This document shows positions 1 to 44,524 of a stretch of 44,524 nucleotides of DNA, piece after piece. The DNA is taken from assembly GCA_016875405.1 (NCBI GenBank), contig VGRJ01000027.1:1-44524 (forward strand), in the 5' to 3' direction. The notes below the pieces were generated by a model that saw only the letters and a program-made list of their open reading frames with translations, did no database searches and was not told the DNA's origin. The position numbers and the translations under genes were made by a program. Position 1 is the stretch's first letter. Every line of letters starts with the position of its first letter. Source of the stretch: Deltaproteobacteria bacterium (GTDB lineage Bacteria; Myxococcota_A; Polyangia; Polyangiales; Polyangiaceae).

Positions 1-118
1 TGACCGTCACCCGGAACTCGCGCCCATGGTATCGACACGAAAACGTCCGAGCAGGATTGCCGAACTGGCCATGCGGGAGCTCGCGCACGTCCGTCACGAC
101 GCGGCACAGCTGCTCCAC
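1..118 (-). CDS. possible partial CDS running off the left edge
   Basis: On the minus strand an open frame reads from a GTG at 116-118 to the window edge, about 39 codons. Its composition looks protein-like (it contains VTDVRELPHGQFGNPAR), but I do not recognise the family. The same frame upstream, after an ATG near 207-209, reads 27 codons ending in SSDIQ and then meets a TAG at about 124-126. This could be the start of a real gene beginning at the GTG, or a gene interrupted by a nonsense mutation. Chance is also possible, because GC-rich DNA leaves long open frames. The rest of 1-316 shows nothing else I can support. Confidence 0.2.
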   Translation of the reverse strand, partial: MEQLCRVVTDVRELPHGQFGNPARTFSCRYHGREFRVTV

Positions 119-316
119 GATCCCCTACTGGATGTCGCTGCTGAACCGCACGGGAAAGTGATACGGCCGAGGCGGCGCGAGGGAAATCGGTCGGCAAGAG
201 CGGACCATGCCGAGGAAGGCGTGAGCTCGCAGAGCGCCGAAGCGCTCGAGCCATGCCATTCGAACGAGGCGCGAATGGTCCGTCCTTCAGGCCTCGAGAC
301 GCGCTAAGATTGAGCG

Positions 317-2032
317 ATGTCAATTGAATGTCCGTCGGATCGCTTCGTTTCGTCGGCGCTCGCCGGCGCGTTCGTCGCCCTCTGGGCCAGCGCGTCCCAC
401 GCGGAGGGGAAACACCTCGTCGTCAGCATCCCTCCGATGTTCGAGGACGCGGCTGACTTCTCAGACGGGCTCGCGGCCGCCCGCGAGTCGGGCAAGTGGG
501 GGTTCGTCGACACGAGCGGGAACTGGAAGATTCGACCGAAGTACGAGGTGGCAGCGCCCTTTCGAGATGGGCTCGCGCTCGTCAAGCAGGACGGTCGCTA
601 CGGCTACGTCGACAAGCGAGGCACCCCGGTCGTCCCGCTCTCCTACGACGACGCGTCTCACTTCGCGGAGGGTCTCGCGGCCGTGAAGAAGGACGACAAG
701 TGGGGCTTCATCGACACCAAGGGCAAGGTCGTGATCTCCATTTCGCTCACCGAGGTCGGGAGCTTCGCCGACGGGCTCGCCCGGGTGAAGCAGGGCGAGT
801 CCTGGGGCTACATCGACAAGACCGGGCAGGAGGTGGTCCCGACGCAGTACAAGAGCGCCGATGACTTCAGCGAAGGGCTCGCGAGGGTTCAAGACGCGAC
901 GAGCGAGCTCTTCGGCTACATCGACACCAAGGGAAAAGTCATCATCGCGCCTCAGTTCGGGTCGGCCTTTTCTTTCGCGGGCGGCCGAGCCGTGGTCTCG
1001 AAGGAGGCGGACCCGACCGCGGGAGATGGGAGCCTGCGCGGCCTCGCCAGGGCTGCTGTTCTCACGTCTGCCCTGTTCGAGGGCTCATGCCCGACGAACG
1101 TGGCGTGGGCGCGCCAGTCGAGCCCACGCCGATTTGGAGCAATCGACCGCGACGGCAAGGAGGTGGTCGCCATGAGCCACGACTACCTGCACGCCTACCC
1201 AGGCGGCTTCGTCGTCCGAGAGTTTGGGACTGGCGACGGCCTGCTCGGCCCCAGCGGCGCAACCGTCATGGCGCCCAAGTGGTCCAACATCGCTCCCCCA
1301 TCCAGCGGTTACATCGCCTTCCTCGAGAACGCCAAGGTGGGCTACGCGACCACCGACGGACACGTCGTGCTCGCTGCGACCTACGATTGGCCGACGGCGA
1401 AGGCGCTCGGCGGACTTGCAGGTGAAGAAGCCGACTACCTTCCTCGCAGCGTGGGCAGCGTCGTCAACGGGTTCGCTTGGTACTCGACCGGCGGAAAGTA
1501 TGGCTGGCTGCGCACCTCCGACCGACCGCTCACCCCGGCCGAGGAGTCCAAGCTCCAGGCGCGTGCCAACGCCGCAGCAAAGGTCGCGGAGGCCGCTCAA
1601 AAGGCCGCCGAGCTGAAGGCACAGCGCGAGCGGGAGCTCGCTGAGAAGAAGGCTGCCGCCGAGCGTGCCGCGCAAGAGAAACGCCTCGAAGCCGAGCGAG
1701 CAAAGCGAAGAGCGCGCTACGAGAAGCTCCCGAAGTACCTGCGGACCGAATACCCCTGCACCCTCGACAACGTCTACGCAGCTGCGCAAAACCGCCTCGA
1801 CTGCCAGGAGTTGCACTGCACCGGCTCATGTCTTGTCGCCAAGGGACGTGGACGGACGGTCGACCTCGACCTCTCGAGGGGCGGCGACCTGGATAGCTAC
1901 ATGCAAGTCAGTCAGCGATGTCAGAGCGAGTGCGAGTCCAGCGAAGCGCGCGAGTGGCGCAAGGACAACATCGCGGGCTACCCGGAGGTCTTCTGCCGAC
2001 ACCCCTACAGCGGCGAATGGCTTTGTCCATGA
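317..2032 (+). CDS. secreted WG-repeat protein with coiled coil and Cys-rich tail
   Basis: The 571-residue product starts with a signal-peptide-like stretch (about residues 11-30, ending SHAEG). A run of WG (KWG) repeats covers roughly residues 45-400, with units such as KWGFVDTSGNWKI and KWGFIDTKGKVVI. WG repeats form beta-rich repeat domains and usually serve as binding or surface modules; no enzymatic function is implied. Residues about 410-475 are a charged Ala/Glu/Lys/Arg coiled coil. The last about 95 residues hold eight cysteines, suggesting a disulfide-stabilised exported domain. The ATG at 317 lacks a clear ribosome-binding site but gives a sensible signal peptide. The gene stands alone and converges on the tRNA gene. 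The family call is solid; the role is unknown. Confidence 0.85.
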   Translation: MSIECPSDRFVSSALAGAFVALWASASHAEGKHLVVSIPPMFEDAADFSDGLAAARESGKWGFVDTSGNWKIRPKYEVAAPFRDGLALVKQDGRYGYVDKRGTPVVPLSYDDASHFAEGLAAVKKDDKWGFIDTKGKVVISISLTEVGSFADGLARVKQGESWGYIDKTGQEVVPTQYKSADDFSEGLARVQDATSELFGYIDTKGKVIIAPQFGSAFSFAGGRAVVSKEADPTAGDGSLRGLARAAVLTSALFEGSCPTNVAWARQSSPRRFGAIDRDGKEVVAMSHDYLHAYPGGFVVREFGTGDGLLGPSGATVMAPKWSNIAPPSSGYIAFLENAKVGYATTDGHVVLAATYDWPTAKALGGLAGEEADYLPRSVGSVVNGFAWYSTGGKYGWLRTSDRPLTPAEESKLQARANAAAKVAEAAQKAAELKAQRERELAEKKAAAERAAQEKRLEAERAKRRARYEKLPKYLRTEYPCTLDNVYAAAQNRLDCQELHCTGSCLVAKGRGRTVDLDLSRGGDLDSYMQVSQRCQSECESSEAREWRKDNIAGYPEVFCRHPYSGEWLCP

Positions 2033-2091
2033 GGGGGCGGCTCCGACGGCCTCGATGAGACCGATCCGACCCGTGTCCTCTGCTTCGATTG

Positions 2092-2167
<76 letters not shown>

Positions 2168-2304
2168 AACGAACGCGCCCGACATTAGCAGAATGGCGGC
2201 GCTTCGCTAGGTCTGGCGCGACCGCAAACGCGCAGCGGACGCACCCCCCTCGAGAGACGCCCGCCGCGCTCGTCATCGCCCCGACAACCGCCGGGACGCT
2301 GCGG

Positions 2305-4071
2305 TCAGAGCCTGCTTCGACGGCGCCGCCAAACGAAGGCCGCGAGCCCCGCGAGCGCCGCGAGCCCCCCCGACGGGGCAGAGGAGCCCGGCACGGCGCA
2401 GCCGCAACCTGCGTCCTCCTGAATGGGAGGCAGCGGGGCCGGAGTCGGCTCCGCCCCACCCGCACCACCCGCTCCGCCGGTGCCGACCATCTCGACGACG
2501 TAGGCGACCGAGGTGCCCTCGGGCTTGTGGGTGTCGTTGACGGGCTTCGCGCCGAGGCAGACCACGAACGTGTGATCCCACTCGGGCGCGATCGTGAACG
2601 ACTGGCCGTTCTCGGGCGGAGCGACCACCTCGAAGCGCATCTTGACGGTGTGCGACTCACCGACGCCAAGCTGACCGACCGGCGCACCGACGGCGAGCTG
2701 CTTGCCATCGACCGACGTCCCGTTTTGGTCACCAGGCTTGCCGTTGGTCTGGAAGTCCACGAGCTCGAGGCCTTCGATCGGCGCCATCCGGAAGAGCACC
2801 GCAGCGGCCGTGGCCTCGCCTACGTTCGAGAGCTTCGCGGTGACCTCGACCTGATCGCCGAGCTTGACCTCGGGCTTGTCGGCGTTGGTGTCGGACGAGG
2901 TGAAGTCCGGCGACTCGACATCAAGCTCGAGCGCGACCATCGTCGGCATGTACGAGTCGTCCGTCGTGATGGTTCGAATGACGGCAGAGGTTTGGTCGTT
3001 CTTGAGATGACCGAGCTTGTCGCTCAGCGGGATCGTCGTCAGGTCCCACCCCTGGCGTCCACCGGAGACGTTCGTGGCCGCGAACGGATCGTGGTTCACG
3101 TCCCCGAACGAGCCGCTGACGTCGAGCTTGCCGTCGATGCCGTTGACTTGGGAGCAGAAGAAATTGTTCTCGGGGTTATTGACGCCCGCGAGCTTGACGA
3201 AGTCTCCCATCGTCGTCGAGCCGATGAGCAGCTGGTCCCCTTTGAGGTCGGCATCTCCCTCGAGCGCGCTCACCGTCACGCGCCCCTCGACGGGACCCGA
3301 GTTCGGCGCGCAGAAGCCGTCGAGGACGTAGTCTTGCTGCGCGTCCTCGTCGACGAAGGAGCCGCCGACGAAAATCGAGAGGTTTCGCAGCACGGGGAGC
3401 TTGCTGTAGCGATACGCCACCACCAGCTGCCACCCCGCAGCGTTCAGCGAGTTGACGTTGGTCGCCTCGGTGGCGGGCACGCCCGAGACGCCGTACGTCG
3501 CATTGCGGTGCTTCTGAACGAAGTCGGTGACGATGCCGGAGCGCAGGTAGTAGTTCGCCGCAAAGTTCGCAGACGACTGCTCTGCGACGGTCTTCGCTGT
3601 CATCGCGTCGGGGTCGACGGAGACCGAGTCACCGTTCGCGCTGAGCGTCACAGGCGTCTCGAGCTTGTCGGTCAGGTTGAGGCCGCCGTAGTTGAAACTC
3701 CCCGCCCAGATGAGCTCCGCGTAGAGGACCTCGGCCTCGGCCGGGATGTCGAGCACGCCCGTCGAGCCGTTCTTCGTCCAGTCTGACGTCGTGCCCTTGC
3801 CCCACGGCATGCCCTTCGCCGCCGGCGTCGTGTCGACGCTGTCAGGATCGAGCGAGATGAACGTGCCGATCGAGTTCTTCGAGCCGGGACCGTTGTCGTT
3901 GTCGGCCTTGCTCAAGCCGAGCGTATTGCCGGTGCTGACGATCGCGCCCGCCGCGGTCTTCGAGAAGCGCAGCACCTGGGCGTTGGCCGAGGGGGCAGCG
4001 AAGAGCGACGTGACGGCGAGCGAGGCAGCGAAGAGCGAGTTCAGGCAGCGAGACGTGCGGCGAAGCGACAT
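2305..4071 (-). CDS. MYXO-CTERM surface protein with DUF11-like repeat domain
   Basis: The 588-residue exported protein begins with a classical signal peptide (RRTSRCLNSLFAASLAVTS, cleavage near SANAQ). The ATG at 4071 is preceded by GGAGG with 7-nt spacing, which beats an in-frame GTG further upstream. The body contains a stretch resembling a cell-surface protein domain of the DUF11/conserved-repeat type (about residues 395-500, DKPEVKLGDQVEVTAKLSN). The end is diagnostic: a Gly/Ala and Pro linker, then GCGCAVPG, a hydrophobic helix (GGLAALAGLAAFVW) and an Arg-rich tail, the MYXO-CTERM signal. In Myxococcus such proteins are thought to be processed at the Cys by a dedicated sorting protease and displayed on the surface. 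The ligand or role of the body is unknown. Confidence 0.88.
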   Translation of the reverse strand: MSLRRTSRCLNSLFAASLAVTSLFAAPSANAQVLRFSKTAAGAIVSTGNTLGLSKADNDNGPGSKNSIGTFISLDPDSVDTTPAAKGMPWGKGTTSDWTKNGSTGVLDIPAEAEVLYAELIWAGSFNYGGLNLTDKLETPVTLSANGDSVSVDPDAMTAKTVAEQSSANFAANYYLRSGIVTDFVQKHRNATYGVSGVPATEATNVNSLNAAGWQLVVAYRYSKLPVLRNLSIFVGGSFVDEDAQQDYVLDGFCAPNSGPVEGRVTVSALEGDADLKGDQLLIGSTTMGDFVKLAGVNNPENNFFCSQVNGIDGKLDVSGSFGDVNHDPFAATNVSGGRQGWDLTTIPLSDKLGHLKNDQTSAVIRTITTDDSYMPTMVALELDVESPDFTSSDTNADKPEVKLGDQVEVTAKLSNVGEATAAAVLFRMAPIEGLELVDFQTNGKPGDQNGTSVDGKQLAVGAPVGQLGVGESHTVKMRFEVVAPPENGQSFTIAPEWDHTFVVCLGAKPVNDTHKPEGTSVAYVVEMVGTGGAGGAGGAEPTPAPLPPIQEDAGCGCAVPGSSAPSGGLAALAGLAAFVWRRRRSRL

Positions 4072-4233
4072 GCAAACCTCCGAGAAGTCGAGGAACGCTG
4101 GGACCGTAGCGCCGACCACACGGCGCCGTCAAAGGCTACTTCCTGACATGTGGGGAAACATCCGCCGGCGCACTCCGCACAGAAATTCGCTCGTACGGAG
4201 CGACGGCTGCGCCCGTGAACCGAGGCCGCCTCG

Positions 4234-5772
4234 TCAGAGCGTGTAGACCTGTCGGTAGCCGTCTTCGAGATCCGAGATCGTGACGGTGACGACGCCTGCC
4301 GCATCCACCTCGTAGCGCTCCTCGATGCGCGGGCCGAGCTCGCCGAGGCGCGTGATGGGAGGCAGCCCCACGTCACCGCCACGGAGGCCGCGCTCGTAAG
4401 GGTAGTGCACGGTCGCATGCGGCGTGATGTCGCCGGTCGGCTCGTCCTCGCGTCCGAGCGCGGCGCACTCGATGAAGCGCAGCTGACCTACGGTGTGGGC
4501 GGCACGATAAGTCCGGACCGCGACGAGCGGCCCCTCACCGACGCGGGGCATCGGCGTGCCGCTCTCGAAGATGCGGTCGAAAATCTTGGTGCGGCCGGCG
4601 TCGCTCTCGCGGAACACGCCGAGGTGGCGGGTCAGGCGCTCACCGAGCTCGGTGGCGCGCTCCGTGTCGGCGGCGATGGCGAGGCCAATCGCAATCGCGC
4701 CCGCAGGGTGCGGCGAGCGATGGACACGACGACCGAAGCGCTCGCGCAGGTGCCGCGCGACGAGCGGGAGCGCGCTCGCGCCGCCGACCACGTACACACC
4801 CGCGAGCCCCGCCTCGGTGGCCGCGTTCTCGAGGTCGAGGGCGCCGGTCGACTCGGCAGAGAGCACCTCACCGAGCGCCTCGAGGCTGCGCTCCACGAGG
4901 GGTCGTACGCGCTCGTAATAATCCGCAACTTGAAGCACGATGGGCTCGCTCGGGGCGCTCTCGCCGAGGGCCTCGAGGCCGAGCGTCACGCGCCGCGTGC
5001 TCGCGCCGATCGACTCCTTGGCGGCGCGGCACTCCGCGAGCAGCGCGGGCCACGACGAGTCGGGGACGCGAGTCCCATCGAGGCCGAGCCGCTCGAGCGC
5101 GAGCACGGCCAGCGCGCGATCGAAGTCGTCCCCTCCGAGCTCCTGCACGCCGGCCGTCGATACCACCTCATATCCGTCCTCGGCGAGCCTGACGAGCGCC
5201 GCATCGAACGTCCCTCCGCCGAGGTCGTACACGGCGACGTGCTCGCGTCGGCTCGTGATGCTGCTCGCGTGCCGATGGGCAAACTCGATGCCGGCCGCGC
5301 TCGGCTCGTTGACGAGGCGGGTCACCTCGAACCCTGCGCGGCGATACGCTTCGAGCGTGGCCCAGCGCTGGCCGGAGTGCGCGTTCGCGGGCACCGAGAC
5401 CACGGCGCCGAGTGCCGCGCCGCGCTCCCGGGCATCGTTCGGCGAGACCTCCAGAATCCTCTCGCGCAGCGCCGTCAAGAACCCGGTCATCAGCTCGAAG
5501 AGGCTGACCTCGACGGCGCCAATCCTAACGCGATGGTCAGGACCATGGCGACCGAGGAGCCGCTTCCAGGAGCGCAGATGCGGCGCTCCCTCCTGCGCGG
5601 CCGCGAACGCGTCCCAACCGTGAACGAGACGCCCCGCGCAGGCGGCGCTCAGCGTCGGGACGTGATCGACGGCATCTCCGTCGGGCCCCTCGAAGGAGAG
5701 GACGGGGTAATTGCCGCGGTCGCACGCTGCGACGAGCGTGCGGGTCGTCCCGAGATCGATGCCGAAGCGCAT
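4234..5772 (-). CDS. Hsp70-family protein with short C-terminus (no lid)
   Basis: The product has 512 residues, against about 610-640 for DnaK. The actin-like ATPase motifs are present: phosphate-1 GIDLGTT (residues 4-10), NEPSAAG (155-161), phosphate-2 DLGGGTFD (183-190) and the adenosine motif VVGGASALP near residue 330. After about residue 385 there is only a beta-rich stretch like the substrate-binding beta-sandwich, and the helical lid is missing. It is therefore probably a specialised Hsp70-like chaperone rather than the housekeeping DnaK. No DnaJ or GrpE gene is adjacent. The ATG at 5772 lies immediately before the conserved N-terminus. The downstream minus-strand neighbour is the MYXO-CTERM gene, 162 bp away. 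Confidence 0.88.
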   Translation of the reverse strand: MRFGIDLGTTRTLVAACDRGNYPVLSFEGPDGDAVDHVPTLSAACAGRLVHGWDAFAAAQEGAPHLRSWKRLLGRHGPDHRVRIGAVEVSLFELMTGFLTALRERILEVSPNDARERGAALGAVVSVPANAHSGQRWATLEAYRRAGFEVTRLVNEPSAAGIEFAHRHASSITSRREHVAVYDLGGGTFDAALVRLAEDGYEVVSTAGVQELGGDDFDRALAVLALERLGLDGTRVPDSSWPALLAECRAAKESIGASTRRVTLGLEALGESAPSEPIVLQVADYYERVRPLVERSLEALGEVLSAESTGALDLENAATEAGLAGVYVVGGASALPLVARHLRERFGRRVHRSPHPAGAIAIGLAIAADTERATELGERLTRHLGVFRESDAGRTKIFDRIFESGTPMPRVGEGPLVAVRTYRAAHTVGQLRFIECAALGREDEPTGDITPHATVHYPYERGLRGGDVGLPPITRLGELGPRIEERYEVDAAGVVTVTISDLEDGYRQVYTL

Positions 5773-5832
5773 GGCGGGCGCACCCTAGTCTTCGACGGTG
5801 CGGCGAGGCAACAGCGCGCTCTCACGAGAGCG

Positions 5833-7872
5833 TCACTTGCAGGGCGCGTCGAGCGTCCCTGGCGCGACCACCCTCGCGACGCCCGTCTCGAGCTCCGTGG
5901 CGAGGAAGCACCCAAACTGGTGACGCACGCGGTCGTCGTAGCTGTAGAGGGCGTGCGGATCGAAGCCCGTCACGTTGTACGAGACGGCGACTGCGGTGAC
6001 CTTCTCGCCGGACTCGGACGTGAGGTTCAGGGCAACCGGGTACGCGAGCGACTCGCCGCGTCCATCGAGCGCGAGGGCCTCTGCAAGCCCGGCCCACGCG
6101 GGCTCGCCGGCGAGGTTCACCCCGTACGCGAGTTCGACGGCTTCGAACGTGGCGTTCGAGAAGTAGCTGTCTCCCTGCCCGACCGGTGTGTAGATGGCGT
6201 GAGGCGGGACGCCGTCCAATGGCCTCAGCGCGATGCGCGGCTGGCCGGTGATCGGGTCGGCCGGCTCGAGCGTCGCTTCGGCGAGCGCGGCCGCCGGGTG
6301 GAAGAAGTCGAGCTTGTCGTAGAGCCCGAAGAGGATCGGCCCGACCGCCTTCGATACGGCCGCGATCGTCGACTGCTCGGGCCCGGTCGTGGTGAGGAAC
6401 AGAGTGAGGTAGCCTCCCGCCCCGGTGGGGACCACCGCGCGCATTCGCGGCTCGAGGGGCGCGATGAGGTTCGTGTACCAGGCGCCCATCGACTGCCCCG
6501 CACCGACGAGTTTCTCCGCGTCGAAGCGGAACGCCGTGGCGCCAGATGGGAGCGTCGCACCGACGCACCCGTCGAGGAGCGTGGCCGGGAGCTCCAGCTC
6601 CAGCAGGGCATCGATGAAGAGCATTTGCTCCATCACCCCTTGTCGGAAGATGTCGCGCGTCGCCGGGATGTTGTTCGGGTTGACGTAGGCCGTCGCCGCG
6701 GCGCCCGGGAGGCGCTCCGGGTTCACCGGCATCGCGCTCCCCGCGGTGGCGATCCCGTGTCGCGCGAGGACGTGGGCAGGCCCTGCCCCCTTGCGCGGCT
6801 TGTCGTCGTCACCGCGCGGCGAGATCAGCGCCTGGCTGTAGCCGCCGGAGCCGTGCACGAACACCTCGAGCGGGAAGCCCTTCGCGGGCATCGCGCGCTT
6901 CGGGATCGCGATGACGACTGGCGCGCGTTCGACGCGCTGCTTGATGGGGAGCCCGTCGGCCCCGAGCTCGAACAGTCCCTCGGTGTTGAACGGCGGCATT
7001 CCACGCTGGAACTGGGGATAGTCGACGTGACCGCGCAGCACACATAGATCGGGCGTCTCGTCGTCCGGTGCGAGCGCCAGCGACTCGAGCGTCACCGAGT
7101 GCGCGTCGCGGACCTTCTTCCCGAGCTCATGGTTCTCGCGGACCACGTCGCCGGTCTTGAACACCGTCGCGGCGGCGACCTCGGTCGCTGGGATCCCGAG
7201 GCTCGCGAGCGTCTCCCACAAGGGGGCATAGACCTCCTTCGCCTTGGCGCCACGCTCGCCATCGAGGGCGCCGCCGGACGCGAGCGTCGCGAGGGAGGTC
7301 GGGACGCCGAGGGGCTTGCCCGCTGCGTCGCTCAGGCTGCGCCGCACGACCACCGCGTAGCGCTCATCGCCGCGCAAGACGAAGCCGGGACGCGCGGCCA
7401 CCGCGAGCACGTTCTCGGGGACGTAGACGTCTGGAGCGAGCACCCGCGCCACGACGGGGATCAGGCGCCCGCGGTCGGGCGAGTTGGGCTCGAGGCCGAC
7501 GAGGAGGATCGGCGCGTCCTTCGTCCCCCTTACGACAGCCGCGGGGTCACGCTCCGCGAGAGGCGCGTCGAACTGAAAGTACGCGACCGGGAGCACCGAG
7601 ACGCCGCGGCGGTCGGCGACCGCGGCCTTCAAGAGGTCGATCGTCGGCAACACCTTCGGGTTCGGAAACCCAGCAAAATCAGGCGCGCCATTCGCATCGA
7701 GGCGAAGGTCCGAGGGCTGCGGGAAGGCGAAGAACTGCCCCTCTTCGGCGAAGTCGGCCTCGAGCTCGAAGCGGGCCGTCGTCCCCTGCCCCTCGCCGCT
7801 CGGAGGCGACGACGACGAGCATCCGAGCGTGAGGGTGGCAGAGACGACGAGGAGCGCAGCGAGCCGGATCAT
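5833..7872 (-). CDS. large lipoprotein with alpha/beta-hydrolase core
   Basis: The 679-residue product starts with a lipoprotein signal (LLVVSATLTLGC, lipidated Cys18), which picks the ATG at 7872 over an upstream in-frame TTG. The C-terminal half looks like an alpha/beta hydrolase. VFVHGSGG (residues 337-344) resembles an oxyanion-hole strand, and GAGQSMG (458-463) is a GxSxG nucleophile elbow with Ser461. A GDSYF segment further on may supply the acid. The N-terminal about 320 residues are a large beta-rich domain of unknown type. A surface-anchored esterase or lipase acting outside the inner membrane is plausible, with unknown substrate. No clear Shine-Dalgarno precedes the start; TAGCCT lies 7 nt upstream of the ATG. 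Confidence 0.75.
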   Translation of the reverse strand: MIRLAALLVVSATLTLGCSSSSPPSGEGQGTTARFELEADFAEEGQFFAFPQPSDLRLDANGAPDFAGFPNPKVLPTIDLLKAAVADRRGVSVLPVAYFQFDAPLAERDPAAVVRGTKDAPILLVGLEPNSPDRGRLIPVVARVLAPDVYVPENVLAVAARPGFVLRGDERYAVVVRRSLSDAAGKPLGVPTSLATLASGGALDGERGAKAKEVYAPLWETLASLGIPATEVAAATVFKTGDVVRENHELGKKVRDAHSVTLESLALAPDDETPDLCVLRGHVDYPQFQRGMPPFNTEGLFELGADGLPIKQRVERAPVVIAIPKRAMPAKGFPLEVFVHGSGGYSQALISPRGDDDKPRKGAGPAHVLARHGIATAGSAMPVNPERLPGAAATAYVNPNNIPATRDIFRQGVMEQMLFIDALLELELPATLLDGCVGATLPSGATAFRFDAEKLVGAGQSMGAWYTNLIAPLEPRMRAVVPTGAGGYLTLFLTTTGPEQSTIAAVSKAVGPILFGLYDKLDFFHPAAALAEATLEPADPITGQPRIALRPLDGVPPHAIYTPVGQGDSYFSNATFEAVELAYGVNLAGEPAWAGLAEALALDGRGESLAYPVALNLTSESGEKVTAVAVSYNVTGFDPHALYSYDDRVRHQFGCFLATELETGVARVVAPGTLDAPCK

Positions 7873-7928
7873 GTCGAGGAGGCTACACCAAACCTGAGCT
7901 AAGAGGCCGCGGAGCCCGACGGCCCGCC

Positions 7929-8834
7929 TCAGCGTGACTGCTTCCAACGAGCGGGGTCGTACGCCTCGAGGTCGCCCGTCGCGCGCACCAAAGCGAGCGC
8001 AGCTTCGTCGATGTCAATCGGCGTCTTGGCGCGGAGTGCCGCGATGGACGCATCGCGCGCCGCTTCGAAGCGCTCTTCCGCGATGCGACGTCGAATGTTG
8101 CCATCCTCCCGCGTAAGCGGGCGCGTTTCGGACGCGGTCCTCCCCTCGAGGCGAACGAGCCACACGCGACCTCCAGCCTCCACCGGCGGCGAAACCGCGC
8201 CGACGACCTCGAGCGCGAGACCTGCTCGCGCGAGCGCGTCGGGGATCTCCGTGCCCGGCGGCATGATCCGGACGATCGCGCCGTCTCGAATCGCGACCTC
8301 CCCGAGGTCGGCGAAGTCGGCGGCTTCGGGGGAGCGGCGCGCAGCCACGGCCCGTGCGCGATCGACGAACGCTACAGCGGACAGCCTGCGCAGCTCCGGG
8401 GACGAAAACAACTCGGGATGTTCGGCGTGATAGCGGGAGATCTCGGCCGCCGGAATGGCGTCGACCGCGGGCAGGTGCCCCGCGAGCGCGCTCAGCGTCG
8501 CCTCGGCCAACGCCGCACTGCGCGCGCCGCGAGCCTCGGGTGAGGTCTCGAACCGTCGTCGGCGCGCCTCGGCGGCGAGTACCTCGAGATCGACGAGCTC
8601 TGTGAGGATGCGCTCGAGCCCGGCCCGGTCGCGGGGACGCTGCGATTCAGGAAGCGACGCGACGCGGGCCGCGACATCCCCGACCGTAAGGGGATGGCCG
8701 TCGACGACCGCGACGACTCGGGCGACCGACCGCGGGCGCAGCGCCGCCTCGTCGCACGCCACCACACCGGTCAAGACCGCGACGACCGAACCCCCGAGAA
8801 CGAGGTGCCGCACGAGGTGGTCGTATACAGTCAC
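7929..8834 (-). CDS. parvulin-like (PpiC/SurA-type) peptidyl-prolyl isomerase lipoprotein
   Basis: This 301-residue protein begins at a GTG and has a hydrophobic N-terminus ending VLTGVVAC, a probable lipobox. Next is a SurA/PrsA-like N-terminal helical region (VVDGHPLTVGDVAARVASLPE, then ILTELVDLEVLAAEA, typical of SurA_N and trigger-factor-like chaperones). A degenerate parvulin-like domain covers about residues 150-245 (FADLGEVAIRDG, ALEVVGAVSPPVEAGGRVWLVRLEGR). It should fold or escort exported proteins in the periplasm. It is upstream of and on the same strand as the lipoprotein hydrolase (56-bp gap) and divergent from the propeller lipoprotein (43-bp gap). The catalytic-domain match is weak, so isomerase activity is uncertain. 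Confidence 0.72.
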   Translation of the reverse strand: MTVYDHLVRHLVLGGSVVAVLTGVVACDEAALRPRSVARVVAVVDGHPLTVGDVAARVASLPESQRPRDRAGLERILTELVDLEVLAAEARRRRFETSPEARGARSAALAEATLSALAGHLPAVDAIPAAEISRYHAEHPELFSSPELRRLSAVAFVDRARAVAARRSPEAADFADLGEVAIRDGAIVRIMPPGTEIPDALARAGLALEVVGAVSPPVEAGGRVWLVRLEGRTASETRPLTREDGNIRRRIAEERFEAARDASIAALRAKTPIDIDEAALALVRATGDLEAYDPARWKQSR

Positions 8835-8877
8835 GGATTAGAACGCTAGCCTGGAAGCAGCCTGCCGGAGAACTTGC

Positions 8878-10908
8878 ATGAAAATGCGCACGCTTTGGTT
8901 GTCGGTCGGGGTCGCACTCATCACCGCGCTCACCATGGGACAGGGCTGCGCTGCCGGGAGGGGCAACGAACTCACCGGCTCGGGGAGCACGGGCTCCGCA
9001 AGTGGCCCCAGCGGCAGCGGAGGCGATTGTCTGCTGTGCGGGACGGGAGGCGGCGGCGGAGACGACCAGCAAGGCGTCATCGTGATCTCACCCGCCACCG
9101 CCGCGCTGGCGGTGGGCAACGGCAACGTCCCCACCCAGCAGTTTTCCGCGACGATAAACGGCACCGATGTGACGTCGGCGGTCACCTGGGTCGTCGAGAA
9201 GCCCGACACCGGGTCGATCTCGAAGGGCGGGCTCCTCACGCCGACCGGGAAGGTCGGCGGTGTCACCAAGATCTTGGCGCTCTACAACCAGACCAAGGGC
9301 GAGGCGCTCGCCACGATCTCCGTCTCGCTCGTCGCGAACACCGCGAACCTGAGCTCAAGCGACCAGCAGCTGCTCGACGCGGCGCAGCCGACGAACGACC
9401 CGGGCTTTCGAGTCACCTACCCGCTCGACGGCGTCGTGGTCCCGCTCCGAATGCTCTCACCCGAGATCATGTGGAACAGCGCGAAGAGCGCGACGGCCTA
9501 CCGCCTGCGGCTCACGTCGAAGTACATCGATTACATCGAGTACTTCACGTCGCAGAACCCAGGCATCAAGGCGCTCTCTCAGCAGCAGTGGGAAGACATT
9601 CAGTTCTCCGGCACCGGCCCGGTCAGCGACCCACTCAAGGTCGAGCTCGCGCGGCTCTCGGGTGGCGTCGCCGAGGCCACCACACCCATCTCGATCGGGA
9701 TCGCTCAAGGCATCGTCTACGGCAGCGTCTACTATTGGCAGCTGCCTTACCAGGGCGGAAGCAACGGGAAGATCCTCCGCATCAAGCCGAGCTCCGAGAT
9801 CGCCGACGAGTTCTTCCCGAGCTCGGATTGCTGGGGCTGCCACAGCGTGAGCCGAGACGGCACCAAGATGATGGCGACGTTCGAGCTGGGGGGCTTCAAC
9901 GGCTTCCCACAGCAGCTCATCGACCTCTCCAAGATGCCAGCCCAGCTCGGCACCATCCAGGCCGGGACCGGCATCACCGGCGTGTTCTCGACCTTCAACA
10001 ACGACGGCACGAAGGTCGCCTATTCGAACAACTTTGGGGGCGGCATGGGCGCGAACGTCTCCGCCGTGCACATCGTCGACGCGGTGACCGGCCAGCAAGT
10101 CCTGCAGAACGCGCTGCCGCCTGGCTGCGGCGAGCCGAGCTGGTCTCCCGACGGGACGATGCTCGCGGGGATCTGCGGCATGGACGGCGGAGGATGGACC
10201 TTCGACTCGTTTAGCGGTGACTTGACGATCGCCCACCTAAACGCGCAGCAGAACCAGGTCACCTCGATGACCACGGTCGTCCCTCAGGGCAATCTGACGG
10301 GGCGGCCTGCCTACCCGACCTTCACCCCCGACTCGAAGCATATCGTGTACGGGCGCCCCGACGCCGGCTCGCGCTCGAGCGGCAACGGGACGCTCTGGAT
10401 GACGACTGTGGGTGGCCAGAACGTCGTGAAGCTCGTGAAGGCGAGCAACGACGACCGCAGCTTCAACCCGGTCTTCGCACCGAAGTCGGCGGGCGGCTAC
10501 ACCTGGCTCGTCTTCATCTCGAAGCGCGACTACGGGCACAAGCTCGTCAACTCGGGCCGTCAGCAGCTCTGGATGGTCGCGATCGACGACCCGCCTGTTC
10601 CGGGCAAGGATCCCTCGCACCCTCCCTTCTACCTGCGCGGCCAGGTCCCGAGCGAGCTCAGCGAGAACGCCTACTACGCGCTCGACCCCTGCAGGAAGGA
10701 CGGCGAGTCCTGCGAGCACGGGATCGAGTGCTGCAACAAGAGCTGCCTCTACGACGAGGGGCAGATGAAATACATCTGCAAACCCGCCGAGGGCGGCGAG
10801 TGCATCCCGACCGGCAGCGGCCCCTGCGCCTCCGATACCGACTGCTGCGACTTCAAGGACGACGTCGTTTGCCTGAACGGCTTCTGCGAGCCGAAGGCAC
10901 CGAAGTGA
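8878..10908 (+). CDS. exported beta-propeller lipoprotein with CXXCH motif and Cys-knot tail
   Basis: The ATG at 8878 follows GGAG with good spacing. The 676-residue product has an export signal ending MGQGC (a weak lipobox, Cys24), a Gly/Ser-rich linker, and a Big-type immunoglobulin-like domain (about 65-135). Residues 318-322 are CWGCH, a c-type haem attachment motif, followed by HSVSRDGTKMMATF. After that come TolB/PD40-type propeller blades (for example STFNNDGTKVAYSNN, EPSWSPDGTMLAGICG, PTFTPDSKHIVYGRP). The last about 70 residues carry 12 cysteines in pairs (CCNKSC, CCDFKDD), like small disulfide-rich toxin-fold domains seen in myxobacterial secreted proteins. If haem is bound it could be an electron-transfer or sensor protein. 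The motif may also be structural. Confidence 0.8.
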   Translation: MKMRTLWLSVGVALITALTMGQGCAAGRGNELTGSGSTGSASGPSGSGGDCLLCGTGGGGGDDQQGVIVISPATAALAVGNGNVPTQQFSATINGTDVTSAVTWVVEKPDTGSISKGGLLTPTGKVGGVTKILALYNQTKGEALATISVSLVANTANLSSSDQQLLDAAQPTNDPGFRVTYPLDGVVVPLRMLSPEIMWNSAKSATAYRLRLTSKYIDYIEYFTSQNPGIKALSQQQWEDIQFSGTGPVSDPLKVELARLSGGVAEATTPISIGIAQGIVYGSVYYWQLPYQGGSNGKILRIKPSSEIADEFFPSSDCWGCHSVSRDGTKMMATFELGGFNGFPQQLIDLSKMPAQLGTIQAGTGITGVFSTFNNDGTKVAYSNNFGGGMGANVSAVHIVDAVTGQQVLQNALPPGCGEPSWSPDGTMLAGICGMDGGGWTFDSFSGDLTIAHLNAQQNQVTSMTTVVPQGNLTGRPAYPTFTPDSKHIVYGRPDAGSRSSGNGTLWMTTVGGQNVVKLVKASNDDRSFNPVFAPKSAGGYTWLVFISKRDYGHKLVNSGRQQLWMVAIDDPPVPGKDPSHPPFYLRGQVPSELSENAYYALDPCRKDGESCEHGIECCNKSCLYDEGQMKYICKPAEGGECIPTGSGPCASDTDCCDFKDDVVCLNGFCEPKAPK

Positions 10909-11188
10909 CTCGAGCGCTCTTGCAGCGCGCTGAATCACTCGGAGGCAGTCCGTCTCGCGCTGAGGCGAAACTGCGTTCGACGAGCGGTCTCTGCCGCCTC
11001 GACGACACGCGTGCGTAACGAATTCGTTCGCCCGCTCTCTGCATCGATGGGGAGCGGCATCGGGCCCGCGGAGAGTCGCACGGTCGAACGGGGGGACGTC
11101 CGTGCGCGCGCTCTGCGGGCCCGTGCCTCCTTTTTGGAGCACCGCGTCGTCCACGCGTGACGGGCTCCCGTCTGCCGCCTCTTCGTCA
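10909..11188. other. 280-bp intergenic region without a supported gene
   Basis: This stretch between the propeller lipoprotein and the Lon/CBS remnant has no open frame with protein-like composition. A small imperfect hairpin (CTCC-TTTTT-GGAG flanked by GTG/CAC, 11123-11142) is visible, but no U-tract follows it, so I do not call a terminator. Confidence 0.5.
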
Positions 11189-12007
11189 GTCGGCGAAGAG
11201 CTTGGACGCGACGCTGAAGACGTCAACGTAGCTGATGATCCCGATCACCTCGCGCGTATGCAGATCGACCACCGGCAGCGCGCTTACCTTTTCGTCGAGC
11301 ATCCGCTCGATCACCTCGCGCACGTCGATCAAGCGCTCGACGCCCTGTACGTCGGCGCTCATCACTCGCGACCTGCGGAGCGCTTGAAGGATGCGCCCGG
11401 GCATGGCGCCGACGTAGGTGCGGCGGTGACCGCGAAGCTCGGCCTCCTCGTGAACGCCGCCGAGGCTCATTCGCTCGAAGCCCCTACCAAGCGCGCGCGA
11501 TCGACTGTCCGAGCGAGGTCTTGCCGACACCGGGCGGGCCGACAAGGCACCTGATCGGAGCCTTTGCTTCGGGGTTCAGGGAGGTGAGTACGAGCTCCTC
11601 GACAACCCGCTGCTTCACGTCCGCGAGCCTGTCGTGATCTTCGTCAAGGATGGCGCGCGCCCTCGCGAGATCCACCCGCGTGTCGCTCTCGCGCTCGCCT
11701 GGGACGACCGAGCCCAGCGCGACTCGCTCGATGCCGTGGCTCAGCACGGTGGTCGAGTCGGCACCCGCTGAAGGCTGCGGATGTGCTTACGCACGCCCAC
11801 CGCGTGGAGGTCTGCGAGCGTACGCGGCTCGTTGTCGGCCACGCGCTGACCGCAGACGACGAGGTCCTTGTCCTCACGCGCGAGGGCAGTCTCAACCGCC
11901 GCGAGCGAGCTCTCGCGCTCGACCACGAAGGGCGCGCCGACACCCGGGAAGAGCACGCCGTTGCGTAGGGGGAGCACCGGCAGATTGTCCGCAGCACCTC
12001 GAGCCAT
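11189..12007 (-). pseudogene. lon: decayed Lon protease gene fused to a CBS-domain tail
   Basis: Three out-of-register pieces match Lon in the correct order. First, 12007 to about 11765 encodes the N-terminal substrate domain (LPVLPLRNGVLFPGVGAPFVV). Second, about 11747-11490 encodes the region before and including the ATPase Walker A (RAILDEDH, then [17 protein letters not shown]). Third, about 11498-11365 continues after a frameshift ([26 protein letters not shown]). Missing are the middle of the N-domain, the rest of the AAA+ module and the whole Ser-Lys protease domain. The remnant then runs straight into a CBS-like segment ([20 protein letters not shown], 11364-11189), which Lon does not have. 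The 7-nt GCGCGCG between ATC and CTT at the second junction implies a two-base loss in a GC repeat. A functional product is unlikely, although the Lon-CBS end (119 codons to 11545) stays open. Confidence 0.85.
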
Positions 12008-12064
12008 GGTCGATGCTCGAGCGAACGCAAGATCGGGGGCAGCCCAATCGCAGAGAGAGCCCGA

Positions 12065-12565
12065 TCACGACGCCTTACAAGACGACTCGCACGGCAACGT
12101 GGCCGTCGCGAGGAGCGGCACGTCGCACATCGCGAAGTACGGCGAGGCCGCCGCGCTCTCGGGAGCGCAAGCCGTCGCGGCTCCTTTGCCGTAGACCTTG
12201 CGACAGACGAACTGCCACATGTCGCGCCGCTCCGCGTAGCTCCCCTTCTCACAGCCGGCGCTCTTTCGGGGCGCGCAGGTCCTCGCCTCGGTGCCCGCGG
12301 TGCAGCCGCTGGGACACGCGAGCTTCATGCCGTCGAGGTAACGATACGAGGCGGCGCAGCCGTCGGTCGTCGCGCGCTCCATCGCCTGGCGCTCGGCTTC
12401 TTCGGGCGACGACGCGACGCCGTAGCCGTTGGCCTTCCAGTCCCAGGTCCCGGTCTTGGGCGCGCACGCGCGGCATGGCTTCTCTTCGGCACCGCTCGAG
12501 GCGGGCAGCGACGCGACGCTAAGAAGCACCGCAGCCAAGACGACTCCAACACGCAACCCGGCCAT
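12065..12565 (-). CDS. secreted cysteine-rich protein of unknown function
   Basis: The 166-residue product has a signal peptide (GLRVGVVLAAVLLSVASLPA, cleavage near SSGAEE) and twelve cysteines in the mature part, often close together (PCRACA, ACPSGCTAG, PCESSC). This suggests a small disulfide-bonded periplasmic or extracellular protein. I do not recognise the family. The central PEEAERQAMERATTDGC resembles segments of other short myxobacterial exported proteins, but this is an impression only. The ATG at 12565 is the first codon giving a proper signal peptide. It lies between the Lon remnant and a small membrane protein, all on the minus strand. Confidence 0.65.
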   Translation of the reverse strand: MAGLRVGVVLAAVLLSVASLPASSGAEEKPCRACAPKTGTWDWKANGYGVASSPEEAERQAMERATTDGCAASYRYLDGMKLACPSGCTAGTEARTCAPRKSAGCEKGSYAERRDMWQFVCRKVYGKGAATACAPESAAASPYFAMCDVPLLATATLPCESSCKAS

Positions 12566-12630
12566 GTCGGGGATCCTGCCTCAGCCACGCGCGAATCGAC
12601 CAGCATTCGGCGCCATGGATCCGCCGCCGC

Positions 12631-13134
12631 TCAGGTCGCGGCGTCGCCGAACATCGGGAGCCCGGTGATCTCGGCGAGCTCGGCGGCCGCACGTCGAGCC
12701 TCATCGGGCGCGTCGAATTCACGCACGGGCACCGCATCGCCCGAGGCCATGACAAGCGACACCACGGTGCTCGCGGCCTCACCGACCTGCTCGAATACCT
12801 CGGTCCGCACCGCATGAAAGTCCTCGAGCTTCGCCTCCTCGACCCGAGGCCCCGCGAGCTGCCAAGGCCGAAAGGTCAGCATGCGGAAGGCGCGCGCACC
12901 AGGCACGAACCAGAGCTCTCGCCGACACCGAACGAGCACGAGCGCGCCGAGAAAGAATGGAAACGAGGCGAAGAAGTAGCCGCGGGCAGCCGCCCAAATC
13001 GCGGCCGCCGACACGGCGCCGACCACCGACGACAGGACGCCGAGGAGGACGGTCCCACCGCCAAAGCCGAAGGCCAGCACCGCCGCGATGGTGCGCCCAG
13101 TGCGCCGAAACACGAGGTAAGGTTCGTGGCTCAC
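12631..13134 (-). CDS. small two-helix membrane protein
   Basis: From a GTG at 13134 this encodes 167 residues: a short basic N-terminus, two hydrophobic segments (IAAVLAFGFGGGTVLLGVLSSVVGAVSAAA and YFFASFPFFLGALVLV), then a soluble beta-rich C-terminal half. The open frame extends upstream to 13377, but that would run under the start of the mlaE-like gene and read through non-protein-like sequence, so I prefer the GTG. The topology resembles small PH-like membrane proteins. I do not recognise a specific family. It is divergent from the first permease gene, with a 115-bp gap. Confidence 0.6.
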   Translation of the reverse strand: MSHEPYLVFRRTGRTIAAVLAFGFGGGTVLLGVLSSVVGAVSAAAIWAAARGYFFASFPFFLGALVLVRCRRELWFVPGARAFRMLTFRPWQLAGPRVEEAKLEDFHAVRTEVFEQVGEAASTVVSLVMASGDAVPVREFDAPDEARRAAAELAEITGLPMFGDAAT

Positions 13135-13249
13135 GGTCGGGTTGTAGCATGGCGCGCATGGCCTCGAAACCAGACCGCCCGAGCGGTGCCCTCCGCGACG
13201 AATGTCCTTCGGCCGTTGACGACGAGGAATTAGCATCCGGGAGACGAGC

Positions 13250-14062
13250 ATGGCTGCGGCTCCCGTGACGACCACCCCTCCCGACGAGCCCGCTCGCGGC
13301 CTCGTGCAGGGCGCGGGCTCCGCCGCGCTCGCCGTGAGCCAAGCCATCGGCGCGATGGGTCTGCTCGCGAGCCGCATTTTCTCGCGGATCGCGAAGCTCG
13401 AGCTCGACCGCGACGAGCTCGTCCGAAACCTCTACCGGATGGGCTTCCAGTCGATGCCGATCGTGATCGTGACGGCCCTCTTCACCGGCGGGATCATGGT
13501 GGTTCAGGCGGCGCCGCTCGTGAATCGCATCGGCGCGCACGGCCTCCTCGGCTGGGCGGCGGGCTTCGGCACGCTCCGCGAAATCGCGCCCCTACTCACG
13601 GCGCTCATGATCAACGGCCGCGTCGGAGCGAACAACACGGCCGAGCTCGGGACGATGGTGGTGACCGAGCAGATCGACGCGATGCGCGTGCTCGCGATCG
13701 ATCCGGTGTCGTTCCTCGTCGCGCCGCGCTTCATCGCGATCACCGCGACGCTCTTCATTTCGACGGTGTTCGCGGACGTCCTCGCGTTGCTCGGCGCGTC
13801 GATGATGGGTGACGCACTCCTCGGCGTCGCCCCGGTGACCTTTTACAACGGGCTCACGAGCGGGCTCCTCGGCGTCGGGGACATCGCGAGTGGGCTCGTC
13901 AAATCCGTCCTCTTTGGGGTGCTCATCGGCCTGTCGAGCTGCCAGTTCGGACTCGGCGTGACCGGCGGTGCGCCCGGCGTCGGACGCGCCGTGAACGCCA
14001 CCGTTGTCGCGTCGGCCGCGGGCGTCTTTGTGATCGACTACTTCGTATCTTTCACGCTGTGA
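13250..14062 (+). CDS. mlaE: MlaE/YrbE-family lipid ABC transporter permease 1
   Basis: The 270-residue product carries the MlaE permease signature throughout: FTGGIMVVQAAPLVNRIGA, then GREIAPLLTALM-type and NGRVGANNTAELGTMVVTEQIDA, and FLVAPRFIA. Five to six hydrophobic helices are visible. MlaE forms the membrane core that passes phospholipid between an MCE-domain protein (MlaD) and the ATPase MlaF. The ATG at 13250 is preceded by GGGAGA at good spacing. The last codons overlap the next permease gene by four bases (GTGA), so the two should be co-translated. MlaD and MlaF homologues lie 3-5 kb downstream rather than in this operon. Confidence 0.93.
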   Translation: MAAAPVTTTPPDEPARGLVQGAGSAALAVSQAIGAMGLLASRIFSRIAKLELDRDELVRNLYRMGFQSMPIVIVTALFTGGIMVVQAAPLVNRIGAHGLLGWAAGFGTLREIAPLLTALMINGRVGANNTAELGTMVVTEQIDAMRVLAIDPVSFLVAPRFIAITATLFISTVFADVLALLGASMMGDALLGVAPVTFYNGLTSGLLGVGDIASGLVKSVLFGVLIGLSSCQFGLGVTGGAPGVGRAVNATVVASAAGVFVIDYFVSFTL

Positions 14063-14904
14063 GCAAGCCGCGCATGACACCCTCGCTGCCGACGAGCTCC
14101 GCCGAATCGCTCATGCCCGCGCGGGAGCGTGGCTTTGTCGAGGACCTCGGGGCGGTCGGGCTCGAGCTCCTCCGCACCGGCCGTGAGCTCTACTCGCTGT
14201 TCCTTCGCACCATCTACTACTCGCTGCGCGGACGCCGTGAGCCTGGCGCGCTCGGGCAAGCGATGTTCGAGATCGGCAACCGCTCGCTGTTCTTCCTCAC
14301 CGTGGTGATGGGGTTCATCGGGATGATCATGGTCTATCAGGGCGGCGCACAGACGAAGCGCGTGCTCCCCGATCTGACGCTGCTCGGCGCGACCTACCTC
14401 GAGCTCCTGATCCGAGATCTCGCGGCGTCGATCGGAGCGCTCATGCTGGCGACTCGGGTCGGGGCCGGGATCGCGGCCGAGATCGGATCGATGGTGGTGA
14501 CCGAGCAGGTCGATGCGCTCCGCATGTGCGCGGCCGATCCCGTCGACTACCTCGTGAAGCCGCGCTTCATCGCGTGCATCGTCATGATGACGGTGCTCGG
14601 GATCTGGAGCGCGACCGTCGCGTACCTCACCGGCATGCTGACCGCGTACGTCTGGTTCGACGTGAGCCCGCTCACCTTCTCGAACCTCGCGCTCGTCGAC
14701 GTGGTCGATCTCGGGACTGGGCTCGCTAAGTGCATCGCCTATGGGGCCGCGATCCCGGTCGTCTCGGGGCACGCCGGGCTCGCGACCTTCGGCGGCTCCG
14801 AGGGGGTCGGCTCGGCGACGACGCGCGCCGTGGTCAACAGCTCGCTCGCCGTGATCATGCTGAATTTGCTGATCTCGGCGACGAGCTTCGTGCTGTTCGG
14901 TTGA
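14059..14904 (+). CDS. mlaE: MlaE/YrbE-family lipid ABC transporter permease 2
   Basis: The 281-residue product starts at the GTG of the GTGA overlap with permease 1. It keeps the family core: MGFIGMIMVYQGG, then ATRVGAGIAAEIGSMVVTEQVDALRM and YLVKPRFIA. It has a longer N-terminal segment (about 60 residues) before the first helix. It is clearly a diverged paralogue of its upstream partner, not a recent duplication. A cotranslated pair suggests a heterodimeric permease, as in mycobacterial YrbE A/B of mce operons, instead of the MlaE homodimer of enterobacteria. That heterodimer is inference. Confidence 0.92.
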   Translation: MSKPRMTPSLPTSSAESLMPARERGFVEDLGAVGLELLRTGRELYSLFLRTIYYSLRGRREPGALGQAMFEIGNRSLFFLTVVMGFIGMIMVYQGGAQTKRVLPDLTLLGATYLELLIRDLAASIGALMLATRVGAGIAAEIGSMVVTEQVDALRMCAADPVDYLVKPRFIACIVMMTVLGIWSATVAYLTGMLTAYVWFDVSPLTFSNLALVDVVDLGTGLAKCIAYGAAIPVVSGHAGLATFGGSEGVGSATTRAVVNSSLAVIMLNLLISATSFVLFG

Positions 14905-14975
14905 CGGTCACGCGAGGCCGCACCCGACCATCCAACCGACCGTCTTCGGGAGCCCTCGCGCGAGGGAGCTCGAGG

Positions 14976-15689
14976 TCAAGCGCGCTGCCGACGGATCTCG
15001 TAGAGCGCGACCGCCGCCGCGACCGAGGCGTTCAGCGAGTCGAGCCGCCCGCTCATCGGAAGGCGCGCGCGGGCCGAGCAGCTTCGACGTACGGCACGAC
15101 CGACCCCCTTGTCCTCGGCGCCGATCACCACCGCGGAAGGGCCGCGCAGGTCGACCTCCGCGAGCGAGGCCTCGGCGTCCGCCTCGAGCGATACGACCGC
15201 GACGCCGCGCGCGACCAACTCCTCGACCGCGCCGCGCAGCGAGGGGACGCGACACAGGCGCGCGTGCTCGACGGCCCCGGCCGAAGCGCGGAACGTCGTC
15301 GGCGTGAGGGGCGCCGCTTGGTTCTCACCGAACACCACACCACCGGAGCCGAGCGCGACCGCGCCTCGGATCACCGCCCCAAAGTTGTGAGGGTCGGTCA
15401 CTCCGTCGAGGAGGACGAGCGCCGCGTCGGGAGCGAGGAGCTGTGCGAGAGGCGTGAGCCCGATGGCGGGCGCGAGCGCGACGACGCCCTGGTGGTGCAC
15501 TCCGCGCGCCAGGTCATCGAGCTCACGGCGCGCCACGATCGTGACCTCCACCCCGAGGTCGCGAGCAAACCGGGCGAGCGCCGCGAGGCGTGGGTTCTCG
15601 GAGCGCTCGAAGAGCGCGCGCTCGACCCCGACCCCGTGGACTCGGAGCGCCTCTCGTACCGGCTGGAGACCGAGCACGATGCGGCTCAT
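14976..15689 (-). CDS. rlmB: 23S rRNA (guanosine-2'-O-)-methyltransferase, TrmH/RlmB family
   Basis: The 237-residue product is a SPOUT methyltransferase. An N-terminal substrate-binding domain (IVLGLQPVREALR, residues 3-15, then HHQGVVA) is followed by the knotted catalytic domain. Its three motifs are visible: DPHNFGAVIRGA (motif 1), SAVVIGAEDKGVGRAVRRSC (motif 2) and SGRLDSLNASVAAAVALYE (motif 3). E. coli RlmB methylates G2251 of 23S rRNA using S-adenosylmethionine. The length is near the family norm. The gene overlaps the end of pyrF by four bases (ATGA), so it is translationally coupled. Other TrmH members modify tRNA; RlmB is the best fit because of the N-terminal domain. Confidence 0.92.
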   Translation of the reverse strand: MSRIVLGLQPVREALRVHGVGVERALFERSENPRLAALARFARDLGVEVTIVARRELDDLARGVHHQGVVALAPAIGLTPLAQLLAPDAALVLLDGVTDPHNFGAVIRGAVALGSGGVVFGENQAAPLTPTTFRASAGAVEHARLCRVPSLRGAVEELVARGVAVVSLEADAEASLAEVDLRGPSAVVIGAEDKGVGRAVRRSCSARARLPMSGRLDSLNASVAAAVALYEIRRQRA

Positions 15690-16435
15690 CGACGTCCTCC
15701 TTCAAGCGCGTCCTCGATCGACGCGACGATGGCGCGAGCCGCCGCGGCGCGATCGAGCGCGTCGCGGATCGGACGCCCCACGACCAACCGATCGGCGCCG
15801 GCCCGAATCGCGCTCTCGGGCGTGCTCACGCGCTTCTGGTCGCCAACCGTCGCTCCGGCGGGGCGGATCCCGGGCGTGAGGAGCGTCGCCTCCGGGCCGA
15901 GCTTCGACCGCAGCAGCGCGACCTCGGCGGCTGAGCACACGAACGCCCGAACCCCTTCCCCCCAGGCGAGCTCGGCGAGCGCGACCGCGTGCTCGGCGGG
16001 CACGCGGTCGACCCCGAGCGAGGCGAGGTCATCGCCGTCGAGCGAGGTGAGCACCGTGACCGCGACGAGCTCGAGCAACGCCCCAGACGAGCGCGCCGCT
16101 TGCGCACGTCGCTCGGCCTCGCGCAACATCGCGCGCCCACCGCTCGCGTGCACTGTGAGGTACCGAGCACCGAGCCCAGCGACCCGCTCGACCGCGCGCG
16201 CGACCGTCTCGGGGATGTCGTGGAGCTTCAGGTCGAGGAACAGCTCGAGCCCGTTCGAGCGCGCGAGCGACGCAACTTCCGGGCCGTGCGCGCAGTAGAG
16301 CTCGAGCCCGACCTTCAGCATGCCCACCGCGCCCGCCAGCGACGAGGCGAGGCCCCGAGCCTCTTCGAGGTCTGCGACGTCGAGCGCGAAGATCAGCCGC
16401 TCACGCGCGCCGAGCGGCGAGAGCGACCGGTCCAC
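15686..16435 (-). CDS. pyrF: orotidine 5'-phosphate decarboxylase
   Basis: The 249-residue enzyme decarboxylates OMP to UMP, the last step of pyrimidine synthesis. Visible motifs include IFALDVADLEEA, the catalytic Asp-Lys-Asp segment LDLKLHDIPETV, the VHASGG loop and the phosphate-binding TPGIRP and GADRLVVGRPI. The start is a GTG at 16435, three bases after the stop of the coiled-coil gene, so the two are in one operon with rlmB downstream. No other pyr genes are present. The identification is secure. Confidence 0.96.
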   Translation of the reverse strand: MDRSLSPLGARERLIFALDVADLEEARGLASSLAGAVGMLKVGLELYCAHGPEVASLARSNGLELFLDLKLHDIPETVARAVERVAGLGARYLTVHASGGRAMLREAERRAQAARSSGALLELVAVTVLTSLDGDDLASLGVDRVPAEHAVALAELAWGEGVRAFVCSAAEVALLRSKLGPEATLLTPGIRPAGATVGDQKRVSTPESAIRAGADRLVVGRPIRDALDRAAAARAIVASIEDALEGGRR

Positions 16436-16438
16436 GGG

Positions 16439-17209
16439 TCAGATGTCCGAGCAGAGTGGATCGCCCTTCTTGCACTTCTTGCCGCCGCCACCTGCCGAAG
16501 GTGGCGGCGGAGCCGCCGCGCCGCCAGCCGGTCGAGCGCCTGCCCCCGCGCCCTTGTCGGCGCTGAGCTCGGCGAGCTTCGCCTTGAGGCGCGCGTTCTC
16601 TTCCGGCGAGGTGGCCTTGGCGATCTGCTCCTCGAGGGCCTTCTTGTCCTCCTCGAACTGAGCGAGCTTCTTCTTCGTGGCCTCGGCCTCTTCCTCGAGC
16701 CTACGCTGGCGGTCGAGCGCTTCAATCCGCTCACGGTCGGCCTGCTGTTGCTTCGGCGCGACGACGCCGAAGTAGACGCCGACGGCCGCGCCGATCAGCA
16801 GCACGCCGCCTACCGACACGCCGATGAGCTGGTTGCGCAGCTTTCGCTTGCCCTCGTCCTGCTGGAGCGCGGTGAGCTGGCGCTCATGCTCCTGCTGGCG
16901 AGCGATCTCCTCCATGCGCGCCCGCTGCTCGGCCTCGGCACGCGCCTTCTCAATCTCGCCATGGCGGATCGCCTCGAGGCGCGCCGCCTCTTCACGGGCT
17001 CGCTGCTCTTCCTGACGACGACGCTCTTCCTCGGCCCGCAGCCGCGCTTCCTCGGACTCACGCGCTCGCTGCTCGGCCTCGAGGCGGGCCCGCTCGGCCT
17101 CCTGCTGGACGCGAACGCGGTCCTCCTCTTCGGACTTGATGCGGTCCTCCTCAAGGTTCATCAACTCCTTGAGAGAGAACATCACCGAGCTTTCTTCTTT
17201 TTCGGCCAT
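16439..17209 (-). CDS. coiled-coil protein with one membrane helix
   Basis: The 256-residue product has a short N-terminus (VMFSLKELMNLEEDRIKSEEED) and a long Glu/Arg/Ala coiled coil (about 20-120). One transmembrane helix follows at about 128-151 (LIGVSVGGVLLIGAAVGVYFGVV), then a second coiled coil (about 155-210). The Pro/Gly-rich tail ends KKCKKGDPLCSDI. I see no enzymatic motif. FSLKELM resembles the opening of other myxobacterial coiled-coil membrane proteins, but that is an impression. The ATG at 17209 is chosen with AGGAG about 12 nt upstream over the TTG two codons before. It heads the operon with pyrF and rlmB. Confidence 0.75.
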   Translation of the reverse strand: MAEKEESSVMFSLKELMNLEEDRIKSEEEDRVRVQQEAERARLEAEQRARESEEARLRAEEERRRQEEQRAREEAARLEAIRHGEIEKARAEAEQRARMEEIARQQEHERQLTALQQDEGKRKLRNQLIGVSVGGVLLIGAAVGVYFGVVAPKQQQADRERIEALDRQRRLEEEAEATKKKLAQFEEDKKALEEQIAKATSPEENARLKAKLAELSADKGAGAGARPAGGAAAPPPPSAGGGGKKCKKGDPLCSDI

Positions 17210-17274
17210 CGTCAAAAGAGCTCCTGTCTCAGCGTCGTGCGGCCCGAGCGGCGGTCGCTGACGGGTCGAGTAGT

Positions 17275-17341
17275 CTAGTACGAAAACGTCCGTCGACGTA
17301 AACCTCTCCGGACGCTTTCTGATCGGCCGACGCTGTACTAG
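17275..17341. repeat. 7-bp inverted repeat in divergent promoter region
   Basis: CTAGTAC (17275-17281) and GTACTAG (17335-17341) form a spaced inverted repeat in the 143-bp gap between the divergent coiled-coil and biotin-carrier genes. The right arm ends 12 nt before the biotin-carrier ATG. Two regulator half-sites are possible, but seven bases is short and chance is not excluded. Confidence 0.25.
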
Positions 17342-17352
17342 CGTTCTCGGTC

Positions 17353-17574
17353 ATGACGATCGAGGTGCGCGCGCACATCACGGGGACGGTCTGGAAGATC
17401 GAGGTCAAGCCGGGGGACGAGGTGGAGGCGGGGGACACCGTGGCCATCCTCGAGTCGATGAAGATGGAGATGCCCGTCGAGACGGATGACGAAGGAGTCG
17501 TCGAAACGATCCACGTCGCCGAGGGGCAAGCGGTCAAAGAGGGTGACCTGCTCGTCACCCTGAAGGAGCCCTGA
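17353..17574 (+). CDS. stand-alone biotin/lipoyl carrier protein (BCCP-like)
   Basis: The whole 73-residue product is a biotinyl domain. ESMKMEM (residues 35-41) holds the lysine that biotin ligase modifies; the surrounding Gly/Val-rich strands and final EGDLLVTL are typical. It would carry the carboxyl group for an acyl-CoA carboxylase. It is much shorter than AccB (about 150 residues) and no carboxylase or transferase subunit is next to it. It may therefore serve an enzyme encoded elsewhere. Its stop codon is one base from that of the convergent mlaD-like gene. Confidence 0.9.
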   Translation: MTIEVRAHITGTVWKIEVKPGDEVEAGDTVAILESMKMEMPVETDDEGVVETIHVAEGQAVKEGDLLVTLKEP

Positions 17575-17575
17575 C

Positions 17576-18625
17576 TCACTCTTTCCAAAAGAACTTCCAG
17601 GGGTTGTGCTTCAGGTCGCGGGCAAGCTCCTGGAGATCGTCGAAGAGCTGCTCGTCCATCACGAGCGCGCCGACGCTCCCCTTGCCCTTCTTGATGTGAG
17701 CCGCGATGACCTGCGCGTCGGCCGCTGCGGTCTTCGCGGAGGCGGCCGTCGCGTCGACGTTGGCGAGGATCGACTTCATCCGCGCGACTTCCTCGGGCGT
17801 CGACAGCGCGCTCACGATCCGATCCACGCCGTCCGCGACCCCGGTGGCCTTCGAGACCAAGGCCGGCACGTCCTTGTCGAGGAGGGGCGGCACCGCGCGG
17901 GCGCCCGCGGCCGAGACGGTCTCGACGTTCTGAAGGACGCGATCGATCTGAGGATTGTCGACGTACTTCGCCTTCGCGCCCTGGACGAGGCCGACGCCCT
18001 CCTCGCTCATCTTCACGGCGTTGTCTGCGAGCTGGTCGAGTTTGTCCTGGTTTCGATCGAAGAACACGCCCGTCCCGTGGAGGGTCTTGGCGAGCCCATC
18101 GAAGACGCTCTTCAGCTGCGGTTTGTGCTCGCGGAGCCCGCTCACCATCGTGTGGAGCAGGTCGTAGCTCTCGGCGATCAGGCGGTCGAGGCGCGGTGGG
18201 TCGAGCCCTCGCACCGAGGCCCCCGTGTCGAGCGTCGGGCGGTCGTTCGAGCCAGGGTCGATCGCCAGGAACTGCTCGCCGAGAACGCCCTGGGTCGTGA
18301 TGTAGAAGGTCGCGTTGTCGTGGATGGCCGGCTGGAACCGGCGCTCGAGGGAGACGCGCGCAACGACGAGCGGCATCGCCTCACCGGTCTTCGGATCGCG
18401 CTGCCCACCGACGAAGTCGATCTGCTTCACCTTGCCGACCTTGACGCCGGCGATCTTCACCGGCGCGCCCGCCTGCAAGCCGCCGGGGTTGTCGAAGCCG
18501 ACCGCGAGCTCGTAGGTGGGCTGGAAGTTGATGCCCCCCATCACGAGGATGAACGCACCGAGGAGGACGACCGCCGCAAGGATCAAGAGGCCGACTTTGA
18601 CTTCGAGCGAGCGGGCGCTTGCCAT
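17576..18625 (-). CDS. mlaD: MlaD-like MCE-domain lipid transport protein
   Basis: The 349-residue product has one N-terminal membrane anchor (about 10-30, VGLLILAAVVLLGAFILVM). A single MCE domain follows (about 37-120, YELAVGFDNPGGLQAGAPVKI, then VKVGKV and the QGVLGEQFLAI end). The C-terminal about 200 residues are helical. MCE proteins form hexameric rings that carry phospholipid across the periplasm and work with MlaE and MlaF. The long tail suits a tube- or rod-shaped assembly, as in longer Mce proteins. It is divergent from mlaF (43-bp gap) and apart from the permeases. TATGAT lies 11 nt upstream of the ATG, a possible -10. Confidence 0.92.
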   Translation of the reverse strand: MASARSLEVKVGLLILAAVVLLGAFILVMGGINFQPTYELAVGFDNPGGLQAGAPVKIAGVKVGKVKQIDFVGGQRDPKTGEAMPLVVARVSLERRFQPAIHDNATFYITTQGVLGEQFLAIDPGSNDRPTLDTGASVRGLDPPRLDRLIAESYDLLHTMVSGLREHKPQLKSVFDGLAKTLHGTGVFFDRNQDKLDQLADNAVKMSEEGVGLVQGAKAKYVDNPQIDRVLQNVETVSAAGARAVPPLLDKDVPALVSKATGVADGVDRIVSALSTPEEVARMKSILANVDATAASAKTAAADAQVIAAHIKKGKGSVGALVMDEQLFDDLQELARDLKHNPWKFFWKE

Positions 18626-18668
18626 ATGCTGCTCGCATCATAGACGCTGATCGTCCGGACAGTCGCTG

Positions 18669-19409
18669 GTGATTTCGTTCCGCAACCTCAAGAAGTCCTT
18701 CGGGCCGAAGCCCATCCTTCGAGGGGTGTCGTTCGACGTCACCGACGGCGAGGTCTTCTTCATCATCGGGCAGAGCGGCGCCGGCAAGAGCGTGATGATC
18801 AAGCACCTCGTCGGGCTGCTCGCGCCGGACGAAGGCGAAATCTGGCTCGATGGTGAGGAGATCAGCCGCTTCGACGAGGAGCGGATGTACGGCGTCCGCA
18901 AGAAGTGCGCGATGGTGTTTCAGCACTCGACGCTGTTCGACTCGATGTCCTGCCTCGACAACGTCGCGCTACCGCTCCGCAAACACCGAGGGATGTCCCA
19001 CGCCGAAGCGCGTGACGCCGCGCGCACTCGCCTTGTCCAAGTGCACATGGAGGCGTTCGCGGAGCGCCTCCCGACCGAGCTTGGGGACGGCATGCGCAAG
19101 CGCGTCGCGATCGCCCGCGCGTTGACGCTCGAGCCGCGCTACGTGCTCTTCGACGAGCCGACGACGAGCCTCGACCCGGTAAGCGCTCGCCGGGTGGACA
19201 AGCTGATCCGGGAGCTCAGCGACACCCTTGGAGTCACCAGCATCGTCGTGAGCCATGACCTCACGAGCATCTTCACGATCGCCGATCGAATCGTGATGCT
19301 CTATCAGGGCGAGGTGCGGCTGCTCGGGACTCCCGACGAGTTCAAGGCCTCGAGCGACCCGATCATCGACCAGTTCATCCATGGGCGAGCCGAAGGCCCG
19401 ATCGAGTGA
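18669..19409 (+). CDS. mlaF: MlaF-like ABC transporter ATPase with atypical signature motif
   Basis: The 246-residue ATPase has Walker A GQSGAGKS (34-41), Q-loop Gln85, Walker B YVLFDEP (158-164), the D-loop TSLDP and switch His196 (VVSHD). The ABC signature, usually LSGGM in this family, reads LGDGM (138-142): the Ser that touches the ATP gamma-phosphate is Gly and the first Gly is Asp. It matches MlaF better than other ABC ATPases over RNLKKSFGPKPILRGVSF and DEPTTSLDPVSA. The start is a GTG. It is the likely partner of the MlaD and MlaE proteins in this window. The signature may be a lineage variant. Confidence 0.92.
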   Translation: MISFRNLKKSFGPKPILRGVSFDVTDGEVFFIIGQSGAGKSVMIKHLVGLLAPDEGEIWLDGEEISRFDEERMYGVRKKCAMVFQHSTLFDSMSCLDNVALPLRKHRGMSHAEARDAARTRLVQVHMEAFAERLPTELGDGMRKRVAIARALTLEPRYVLFDEPTTSLDPVSARRVDKLIRELSDTLGVTSIVVSHDLTSIFTIADRIVMLYQGEVRLLGTPDEFKASSDPIIDQFIHGRAEGPIE

Positions 19410-19435
19410 CGGGGCGCTCTGCCTGGCCCGACGCC

Positions 19436-20443
19436 TTAGCGCGCGCTCGCGATCTTCGACTCAGCCGACGACACGGCGCGCACGGCGAGCGCCCCTAGAG
19501 CTTCTGGACGCGTGAGCGGCAATCGACAGCGGCCCGCGAGCTCGACGAGCTTTGGCCCGACCGACTCGACCGCCACGCCGTCAGGCACGAGCATGATCTC
19601 GAGCGCCGCGACGCGCCCGAACTGGGTAAGCCGCTGCAAGAGGGAGTGGCTTGCCGCGTCTTCGTCCGCGTAGTGGCTCCGGACGGCCGCGCAGATGTGA
19701 GGCGGGAGCTGGTTCCGTTCGAGCAGCCGCCCGCCGATCCGCCAGCTCGCGGCCCCGTAGCGTCGCTGCTCCAGCTCGGCGCGCTTCTCCCAATCGAGGT
19801 TGGCCTCGTCGTAGAGCGCCGTGAAGCGCTCACCGTCGATCGCCACGCACGCCATCGCCCCGACCTCGCTCAGCAACCCGGAAAGGAACGCGGCGCCAGC
19901 GTCGCCCTTCAGCTCGGGGGCGAGCATGCCCGCGAGGGTGCCGGCGAGGACGCTCGAGGTGTGAAAATGGACGGAGCGCTCTTGCTCGCTCGAGAAGGCG
20001 GCCATCATCGCGAGTGCGGACGCCATGTCACGCACCTGAGTCAAGCCGAGCGTGACGATCGCTTGCCCGAGCGTGTCGACCGGCTTGCCGCGGCGGTAGA
20101 GCGCGCTGTTGGCGACCTTCATCGCCTCGGCCGCGAGGGCCGGATCGCCGGCGATCGCCTCGGCGACCTTGCGGATGTCGCAGTTCGCGTCGGACGTCAG
20201 CTGCAGGACGCGCTGCGCCGCGGCCGGAACGGGGCATACGTCCTGGACGGCCTCGAGCAGCGCCGCGACCTTCCTCTCGTCGTCGGCGCGAGGCGGCGCG
20301 GCCACGGGCGGGGGCGTCGGGCTCGTCGCGGAACGCGCCCCTGACGCGTCGGTCACGGCGGGAGCGGCCTTCGTCGGAACGGATGAGGGAACTGGCGGCT
20401 TTGGCGGTGCCGCAGGCGGCCTCGGTGGCGGAGCTTCCATCAT
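19436..20443 (-). CDS. HDOD-domain protein with Pro/Ala-rich N-terminus
   Basis: From the ATG at 20443 this encodes 335 residues. The first about 60 are Pro/Ala/Thr low complexity. The rest is an HDOD domain (VPAAAQRVLQLTSD, GDPALAAEAMKVANSALYRRG, QAIVTLGLTQVRDMA, FLSGLLSEVGAM), a degenerate HD fold used in bacterial signalling and regulation of development or motility. The HD metal-binding residues are not evident, as is normal for HDOD. An upstream ATG at 20494 with AAGG is a possible alternative start. The region above holds the palindrome and the micro-ORF. Confidence 0.85.
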   Translation of the reverse strand: MMEAPPPRPPAAPPKPPVPSSVPTKAAPAVTDASGARSATSPTPPPVAAPPRADDERKVAALLEAVQDVCPVPAAAQRVLQLTSDANCDIRKVAEAIAGDPALAAEAMKVANSALYRRGKPVDTLGQAIVTLGLTQVRDMASALAMMAAFSSEQERSVHFHTSSVLAGTLAGMLAPELKGDAGAAFLSGLLSEVGAMACVAIDGERFTALYDEANLDWEKRAELEQRRYGAASWRIGGRLLERNQLPPHICAAVRSHYADEDAASHSLLQRLTQFGRVAALEIMLVPDGVAVESVGPKLVELAGRCRLPLTRPEALGALAVRAVSSAESKIASAR

Positions 20444-20640
20444 GGTCGATTCGTTCCCTCCACGCACGGTCCTGCCACCGCCACCCGTATGCATCAAGCC
20501 TTCCCCCAAAAACGGCGCGCTGCCGCACGGCGCCACGCCATTCGATGCTCGTGTCGCCCGGGCATCGCCAGCCGTGAGCTCGGTCGAGGCACCCCTGCGA
20601 GCTCACGATGGAAGCATGCGTTCAGTAGGTTGCGACGAAA

Positions 20641-20661
20641 TCGCTCCATTCAATGGAGCGA
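20641..20661. promoter_or_regulatory. perfect 21-bp palindrome, candidate operator
   Basis: Arms TCGCTCCATT and its exact complement AATGGAGCGA flank a single C. Ten-base arms with a one-base centre are unlikely by chance and too tight for an RNA terminator loop, which suggests a dimeric DNA-binding protein site. It lies about 200 bp upstream (minus-strand sense) of the HDOD ATG, and about 35 bp past the micro-ORF stop. The regulator is unknown. Confidence 0.5.
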
Positions 20662-20695
20662 CCAAGTCCACACCGTCACAGGCCGACAACGTCAA

Positions 20696-20743
20696 TTAAA
20701 TGAACCCCTTAGAAACCAATTTCTCACGCAAAAAATCATCCAT
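20696..20743 (-). CDS. 15-residue micro-ORF after the cysteine desulfurase
   Basis: On the minus strand the desulfurase stop is followed by AGGGAGG and, 5-6 nt later, ATG and the frame MDDFLREKLVSKGFI ending in TAA. The ribosome-binding site is the best in this neighbourhood. The segment (about 20690-20750) is much more AT-rich than its surroundings. It could be a leader peptide, a regulatory peptide, or the surviving N-terminus of a deleted gene; the sequence resembles openings of bacterial MshEN-type domains. Translation is not proven. Confidence 0.4.
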   Translation of the reverse strand: MDDFLREKLVSKGFI

Positions 20744-20755
20744 GGAAACCTCCCT

Positions 20756-21895
20756 TCAAGTGGATTCGAGGAGGCTCCGGCGCTCGAAGATGCGCTCCAA
20801 CGCCCCGAGCGCAGAGGCCACCTCGGCCTCGGTCGTCTCCTCGCCGAACGAGAAGCGAACGGCGGTGTCCGCGCGCCCAGCGCCCGTCATCGCGCCCACC
20901 ACGGGCGAAGGCGCTGCGGTTCCGGCGCTGCACGCGGCGCCGCTCGAGACCGCGACGCCTTCGAGGTCCAGCGCCGCCGCGAGCTCGGGGGAGCGCCACC
21001 CGAGGAACGACAGGTTGCTCACATGCGGGGCCCGCGAGGCCTCGCCGTTCCGCAGGACCTGGACGCCGAAGCGAACGCCGAGCGCCGTGGCCGCCGCCTC
21101 GAAGCGATCGCGAAGCGGCTCGAGCCGACCGTACCGCTCGTGCCCGTCGAGGGCGCGCTCCGCCGCGCACCGCAGCCCAACCGCCAGGCTCGCATCCTGG
21201 GTCCCCGGCCGAAGACCGCGCTCCTGGTCTCCACCGCGGAGGACCGCGCGAAGCGTGAGGCCAGGCCGCGTCACCAGGGCGCCGATGCCCTTCGGGCCCC
21301 GTAGCTTGTGAGCCGCAACCGTGACCGAATCGGCTCCACTCCAGCTGTCCGCACCGAGCCGACCGACGGCCTGCACGGCGTCGCAGTGCAGCAAGGCTCC
21401 GGCCCGATGAGCGAGGTCGGCGGCGAGCGCAACGGGCTGAAGAACACCGGTCTCGTGGTTCACGGCCTGGACGCAGACGAGTCCCCCGCCCGGGCTCGTG
21501 TCGACGAGGAGACCCGCGAGGTGGTCCGCGTCGAGGCGTCCGTCGGAGCGCACGTCGATCCAATGGATCGCGCGCCCCTCCTCGCGAAGGCGCTCCGCCA
21601 CCCGCACCACGGAGGGGTGCTCGAGGCGGCTCAGGTAAAGGGGCCCCTCGACGCTTCGGAGCGCGAGGTTGTTCGCCTCCGTCCCCCCGCCGGTGAGGAG
21701 GACGTCTCGCGGGTGAAAGCCAACCAGCTCCGCGACCGCACGGCGCGCGCGATCGAGCTCGGCGCGAGCCCGCTGCCCCGGCCGATGAACGCTCGCCGGG
21801 TTGGCCCACGTCGTCATGGCCGCGTCTCGCATCGCCTCGAGGATCTCGGGCAGCGGCGGTGTCGTGGCGTTCCAGTCGAGGTAAACGTGCCGCAT
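20756..21895 (-). CDS. NifS/IscS-family cysteine desulfurase
   Basis: The 379-residue PLP enzyme starts at the ATG at 21895 (MRHVYLDWNATTPP), although the frame stays open into the histidine kinase gene. It has TGGGTEANNLAL (residues 68-79), NHETG (147-150), PLP lysine Lys197 in AAHKLRGPKGIG, and catalytic Cys322 in SSGAACSAGT. It releases sulfur from cysteine for Fe-S cluster or thiolation pathways. No iscU or suf genes are adjacent, so the acceptor is unknown. A micro-ORF with a strong ribosome-binding site follows. Confidence 0.94.
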   Translation of the reverse strand: MRHVYLDWNATTPPLPEILEAMRDAAMTTWANPASVHRPGQRARAELDRARRAVAELVGFHPRDVLLTGGGTEANNLALRSVEGPLYLSRLEHPSVVRVAERLREEGRAIHWIDVRSDGRLDADHLAGLLVDTSPGGGLVCVQAVNHETGVLQPVALAADLAHRAGALLHCDAVQAVGRLGADSWSGADSVTVAAHKLRGPKGIGALVTRPGLTLRAVLRGGDQERGLRPGTQDASLAVGLRCAAERALDGHERYGRLEPLRDRFEAAATALGVRFGVQVLRNGEASRAPHVSNLSFLGWRSPELAAALDLEGVAVSSGAACSAGTAAPSPVVGAMTGAGRADTAVRFSFGEETTEAEVASALGALERIFERRSLLEST

Positions 21896-21906
21896 CGCCA
21901 CGCGCC

Positions 21907-23130
21907 TCAGGTCGAGAGCCGCTCGGCATCGAGCTGGACCGGCGCCACCGAAGCCACGCTGAGCGCGAAGGACACCCCCCGGAACGCGCCCCCGCCAAGG
22001 CTCACGTCGCACGGCGACGCGACCGTGAGCTCACCGCCGAGGCCGCGCGCGATGCGGCGCGCAATCGCGAGGCCAACTCCGGTGCCGCCGTGCTCGCGCG
22101 TGACGGAAGAGTCGACCTGGTAGAAGGCGTCGAAGATGCGGGCCTGCCGCTCCTCGGGGATGCCCGCTCCGGTGTCGGCCACGGTGACCCGGTATCCCCC
22201 GTCGGTCGCGTCGAGCCGGACACCGACCCGACCACCGCTCGCGACGAACTTCGTCGCGTTGTCGAGGAGCTGAGCCACCGCGCGTTGGAAGCGCTCGGCG
22301 TCCCCGACCGCCGGCGCGTCGCGTTCAGGGATGTCGGTGACGAGCTCGAGGCCCGCGATTGCGAGAGCACCGCGGTACCGGTCGAGCGCCCGTACGAGCG
22401 AGGCGCGAACGTCGTAGCTCGTGTGCGAGAACCGCATGCGCCCCGTCTCGAGGGCCGTAACATCGAGCAAATTGTCAATGATCTGACGCAGCCTCGTGAC
22501 GCAGTCCTGCACCGAGCCGAGCGCTCGCTTCTGCTGAGGCTCGAGCGGCCCGAGCTCCTCGTCGTGCAAGAGCTTCACGTACCCCACGATCGGCGTCATG
22601 GGCGTCGCGAGCTCGTGCGTCACGTTCCGATAAAAAGCCGTACGAGCCGCGTCGACATCCCGCAGGCGAGCATTGACGCGCGACAATTCGGAGACCTTCT
22701 CCTCGAGGTGACTCACGATCCGCTGACTCTGCTCGCGGAGCCGCTGGTTGCGGTGAGGGGGGGGCTCCTCGCGCTCGCCTCGGAGGTACCGCGCGAGCGT
22801 CTCGGCGAAGGTGCGGGCGTCGATCGGCTTCTGCAAGAAGCCGTCGCAGCCGACCGAGAGGCTGGTGTCGCGGTCGCCCTCGGCCGTGATCGCGACAATC
22901 GGCACCCCCTCGAGCGACTTCTCCCCGCGAAGTCGGAGCGCGACCTCGTAGCCATCGAGGCCCGGGATGTTGAGGTCGACGAGGACGAGGTCGGGGCGCG
23001 ACGAGACGGCGAGACGGACGCCCTCGAGCCCGTCCTCGGCGTCGAGCACGTCGTGGCCTGCGCGCGCGAGCAGCTTGCGCACGAGCAGGCGATTCGCGGG
23101 GTCATCCTCGATGTGAACGATGCGAGCCAT
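21907..23130 (-). CDS. hybrid response regulator-histidine kinase
   Basis: The 407-residue protein has its receiver first. IVHIEDD and phospho-acceptor Asp52 in LVDLNIPG are followed by LQKPIDA. A coiled linker (about 130-165) precedes the HisKA domain with His172 in NVTHELATPMTP and a HATPase_c domain (QLLDNATKF, ADTGAGIPEE, GGTGVGLAIARRI). REC-HisKA-HATPase without a sensor or membrane domain suggests a cytoplasmic kinase regulated by phosphorylation from another kinase. It ends 11 bp before the cysteine desulfurase start and diverges from lnt (34-bp gap). Confidence 0.92.
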   Translation of the reverse strand: MARIVHIEDDPANRLLVRKLLARAGHDVLDAEDGLEGVRLAVSSRPDLVLVDLNIPGLDGYEVALRLRGEKSLEGVPIVAITAEGDRDTSLSVGCDGFLQKPIDARTFAETLARYLRGEREEPPPHRNQRLREQSQRIVSHLEEKVSELSRVNARLRDVDAARTAFYRNVTHELATPMTPIVGYVKLLHDEELGPLEPQQKRALGSVQDCVTRLRQIIDNLLDVTALETGRMRFSHTSYDVRASLVRALDRYRGALAIAGLELVTDIPERDAPAVGDAERFQRAVAQLLDNATKFVASGGRVGVRLDATDGGYRVTVADTGAGIPEERQARIFDAFYQVDSSVTREHGGTGVGLAIARRIARGLGGELTVASPCDVSLGGGAFRGVSFALSVASVAPVQLDAERLST

Positions 23131-23133
23131 GAG

Positions 23134-23158
23134 CCGCGGTTCATGTTACTTACCGCGG
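23134..23158. repeat. inverted repeat in the kinase/lnt divergent gap
   Basis: CCGCGGT (23134-23140) and ACCGCGG (23152-23158) are 7-bp inverted arms 11 bp apart, inside the 34-bp gap between the divergent kinase and lnt starts. The position would let one regulator, or a hairpin near both starts, affect both genes. TAACAT between the arms on the minus strand could be a -10 for the kinase. Confidence 0.3.
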
Positions 23159-23164
23159 GCGAGC

Positions 23165-24967
23165 ATGAGCGACGAGCAAGAAACGCCCGTGACCGGGGGC
23201 GCCGCTCCCGCACCCGCTACCGCCGACGTCGTCGATGACGCGCGCACCGACTCCGCGCCGAGCGATGTCGACGCCGCACCCGCCGAACCCGGAGCCACCG
23301 GGCCCTCGACGGCGAGCGGCTCGAACGCGGCCGAGGTCGACTCAGGCGCCCTCGCGACCGGCGCGACGATGCCACCCGCGACGATCTACCCCCCGCGCGT
23401 GGCCTACGCCCTCGGGGTCCTCGGCGGCGTGCTCGTCGCGATGTCGTTCGCCGGCGTCGGACTCTGGTTTCTATCGTTCGTCGCTTGGATCCCGACCATC
23501 CTGGCCATCCGTGGCCAGACGCCGCGCCGAGCGCTGGGCATCGGTCTCCTCGGCGGCTTCGTCGAGATCGCCATCGGCTTCTACTGGCTCACGCCGATGC
23601 TGCAGACCTTCAGCGGTTTCCCGCTGCCGCTCTGCGTCCTCTTCGCAGCGCTCCTCACCGCCTATCAGGGCGGCCGGATCGCGCTCCTCACCTGGTGCGC
23701 CGCGCGCGTCGAGAGCCGCGGCTGGAACGCGGACCTCGCCTTCGCAGGCGGCTTCGCGCTCTCGGAGCTCGTCTATCCCCTGCTCTTCCCGTGGTACTTC
23801 GGAGCATCGTTCCACGAGCACCCGCTGTTCCTGCAGACGGCCGAGCTCGGCGGCCCGATCCTGGTGAGCCTCGTCTTCGTGAGCCTGAACCTCGCCCTCG
23901 CCTCGCTGGTTCGCGCTCGACTGCTCGGCGCTCCGGTCGCGCGAGCGACGGTCGCGGTGGGCGTCGGGGTGACGGCGCTCGCGCTCGTCTTCGGTGACGT
24001 GCGCATGCGGTCGATCGACGCGCTCATCGCGCGCAGCCAGCCGGTGCGAGTCGGCCTCGTGCAATCGAACATCGATCTCCACGAGCGCCGCGCCGCGCTC
24101 CCGGAGAGCCTCCGTCTCACCAAGCTTGCGAAGGATCAAGGCGCGGAGCTCGTCGTGTGGAGCGAGGCGACCATCCCTCAGCCGTTCGACGCCAAGAACT
24201 ACCCGAACGCGCTTCGCCAGACCCTCGGCCGGAAGCTCGGTGTGCCTGCGGTCGTCGGCGGCGTCCTCTACGAGCGAATTCCAGGCGCCCTACCAAACAA
24301 CCGGCGGCTCGCGCGCTACTTCAACTCGGCCTTCACGGTCGACGACAAGGGTGAGGTCACGGGCCGCTACGACAAGCAGTTCCTGCTGATGTTTGGGGAG
24401 TACCTGCCGTTCGGCGAGATGTTCCCGTCGCTCTACGAGGTGTCGCCGAACTCGGGCGCCTTCACGCCGGGCCAGTCGTTCGAGCCGCTCCGCCTCGGCG
24501 AGCATCGGCTCGCGACCATGATTTGCTACGAAGACATCATCCCGAGCTTCGTCAACAAACTCGTCCGCGCCGGCGACCCTGACCTGCTCGTCAACCTGAC
24601 CAACGATCGCTGGTTCCAGAACCCACGCGCCGGACACGCCGGAGAGCGAGATACGTTCGAGCCCATTCAGCACTTGGCGCTCGCGAAGCTGCGCTCGATC
24701 GAGCATCGGATGTACCTGGCGCGCGTCAGCAACAGCGGCCTGTCGGCGCTCGTCGACGCGAACGGTCGCGTGGTCGTGCAGACCCAGGCGATGCGGCCCG
24801 AGGTCCAGGTCGGCGAGGCGCGCTACATGCGCGTGCCGACGCTCTATTCGATCGTCGGGGATGTGCCCTGGTGGGTCATCTCGGGGCTCACGCTGGCGGC
24901 CTGCTTCCTCCGGCGCCCCTCGCGCGGCGCCGCGGCTACTGTGCCGGGACCTTCAGCGACTTCTTGA
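23165..24967 (+). CDS. lnt: apolipoprotein N-acyltransferase
   Basis: The 600-residue product adds the third acyl chain to diacylglyceryl-lipoproteins at the inner membrane. Several transmembrane helices (about 78-285) precede a nitrilase-like domain with the catalytic triad Glu334 (VVWSEATIP), Lys404 (RYDKQFLL) and Cys454 (MICYEDIIP). The ATG at 23165 is chosen; an upstream start would add 15 implausible residues. A 75-residue Ala/Pro/Asp-rich N-terminal extension is unusual for Lnt. The 3' end overlaps the convergent DUF72 gene by 32 bp. Lgt and LspA are 6-8 kb away. Confidence 0.95.
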   Translation: MSDEQETPVTGGAAPAPATADVVDDARTDSAPSDVDAAPAEPGATGPSTASGSNAAEVDSGALATGATMPPATIYPPRVAYALGVLGGVLVAMSFAGVGLWFLSFVAWIPTILAIRGQTPRRALGIGLLGGFVEIAIGFYWLTPMLQTFSGFPLPLCVLFAALLTAYQGGRIALLTWCAARVESRGWNADLAFAGGFALSELVYPLLFPWYFGASFHEHPLFLQTAELGGPILVSLVFVSLNLALASLVRARLLGAPVARATVAVGVGVTALALVFGDVRMRSIDALIARSQPVRVGLVQSNIDLHERRAALPESLRLTKLAKDQGAELVVWSEATIPQPFDAKNYPNALRQTLGRKLGVPAVVGGVLYERIPGALPNNRRLARYFNSAFTVDDKGEVTGRYDKQFLLMFGEYLPFGEMFPSLYEVSPNSGAFTPGQSFEPLRLGEHRLATMICYEDIIPSFVNKLVRAGDPDLLVNLTNDRWFQNPRAGHAGERDTFEPIQHLALAKLRSIEHRMYLARVSNSGLSALVDANGRVVVQTQAMRPEVQVGEARYMRVPTLYSIVGDVPWWVISGLTLAACFLRRPSRGAAATVPGPSATS

Positions 24968-25595
24968 AGCGCTTCGCGTCCGCGAACATGTCGACGTTGG
25001 TGAAAACGTAGGTGGCGTTCTCGTGCTTGGCGCCGGACGCGATCTCGCTGAGCTTCTCGATCGCAGGGTCCTCGTAGCGCGACTTGTGCCCGGCAGGCCC
25101 ATGCAGCCGATAGTACGCAACGTCGCGTGACGAGAGACCGGCCTGGAGCGGATCGCGCGCGATCACGGCGCCTACGTCTTCGGCGATCGCATCGCAGTCG
25201 TCGAGATCCCAGCCCTCGCTCGGCTCGAACACGACCATGTCGAAGCGCTGCTTCACCTCGGCGAGGAACTGCTTCAAGACCGCCTTGTTGGCGCGGTTCG
25301 AGGCGAACTCGGGCGGCCCGACGAACACCGCAGTGCGCGCCTCGAGCTGCGCCGCGATGTCCTCGATCGCGTCGAGCGCCGTCTCGGTCACCTTGCCGAC
25401 GCGGAAGCCCTCCTGCCCCACGTTGCGAGGGCCGAGCAGCGCGAAGCGGAAGCCGCTCGGGGCCTCGCGACGCCAGCGTCGGATCGTGCCGCGCCCCGGG
25501 ATGGACAGGTGGGTCTCCTGGACCTCGACGAACGAGAATTCCTTGAAATAACGGGTCGCCGGGACGGGGAAACCAGCGCAGCCGACGGTGATCAT
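24936..25595 (-). CDS. DUF72 (YecE-like) protein
   Basis: The 219-residue protein from the ATG at 25595 has the DUF72 features: ITVGCAGFP at the N-terminus, then FSFVEVQETH, GFRFALLGPRNV, MVVFEPSEGWD, DVAYYRLHGPAG and YVFTNVDMFADA. DUF72 is a TIM-barrel-like family of unknown function. The larger open frame reaching 26003 is not coding: its added part runs antisense to the exonuclease gene. It is convergent with lnt and separated from the MrfB-like gene by 34 bp. Confidence 0.92.
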   Translation of the reverse strand: MITVGCAGFPVPATRYFKEFSFVEVQETHLSIPGRGTIRRWRREAPSGFRFALLGPRNVGQEGFRVGKVTETALDAIEDIAAQLEARTAVFVGPPEFASNRANKAVLKQFLAEVKQRFDMVVFEPSEGWDLDDCDAIAEDVGAVIARDPLQAGLSSRDVAYYRLHGPAGHKSRYEDPAIEKLSEIASGAKHENATYVFTNVDMFADAKRFKKSLKVPAQ

Positions 25596-25629
25596 CGGGC
25601 GAGACGGTAGCCCAGCAGTGTCGCGGAAG

Positions 25630-26910
25630 CTACCGTTGGCTGCGCCGGAGCTTACGCAGCAAGCGGGCCCGCCGGAGCGCGCTATCCGCGGGCACCTCGC
25701 TCGTCCCCCGCTCGACCTGCTCGAGGGCCCGGGCTGGATCGCGCAGGTGGTGCTCGTAATGCTTGGCGAGCGCGAGGCGCGCGTCGGGGTCCTCGGCCCG
25801 AGCAAGCAGCGCCTCGAGATCGGCGACCGAGCCCCGACGATCACCGCGCGATCGGGCGATCGCGGCGCGCGTTCGAAGCGCCTCCGACGCGTCATCCTCC
25901 GCCGTGGTCGATAGAAGCACCACCCGGTGGCGCTCGGCCTCCTCGCTCGAGACGGCGCGCTCCACCGCGCGGTCGGCGAACGCCTTTGCCCACTCGAGAT
26001 CACCGGCGCGCTTCATGACGCGCGCGATTCGGCTGAGGTCGCTCGTGTTCGTCGGCCGCTCGCCCTCGAGCGCGTCGACCTCGCGCCCGTAGTGCGCCAG
26101 GAGCGCGATCAAGCTCCTGACATCGTGGCGATTGTGGACGAGGACCTCGCCGAGCGGCCCTTCGTCACCCGAGAACAGGTAACCCGCGTAGCGCAGCGCG
26201 ACCTCCTCCCCCGAGATGTCAGGCCCTCGCTCGTGCGCGAGCACGCGACGCTCGACCACTCCGAGCGACATCCGAAAGCGCTTCCGATCATGCACGCGCC
26301 GCGCGACGTGGAGGAGGTCGAGGTGCGGGCGCGACGGCCAGGGTCCCACCCGCGCGAGCACCGAACGAGCCGCGAGGAGCGGCAGATCGAACGACTTGCC
26401 GTTGTAGCTCACGAGGAACCGCGCGGCCTCGATGCGCCTGCGGACGTGCTCGAGCATCGCCGGCTCGTCGTCGAGATCGCGGAGCAGCAGCTGCTCGACG
26501 ACGAAGCCGCGGCGGGACGGGTCGTAGTAGGCGAGGCCGACCAGGAAGGCACGGTTCGCCGCGGCGCCGCCGAGACCGCTCGTCTCGGTGTCGAGGTAGA
26601 GCGCGCCGTCGCCCGCGAGCGTCTCGAACGACGTGTCGAGCGCGAGGCGCGAGACGAGCCGCATGTCGGCGTCGAGCGCGCTGCCAAGCCGCACCTGTCC
26701 GACGCACTCGTCGAGCGACGCGACCTCGACCGAGAGGTGGGTCGCCCCAAGCGCACCGACGTCGGTCACGAGCGAGAGGCTGCCGCTCGCGTCGCCCCAG
26801 GAGGGCGCTGGTACGTCGACGCGCGGCGGCGCGGTCACGATGGCGTCCGCGAGACCGTTCGCGGCGAAGACCGCCTCGCGGCGCCTCAGCTTGCCGAGCA
26901 GCGTGCTCAT
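25630..26910 (-). CDS. MrfB/YprB-like DEDD exonuclease with TPR tail
   Basis: The 426-residue product has an RNase H-fold exonuclease domain. Asp107/Glu109 in LYLDTETSGLGG, Asp175 in SYNGKSFDLPLL and HNRHD (259-263) form the DEDD metal site. The C-terminal about 130 residues are helical repeats resembling TPR. In Bacillus subtilis MrfB works with the helicase MrfA in repair of mitomycin-type DNA damage. The matching helicase here is at 32521-34971, on the other strand. The gene overlaps coaE by four bases (ATGA), so the two are coupled. Confidence 0.88.
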   Translation of the reverse strand: MSTLLGKLRRREAVFAANGLADAIVTAPPRVDVPAPSWGDASGSLSLVTDVGALGATHLSVEVASLDECVGQVRLGSALDADMRLVSRLALDTSFETLAGDGALYLDTETSGLGGAAANRAFLVGLAYYDPSRRGFVVEQLLLRDLDDEPAMLEHVRRRIEAARFLVSYNGKSFDLPLLAARSVLARVGPWPSRPHLDLLHVARRVHDRKRFRMSLGVVERRVLAHERGPDISGEEVALRYAGYLFSGDEGPLGEVLVHNRHDVRSLIALLAHYGREVDALEGERPTNTSDLSRIARVMKRAGDLEWAKAFADRAVERAVSSEEAERHRVVLLSTTAEDDASEALRTRAAIARSRGDRRGSVADLEALLARAEDPDARLALAKHYEHHLRDPARALEQVERGTSEVPADSALRRARLLRKLRRSQR

Positions 26911-27554
26911 GACCCCTCGGAGCTCGCACGACGCGCGTCGTTCGGGGTCGGCGGGGCGTCGCGACGCAGGTCGGCAACCAGCCGGTCCACGGCCGCCATG
27001 AGGTCCTCCACCGTGCCCTCGTTGTCGAGCACGATGTCCGCCGCCGCCACCTTCGCCTCGAGCGGGAGCTGCGCGTCGACCCGCCGATCCGCCTCATCCG
27101 CGTCGATGAGCTCGCGCCTCATCAACCGACGCCGCTGCGCAGCTCTCGAGAGCGCGACCACGACCAATGGACGAAACGCTCGCTGCAGCCCGTTCTCGAC
27201 GAGCAACGCCGCGTCATAGCAAGCAAGCTCGACACCGCGCGCCTCGAGCTCGCCGATCCGTCGCGCCGTCTCGGCCGCGATGCGCGGGTGCAGGATCGCC
27301 TCGAGGCGACGGCGAGCCGCAACATCGGCGAAGACCCGCGCGCCGAGGCGCTTGCGATCGAGCGAGCCGTCGAAGGCGAGGACGTCGCCGAACTCGGCTA
27401 CGACCGCGGCGAGCCCCTCGGAGCCCGGGAGCACGACGTCCCGCGCGACCTCGTCGGCGTCGATCACCGGCACGCCGAGGGCAGAGATGCGACGCGCGAC
27501 CGTGCTCTTGCCCGAAGCGACGCCACCCGTGAGACCGAACACCCGGATCGTCAT
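26907..27554 (-). CDS. coaE: dephospho-CoA kinase
   Basis: The 215-residue enzyme phosphorylates dephospho-CoA, the last step of coenzyme A synthesis. The P-loop GLTGGVASGKST is at the N-terminus, followed by GVPVIDADEVARDVV, LHPRIAAE, VELACYDAALLVENGL and RRELIDADEADRR. The ATG at 27554 precedes the conserved strand; an upstream start would add nine unconserved residues. It overlaps the MrfB-like gene. No other coa genes are nearby. Confidence 0.96.
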   Translation of the reverse strand: MTIRVFGLTGGVASGKSTVARRISALGVPVIDADEVARDVVLPGSEGLAAVVAEFGDVLAFDGSLDRKRLGARVFADVAARRRLEAILHPRIAAETARRIGELEARGVELACYDAALLVENGLQRAFRPLVVVALSRAAQRRRLMRRELIDADEADRRVDAQLPLEAKVAAADIVLDNEGTVEDLMAAVDRLVADLRRDAPPTPNDARRASSEGS

Positions 27555-27617
27555 GCTCGGACGTTCAGTCTTACCCAAACGTTCGCGAAAAACCTAGCGA
27601 TTTGGTACCTCCATCGC

Positions 27618-28463
27618 ATGTGTCGGCTCTTCGGGTTCCGGAGCGTCATCCCAAGCCAGGTCCACCGCTCGCTCCTCGCCGCGGACAACGCGCTCGGCGT
27701 TCAGAGCAACGCCCACCCCGACGGCTGGGGCGTCGCGCACTACGTCGACGGCGCGCCGCACGTCACGCGCGCGCCCTCGACCGCGATGAACGACGCGATC
27801 TTTCAACGGCTGAGCGGCATCGTGGCATCCGAGACGTTGCTCGCTCATGTAAGGAAGGCGACCGTCGGACCAAAGACGGTCCTCAACTGCCACCCGTTCC
27901 AATACGGCAAGTGGGTTTTCGCACACAACGGCGAGGTCCGACGCTTCGAGTCGAAGCGAGGGGACCTGCTCGCCGAAGTAGCCCCCCGTCTACGCCGCTA
28001 CATCCTCGGTGACACCGACAGCGAGGTGCTCTTCTTCATCCTGCTCACCGAGCTCTCCGCGCACGGGCAGCTCTCGAGCCGGCTCGGAGTCGACGAGCTC
28101 TCCGCGGCGATCCGGACGACCGTGAAGAAGGTGCGCGCTCACTGCGACACGCCGGAGGACCCGTCGCTCCTCACGTTCATCATCACCGATGGCGTCTCGA
28201 TGGCGGCGACACAGGGCGGCAAGGAGCTCTTCTTTTCGACCCACAAGTCCCGCTGCGCCGACCGGGACACCTGCCCCCACCTCGCGCCCGAGTGCGAGTC
28301 GGCGACGGCGACCGGTCACGTGAACCACCTGGTGTTCTCGAGCGAGGTCATCCGGGGCGACAACGTCTGGACGGAGCTCGGCGCGGGCGACATCGTCGCC
28401 ATCGACTGGCGCATGCGGCTCACGCGCGCGCACGTCGAGCGACGCACGCTGCCGGTCGATTGA
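27618..28463 (+). CDS. class II glutamine amidotransferase (YafJ-like)
   Basis: The 281-residue protein begins MCRLFGFRS, where Cys2 becomes the N-terminal nucleophile after Met removal, fixing the ATG at 27618. SNAHPDGWG and YGKWVFAHNGEVRRFE are class II amidotransferase motifs. It has no synthetase domain, so like YafJ it may release ammonia for another enzyme or hydrolyse gamma-glutamyl compounds. A Cys-containing segment (RCADRDTCPHLAPECE) precedes the C-terminus. It stands alone, 7 bp from the convergent phosphoribosyltransferase gene. Confidence 0.92.
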   Translation: MCRLFGFRSVIPSQVHRSLLAADNALGVQSNAHPDGWGVAHYVDGAPHVTRAPSTAMNDAIFQRLSGIVASETLLAHVRKATVGPKTVLNCHPFQYGKWVFAHNGEVRRFESKRGDLLAEVAPRLRRYILGDTDSEVLFFILLTELSAHGQLSSRLGVDELSAAIRTTVKKVRAHCDTPEDPSLLTFIITDGVSMAATQGGKELFFSTHKSRCADRDTCPHLAPECESATATGHVNHLVFSSEVIRGDNVWTELGAGDIVAIDWRMRLTRAHVERRTLPVD

Positions 28464-28469
28464 GACTTA

Positions 28470-29813
28470 TCAAGTGGTGACCTGGGCACGCACCTCGCTT
28501 ACGAGGGAAGCGAGCGCGGTCGACGGCGTCACGACCACGAAAGGCTCGTCCGTTGCCTCGAGGCGATGAAGCCTCTCCGGGAGCGCGAGGAGTGAGCGCC
28601 TGGCGTGAGCGCGGAGCTCTTCGAGCCGAGGCCGAGGTGCGAGCCGAACGCCACCCTCGAGCCTGGGCGACAGGAGCCCCTCGGCGCCGTCGGGCACGGG
28701 CTCGGTCGCGAGGGCGAGGACGTCTTCGAGCTCACCGTCGCGCCGCGTCCGGCGATACACCTGATGCGCGCCCGGATAGGTCGCCTTCCCCTCGGCGAAC
28801 TTCGCGATCGAACGACGCAAGCCTCCGCGCGTCCACTCCACGACCTTGTACACGCCACCGAGGGACGGAGCGTCCTTCGAGCAGACGAGCTCGGTCCCGA
28901 CTCCGTAGCTGTCGAACGGCGCCCCGGCGGCTCGAAGCTCCGCGATGGAGTGCTCGTTCAGGTCGCCCGAGGCGAGGATCTTGGTGTGCGTCAAGCCATG
29001 CCGATCGAGGATCGCGCGCACGTCCTTGCTGACGGAGGCGAGATCTCCCGAGTCAATCCGAACGCCCTTCAGCTTCTCTCCGACGACGCGCGCCGCGCGC
29101 TCGGCACCTCGCCGCGTGTCGTACGTGTCGATGAGGAGGATCGTGCTGTCGGGGAAGGTGGCGGCATAATTCGCGAAGGCCTGCTCCTCGTCGTCGTGCG
29201 CCATTGTCCAGCTGTGCGCGGCCGTGCCAAGGACGGGGATGCCATAGCGTCGCCCGGCCTCGACGTTCGACGTCCCGACGAAGCCGACGAGGTACGCCGC
29301 ACGCGCGGCGGTGAGCGCGGCGTCGGGGTGCGTTCGACGAGTGCCGAACTCGAGCACGCCTGCATCCCCGGCGGCACGTACGACGCGCGCAGCCTTCGAG
29401 GCGATCATGGTCGCGTGGTTGACCGCGCTGAGGAGGAAGGTCTCGACGAGCTGCGCCTCGACGATCGAGCCGCTCACCTGAATCATCGGCTCGCCGCCGA
29501 ACACGACCGTGCCCTCCGAGACGGCGCTCACCGAGCCGCGGAACCGGAAGGTTCGCAGGTAGTCGACGAACGCGGGCGTCATCGCGGCCTTCAGCGCCGG
29601 GAGCTCGCGCAAGAAAGCGATGTCGTCGTCCTCGAAGCGCAGCGCCTCGAGGTAGTCGAGCGCCTCTTCGATCCCGCACGCGACGAGGTAGCGCCGCGCC
29701 TTCGGGAGCTTTCGAACGAACAGCTCGAAGGTCGCAGAGGTGTCGGCGAGGCCGCGGTGAAAGTACCCCGCGGCCATCGTGAGCTGGTAGAGGTCGGTCG
29801 CAAGGGCCCGCAT
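28470..29813 (-). CDS. pncB: nicotinate phosphoribosyltransferase
   Basis: The 447-residue enzyme converts nicotinate and PRPP to nicotinate mononucleotide in NAD salvage. It starts [18 protein letters not shown], the family N-terminus, with [40 protein letters not shown] (containing the regulatory His) and the IRLD-like VRIDSGDLA segment. The long open frame above 29813 is antisense to folD and is not coding. Its ATG (29811-29813) and that of folD (29812-29814) share the tetranucleotide CATG. Confidence 0.95.
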
Positions 29814-30720
29814 GCCCCGTGCTATACCCCGTCGCGTGGCACGGATCATCGACGGCAAGGCCCTCGCGGCGACGACGCGTGCGCGGGTCGCAGAGGAGGC
29901 GGCGGCGTTCACACGCGAGCATGGTCGCGCACCGGGGCTCGAGGTCGTCCTCGTCGGAGAAGACCCCGCGAGCGTCGTGTACACCCGCAACAAGGAGAAA
30001 GCGGCCGCCGAGGTTGGGATCCGCGGCGCGCTGCACCGGCTGCCCGCCTCGGCGTCGCAGCGCGAGCTCCTCGAGTTCGTCGCGCGCCTCAACGCTGACG
30101 ACGCGGTCGACGGGATCCTCGTCCAGCTGCCGCTGCCGAAGGGCCTCGACGCCGACGCGATCCTCGACGCCATCGATCCGGCCAAGGACGTCGACGGCTT
30201 CCACCCGCTAAACGCCGGCCTGCTCGCCGTCGGTCGCGGCGGACTTGTGCCCTGCACTCCGAAGGGCTGCCTCGCGCTGCTCGACCACGACCTCGCGACT
30301 GAGGGCGAGCCCCTCGATCTCGCGGGCAAGCACGCGGTCGTCATCGGCCGGAGCAACATCGTCGGCAAGCCGATGGCGCAGCTCCTCCTGGCGCGAAACG
30401 CGACCGTCACCATCGCGCACTCGCGCACGCGCGATTTGCCTGCGCTCTGCCGCGAGGCCGACATCCTCGTCGCGGCGGTCGGGCGCGCCCGCATGGTGCG
30501 CGGCGGCTGGCTCAAGGCCGGCGCTATCGTCCTCGACGTGGGCATCAACCGCGACGCTGACGGGAAGCTCTGCGGCGACGTCGACACGACCGAAGCGCTC
30601 TCGCACGCGGCAGCGGTCACGCCGGTCCCGGGCGGAGTCGGTCCGATGACGATCGCCATGTTGCTCTCGAACACGCTTCTGGCGGCGCGGGCGAGGCTCG
30701 CGGCGAGCGCGGCCCCCTGA
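29812..30720 (+). CDS. folD: bifunctional methylenetetrahydrofolate dehydrogenase/cyclohydrolase
   Basis: The 302-residue FolD interconverts 5,10-methylene- and 10-formyl-tetrahydrofolate. Motifs are [23 protein letters not shown] with the catalytic Tyr/Lys, [28 protein letters not shown] and [14 protein letters not shown]. The start is uncertain: ATG at 29812 or the GTG at 29836, which leads directly into the conserved [11 protein letters not shown]. The ATG would overlap the pncB start codon head to head. Confidence 0.95.
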
Positions 30721-30722
30721 GC

Positions 30723-30752
30723 GACGGCGAACGGGAGGACGGCGAACGGGAG
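30723..30752. repeat. perfect 15-bp tandem duplication
   Basis: GACGGCGAACGGGAG occurs twice in a row (30723-30737 and 30738-30752), filling the short gap between the convergent folD and lgt stops. It is probably a replication-slippage duplication; no function is evident. Confidence 0.85.
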
Positions 30753-30754
30753 CG

Positions 30755-31684
30755 TCAGCCGGCGGGCTGCGACGCGACCGACAGCTTCGCGCGATGGACG
30801 AGCGCGGCTGCGCCGATGAGGGCGAGGCTGATGAGCTGCGAGGTCGAGAGCCCACCGGCGCCGCCGCGATCGTCGGCGCGCACGAACTCGAGCGCGAAGC
30901 GCGCCGCGCCGTAGAGGCCGAGAAACCAAAGAAAGACCTCACCGTCGTAGCGCTTGCGGCTCTGGAACCAGCCGACGCACACCGCCGCGATCGCGAACGA
31001 CGCGAGCGACTCGTAGACCTGCGCTGGATGGACCGGGAGTGACGGGAGGCTTGGGTGCGCGAGGAGCTTCGCCTTCGCTTGAGCCTCGCTCGCGGGGCTA
31101 TGTCGCGGAAACGCGAGCGCGAGCGCGCCGCCGCTGGGCGAGCCAAAACAGCAGCCCGCGAGGAGGCAGCCGATTCGACCGAAGCCGAGCCCGAGCGCAA
31201 TGCCCGGCCCGGACAGATCCGCCGCCTTCCACACATCGAACCGGTCGCGGCGCAGAAGCCACACCGCGCCTGCGGTCGCGAACACGAGGCCGCCGTAATA
31301 CACGAGCCCACCCGCCCAGAACTCGGCCCAGCGGAAGCACATCCGCTCCGACGGGTGACAGACCCCCTTGGCCGCATCCCAGACGCCGCGGTAGCGCTCG
31401 GACGCGCACGCGGCCTTGCCGATCGGCCAATCGACCTTCGACGGGTCCGTGCAGAGGTGCACGTAGTCCCAGAAATATCCGTCGAAAAGCACGTGGAACA
31501 CGCGCCCGCCGATGACGCCGAGCAGCAGCGACGCGAGCGAGAGGTCGACGATCACGTCGGGGTTCAGCCCGAGGCGGCGCGCGTGGATCACCGCGACCGC
31601 GGTCGCGAAGGTGAAGCCGGTGACGAGGAGGACGAAGTACGCCGGAAACGAGACGTCGAGGAGGTTGAACAGCTCAGGACGCAT
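30755..31684 (-). CDS. lgt: prolipoprotein diacylglyceryl transferase
   Basis: The 309-residue inner-membrane enzyme transfers diacylglyceryl to the lipobox Cys. It has several hydrophobic helices, the GLGFGRIGCLLAGCCFG signature and HPAQVYESLA. About 45 residues with four cysteines (CTDPSKVD to CHPSERMC) are inserted in the second periplasmic loop before FRWAEFWAGGLVYYGG. The ATG at 31684 is 4 nt downstream of lspA's stop, so lspA-lgt form an operon. Together with LspA and Lnt in this window, the whole lipoprotein pathway is present. Confidence 0.96.
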   Translation of the reverse strand: MRPELFNLLDVSFPAYFVLLVTGFTFATAVAVIHARRLGLNPDVIVDLSLASLLLGVIGGRVFHVLFDGYFWDYVHLCTDPSKVDWPIGKAACASERYRGVWDAAKGVCHPSERMCFRWAEFWAGGLVYYGGLVFATAGAVWLLRRDRFDVWKAADLSGPGIALGLGFGRIGCLLAGCCFGSPSGGALALAFPRHSPASEAQAKAKLLAHPSLPSLPVHPAQVYESLASFAIAAVCVGWFQSRKRYDGEVFLWFLGLYGAARFALEFVRADDRGGAGGLSTSQLISLALIGAAALVHRAKLSVASQPAG

Positions 31685-31688
31685 CGGC

Positions 31689-32435
31689 TCAGCGGTCGCC
31701 GCCCAGCGAGGGAGTTCCCTCCGAGGTAGCCGCCGGGGGCGCGGCGGCGTCGACCGGTGGGCCCGCAACCAGCGCAGCGGCATCGCGCGGCGCGGCGCTC
31801 TTCGGAGGTGCCGCCGGCGGCTTCGCCGCGACCTCGCGGGACGTGAACATGTCGACCGCCATGAGCCCGACGCCGACGCAGATCGCGATGTCGGCGACGT
31901 TGAACGTGGGCCAGTGCTTCTCGTCGGCGCCGACTTTCGTGTAGCAGTCGATGAAATCGATGACCCAACCGTAGAGGATACGGTCGACGAGGTTGCCGAG
32001 CGCGCCGCCGAGGACCAGCGGGAGCCCCCACTTCAGGGCGCGCTGCCCGGGGGTGAGCTTTCGGTACAGCGAAAGAATGAACACGATCGCCGCGACCGAG
32101 ACGACGAGGAAGAACGGCCGCCGCAGGGACTCCGCCTCTCCCTGAAGAATGCCCCACGCTCCGCCCTTGTTGGTCGCGAAGATGAGGTTCACGTAGTTCG
32201 GAATCACCTCGATCTTCCGCTCCGCGCGCAGACCGAACCCCGCCTCGAAGTGGTGCTTGATCCACTGCTTGGACGCGACGTCGGCCACCAGATTGACGAC
32301 CGTCACGACGACGAGGAACCCATAGGAGGGCTTCCACGACGGTGCCACAGGCGCCTCGGTCGTGGCGGGCGGCGCCAGTTGAGCCGAAGCCTCAAGGTCC
32401 GTCGTCGCCCCGTCGCTCTGCACTTCGTCGGTCAT
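31689..32435 (-). CDS. lspA: signal peptidase II (lipoprotein)
   Basis: The 248-residue protease cleaves prolipoproteins before the lipidated Cys. The aspartyl catalytic residues are in GNLVDRILYGWVIDFID and FNVADIAICVG. Four hydrophobic helices are present. It is longer than typical LspA (about 165) because of Ala/Pro-rich extensions at both ends: about 35 residues before the first helix and about 50 after the last. The ATG at 32435 is divergent from the helicase gene (85-bp gap). Confidence 0.95.
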   Translation of the reverse strand: MTDEVQSDGATTDLEASAQLAPPATTEAPVAPSWKPSYGFLVVVTVVNLVADVASKQWIKHHFEAGFGLRAERKIEVIPNYVNLIFATNKGGAWGILQGEAESLRRPFFLVVSVAAIVFILSLYRKLTPGQRALKWGLPLVLGGALGNLVDRILYGWVIDFIDCYTKVGADEKHWPTFNVADIAICVGVGLMAVDMFTSREVAAKPPAAPPKSAAPRDAAALVAGPPVDAAAPPAATSEGTPSLGGDR

Positions 32436-32485
32436 GAAAGCGCCTACCAGTACGACATCGCGGGCATCGGGGCAAAGGCACAATC

Positions 32486-32512
32486 TTGCCAAGCACTGAA
32501 CATCCGTATATC
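32486..32512 (+). promoter_or_regulatory. candidate promoter for the MrfA-like helicase
   Basis: TTGCCA (32486-32491, 5 of 6 to the -35 consensus) and TATATC (32507-32512, 4 of 6) are 15 bp apart, slightly short for sigma-70. They end 8 nt before the helicase ATG and lie in the gap shared with lspA. It is suggestive only. Confidence 0.3.
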
Positions 32513-32520
32513 GAACAGGC

Positions 32521-34971
32521 ATGCCCGCTCCACCCTGGGAGATCCGCACCGGGCTCGGCGCCGTCTTGCAGGACTGGCTCGACGGTCCGGTCGGTCGACA
32601 GCTCGTGGCCGACCGATCGTTTCCCGCCGAGGAGGCCGAGTACGGAGACATTCCCCTCGATCTCCACGGGGGGCTCCGCGAAGCCCTCGCGCGCCGTGGC
32701 ATCGAGCGCCTCTACCAACACCAGCTCGAGGCGCTCGCCAGCGCGCGCGGACGCCGTCACACCGTCGTTGCGACACCGACCGCGAGTGGCAAGAGCCTCT
32801 GCTTCAACCTGCCCGTCCTCGACGCTGTCGCGAACGAGCCCGGAGCGACGGCCATCTATCTCTACCCGACGAAGGCCCTGAGCCGGGACCAAGAGGCCTC
32901 GCTCCACGGCCTCTCGCGAGACGCAGGCCTCAGCGTCGCTGCCACCGTCTACGACGGGGATACGCCCGGCGACGCACGCCGCGCCGCGCGCCAGAGCTCG
33001 CGCATCGTGATGACGAACCCCGACATGCTGCACTCGGGCATCCTGCCGCAGCACGCGAGCTGGTCGCGGGTGATGCAGAACCTGCGCTACGTGGTGCTCG
33101 ACGAGCTGCACACCTACCGCGGCGTCTTCGGGTCGCACGTTGCGCACGTGCTCGGACGACTCAAGCGGATCGCAGAGTTTCACGGCGCGTCACCGACGTT
33201 CATCGGCGCGACCGCGACGATTGGAAATCCGGGCGAGCATGCCGCGAGGCTCCTCGGCGTGCCCGCGTCGGAGGTCTCGGTGGTGGCCCGTTCGACGGCG
33301 CCTCGTGGCGAGCGGCGCGTGCTCGTCTACAACCCCCCCGTCGTCAACGCCGAGCTCGGGATGCGCGCGAGCTATCTGAAGAGCGCGGTCAGGCTCGTCG
33401 GCGATCTCGTCGCGGCCCGCGTTCGTACGCTGCTCTTCGGGCAATCCCGCAACGCGATCGAGATCATGGTGAAATACCTGCGCGATCGCTTCGCGTCGCA
33501 GCCGACGTTGGCCGAAGCGATCGTGTCGTATCGAGGCGGATACCTGCCCGACACACGCCGTCGCGTTGAACGAGGCCTGAGGAGCGGTGAGCTCCTCTGC
33601 GTCGTCGCGACCAACGCGCTCGAGCTCGGCATCGACGTCGGAGAGCTCGACGCCGTGGTGTGCGCCGGCTACCCCGGCTCGGTCGCCGAGACCTGGCAAC
33701 GCTTCGGTCGTGCTGGGCGCCGCGGTGAGCCGAGCCTCGCGGTGATGATCGCGTCGAGCGCACCGCTCGATCAGTACCTCGCGTCGCACTCACGACATCT
33801 CGTCGGACAGGCGAAGGCCGACGACGCCGCCACTCCAGGGCGCGTCGGGGCCTTCGAGCACGCGCGGATCGAGCCAGAAAATACAGAGGTTTTGCTCCAG
33901 CACCTGAAGTGCGCCGCCTTCGAGCTGCCCTTCCGAAACGACGAGCCGTACGTCGCGCTCGACACCGACGAGACGAACTCGGCGCTGGGCTACCTCGCCG
34001 ACAACGGCGTCCTCCATCGTGGCCGTGACCGCTTTCACTGGGCGTCGACCGACGCCTTCCCCGCCAACCACGTGTCGCTTCGGCGCATCGGCTGGGACAA
34101 CTTCGTCATCATCGACGTGGCCACTGGCCTCGCCCTCGCCGAGCTCGACTGGCACTCGACCCCGACGATGCTGCACGAGCAGGCGATTTATCAGCACGAG
34201 GGCGAGCAGTACCAGGTCGAGCGCCTCGACTACGAGAACCACAAGGCCTACGTGCGCAAGGTCGTCCCCGACTACTTCACGACGGCGATGCGCCACCAGA
34301 AGATCCGCGTGCTCGAGGAGCGGGCGCAGCTGCCCCTCACCACCGACGAAGGCGAGCACCGCGCGAGCGCGGGCTGGGGCGAGGTCAGCCTCGTCGAGAA
34401 GGTCGTCGGCTACAAGAAGGTGAAGTTTCACACCCACGAGAACGCGGGCTACGGCGACGTTCGGTTGCCGGAGCACGAGATGCACACCACGAGCTTCTGG
34501 CTCACGCTGTCAGAAGAGCTCTGTCGCTCGCTCGGCCGCGCGGTCGCGGTCGAGGGGCTGACCGGCCTCTCCCACGCGCTCGAGCTCGTCTCGACCCTCG
34601 CGCTCATGTGCGATCCACACGACCTCGGGCGGACGCTCGGGGACGCCTCGCCCGAGGAGGGGAGCCCCTCGTTCGAGGCCACCGCCTATCTCTACGACAA
34701 CGTCCCGTGCGGCGTGGGGCTCGCGCAGCGCATCCACGAGCGAGCAGGAGAGCTCCTCGCGCGCGCGGCCGAGCTCGTCACCGGGTGTGCGTGCGATCTC
34801 GGGTGCCCGTCGTGCGTTGGCGCGACCGCGCTCGCATCGAGCGCTTCGCCCGTCGCGGTGCATGTCGCGGCCCCCTCCCCTGTCGTGGACCGCAAGAGCG
34901 CCGCGCTGCGGCTGGTGCTGCAGCTGGGCCTCCTCCGCCGGGAAGGCGAGGCTGGACGCTCGCAGGAATGA
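32521..34971 (+). CDS. MrfA/YprA-like DEAD/DEAH helicase
   Basis: The 816-residue helicase has Walker A TPTASGKS (85-92), DELH (194-197) as motif II, GATATIG as motif III and QRFGRAGRRGE as motif VI. The C-terminal region (VVPDYFTTAMRHQKI onward) matches the MrfA/YprA/DUF1998 type. It ends in a four-Cys cluster (Cys756, 758, 762, 765 in GCACDLGCPSC) expected to bind zinc. In Bacillus MrfA is a 3'-5' translocase working with exonuclease MrfB in repair of DNA damage. A MrfB-like gene is 5.6 kb away. Confidence 0.92.
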   Translation: MPAPPWEIRTGLGAVLQDWLDGPVGRQLVADRSFPAEEAEYGDIPLDLHGGLREALARRGIERLYQHQLEALASARGRRHTVVATPTASGKSLCFNLPVLDAVANEPGATAIYLYPTKALSRDQEASLHGLSRDAGLSVAATVYDGDTPGDARRAARQSSRIVMTNPDMLHSGILPQHASWSRVMQNLRYVVLDELHTYRGVFGSHVAHVLGRLKRIAEFHGASPTFIGATATIGNPGEHAARLLGVPASEVSVVARSTAPRGERRVLVYNPPVVNAELGMRASYLKSAVRLVGDLVAARVRTLLFGQSRNAIEIMVKYLRDRFASQPTLAEAIVSYRGGYLPDTRRRVERGLRSGELLCVVATNALELGIDVGELDAVVCAGYPGSVAETWQRFGRAGRRGEPSLAVMIASSAPLDQYLASHSRHLVGQAKADDAATPGRVGAFEHARIEPENTEVLLQHLKCAAFELPFRNDEPYVALDTDETNSALGYLADNGVLHRGRDRFHWASTDAFPANHVSLRRIGWDNFVIIDVATGLALAELDWHSTPTMLHEQAIYQHEGEQYQVERLDYENHKAYVRKVVPDYFTTAMRHQKIRVLEERAQLPLTTDEGEHRASAGWGEVSLVEKVVGYKKVKFHTHENAGYGDVRLPEHEMHTTSFWLTLSEELCRSLGRAVAVEGLTGLSHALELVSTLALMCDPHDLGRTLGDASPEEGSPSFEATAYLYDNVPCGVGLAQRIHERAGELLARAAELVTGCACDLGCPSCVGATALASSASPVAVHVAAPSPVVDRKSAALRLVLQLGLLRREGEAGRSQE

Positions 34972-34980
34972 TCGTATTCT
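34953..34980 (+). promoter_or_regulatory. candidate promoter close to the IPT/TIG start
   Basis: TGGACG (34953-34958) and TATTCT (34975-34980), each 4 of 6 to consensus with 16-bp spacing, end 6 nt before the ATG at 34987. The gene has no Shine-Dalgarno, so a very short or leaderless transcript is possible. It lies across the helicase stop. Confidence 0.28.
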
Positions 34981-34986
34981 CTGCTC

Positions 34987-37068
34987 ATGCGAGGCCTTGG
35001 TCTCCGCGCCACCTTCGTCGCTCTGCTCGCGTCGCTGGGCGCGTGCATCGCGTCGGCTCCAACGGGCATCCGGCGACAGACGGACGGCGACGGAGGCAGC
35101 GGCGGGGGCTTCCTCGCGACGACGGCGGACGGCGCCTCGGAGACGGCCCCTTCGGCGGGCGCGGGCTCGAGCGAGCCGCACGCGGTCCTCGGCGTCACGC
35201 CTCCGCACGGGCCGTTCGTTGGCGGACAGACCGTGCTGGTGTCCGGCAAGGGGTTCACCCCCGAGGTTCGCGTGTTCTTCGGTGAGGTCGAAGCGACCGG
35301 CGCCGTCACCATCGACCCCACGAAGGCGCAGGTCGTCGCGCCGCCGCATCCTCCGGGGCCGGTCGATGTCACGACGCAGAACGGCGACGACGAGTCGACG
35401 CGACGAACGCTCCCTGGTGCGTACACCTACGACCCGCTGACCGTCGACCCCGACACGGGCCCGGTCGCGGGCGGGACGGTCGTCACCATCAAGGGTTTAG
35501 GAAATCATTGGGATCAGGAGGCGAGCGTCGAGGCGTCCATCGACGGAAAGCTTTGCCTGACGACGACCGTGGTCGGCCCCGACGCGGTGACGTGCACCGC
35601 ACCTAAAGGAACACCCGGTTCGAAGACCGTGAGCGTCGTCGCGACGAGCGCCACGGTGTCGTCTTTTGACGCGTTCACCTACCAAGACAGCGCCGATGGC
35701 TTCAAGGGAGGCCTAAGCGGCAAGACGCTCGCCGGCAAGCTCACGGTCCTCGCCTTCGACAACTTCACCGGCGATGCGCTCGTCGGAGCGCACGTCATCG
35801 TCGGCGACGATGCGACCACCGGCCTCTACCAACAAGCAAACGCGAACGGCGTCGCGACCTTCAAGAGCTCGAAGCTCGACGGCAAGGCGACGGTCACCGT
35901 CGCGGCTTACTGCCACGCACCGATCACGTTCGTCGACGTCTCCGTGGACACGGTCACCGTCTACCTCGACCCCACGCTGACGCCGGCGTGCGCCGGGAGC
36001 GGTGATCCGCCCCCGGTCGGCGGGAAACCCGTCCTGACTGGGACCGTACAGGGCGAGCTCGTCTGGCCCAAGGCGGGCGAGTTCAAGAAGGGCGAGTGGA
36101 CGAACGTCCCCCCTCCTGCGAACGCCGATGAGGAGCGCGTCGCGTTTCTTTTCTTCGCGACCCGCGACCGTGCCCGCAAGTTTCAGCTTCCGAGCGAGTC
36201 GAACGCGGTCTTCGAGTCCTCTCCCGGGGACATCGGCTATGGCTTCAAGGTCTCGAGCGTGCCGGGATATCAGGCGATGTACGCGCTCGCCGGCATCCGT
36301 AACAAGGTCACCCAGAAGTTTGTCGCGTATTCGTTTGGCGCCACGAAAGGCGTGGCCGTTTTTCCGGGCAAGACGACGGAGTCGGTCGTGATCACGATGG
36401 GCCACGCGCTCGACCAGAAGCTCGTGCTCGCGCCGTCACCGCCTGCGTCGAACGCAAAAGGGCCGGACCGCTTCCACGGCAAGGTGGTGATTGAAATCGC
36501 GCAGTCGTACTTCGCGCTGCTGCCCGACGCCGAGAAGACGCCGCTCCTGCCGCTCGCCGGGCCGGTCGCGTTCGTCGGAATGCCTCCGCTCGACGGGGAC
36601 CTCACGGGCATGCGCTACCTCGCACTTGCCGAAGCCGTCACGGGGCCACAGCTCGGAGCGCCTCTCAGCGCGGTGCGCTCGCTCTCTGCGACCTCGACGA
36701 GCGCGCCCATCAACGTCGACGGCTTCGTGCGGCTCCCGGTCCTCACCACGCCGCTCGAGGGAACGAAGTTCGACGGCCGACACCTCGCAGCGAGCTACCC
36801 GACCGGGGGCTTCCCGGCGGACCTCACGATCTACGAGGTCCTCAGCGCGGGCAGCGCGTGGCAGGTCGTGGTCCCAGGCGCCGACAACGCGGTCTCGCTC
36901 CCAGACCTCACGCCGTACGAGCAGGCAGGTTTGCCAACGGGGCCGCTGACGATCGTGGTCCGAGGCGGCCGCGTGCTCGACTTCGACTACGGCAAGCTCA
37001 CCTACCGACAGCTCCAGCCAGTGGGGATGACCGCGTACGCGCTCGACCTCTTCAACTCGTTCCTGTGA
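34987..37068 (+). CDS. lipoprotein with two IPT/TIG domains
   Basis: The 693-residue product has a lipobox (FVALLASLGAC, Cys20), a Gly/Ser/Thr/Asp linker, then two IPT/TIG immunoglobulin-like domains. The first covers about 68-150 (VTPPHGPFVGGQTVLVSGKGF) and the second about 151-232 (VDPDTGPVAGGTVVTIKGLG). A carboxypeptidase-regulatory-like beta domain follows (TVLAFDNFTGDALVGAHVIV). The C-terminal half is of unknown type. It is expected on the outer membrane or surface and may bind a ligand or partner. It overlaps the next lipoprotein gene by four bases (GTGA). Confidence 0.85.
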   Translation: MRGLGLRATFVALLASLGACIASAPTGIRRQTDGDGGSGGGFLATTADGASETAPSAGAGSSEPHAVLGVTPPHGPFVGGQTVLVSGKGFTPEVRVFFGEVEATGAVTIDPTKAQVVAPPHPPGPVDVTTQNGDDESTRRTLPGAYTYDPLTVDPDTGPVAGGTVVTIKGLGNHWDQEASVEASIDGKLCLTTTVVGPDAVTCTAPKGTPGSKTVSVVATSATVSSFDAFTYQDSADGFKGGLSGKTLAGKLTVLAFDNFTGDALVGAHVIVGDDATTGLYQQANANGVATFKSSKLDGKATVTVAAYCHAPITFVDVSVDTVTVYLDPTLTPACAGSGDPPPVGGKPVLTGTVQGELVWPKAGEFKKGEWTNVPPPANADEERVAFLFFATRDRARKFQLPSESNAVFESSPGDIGYGFKVSSVPGYQAMYALAGIRNKVTQKFVAYSFGATKGVAVFPGKTTESVVITMGHALDQKLVLAPSPPASNAKGPDRFHGKVVIEIAQSYFALLPDAEKTPLLPLAGPVAFVGMPPLDGDLTGMRYLALAEAVTGPQLGAPLSAVRSLSATSTSAPINVDGFVRLPVLTTPLEGTKFDGRHLAASYPTGGFPADLTIYEVLSAGSAWQVVVPGADNAVSLPDLTPYEQAGLPTGPLTIVVRGGRVLDFDYGKLTYRQLQPVGMTAYALDLFNSFL

Positions 37069-39116
37069 GCGCTCCTTCACCCGATCCCGTGAGCTCGCGC
37101 GAGCTTCGTCCCGTTCGTCCGGTGCCGCGTCGCGCGCTCGTGCGCGGCCTGCTCGCCTGCTACCTGGCGCTCGTCGCCGCGAGCTGCAGCTTCGACCGCG
37201 CGACCCGCTGGTACCCCCCTCCGCCCAAGCCGCCCCCTCCCCCCCTCTGCGAGGTCGGCGTCCGTCGCTGCACGAGCTCGCTCGAGGAGTGTGTCCTCGG
37301 AAGCGACGGCGCGGCGACGTGGAGCGTCGTGGAGGCGTGCGCCGAGGCGGGCCTCCTCTGCTCGGGCAAGCTCCTCGCGTGCGTCGCGTGTGAGCCGGAC
37401 GAGACGTTTTGTGCGGGCAAGGAGGTTCGGCGCTGCGACGCACAAGGCTCCACCAGCGCGCTCGAAGAGACGTGCGACGCCGCGATCGGGAGCGCCTGTC
37501 GAGGTGGCAGCTGTAGGCAGCTATGCCTGGTCGCGAGCGAAGAGAAGAGCAATGTCGGCTGCGAATACTGGGGCGTCGATCTCGACAACGCGCGCGTCGA
37601 CGAGAGCCACAACGCCGCCGCGCAGCAGTTCGCCATCGTGGTGTCGAACCCGCAACCCGACGTCGCCGCACGCGTGCGCGTGTTCCAGGACGACGGTCAG
37701 CCGGGCGACGCGCCCGCCCCCGAGCTCGTGACCGAGGCGTTGATCCCTCCGCTCAACCTGCGCGTCTTCAAGCTCGGCCCACGTGAGGTCGACGGGAGTC
37801 CGGAGGGCGAATACGACGCCGGGACACACACCGCTCTGACGCGCCACGCATATAAGATCACGAGTGATTTCCCGGTCGTCGCGTATCAATTCAACCCGCT
37901 CGAGAACGCCAACGTCTTCTCGAACGACGCGTCGCTCCTCAAGCCTCGTGAGGCGCTCACCTACGACGGCGACTCGGTGACGCTGGCCTACGTCGTCGCG
38001 GCCTGGCCTCAGACGATCGCGTGGACGGGCGACTCGAACACCAACTTCAACCCTTCGAGCCCCACGAACCTGCGCGCGTTCCTCACCCTCGTCGGCACCA
38101 CGGAGAAGACCCGCGTCGTCATCCAACCGACAACCGCGATCCGAGAAGGTGGCGCGATCCCGTACACCCCGCCCGGTGGCGTCCTCGAGCTCGAGATCGG
38201 CGCCTTCGACGTCGTGAACCTCGAGACCCCCGACTTCGACTCGTTCGACGCCGACTTCACCGGCACCCGCATCTCCTCCGACAAGCCCGTCGCGGTGTTC
38301 AGCGGTAGCGAGGCCTCGGACGCGCCGCGCTTCGACTCGCTCAGCGAACGTCGCTGCTGCGCCGACCACCTCGAGGAGCAGCTCGACCCGGTGCGCACCG
38401 CCGGCAAGCGCTTCGCCTTCGCCCACTCGCCGAGCCGGACGCGTGCCGTCGTCGAGGCCGGAGGGGTCGTCGAGGAGGCGCCCGAGCCCGAAATCTTCCG
38501 CTTTGTCGCGACCGTCGATCCCATGACGACGATCAAGACCACGCTTCCGCCCCCGCACGACGTGCTGAAGCTCTTCAAGACCGGTGACCATGTCGACGTC
38601 GCCGTCGAGCACGACTTCATCGCCGTCGCCGACCAACCCATTCATGCCGCCCAGCTCATGACGAGCCAGGACGCCGCAAACGTGCCGCGTGGCCTCCCCG
38701 GCGGCGACCCGAGCCTGCTCATCGTCCCCCCTCAGGAGCAATTCCGAGCGGATTACGTGTTCCTCACACCGGACAAGTACGCGTTCGACTTCATCACGGT
38801 CGTCGCGCCCGTCGGAGCGAAGGTCTACCTCGACGGAGAGCTCGTCGGCGCACAGCTGTGCCGAACGAGCGCGACCGATGGGCTCACCGCGGACGAGCGC
38901 GGCAAGCCTCAGGAGTACGTCACGTACACGTGCCAGCTGAGCTTCCCGCTCATCGACCCCGAGACCGGGGTCCTCTTGCCGGGCATGCAGAACGACGGCG
39001 TTCACCGCGTCGATGCGAGCCAGCCGGTCGGTGTCATGGTGTGGGGCTTCGACTCGTACGTGAGCTACGCCTACGCTGCCGGTACCGAGCTTCGCGAGAT
39101 CGCAGCTCCGCTTTGA
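37065..39116 (+). CDS. lipoprotein with IgGFc-binding-protein-like domain
   Basis: From the GTG at 37065 this encodes 683 residues: a hydrophobic export segment ending LALVAASC (lipidated Cys near 41), a Pro-rich linker and a Cys-rich segment (about 60-150). A large beta domain follows with the motifs of the IgGFc-binding N-terminal family (NPQPDVAARVRVFQDDGQ, KITSDFPVVAYQFNPLEN, ISSDKPVAVFSGSEAS, VAVEHDFIAVADQPIHAAQLM, ASQPVGVMVWGFDSYVSYAYAAG). In animals this domain is in mucin-like proteins; myxobacteria carry many, with unknown roles, possibly adhesion. It is cotranslated with the IPT/TIG lipoprotein. Confidence 0.85.
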   Translation: MSAPSPDPVSSRELRPVRPVPRRALVRGLLACYLALVAASCSFDRATRWYPPPPKPPPPPLCEVGVRRCTSSLEECVLGSDGAATWSVVEACAEAGLLCSGKLLACVACEPDETFCAGKEVRRCDAQGSTSALEETCDAAIGSACRGGSCRQLCLVASEEKSNVGCEYWGVDLDNARVDESHNAAAQQFAIVVSNPQPDVAARVRVFQDDGQPGDAPAPELVTEALIPPLNLRVFKLGPREVDGSPEGEYDAGTHTALTRHAYKITSDFPVVAYQFNPLENANVFSNDASLLKPREALTYDGDSVTLAYVVAAWPQTIAWTGDSNTNFNPSSPTNLRAFLTLVGTTEKTRVVIQPTTAIREGGAIPYTPPGGVLELEIGAFDVVNLETPDFDSFDADFTGTRISSDKPVAVFSGSEASDAPRFDSLSERRCCADHLEEQLDPVRTAGKRFAFAHSPSRTRAVVEAGGVVEEAPEPEIFRFVATVDPMTTIKTTLPPPHDVLKLFKTGDHVDVAVEHDFIAVADQPIHAAQLMTSQDAANVPRGLPGGDPSLLIVPPQEQFRADYVFLTPDKYAFDFITVVAPVGAKVYLDGELVGAQLCRTSATDGLTADERGKPQEYVTYTCQLSFPLIDPETGVLLPGMQNDGVHRVDASQPVGVMVWGFDSYVSYAYAAGTELREIAAPL

Positions 39117-39126
39117 GCGAGGCTCG

Positions 39127-39981
39127 TCAGCGCGACGCGCGCTCGCTGACGAAGCGTCCGTCACGCAGCACGAAGCGCGTCCCGCCTGCGACGCGAGGCT
39201 CGTCGACCTCATGGAGCGGATCGCCTGGGATCACGAGCATCACCGGGTCTCCCTCGACGACTCGGGGCTGGATCGGCAAGAGCGACTGACTCTGCGCGAG
39301 CGCGAAGGCCTCGGCCACGTCTCCCACGTCGGCGAGGAGCTCGAGCGCACGCAGCGTCGGGGGCGCGAGGAACACGTCCCCTCGATGAAACGCGTCGAGC
39401 ATCGGCTGCGGCGCCGACCACATCGCCTCCACCGTCTCATGGTGATCGACCTCGCCCGTCTGTCCCTCAGGGGCACGCGCGAGGAAAAAACGCGCGTCGA
39501 AGCGTCGAGCCTCGGCCTCGGGCGTCACCCAGCGGGCGAACGGCTCGAGGGCCCCGAGGTCGAGCTGCACGCCGGACGACTCGCCGCGAAGCACGTCGTC
39601 GAAGGAAACACCCGAGGCGAGGGCCGCGCGCATGATCGCCACCCGAGGCTCCGTGACGAGCGGGACTCCGAGGAGGATTCCCGCCTCTTCGAGCGCCTCG
39701 CGGCAGGCACACACCGCGAGCGCGACGAGGTGCGCCCGCTCGGCCGCGAAGCTCGACGCTTCGAGCCCACGCCGCGGCAGTCCGACGTGGCTCGTCGTTA
39801 ACCGATCGGCTGCGTCGACCTTCCCACCAGGGAACACGACCGCTCCCCCGAGGAACGGTGAGGACGCGTGCCGCCGAACGAGGAGGAGTTCGACGCCCCG
39901 CGGCTCGACGGCGCGCACGAGGAGCACGGTTGCAGCATCGGAAGGGGCGCTCGGCGCGCGCGCGGGGTCGAAGGTCAACAT
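39127..39981 (-). CDS. Nudix hydrolase (NUDT19-like)
   Basis: The 284-residue product has GGKVDAADRL followed by about 30 residues and REALEEAGILLG, the Nudix box split by an insertion, as in NUDT19/RP2-type hydrolases often acting on CoA esters or nucleotides. The ATG at 39981 (MLTFDPARAP) is chosen over a TTG five codons earlier. The substrate is not predictable. It is convergent with the IgGFc-like lipoprotein gene (10-bp gap). Confidence 0.88.
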   Translation of the reverse strand: MLTFDPARAPSAPSDAATVLLVRAVEPRGVELLLVRRHASSPFLGGAVVFPGGKVDAADRLTTSHVGLPRRGLEASSFAAERAHLVALAVCACREALEEAGILLGVPLVTEPRVAIMRAALASGVSFDDVLRGESSGVQLDLGALEPFARWVTPEAEARRFDARFFLARAPEGQTGEVDHHETVEAMWSAPQPMLDAFHRGDVFLAPPTLRALELLADVGDVAEAFALAQSQSLLPIQPRVVEGDPVMLVIPGDPLHEVDEPRVAGGTRFVLRDGRFVSERASR

Positions 39982-40053
39982 CGCTCGTTTGTTCAAGGCC
40001 GTTGTTCACGGTCGCAGAAGCGGAAACGACGCGGAGCGCGGAAAGGATGGTGC

Positions 40054-40082
40054 TTGACGAGGAGGGGGCGGCTATCGTTAAT
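40054..40082 (+). promoter_or_regulatory. candidate sigma-70 promoter for dksA
   Basis: TTGACG (40054-40059) and GTTAAT (40077-40082) are 17 bp apart. The predicted start site is about 30 nt before the dksA ATG, leaving room for the GGAGG ribosome-binding site. This is the best -35 match that I noticed upstream of a gene in the window. Confidence 0.4.
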
Positions 40083-40120
40083 TCTCCGCCCTCGGACCCT
40101 TGCGGAGGTCGAATCGAGCC

Positions 40121-40495
40121 ATGCCTAACACGATGAACAAGACGCAGCTGAAGAAGTTCCGCACGCTCCTCGAAGAGAAGCGTGACGAGATCGTGAAGCG
40201 CGCTCAGCAGACCTTGACCGAGGACATGGCCCTCGACGCGAACGAGCTCCCCGACGAGATGGACCTCGCGTCGACCGAATACCTCCAGTCGTTCACCTTC
40301 CGCCTGCGCGGCCGCGAGAAGTCGTTCCTCTCCAAGATCCAGAAGGCGATCGAGAAGATCGACCAGGGAGACTTCGGGAACTGCGAGGAGTGCGGCGAAG
40401 AGATCTCGCTGAAGCGTCTCGAGGCTCGCCCCGAGACCTCGCTCTGCATCCGCTGCAAGGAAGCACAAGAGCGCGAGGAGAAGGACTTCGCCTGA
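40121..40495 (+). CDS. dksA: DksA-type RNA polymerase-binding transcription factor
   Basis: The 124-residue product has a coiled coil (about 8-85) with the acidic tip DEMDLA (45-50), matching the DxxDxA motif needed for DksA function. The zinc finger follows: Cys88, Cys91, Cys109, Cys112 (NCEECGEE, CIRCK). With ppGpp, DksA resets transcription initiation under nutrient stress. The ATG at 40121 follows GGAGG (about 12 nt). A second ATG at 40133 is possible. The presence of the tip motif argues for a real DksA rather than an inactive TraR-like paralogue. Confidence 0.93.
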   Translation: MPNTMNKTQLKKFRTLLEEKRDEIVKRAQQTLTEDMALDANELPDEMDLASTEYLQSFTFRLRGREKSFLSKIQKAIEKIDQGDFGNCEECGEEISLKRLEARPETSLCIRCKEAQEREEKDFA

Positions 40496-40632
40496 GAGCG
40501 CGGTGTCGCTCGCGCAGGCGCGTTCGGTCGAGACTCGCGCGGAGGCGCTGAGCTCGGCCTGCGCTGTGGGGGTCCGAGGAACGCTTGGCCGAGTGGAGCT
40601 GCGCCCCTCCTAGGAGCGCCGAGCTTCCCAGC

Positions 40633-40654
40633 TTGGATGCGAGTTGGATGCGAG
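40633..40654. repeat. perfect 11-bp tandem duplication
   Basis: TTGGATGCGAG is repeated twice between the convergent dksA and amidase genes. The 184-bp gap otherwise shows nothing I can name and no clear terminator. Confidence 0.8.
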
Positions 40655-40679
40655 GCGCCCTGACGGTTCGTCGCTCCGC

Positions 40680-42506
40680 TCAGCGAGCCGTGCCGAGCCC
40701 GTCGCGATAGGCTCGGATGGCGTTGACGATCGCGTCCGCCAGCTTTTGACGATAGTCCGCCGTTCCGAGGCGCGCCTCGTCGGTCGGATTCGAGATGAAC
40801 GAGGTCTCGAACAAGGTGGCTGGCATCTCGGCGCCGACGAGGACGAAGAACGCCGCGGTCTTCACGCCGTGATCCGTGACCTTCCCGTAGCGGGCAAGCG
40901 ACGACATGGCCGAGGTCTGTAGGAGCTTCGCGAAGGTCCTCGAGTGGATGGTGGTGTCGGCGACGTTGAGACCTGCCGCGATCGACGCCATCTGAGCGTC
41001 GAGCATCTTTGGATCGAGCGCCTTGGCGCGTGCGCGCTCCTTCGCGTTGTGGTTCTCGCGAGCCACCGCACGCACCGTCGTCGCGTCCATCTGGCGCGTC
41101 GGATCGAGCATGTAGATCTCGATGCCGTCGGCGTGGCCGTCCTCGGTCGCGTTGCAGTGAACCGATACGAAGAGGTCCGAGTGAAACGCGTTCGCGCGCG
41201 CCGTTCGCTCCTCGAGGGGAACGAAGACGTCGGTGTCGCGCGTGAGCATGGTCTCGATGCCGAGCTCGGACGCGAGCGCTGGGGCTGCGCGGTGGGCGAC
41301 GTCGAGCGCGACGTCCTTCTCACGGAGCCCCGTCGGCCCAGTGGCGCCCGCATCCCAGCCCCCATGGCCAGGGTCGAGGGTGACTCGGGTCACGCGCTTG
41401 CGCCCCGTCTTCGGTTGCTCGATCGCAGCGGTTTCACGGGTCGAGAGGTCGATGACCACGCGAAAGGGCTCGGGCAGGTAGAACACGCGATGATGCGCCT
41501 GCTCGCGAAGATCGATGACGACCCGCGTCCCTTCGTCGCGCTTTCCGAGGCGGACCGCGCTGACGACACCGTCCGCGGTAAACTCGAGCTTTCCACCTCG
41601 TGGCTTGGCCCCCGCGAGGTCGAGGAACACGCGATGTCCTCGCGCGGCGTTCGAATCGGGCGCGAGCACGCCGACGTCGTACTTGACCGGCCCGCTCAGC
41701 GAGAGGACGACGCGACCTCCGCCCGGCCAGCTGTACGGCTTGACCTCGCGGAGCTCGACCGTGCGCGAACGGATCATCGCGTCGTCTGGTCGGATGACCA
41801 CGTCACCGAGCGGAGGTGTGGGCGGCGTCGACTCCGCCGACGTTGGTGGCGGGTCCATGAGCTCGGGCGCGGGCGACGATGCGCCCGCGCGGGCGACCGG
41901 AAGCGGAGCCGACGAGACGGCGCTCTCGGCTTCGCGGCGAGCTTGCTCCTGCAGGTCCATCCACGCCTGGCCCGTCGGACGGAATGCAGACGCTCCCTCG
42001 ACGAGTCCCTTGAGCCGCTCGACGCAGGGAGAGTTCGGCGCGGAGACGGCGCCCTGGCGCTCGAAGGCGACGTACAAATCGCGAAACGCGGCAGCCCCAT
42101 CCTGCTCGACCTCGCCCGCAAGGAGTGCGCGACGGAGCTCTGCGTCGCACGACACGGCGCGGTCCGGCGCGCGGTCGGCCGCAGCGGTGTAGAGCTCGAG
42201 GGCCTCGCGGGCGTCCGAGGCGACGTGGTCGACGCGCCAGGCGCGCTCGCGAAGCTGGGCCGCAAGCCATGCGCTTTCGGCGGCGCGAGGCGACCGCCCG
42301 TCCTTTGTCGATGCAATCGCGAGGCGGTCGGTGAGAGCCACCACCTCGGCGCGGACCGGCAGGCGGCTCGCCGCCAGCCACTCGCGCGCTAGGGCGACAT
42401 CATCGGGGACCGGGGTCGCGCTCGACGTCGCAGGGGCCGACTCTTGCGCGGGCGGAGCCGAGCGGCAGGCGGCCAGGAGACCGAGGGCGAGCGCGACCCG
42501 ACGCAT
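40680..42506 (-). CDS. N-acetylmuramoyl-L-alanine amidase (AMIN-Amidase_3), lipoprotein
   Basis: The 608-residue product starts with a lipobox (ALALGLLAAC, Cys14; ATG at 42506). A TPR-like helical region (about 25-200) precedes a Pro/Ser linker, an AMIN domain (about 250-350, SWPGGGRVVLSLSGPVKYDV) and a zinc amidase_3 domain (about 375-605). Zinc ligands are in LDPGHGGWDAG, LREKDVAL and SVHCNA, and the catalytic Glu in ETSFISNP. It cuts the peptide side chain from peptidoglycan, as AmiA/B/C do in cell separation. A lipid anchor with its own AMIN domain suggests septal or outer-membrane positioning. Confidence 0.93.
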   Translation of the reverse strand: MRRVALALGLLAACRSAPPAQESAPATSSATPVPDDVALAREWLAASRLPVRAEVVALTDRLAIASTKDGRSPRAAESAWLAAQLRERAWRVDHVASDAREALELYTAAADRAPDRAVSCDAELRRALLAGEVEQDGAAAFRDLYVAFERQGAVSAPNSPCVERLKGLVEGASAFRPTGQAWMDLQEQARREAESAVSSAPLPVARAGASSPAPELMDPPPTSAESTPPTPPLGDVVIRPDDAMIRSRTVELREVKPYSWPGGGRVVLSLSGPVKYDVGVLAPDSNAARGHRVFLDLAGAKPRGGKLEFTADGVVSAVRLGKRDEGTRVVIDLREQAHHRVFYLPEPFRVVIDLSTRETAAIEQPKTGRKRVTRVTLDPGHGGWDAGATGPTGLREKDVALDVAHRAAPALASELGIETMLTRDTDVFVPLEERTARANAFHSDLFVSVHCNATEDGHADGIEIYMLDPTRQMDATTVRAVARENHNAKERARAKALDPKMLDAQMASIAAGLNVADTTIHSRTFAKLLQTSAMSSLARYGKVTDHGVKTAAFFVLVGAEMPATLFETSFISNPTDEARLGTADYRQKLADAIVNAIRAYRDGLGTAR

Positions 42507-42581
42507 GCCGCGGAATCTGCCACAGGTAGGCGACAGAACCCCACAAACCCATGCTTGGCAAAAGCGCGACGGGCCCGCGCG

Positions 42582-42611
42582 TTGCACCACTCGAAAAGTC
42601 GGTGCTAGCCT
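42582..42611 (+). promoter_or_regulatory. candidate promoter for the Pro/Ala-rich membrane protein
   Basis: TTGCAC (42582-42587) and TAGCCT (42606-42611) are 18 bp apart, ending 13 nt before the ATG at 42625. TAGCCT keeps the most conserved TA...T positions. The gene has no Shine-Dalgarno. The same TAGCCT lies before two other starts in this window. Confidence 0.28.
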
Positions 42612-42624
42612 CTGGGATCTGACG

Positions 42625-43413
42625 ATGGCACAAGCCTCAACGTTCCCCCGAGTCCCCGAGCGCGGAGCCGCCCAGCTCCCGCCGACGCTCACGCTTGCAG
42701 AGGCGAACCGCCTCGCCGACGTGCTCCGCCCTTCCTGGGATGAAGCGTTCGGCTCCGAGCTCGTGCGCTCGTCCCGCGTCGACGTCGCGACCGAACGAGC
42801 GAGCGTCAGACCCAGCGCCGCGCAGCTCGACGAAGCGCCGGTCCGTCCGAGCGCGAGACCGCTGCCACCGCCTCAACAAGAGACCGACGTCCGCGCACGC
42901 AGGAACATCCCGTCTCCGGTGGTCGACACCGAGGCGGATGACGACGCCCCCATCCTTGCCGGTGCGCCTTCCTCTGGCTCGTCGACGACGAAGATCGCCG
43001 TCGGTGTCGCCGTGCTCGCCGTCGCTGGCATCGCGGCGTTCATCGCGACGCGAGGCAGGCCGGGCGCGCCGCCTTCCGCCACCACGGCGGCTGCGACCGC
43101 TGCGACGACCGCAGCTGTCACCGCGACCGCGAAGGAGATCTCCCCGCCTCCTCCAGAGGTGCCTGCACCGAAGCCTGAGGCCCCGGCCACGACCGCCGCG
43201 ACCTCGGCCCCTGCCAGCGCGACGGCCGAGCCTTCGCCCGCCGCTCCCCCTCCTGCGGCGGAACCCCCGAAGCCCGCCGCTCCCCCTCCTGCGGCTGCGG
43301 CTCAGCCAGCACAGAAGCCCGTCGCCGCACAGCCTCCCCCTGCAGCCGCTCAGCCCCCGAAAACGAAGACGAATTCGGGCGGTGGTGGCATAGTGCGGGA
43401 CGCGCCGTTCTGA
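42625..43413 (+). CDS. single-pass membrane protein with Pro/Ala-rich tail
   Basis: The 262-residue product has an N-terminal cytoplasmic region (about 1-115, LTLAEANRLADVLRPSWDEAF), one transmembrane helix (about 118-140, KIAVGVAVLAVAGIAAFIA) and a Pro/Ala/Thr-rich tail of about 110 residues. The tail holds a 12-codon unit repeated twice (PAAPPPA). Such tails are common in myxobacterial envelope proteins and can span the periplasm. No catalytic motif. It precedes the PEGA protein by 29 bp in a likely operon. Confidence 0.7.
   Translation: MAQASTFPRVPERGAAQLPPTLTLAEANRLADVLRPSWDEAFGSELVRSSRVDVATERASVRPSAAQLDEAPVRPSARPLPPPQQETDVRARRNIPSPVVDTEADDDAPILAGAPSSGSSTTKIAVGVAVLAVAGIAAFIATRGRPGAPPSATTAAATAATTAAVTATAKEISPPPPEVPAPKPEAPATTAATSAPASATAEPSPAAPPPAAEPPKPAAPPPAAAAQPAQKPVAAQPPPAAAQPPKTKTNSGGGGIVRDAPF
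43236..43295. repeat. 24-bp direct repeats, 36-bp period
   Basis: The 24-bp unit beginning GCCCGCCGCTCCCC occurs at 43236-43259 and 43272-43295. It encodes PAAPPPAA within the Pro/Ala tail of the membrane protein and looks like an internal slippage duplication kept in frame. Confidence 0.8.
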
Positions 43414-43442
43414 CACTTCACGGACCGGCCGAAGGTTGACGC

Positions 43443-44524
43443 ATGCGCACATCCATTCGTCGAGGGACCCAAGCCGCTGCGCTCATCGCCGCGTTTTCGT
43501 TGGCCTCCGGAGCATCCGCCCCCGTCGCGTTCGCCCAGCAAGACAAGGTCACGGAGGTTGCTCGCGCCAAGTTCATGGAGGGCGTGGCGGCGTTCGACGC
43601 GAAGCGCTACGTCGAGGCGCGCGACCTCTTCATGCAGGCCTACGCGATGAAGCGTCACCCGGCCGTCTTGCTGAACCTAGGCCTCTGCGAGGTTCGTCTC
43701 GGAGAGGCCGACCAAGGCGCCAATCACCTGCAGCAATTCCTGCGGGAGTTCGAACAGGCGACCCCGCAGCAGAAGCAAAACGCGCGGGACGGCATCAACG
43801 AAGCGAAGAAGACGGCCGCGTACGTCATCGCGATCGTTGACACGGACGGCGCCACGGTGCTGGTCGATGGCGAAGCCATCGGCCCGAGCCCCCTCGCCGA
43901 TCCGATCTTCGTGAAGCCGGGCGACCACGATGTCGAAGCGCGCGCGGAGGGCAAGGTGATCCGTACCAAGGTCCAGGCCAAGGTCGGGCTCATGGCGTCC
44001 GCGCAGCTCAATCTGCGCTCCGGCGCTGCCGAATCACTCCCGGCCGGCACCAAGAAGACGCCTCGCCCCGCCTCCGGTGGCGACGCCGCCAGCGGTGACG
44101 AAGCCAAGCCGGACGAGTCGAACCGTTGGTCCAATGACCTGCCGCCGACCGAGAGCGGTCCTTACGCGGGCGGCGTCGATCCGAACGTCAAGGGCGGCCC
44201 GCCGTCGGGCGTTCGGGAGGTCGAGACCAGGCAGGTCACCAACCGTAAAGACTTCCTCCCGTGGATGGCGGAAAACACCGGCGCGATGGTGCTCGCGGGA
44301 GTCGGCGGCGCTGGGTTCCTCACGAGCCTGATCGCTGGAATCGCGGCGGGCGTGGCCAAGGGCGACGTGAACTCGGTCACCGAGCAGATCCTCGCCGAGG
44401 CTCGCTCCGGCAACCCTGGCTCCTCAGTCCCGGTGAACTACCGCTTGAACGGAAACCCCATCCCCTGCGGCCGCCTGGACACCCCGGAGTCGAGCCTGCC
44501 TCACTACCGGAACGCGTGTGACCA
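43443..44524 (+). CDS. exported TPR/PEGA-domain protein, truncated by window end
   Basis: Open from the ATG at 43443 (AAGG 7 nt upstream) to the window end, at least 360 residues. A signal peptide ends near SAPVAFAQQ. TPR-like helices (about 40-110, VAAFDAKRYVEARDLFMQAYAM, HPAVLLNLGLCEVRLG) are followed by a PEGA domain (about 125-185, TVLVDGEAIGPSPLADPIFVKPGDHDVEAR) and a hydrophobic segment (about 276-300, GAMVLAGVGGAGFLTSLIAGIAAGV). TPR-PEGA proteins are common in myxobacterial envelopes; the PEGA domain may bind carbohydrate or a partner. The 3' end is outside the window. Confidence 0.82.
   Translation, partial: MRTSIRRGTQAAALIAAFSLASGASAPVAFAQQDKVTEVARAKFMEGVAAFDAKRYVEARDLFMQAYAMKRHPAVLLNLGLCEVRLGEADQGANHLQQFLREFEQATPQQKQNARDGINEAKKTAAYVIAIVDTDGATVLVDGEAIGPSPLADPIFVKPGDHDVEARAEGKVIRTKVQAKVGLMASAQLNLRSGAAESLPAGTKKTPRPASGGDAASGDEAKPDESNRWSNDLPPTESGPYAGGVDPNVKGGPPSGVREVETRQVTNRKDFLPWMAENTGAMVLAGVGGAGFLTSLIAGIAAGVAKGDVNSVTEQILAEARSGNPGSSVPVNYRLNGNPIPCGRLDTPESSLPHYRNACD

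Follow-up and report, generated by a model that had tools for sequence, protein, structure and literature searches.

An MlaF-like ATPase with a degenerate signature motif as the predicted half of an asymmetric heterodimeric ATPase in a myxococcotal MCE transporter

In heterodimeric ABC exporters with a degenerate ATP site, permease and ATPase are parts of one chain. As stated for the exporter MsRv1273c/72c, an ATP site of an ABC dimer is formed by the Walker motifs and the switch His of one subunit and by the signature motif of the other (PMC12038006). In MsRv1273c the catalytic Glu is replaced by Asp497 and the switch His by Gln528, and the resulting site was shown to be weak. The degenerate site of TM287/288, which has an Asp in Walker B and a deviating signature, is described as binding nucleotide tightly without hydrolysing it (PMC5216877). 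For two transporters with MCE-domain proteins the ATPase is described as a homodimer: MlaF in E. coli (PMC7367683), and in mycobacteria MceG, which different MCE systems are believed to share and which serves the heterodimeric permease YrbE1A/YrbE1B (PMC9882608). The substrate specificity and the direction of Mla transport are described as long controversial. A search of titles and abstract openings in the open PMC literature, outside which most subscription papers and preprints lie, returned no heterodimeric or degenerate ATPase in an Mla or MCE transporter.

We analysed a 44,524 nucleotide contig of a Deltaproteobacteria bacterium assigned to Polyangiaceae, Myxococcota (VGRJ01000027.1, the window). 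It encodes an MlaF-like ATPase, two permeases and an MCE-domain protein (Table 1), for which we coined the labels A, E1, E2 and D; B denotes a second ATPase described below. The A gene starts with GTG and codes for 246 amino acids. The top NCBIfam model, PRK11831 (MlaF), was matched with 200.6 bits, below the equivalog cut-off of 441; A is therefore a relative of MlaF rather than an E. coli-type orthologue. The best PDB sequence matches were the MlaF chains of A. baumannii and E. coli, and the AlphaFold2 model (pLDDT 89.6) was closest in fold to MlaF (6xbd_I, TMq 0.94). With regard to the C-terminal 'handshake' extension of MlaF, A could be aligned up to residue 252 of the 269-residue E. coli MlaF, with the QFxxGxxxGP stretch included, and then stops.

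Table 1. Features of the transporter genes in the window
Feature	Position	Strand	Evidence and remarks
MlaE permease E1	13250..14062	+	PF02405, E=9.6e-63; E1 group SH-aLRT 99
MlaE permease E2	14059..14904	+	PF02405, E=6e-52; 4-base overlap with E1; E2 group SH-aLRT 100
MlaD/MCE-domain protein D, 349 aa	17576..18625	-	PF02470 (residues 37-125); 43-base gap to the divergent A gene
MlaF-like ABC ATPase subunit A	18669..19409	+	degenerate signature, intact catalytic residues; ORF, PF00005, AlphaFold2 model
Walker A GQSGAGKS, intact	18768..18791	+	sequence, alignment
Degenerate signature LGDGM replacing LSGGM	19080..19094	+	codons, alignment
Intact Walker B: Asp162, catalytic Glu163	19152..19157	+	sequence, alignment
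Switch His196, intact	19254..19256	+	sequence, alignment

The signature motif sets A apart from MlaF, to which it is similar in sequence and fold. Its codons (ctt-ggg-gac-ggc-atg) read L-G-D-G-M, and in the alignment the motif falls on the LSGGM that MlaF has in E. coli and in A. baumannii, from which it differs in two residues: Ser is changed to Gly and the first Gly to Asp. In the model, the signature helix (residues 140-152) begins at the aberrant Asp140. The Q-loop Gln, the Walker B motif FDEP and the D-loop SLDP are all intact. The presence of LGDGM among otherwise intact motifs, as the original prediction had it, was thus confirmed by the codons and the alignment, and also by the orthologues described next.

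LGDG was found in all 29 A orthologues that were retrieved from other genomes, which are 72-88% identical; the next residue is Met in 28 of them and Leu in one (L050). Walker A, Gln, Glu and His are intact in each. The A gene has an open frame, and mean column identity in its alignment is 82% (18 rows). The same picture was obtained with 134 non-identical sequences of the A clade from the window's phylum, collected from additional loci in the class, in the phylum at large and in named MAGs. None of the 134 has SGG, and all retain the Walker B Asp-Glu and the switch His. The first Gly of the signature is replaced by Asp in 121 sequences, by Pro in ten, and by Ala, Glu and Ser in one each. These motif counts omit matches below 130 bits or 190 residues, sequences with stops and identical or contained sequences. 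Also omitted were L254_3439 and L263_4707, placed with B by the fast tree and, as we guess, LolD-like; four LGPGL rows lying just outside A in the fast tree were counted as A, and two of these lay inside A in the first careful tree. A is far from universal, being found in 150 of 377 phylum genomes (E <= 1e-90).

In other MlaF-like ATPases SGG was present in 60 of 62 sequences, Asp-Glu in 62 of 62 and His in all 61 that could be read, one being unreadable. Since 52 of the 62 came from a scan by a Walker A string or DEPTTSLD, the intact Walker B of these was partly selected; the signature and the His were not. Universality of LGDGM among related MlaF proteins had been raised with the original prediction as a point that would speak against it, and the answer is divided: every sampled member of the A clade has lost SGG, but only 2 of 62 among the other relatives have. 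L182 (6072-6806), from a deltaproteobacterial MAG, is a single MlaE and MlaF-like pair whose ATPase has an LSMGI signature with intact Glu and His. L157 (8327-9844), from a Myxococcales MAG, has a pair of neighbouring MlaF-like ATPase domains, the first with LSGGM and the second with CSSGQ, which seem to share an open frame; they may perhaps be another asymmetric pair.

The original prediction proposed to look elsewhere for an MlaF whose signature is canonical, and such an ATPase is encoded in the window's genome on another contig than A (G000:C126:10013-10750:-; L009/L065). This ATPase, B, has the signature LSGGQ, and its switch His is replaced by Ser. Its best PDB fold match is likewise MlaF. 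In two relatives (L040, L044) the gene directly before A codes for an MlaF-like ATPase with LSGGQ and with Ser at the place of the switch His. In the B clade SGG was present in 106 of 106 sequences, and each of the 106 had lost a catalytic residue: Glu in 39, His in 72, both in five. In the window's class the loss is mainly His to Ser, in the remaining phylum mainly Glu to Asp with the His kept. These are the two places altered in MsRv1273c (PMC12038006). Because the catalytic residue was lost in alternative ways, it is the dead site that appears to be conserved, rather than one particular mutation. The most damaged B that we saw, L284 (G066:C108), has GDP for DEP, so that the Walker B Asp is apparently lost too, plus Ser for His. 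Ordinary MlaF relatives also occur in the window's genome (L007 with LSGGM, L008 with LSGGQ).

The distribution of A and B was determined in two sets of genomes. Among the 59 nearest genomes, with that of the window included, 39 had both A (at least 300 bits) and B (at least 230 bits), three had A alone, three B alone and 14 neither. Two of the A-only genomes (G025, G042) contain a B fragment cut by the contig end, and the B-only genome G028 has no A but has E2 at a contig end; the other three genomes with A or B alone are G003, G005 and G032. E2 was present in 41 of the 42 genomes carrying A. In 289 genomes of the class (E <= 1e-90) both were found in 159, A only in 22, B only in 13 and neither in 95, counts that were transcribed by eye (Fisher p 9e-40, a value that ignores shared ancestry). 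Six of the 22 A-only genomes were examined and all contained B, which was complete or almost complete in G039, G074, G098 and G133 and fragmentary in G025 and G042. Among the 13 B-only genomes, G028 was the one examined. A and B are two distinct ATPases that are inherited together, with exceptions.

We searched twelve genomes with a B profile, nine of which (families f20 and f36) had no previously recognised B. B was found in eight of these nine; it retained SGG in each and had lost Glu, His or both. All four f20 genomes had a B with LSGGQ, in combination with DDP and SSD (two genomes), GDP and SSD, or DEP and SSD. The best f20 scores were 1e-75 to 1e-80, outside the 1e-90 limit, so that B was counted as absent there in the class count. 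In f36, B was found in four of five genomes, with LSGGM, DDP and SHD; the profile search of the fifth (G376, 84% complete) gave no B. In family f14, where B was already known and lies away from A, SSD was present in three of three genomes. Family f20 had been considered a counter-example (in L234 an A with LGPGL stands with E2 and D, without adjoining B or E1) and was rejected as such: in four of four f20 genomes examined B occurs with E1 at another locus.

The neighbouring genes suggest that A belongs to an MCE transporter. The window holds two MlaE-family permeases (two PF02405 matches) and one protein with a single MCE domain (one PF02470 match). D is longer than E. coli MlaD (183 aa); in Veillonella, MlaD is known in a bridge-like, elongated form with 419 aa (PMC10665443). 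In 105 A loci examined, eight of them shorter than 5 kb, we found E2 in 82, E1 in 74, an MlaD match (D) in 84 and a counted B in 64. The usual order in the relatives is B-E1-E2-A-(D), and B-E1-E2-A was present in 61 of the 64 A loci containing B, where order means order only, B strands not being considered. Where the sequence on the usual side of B extended for 4 kb or more (84 A loci), a counted B was present in 56, a near-duplicate B in L203 and none in 27. The four f20 B genes all adjoin an E1-like permease, and A lies between E2 and D in the three f20 A loci fetched. The linkage in such split loci hints that B may pair with E1 and A with E2.

In a tree built without the motif columns (88 rows), A (30 rows) and B (31 rows) each formed one side of a 100/100 branch. 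One B sequence, L286, had been excluded from this second tree after a long-branch warning; in the first careful tree it was long-branched and grouped with two rows that represent a different ABC type. For the divergent B genes of f20 the placement comes from the fast tree, and L286 was the only one of them in a careful tree. In a quick tree of a sample of permeases (27 of 73 E1, 27 of 80 E2 and 24 of 59 other MlaE rows) E1 and E2 were separate groups. The separate A and B and the separate E1 and E2 groups indicate that the split is old. The idea that B is a recent duplicate of A found no support, as a strongly supported branch parts B from A and from the other MlaF-like rows.

In the A and B clades the catalytic residue is lost in one subunit and the signature in the other. 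As ATP sites are composite, both defects fall in the same site of an A:B dimer and the other site is left intact, while in A:A or B:B every site would be damaged. If there was a single ancestral pair, chance alone would bring two defects into the same site in half of all cases, which tempers this argument. We consider it very probable, from the sequences, that A and B form an asymmetric heterodimeric ATPase, of which A is one half and B the separately encoded other, acting on a heterodimeric MlaE permease in an MCE/Mla lipid transporter; the physical dimer and hydrolysis at one site are inferred. The unlinked position of B in the window's genome and the 27 of 84 sufficiently flanked A loci without B speak against this reading. 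The idea of an asymmetric ATPase matching the paired permeases, put forward in the original prediction, gained support from the complementary losses in B and from the clustering of B with A and both permeases in many relatives.

Such an ATPase would drive an MCE/Mla-type lipid transporter built of E1, E2 and D. Site 1, made of Walker A, Glu163 and His196 of A and LSGGQ of B, would be canonical and would hydrolyse ATP. Site 2, made of the Walker motifs of B without His or Glu and of LGDGM of A, would be degenerate on both sides. An Asp in the signature impairs hydrolysis, as in CFTR G551D. By analogy with TM287/288, site 2 would be expected to hold ATP without hydrolysing it. The original prediction, which noted that a change in the signature normally harms ATPase function, needs one correction: A, with its catalytic residues kept, is not the impaired catalyst and is predicted to hydrolyse ATP against the intact signature of B, the site spoiled by LGDGM being the one on B's Walker motifs. 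Lipids would be moved between membranes, with substrate and direction assigned by inference. If one site held ATP permanently, lipids might perhaps pass the MCE channel in a single direction or under the control of a gate. We also think it likely, at a somewhat lower level of confidence, that Myxococcota possess an MCE lipid transporter of the MlaE type which is asymmetric throughout, with E1:B and E2:A halves and an obligate heterodimeric ATPase with a single active site, and that the asymmetry itself was selected. This last point is suggested by the dead site being kept in many families through alternative changes (Asp, Pro, Ala, Glu or Ser in the signature; His to Ser or Glu to Asp in B).

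The main alternative is that there are two separate transporters with homodimeric ATPases, one in which A2 acts on E2 and one in which B2 acts on E1, each with two crippled sites that still work or act as slow switches. It would fit the families in which the B-E1 locus is split from the E2-A-D locus, and the fact that A, B, E1 and E2 are each an old separate group. However, every site would then be degenerate in both transporters, whereas mixing the subunits yields one intact site in all sampled lineages; the usual B-E1-E2-A arrangement where B is in the locus and the near-constant presence of E2 in A-bearing genomes also argue against separate transporters, which we regard as improbable. Marginally less probable still is that A by itself forms an active homodimer of the ordinary kind, with compensating changes that make LGDGM tolerable, and that B is a paralogue with another task. 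The retention of all other motifs in the 134 A sequences would suit such an enzyme, as would the location of B on another contig in the window's genome and the 27 sufficiently flanked A loci without B; but A co-occurs with B and shares a gene cluster with it and with both permeases, the losses in B are complementary, and MlaF-like ATPases outside A and B have, with two exceptions, kept SGG.

An artefact is the least credible of these explanations. The window does come from a draft assembly of 218 contigs, in which a sequencing error, an assembly error or a decaying pseudogene could produce an aberrant motif. The occurrence of LGDG in every one of the 29 orthologues rules out all three, and disposes of the possibility, raised with the original prediction, that reads would show LSGGM; the open frame and the high column identity also argue against decay. 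The asymmetric A:B heterodimer remains the reading that we prefer.

Other Mla-type components were seen in these genomes. MlaC was considered as a part of the A/B system and found no support, PF05494 being present in 18 of 20 genomes, four of which lack A/B (G006, G037, G038, G040). The window's genome has an MlaC homologue (PF05494) at G000:C9:3310-3774, apart from the A/B system, and in G012 MlaC adjoins an ATPase with LSGGM, DEP and SHD. With MlaC apart from A/B, and beside a canonical ATPase in G012, an ordinary Mla system seems to coexist. A further MlaE permease stands beside an MlaF-like ATPase in the window's genome (G000:C103, locus L066, 5537-6250 and 6265-7122, both on the minus strand). 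This ATPase has an LSFGI signature and FDDP in Walker B; the residue that aligns with the switch His is Asn. Its type was found in 10 of the 59 genomes, that of the window included: DDP was present in all ten, LSFG in nine and LSAG in one, and none had His at the switch place, with a His one residue later in six. Judged from these motifs it may perhaps be a second, conserved, doubly degenerate ATPase.

If the heterodimer is real, it would provide a naturally occurring MCE transporter in which one site is dead. Such a transporter would reveal whether a single hydrolysis per cycle suffices, and would offer a handle on which ATPase half couples to which permease. It would also mean that the degenerate-site design of the exporters emerged a further time, in another class of ABC transporters. 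For annotation, the rule follows that a partner is required wherever a myxococcotal 'MlaF' carries LGDGM.

Compared with the known systems, the locus is closest to MlaFEDB of E. coli, A. baumannii and P. aeruginosa, which supplies the best PDB matches of A in sequence and of A and B in fold, and with which it shares an MlaE-family permease and an MCE-domain protein. The difference lies in the subunits: the MlaF of E. coli, which has LSGGM, forms a homodimer, whereas the genes described here code for two different ATPases and two different permeases. Mycobacterial Mce1 (YrbE1A/YrbE1B and MceG) resembles it in the heterodimeric permease of an MCE transporter, here predicted from E1 and E2. Mce1 combines two permeases with a single homodimeric ATPase; in our locus type there are two permease groups and two ATPase groups, and the ATPase would, as predicted, be heterodimeric and have one of its sites dead. 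With the exporters TM287/288, BmrCD and MsRv1273c/72c it would share one consensus and one degenerate site, as predicted for A:B from sequence, and it differs from them in its separate MlaE permeases and its MCE protein.
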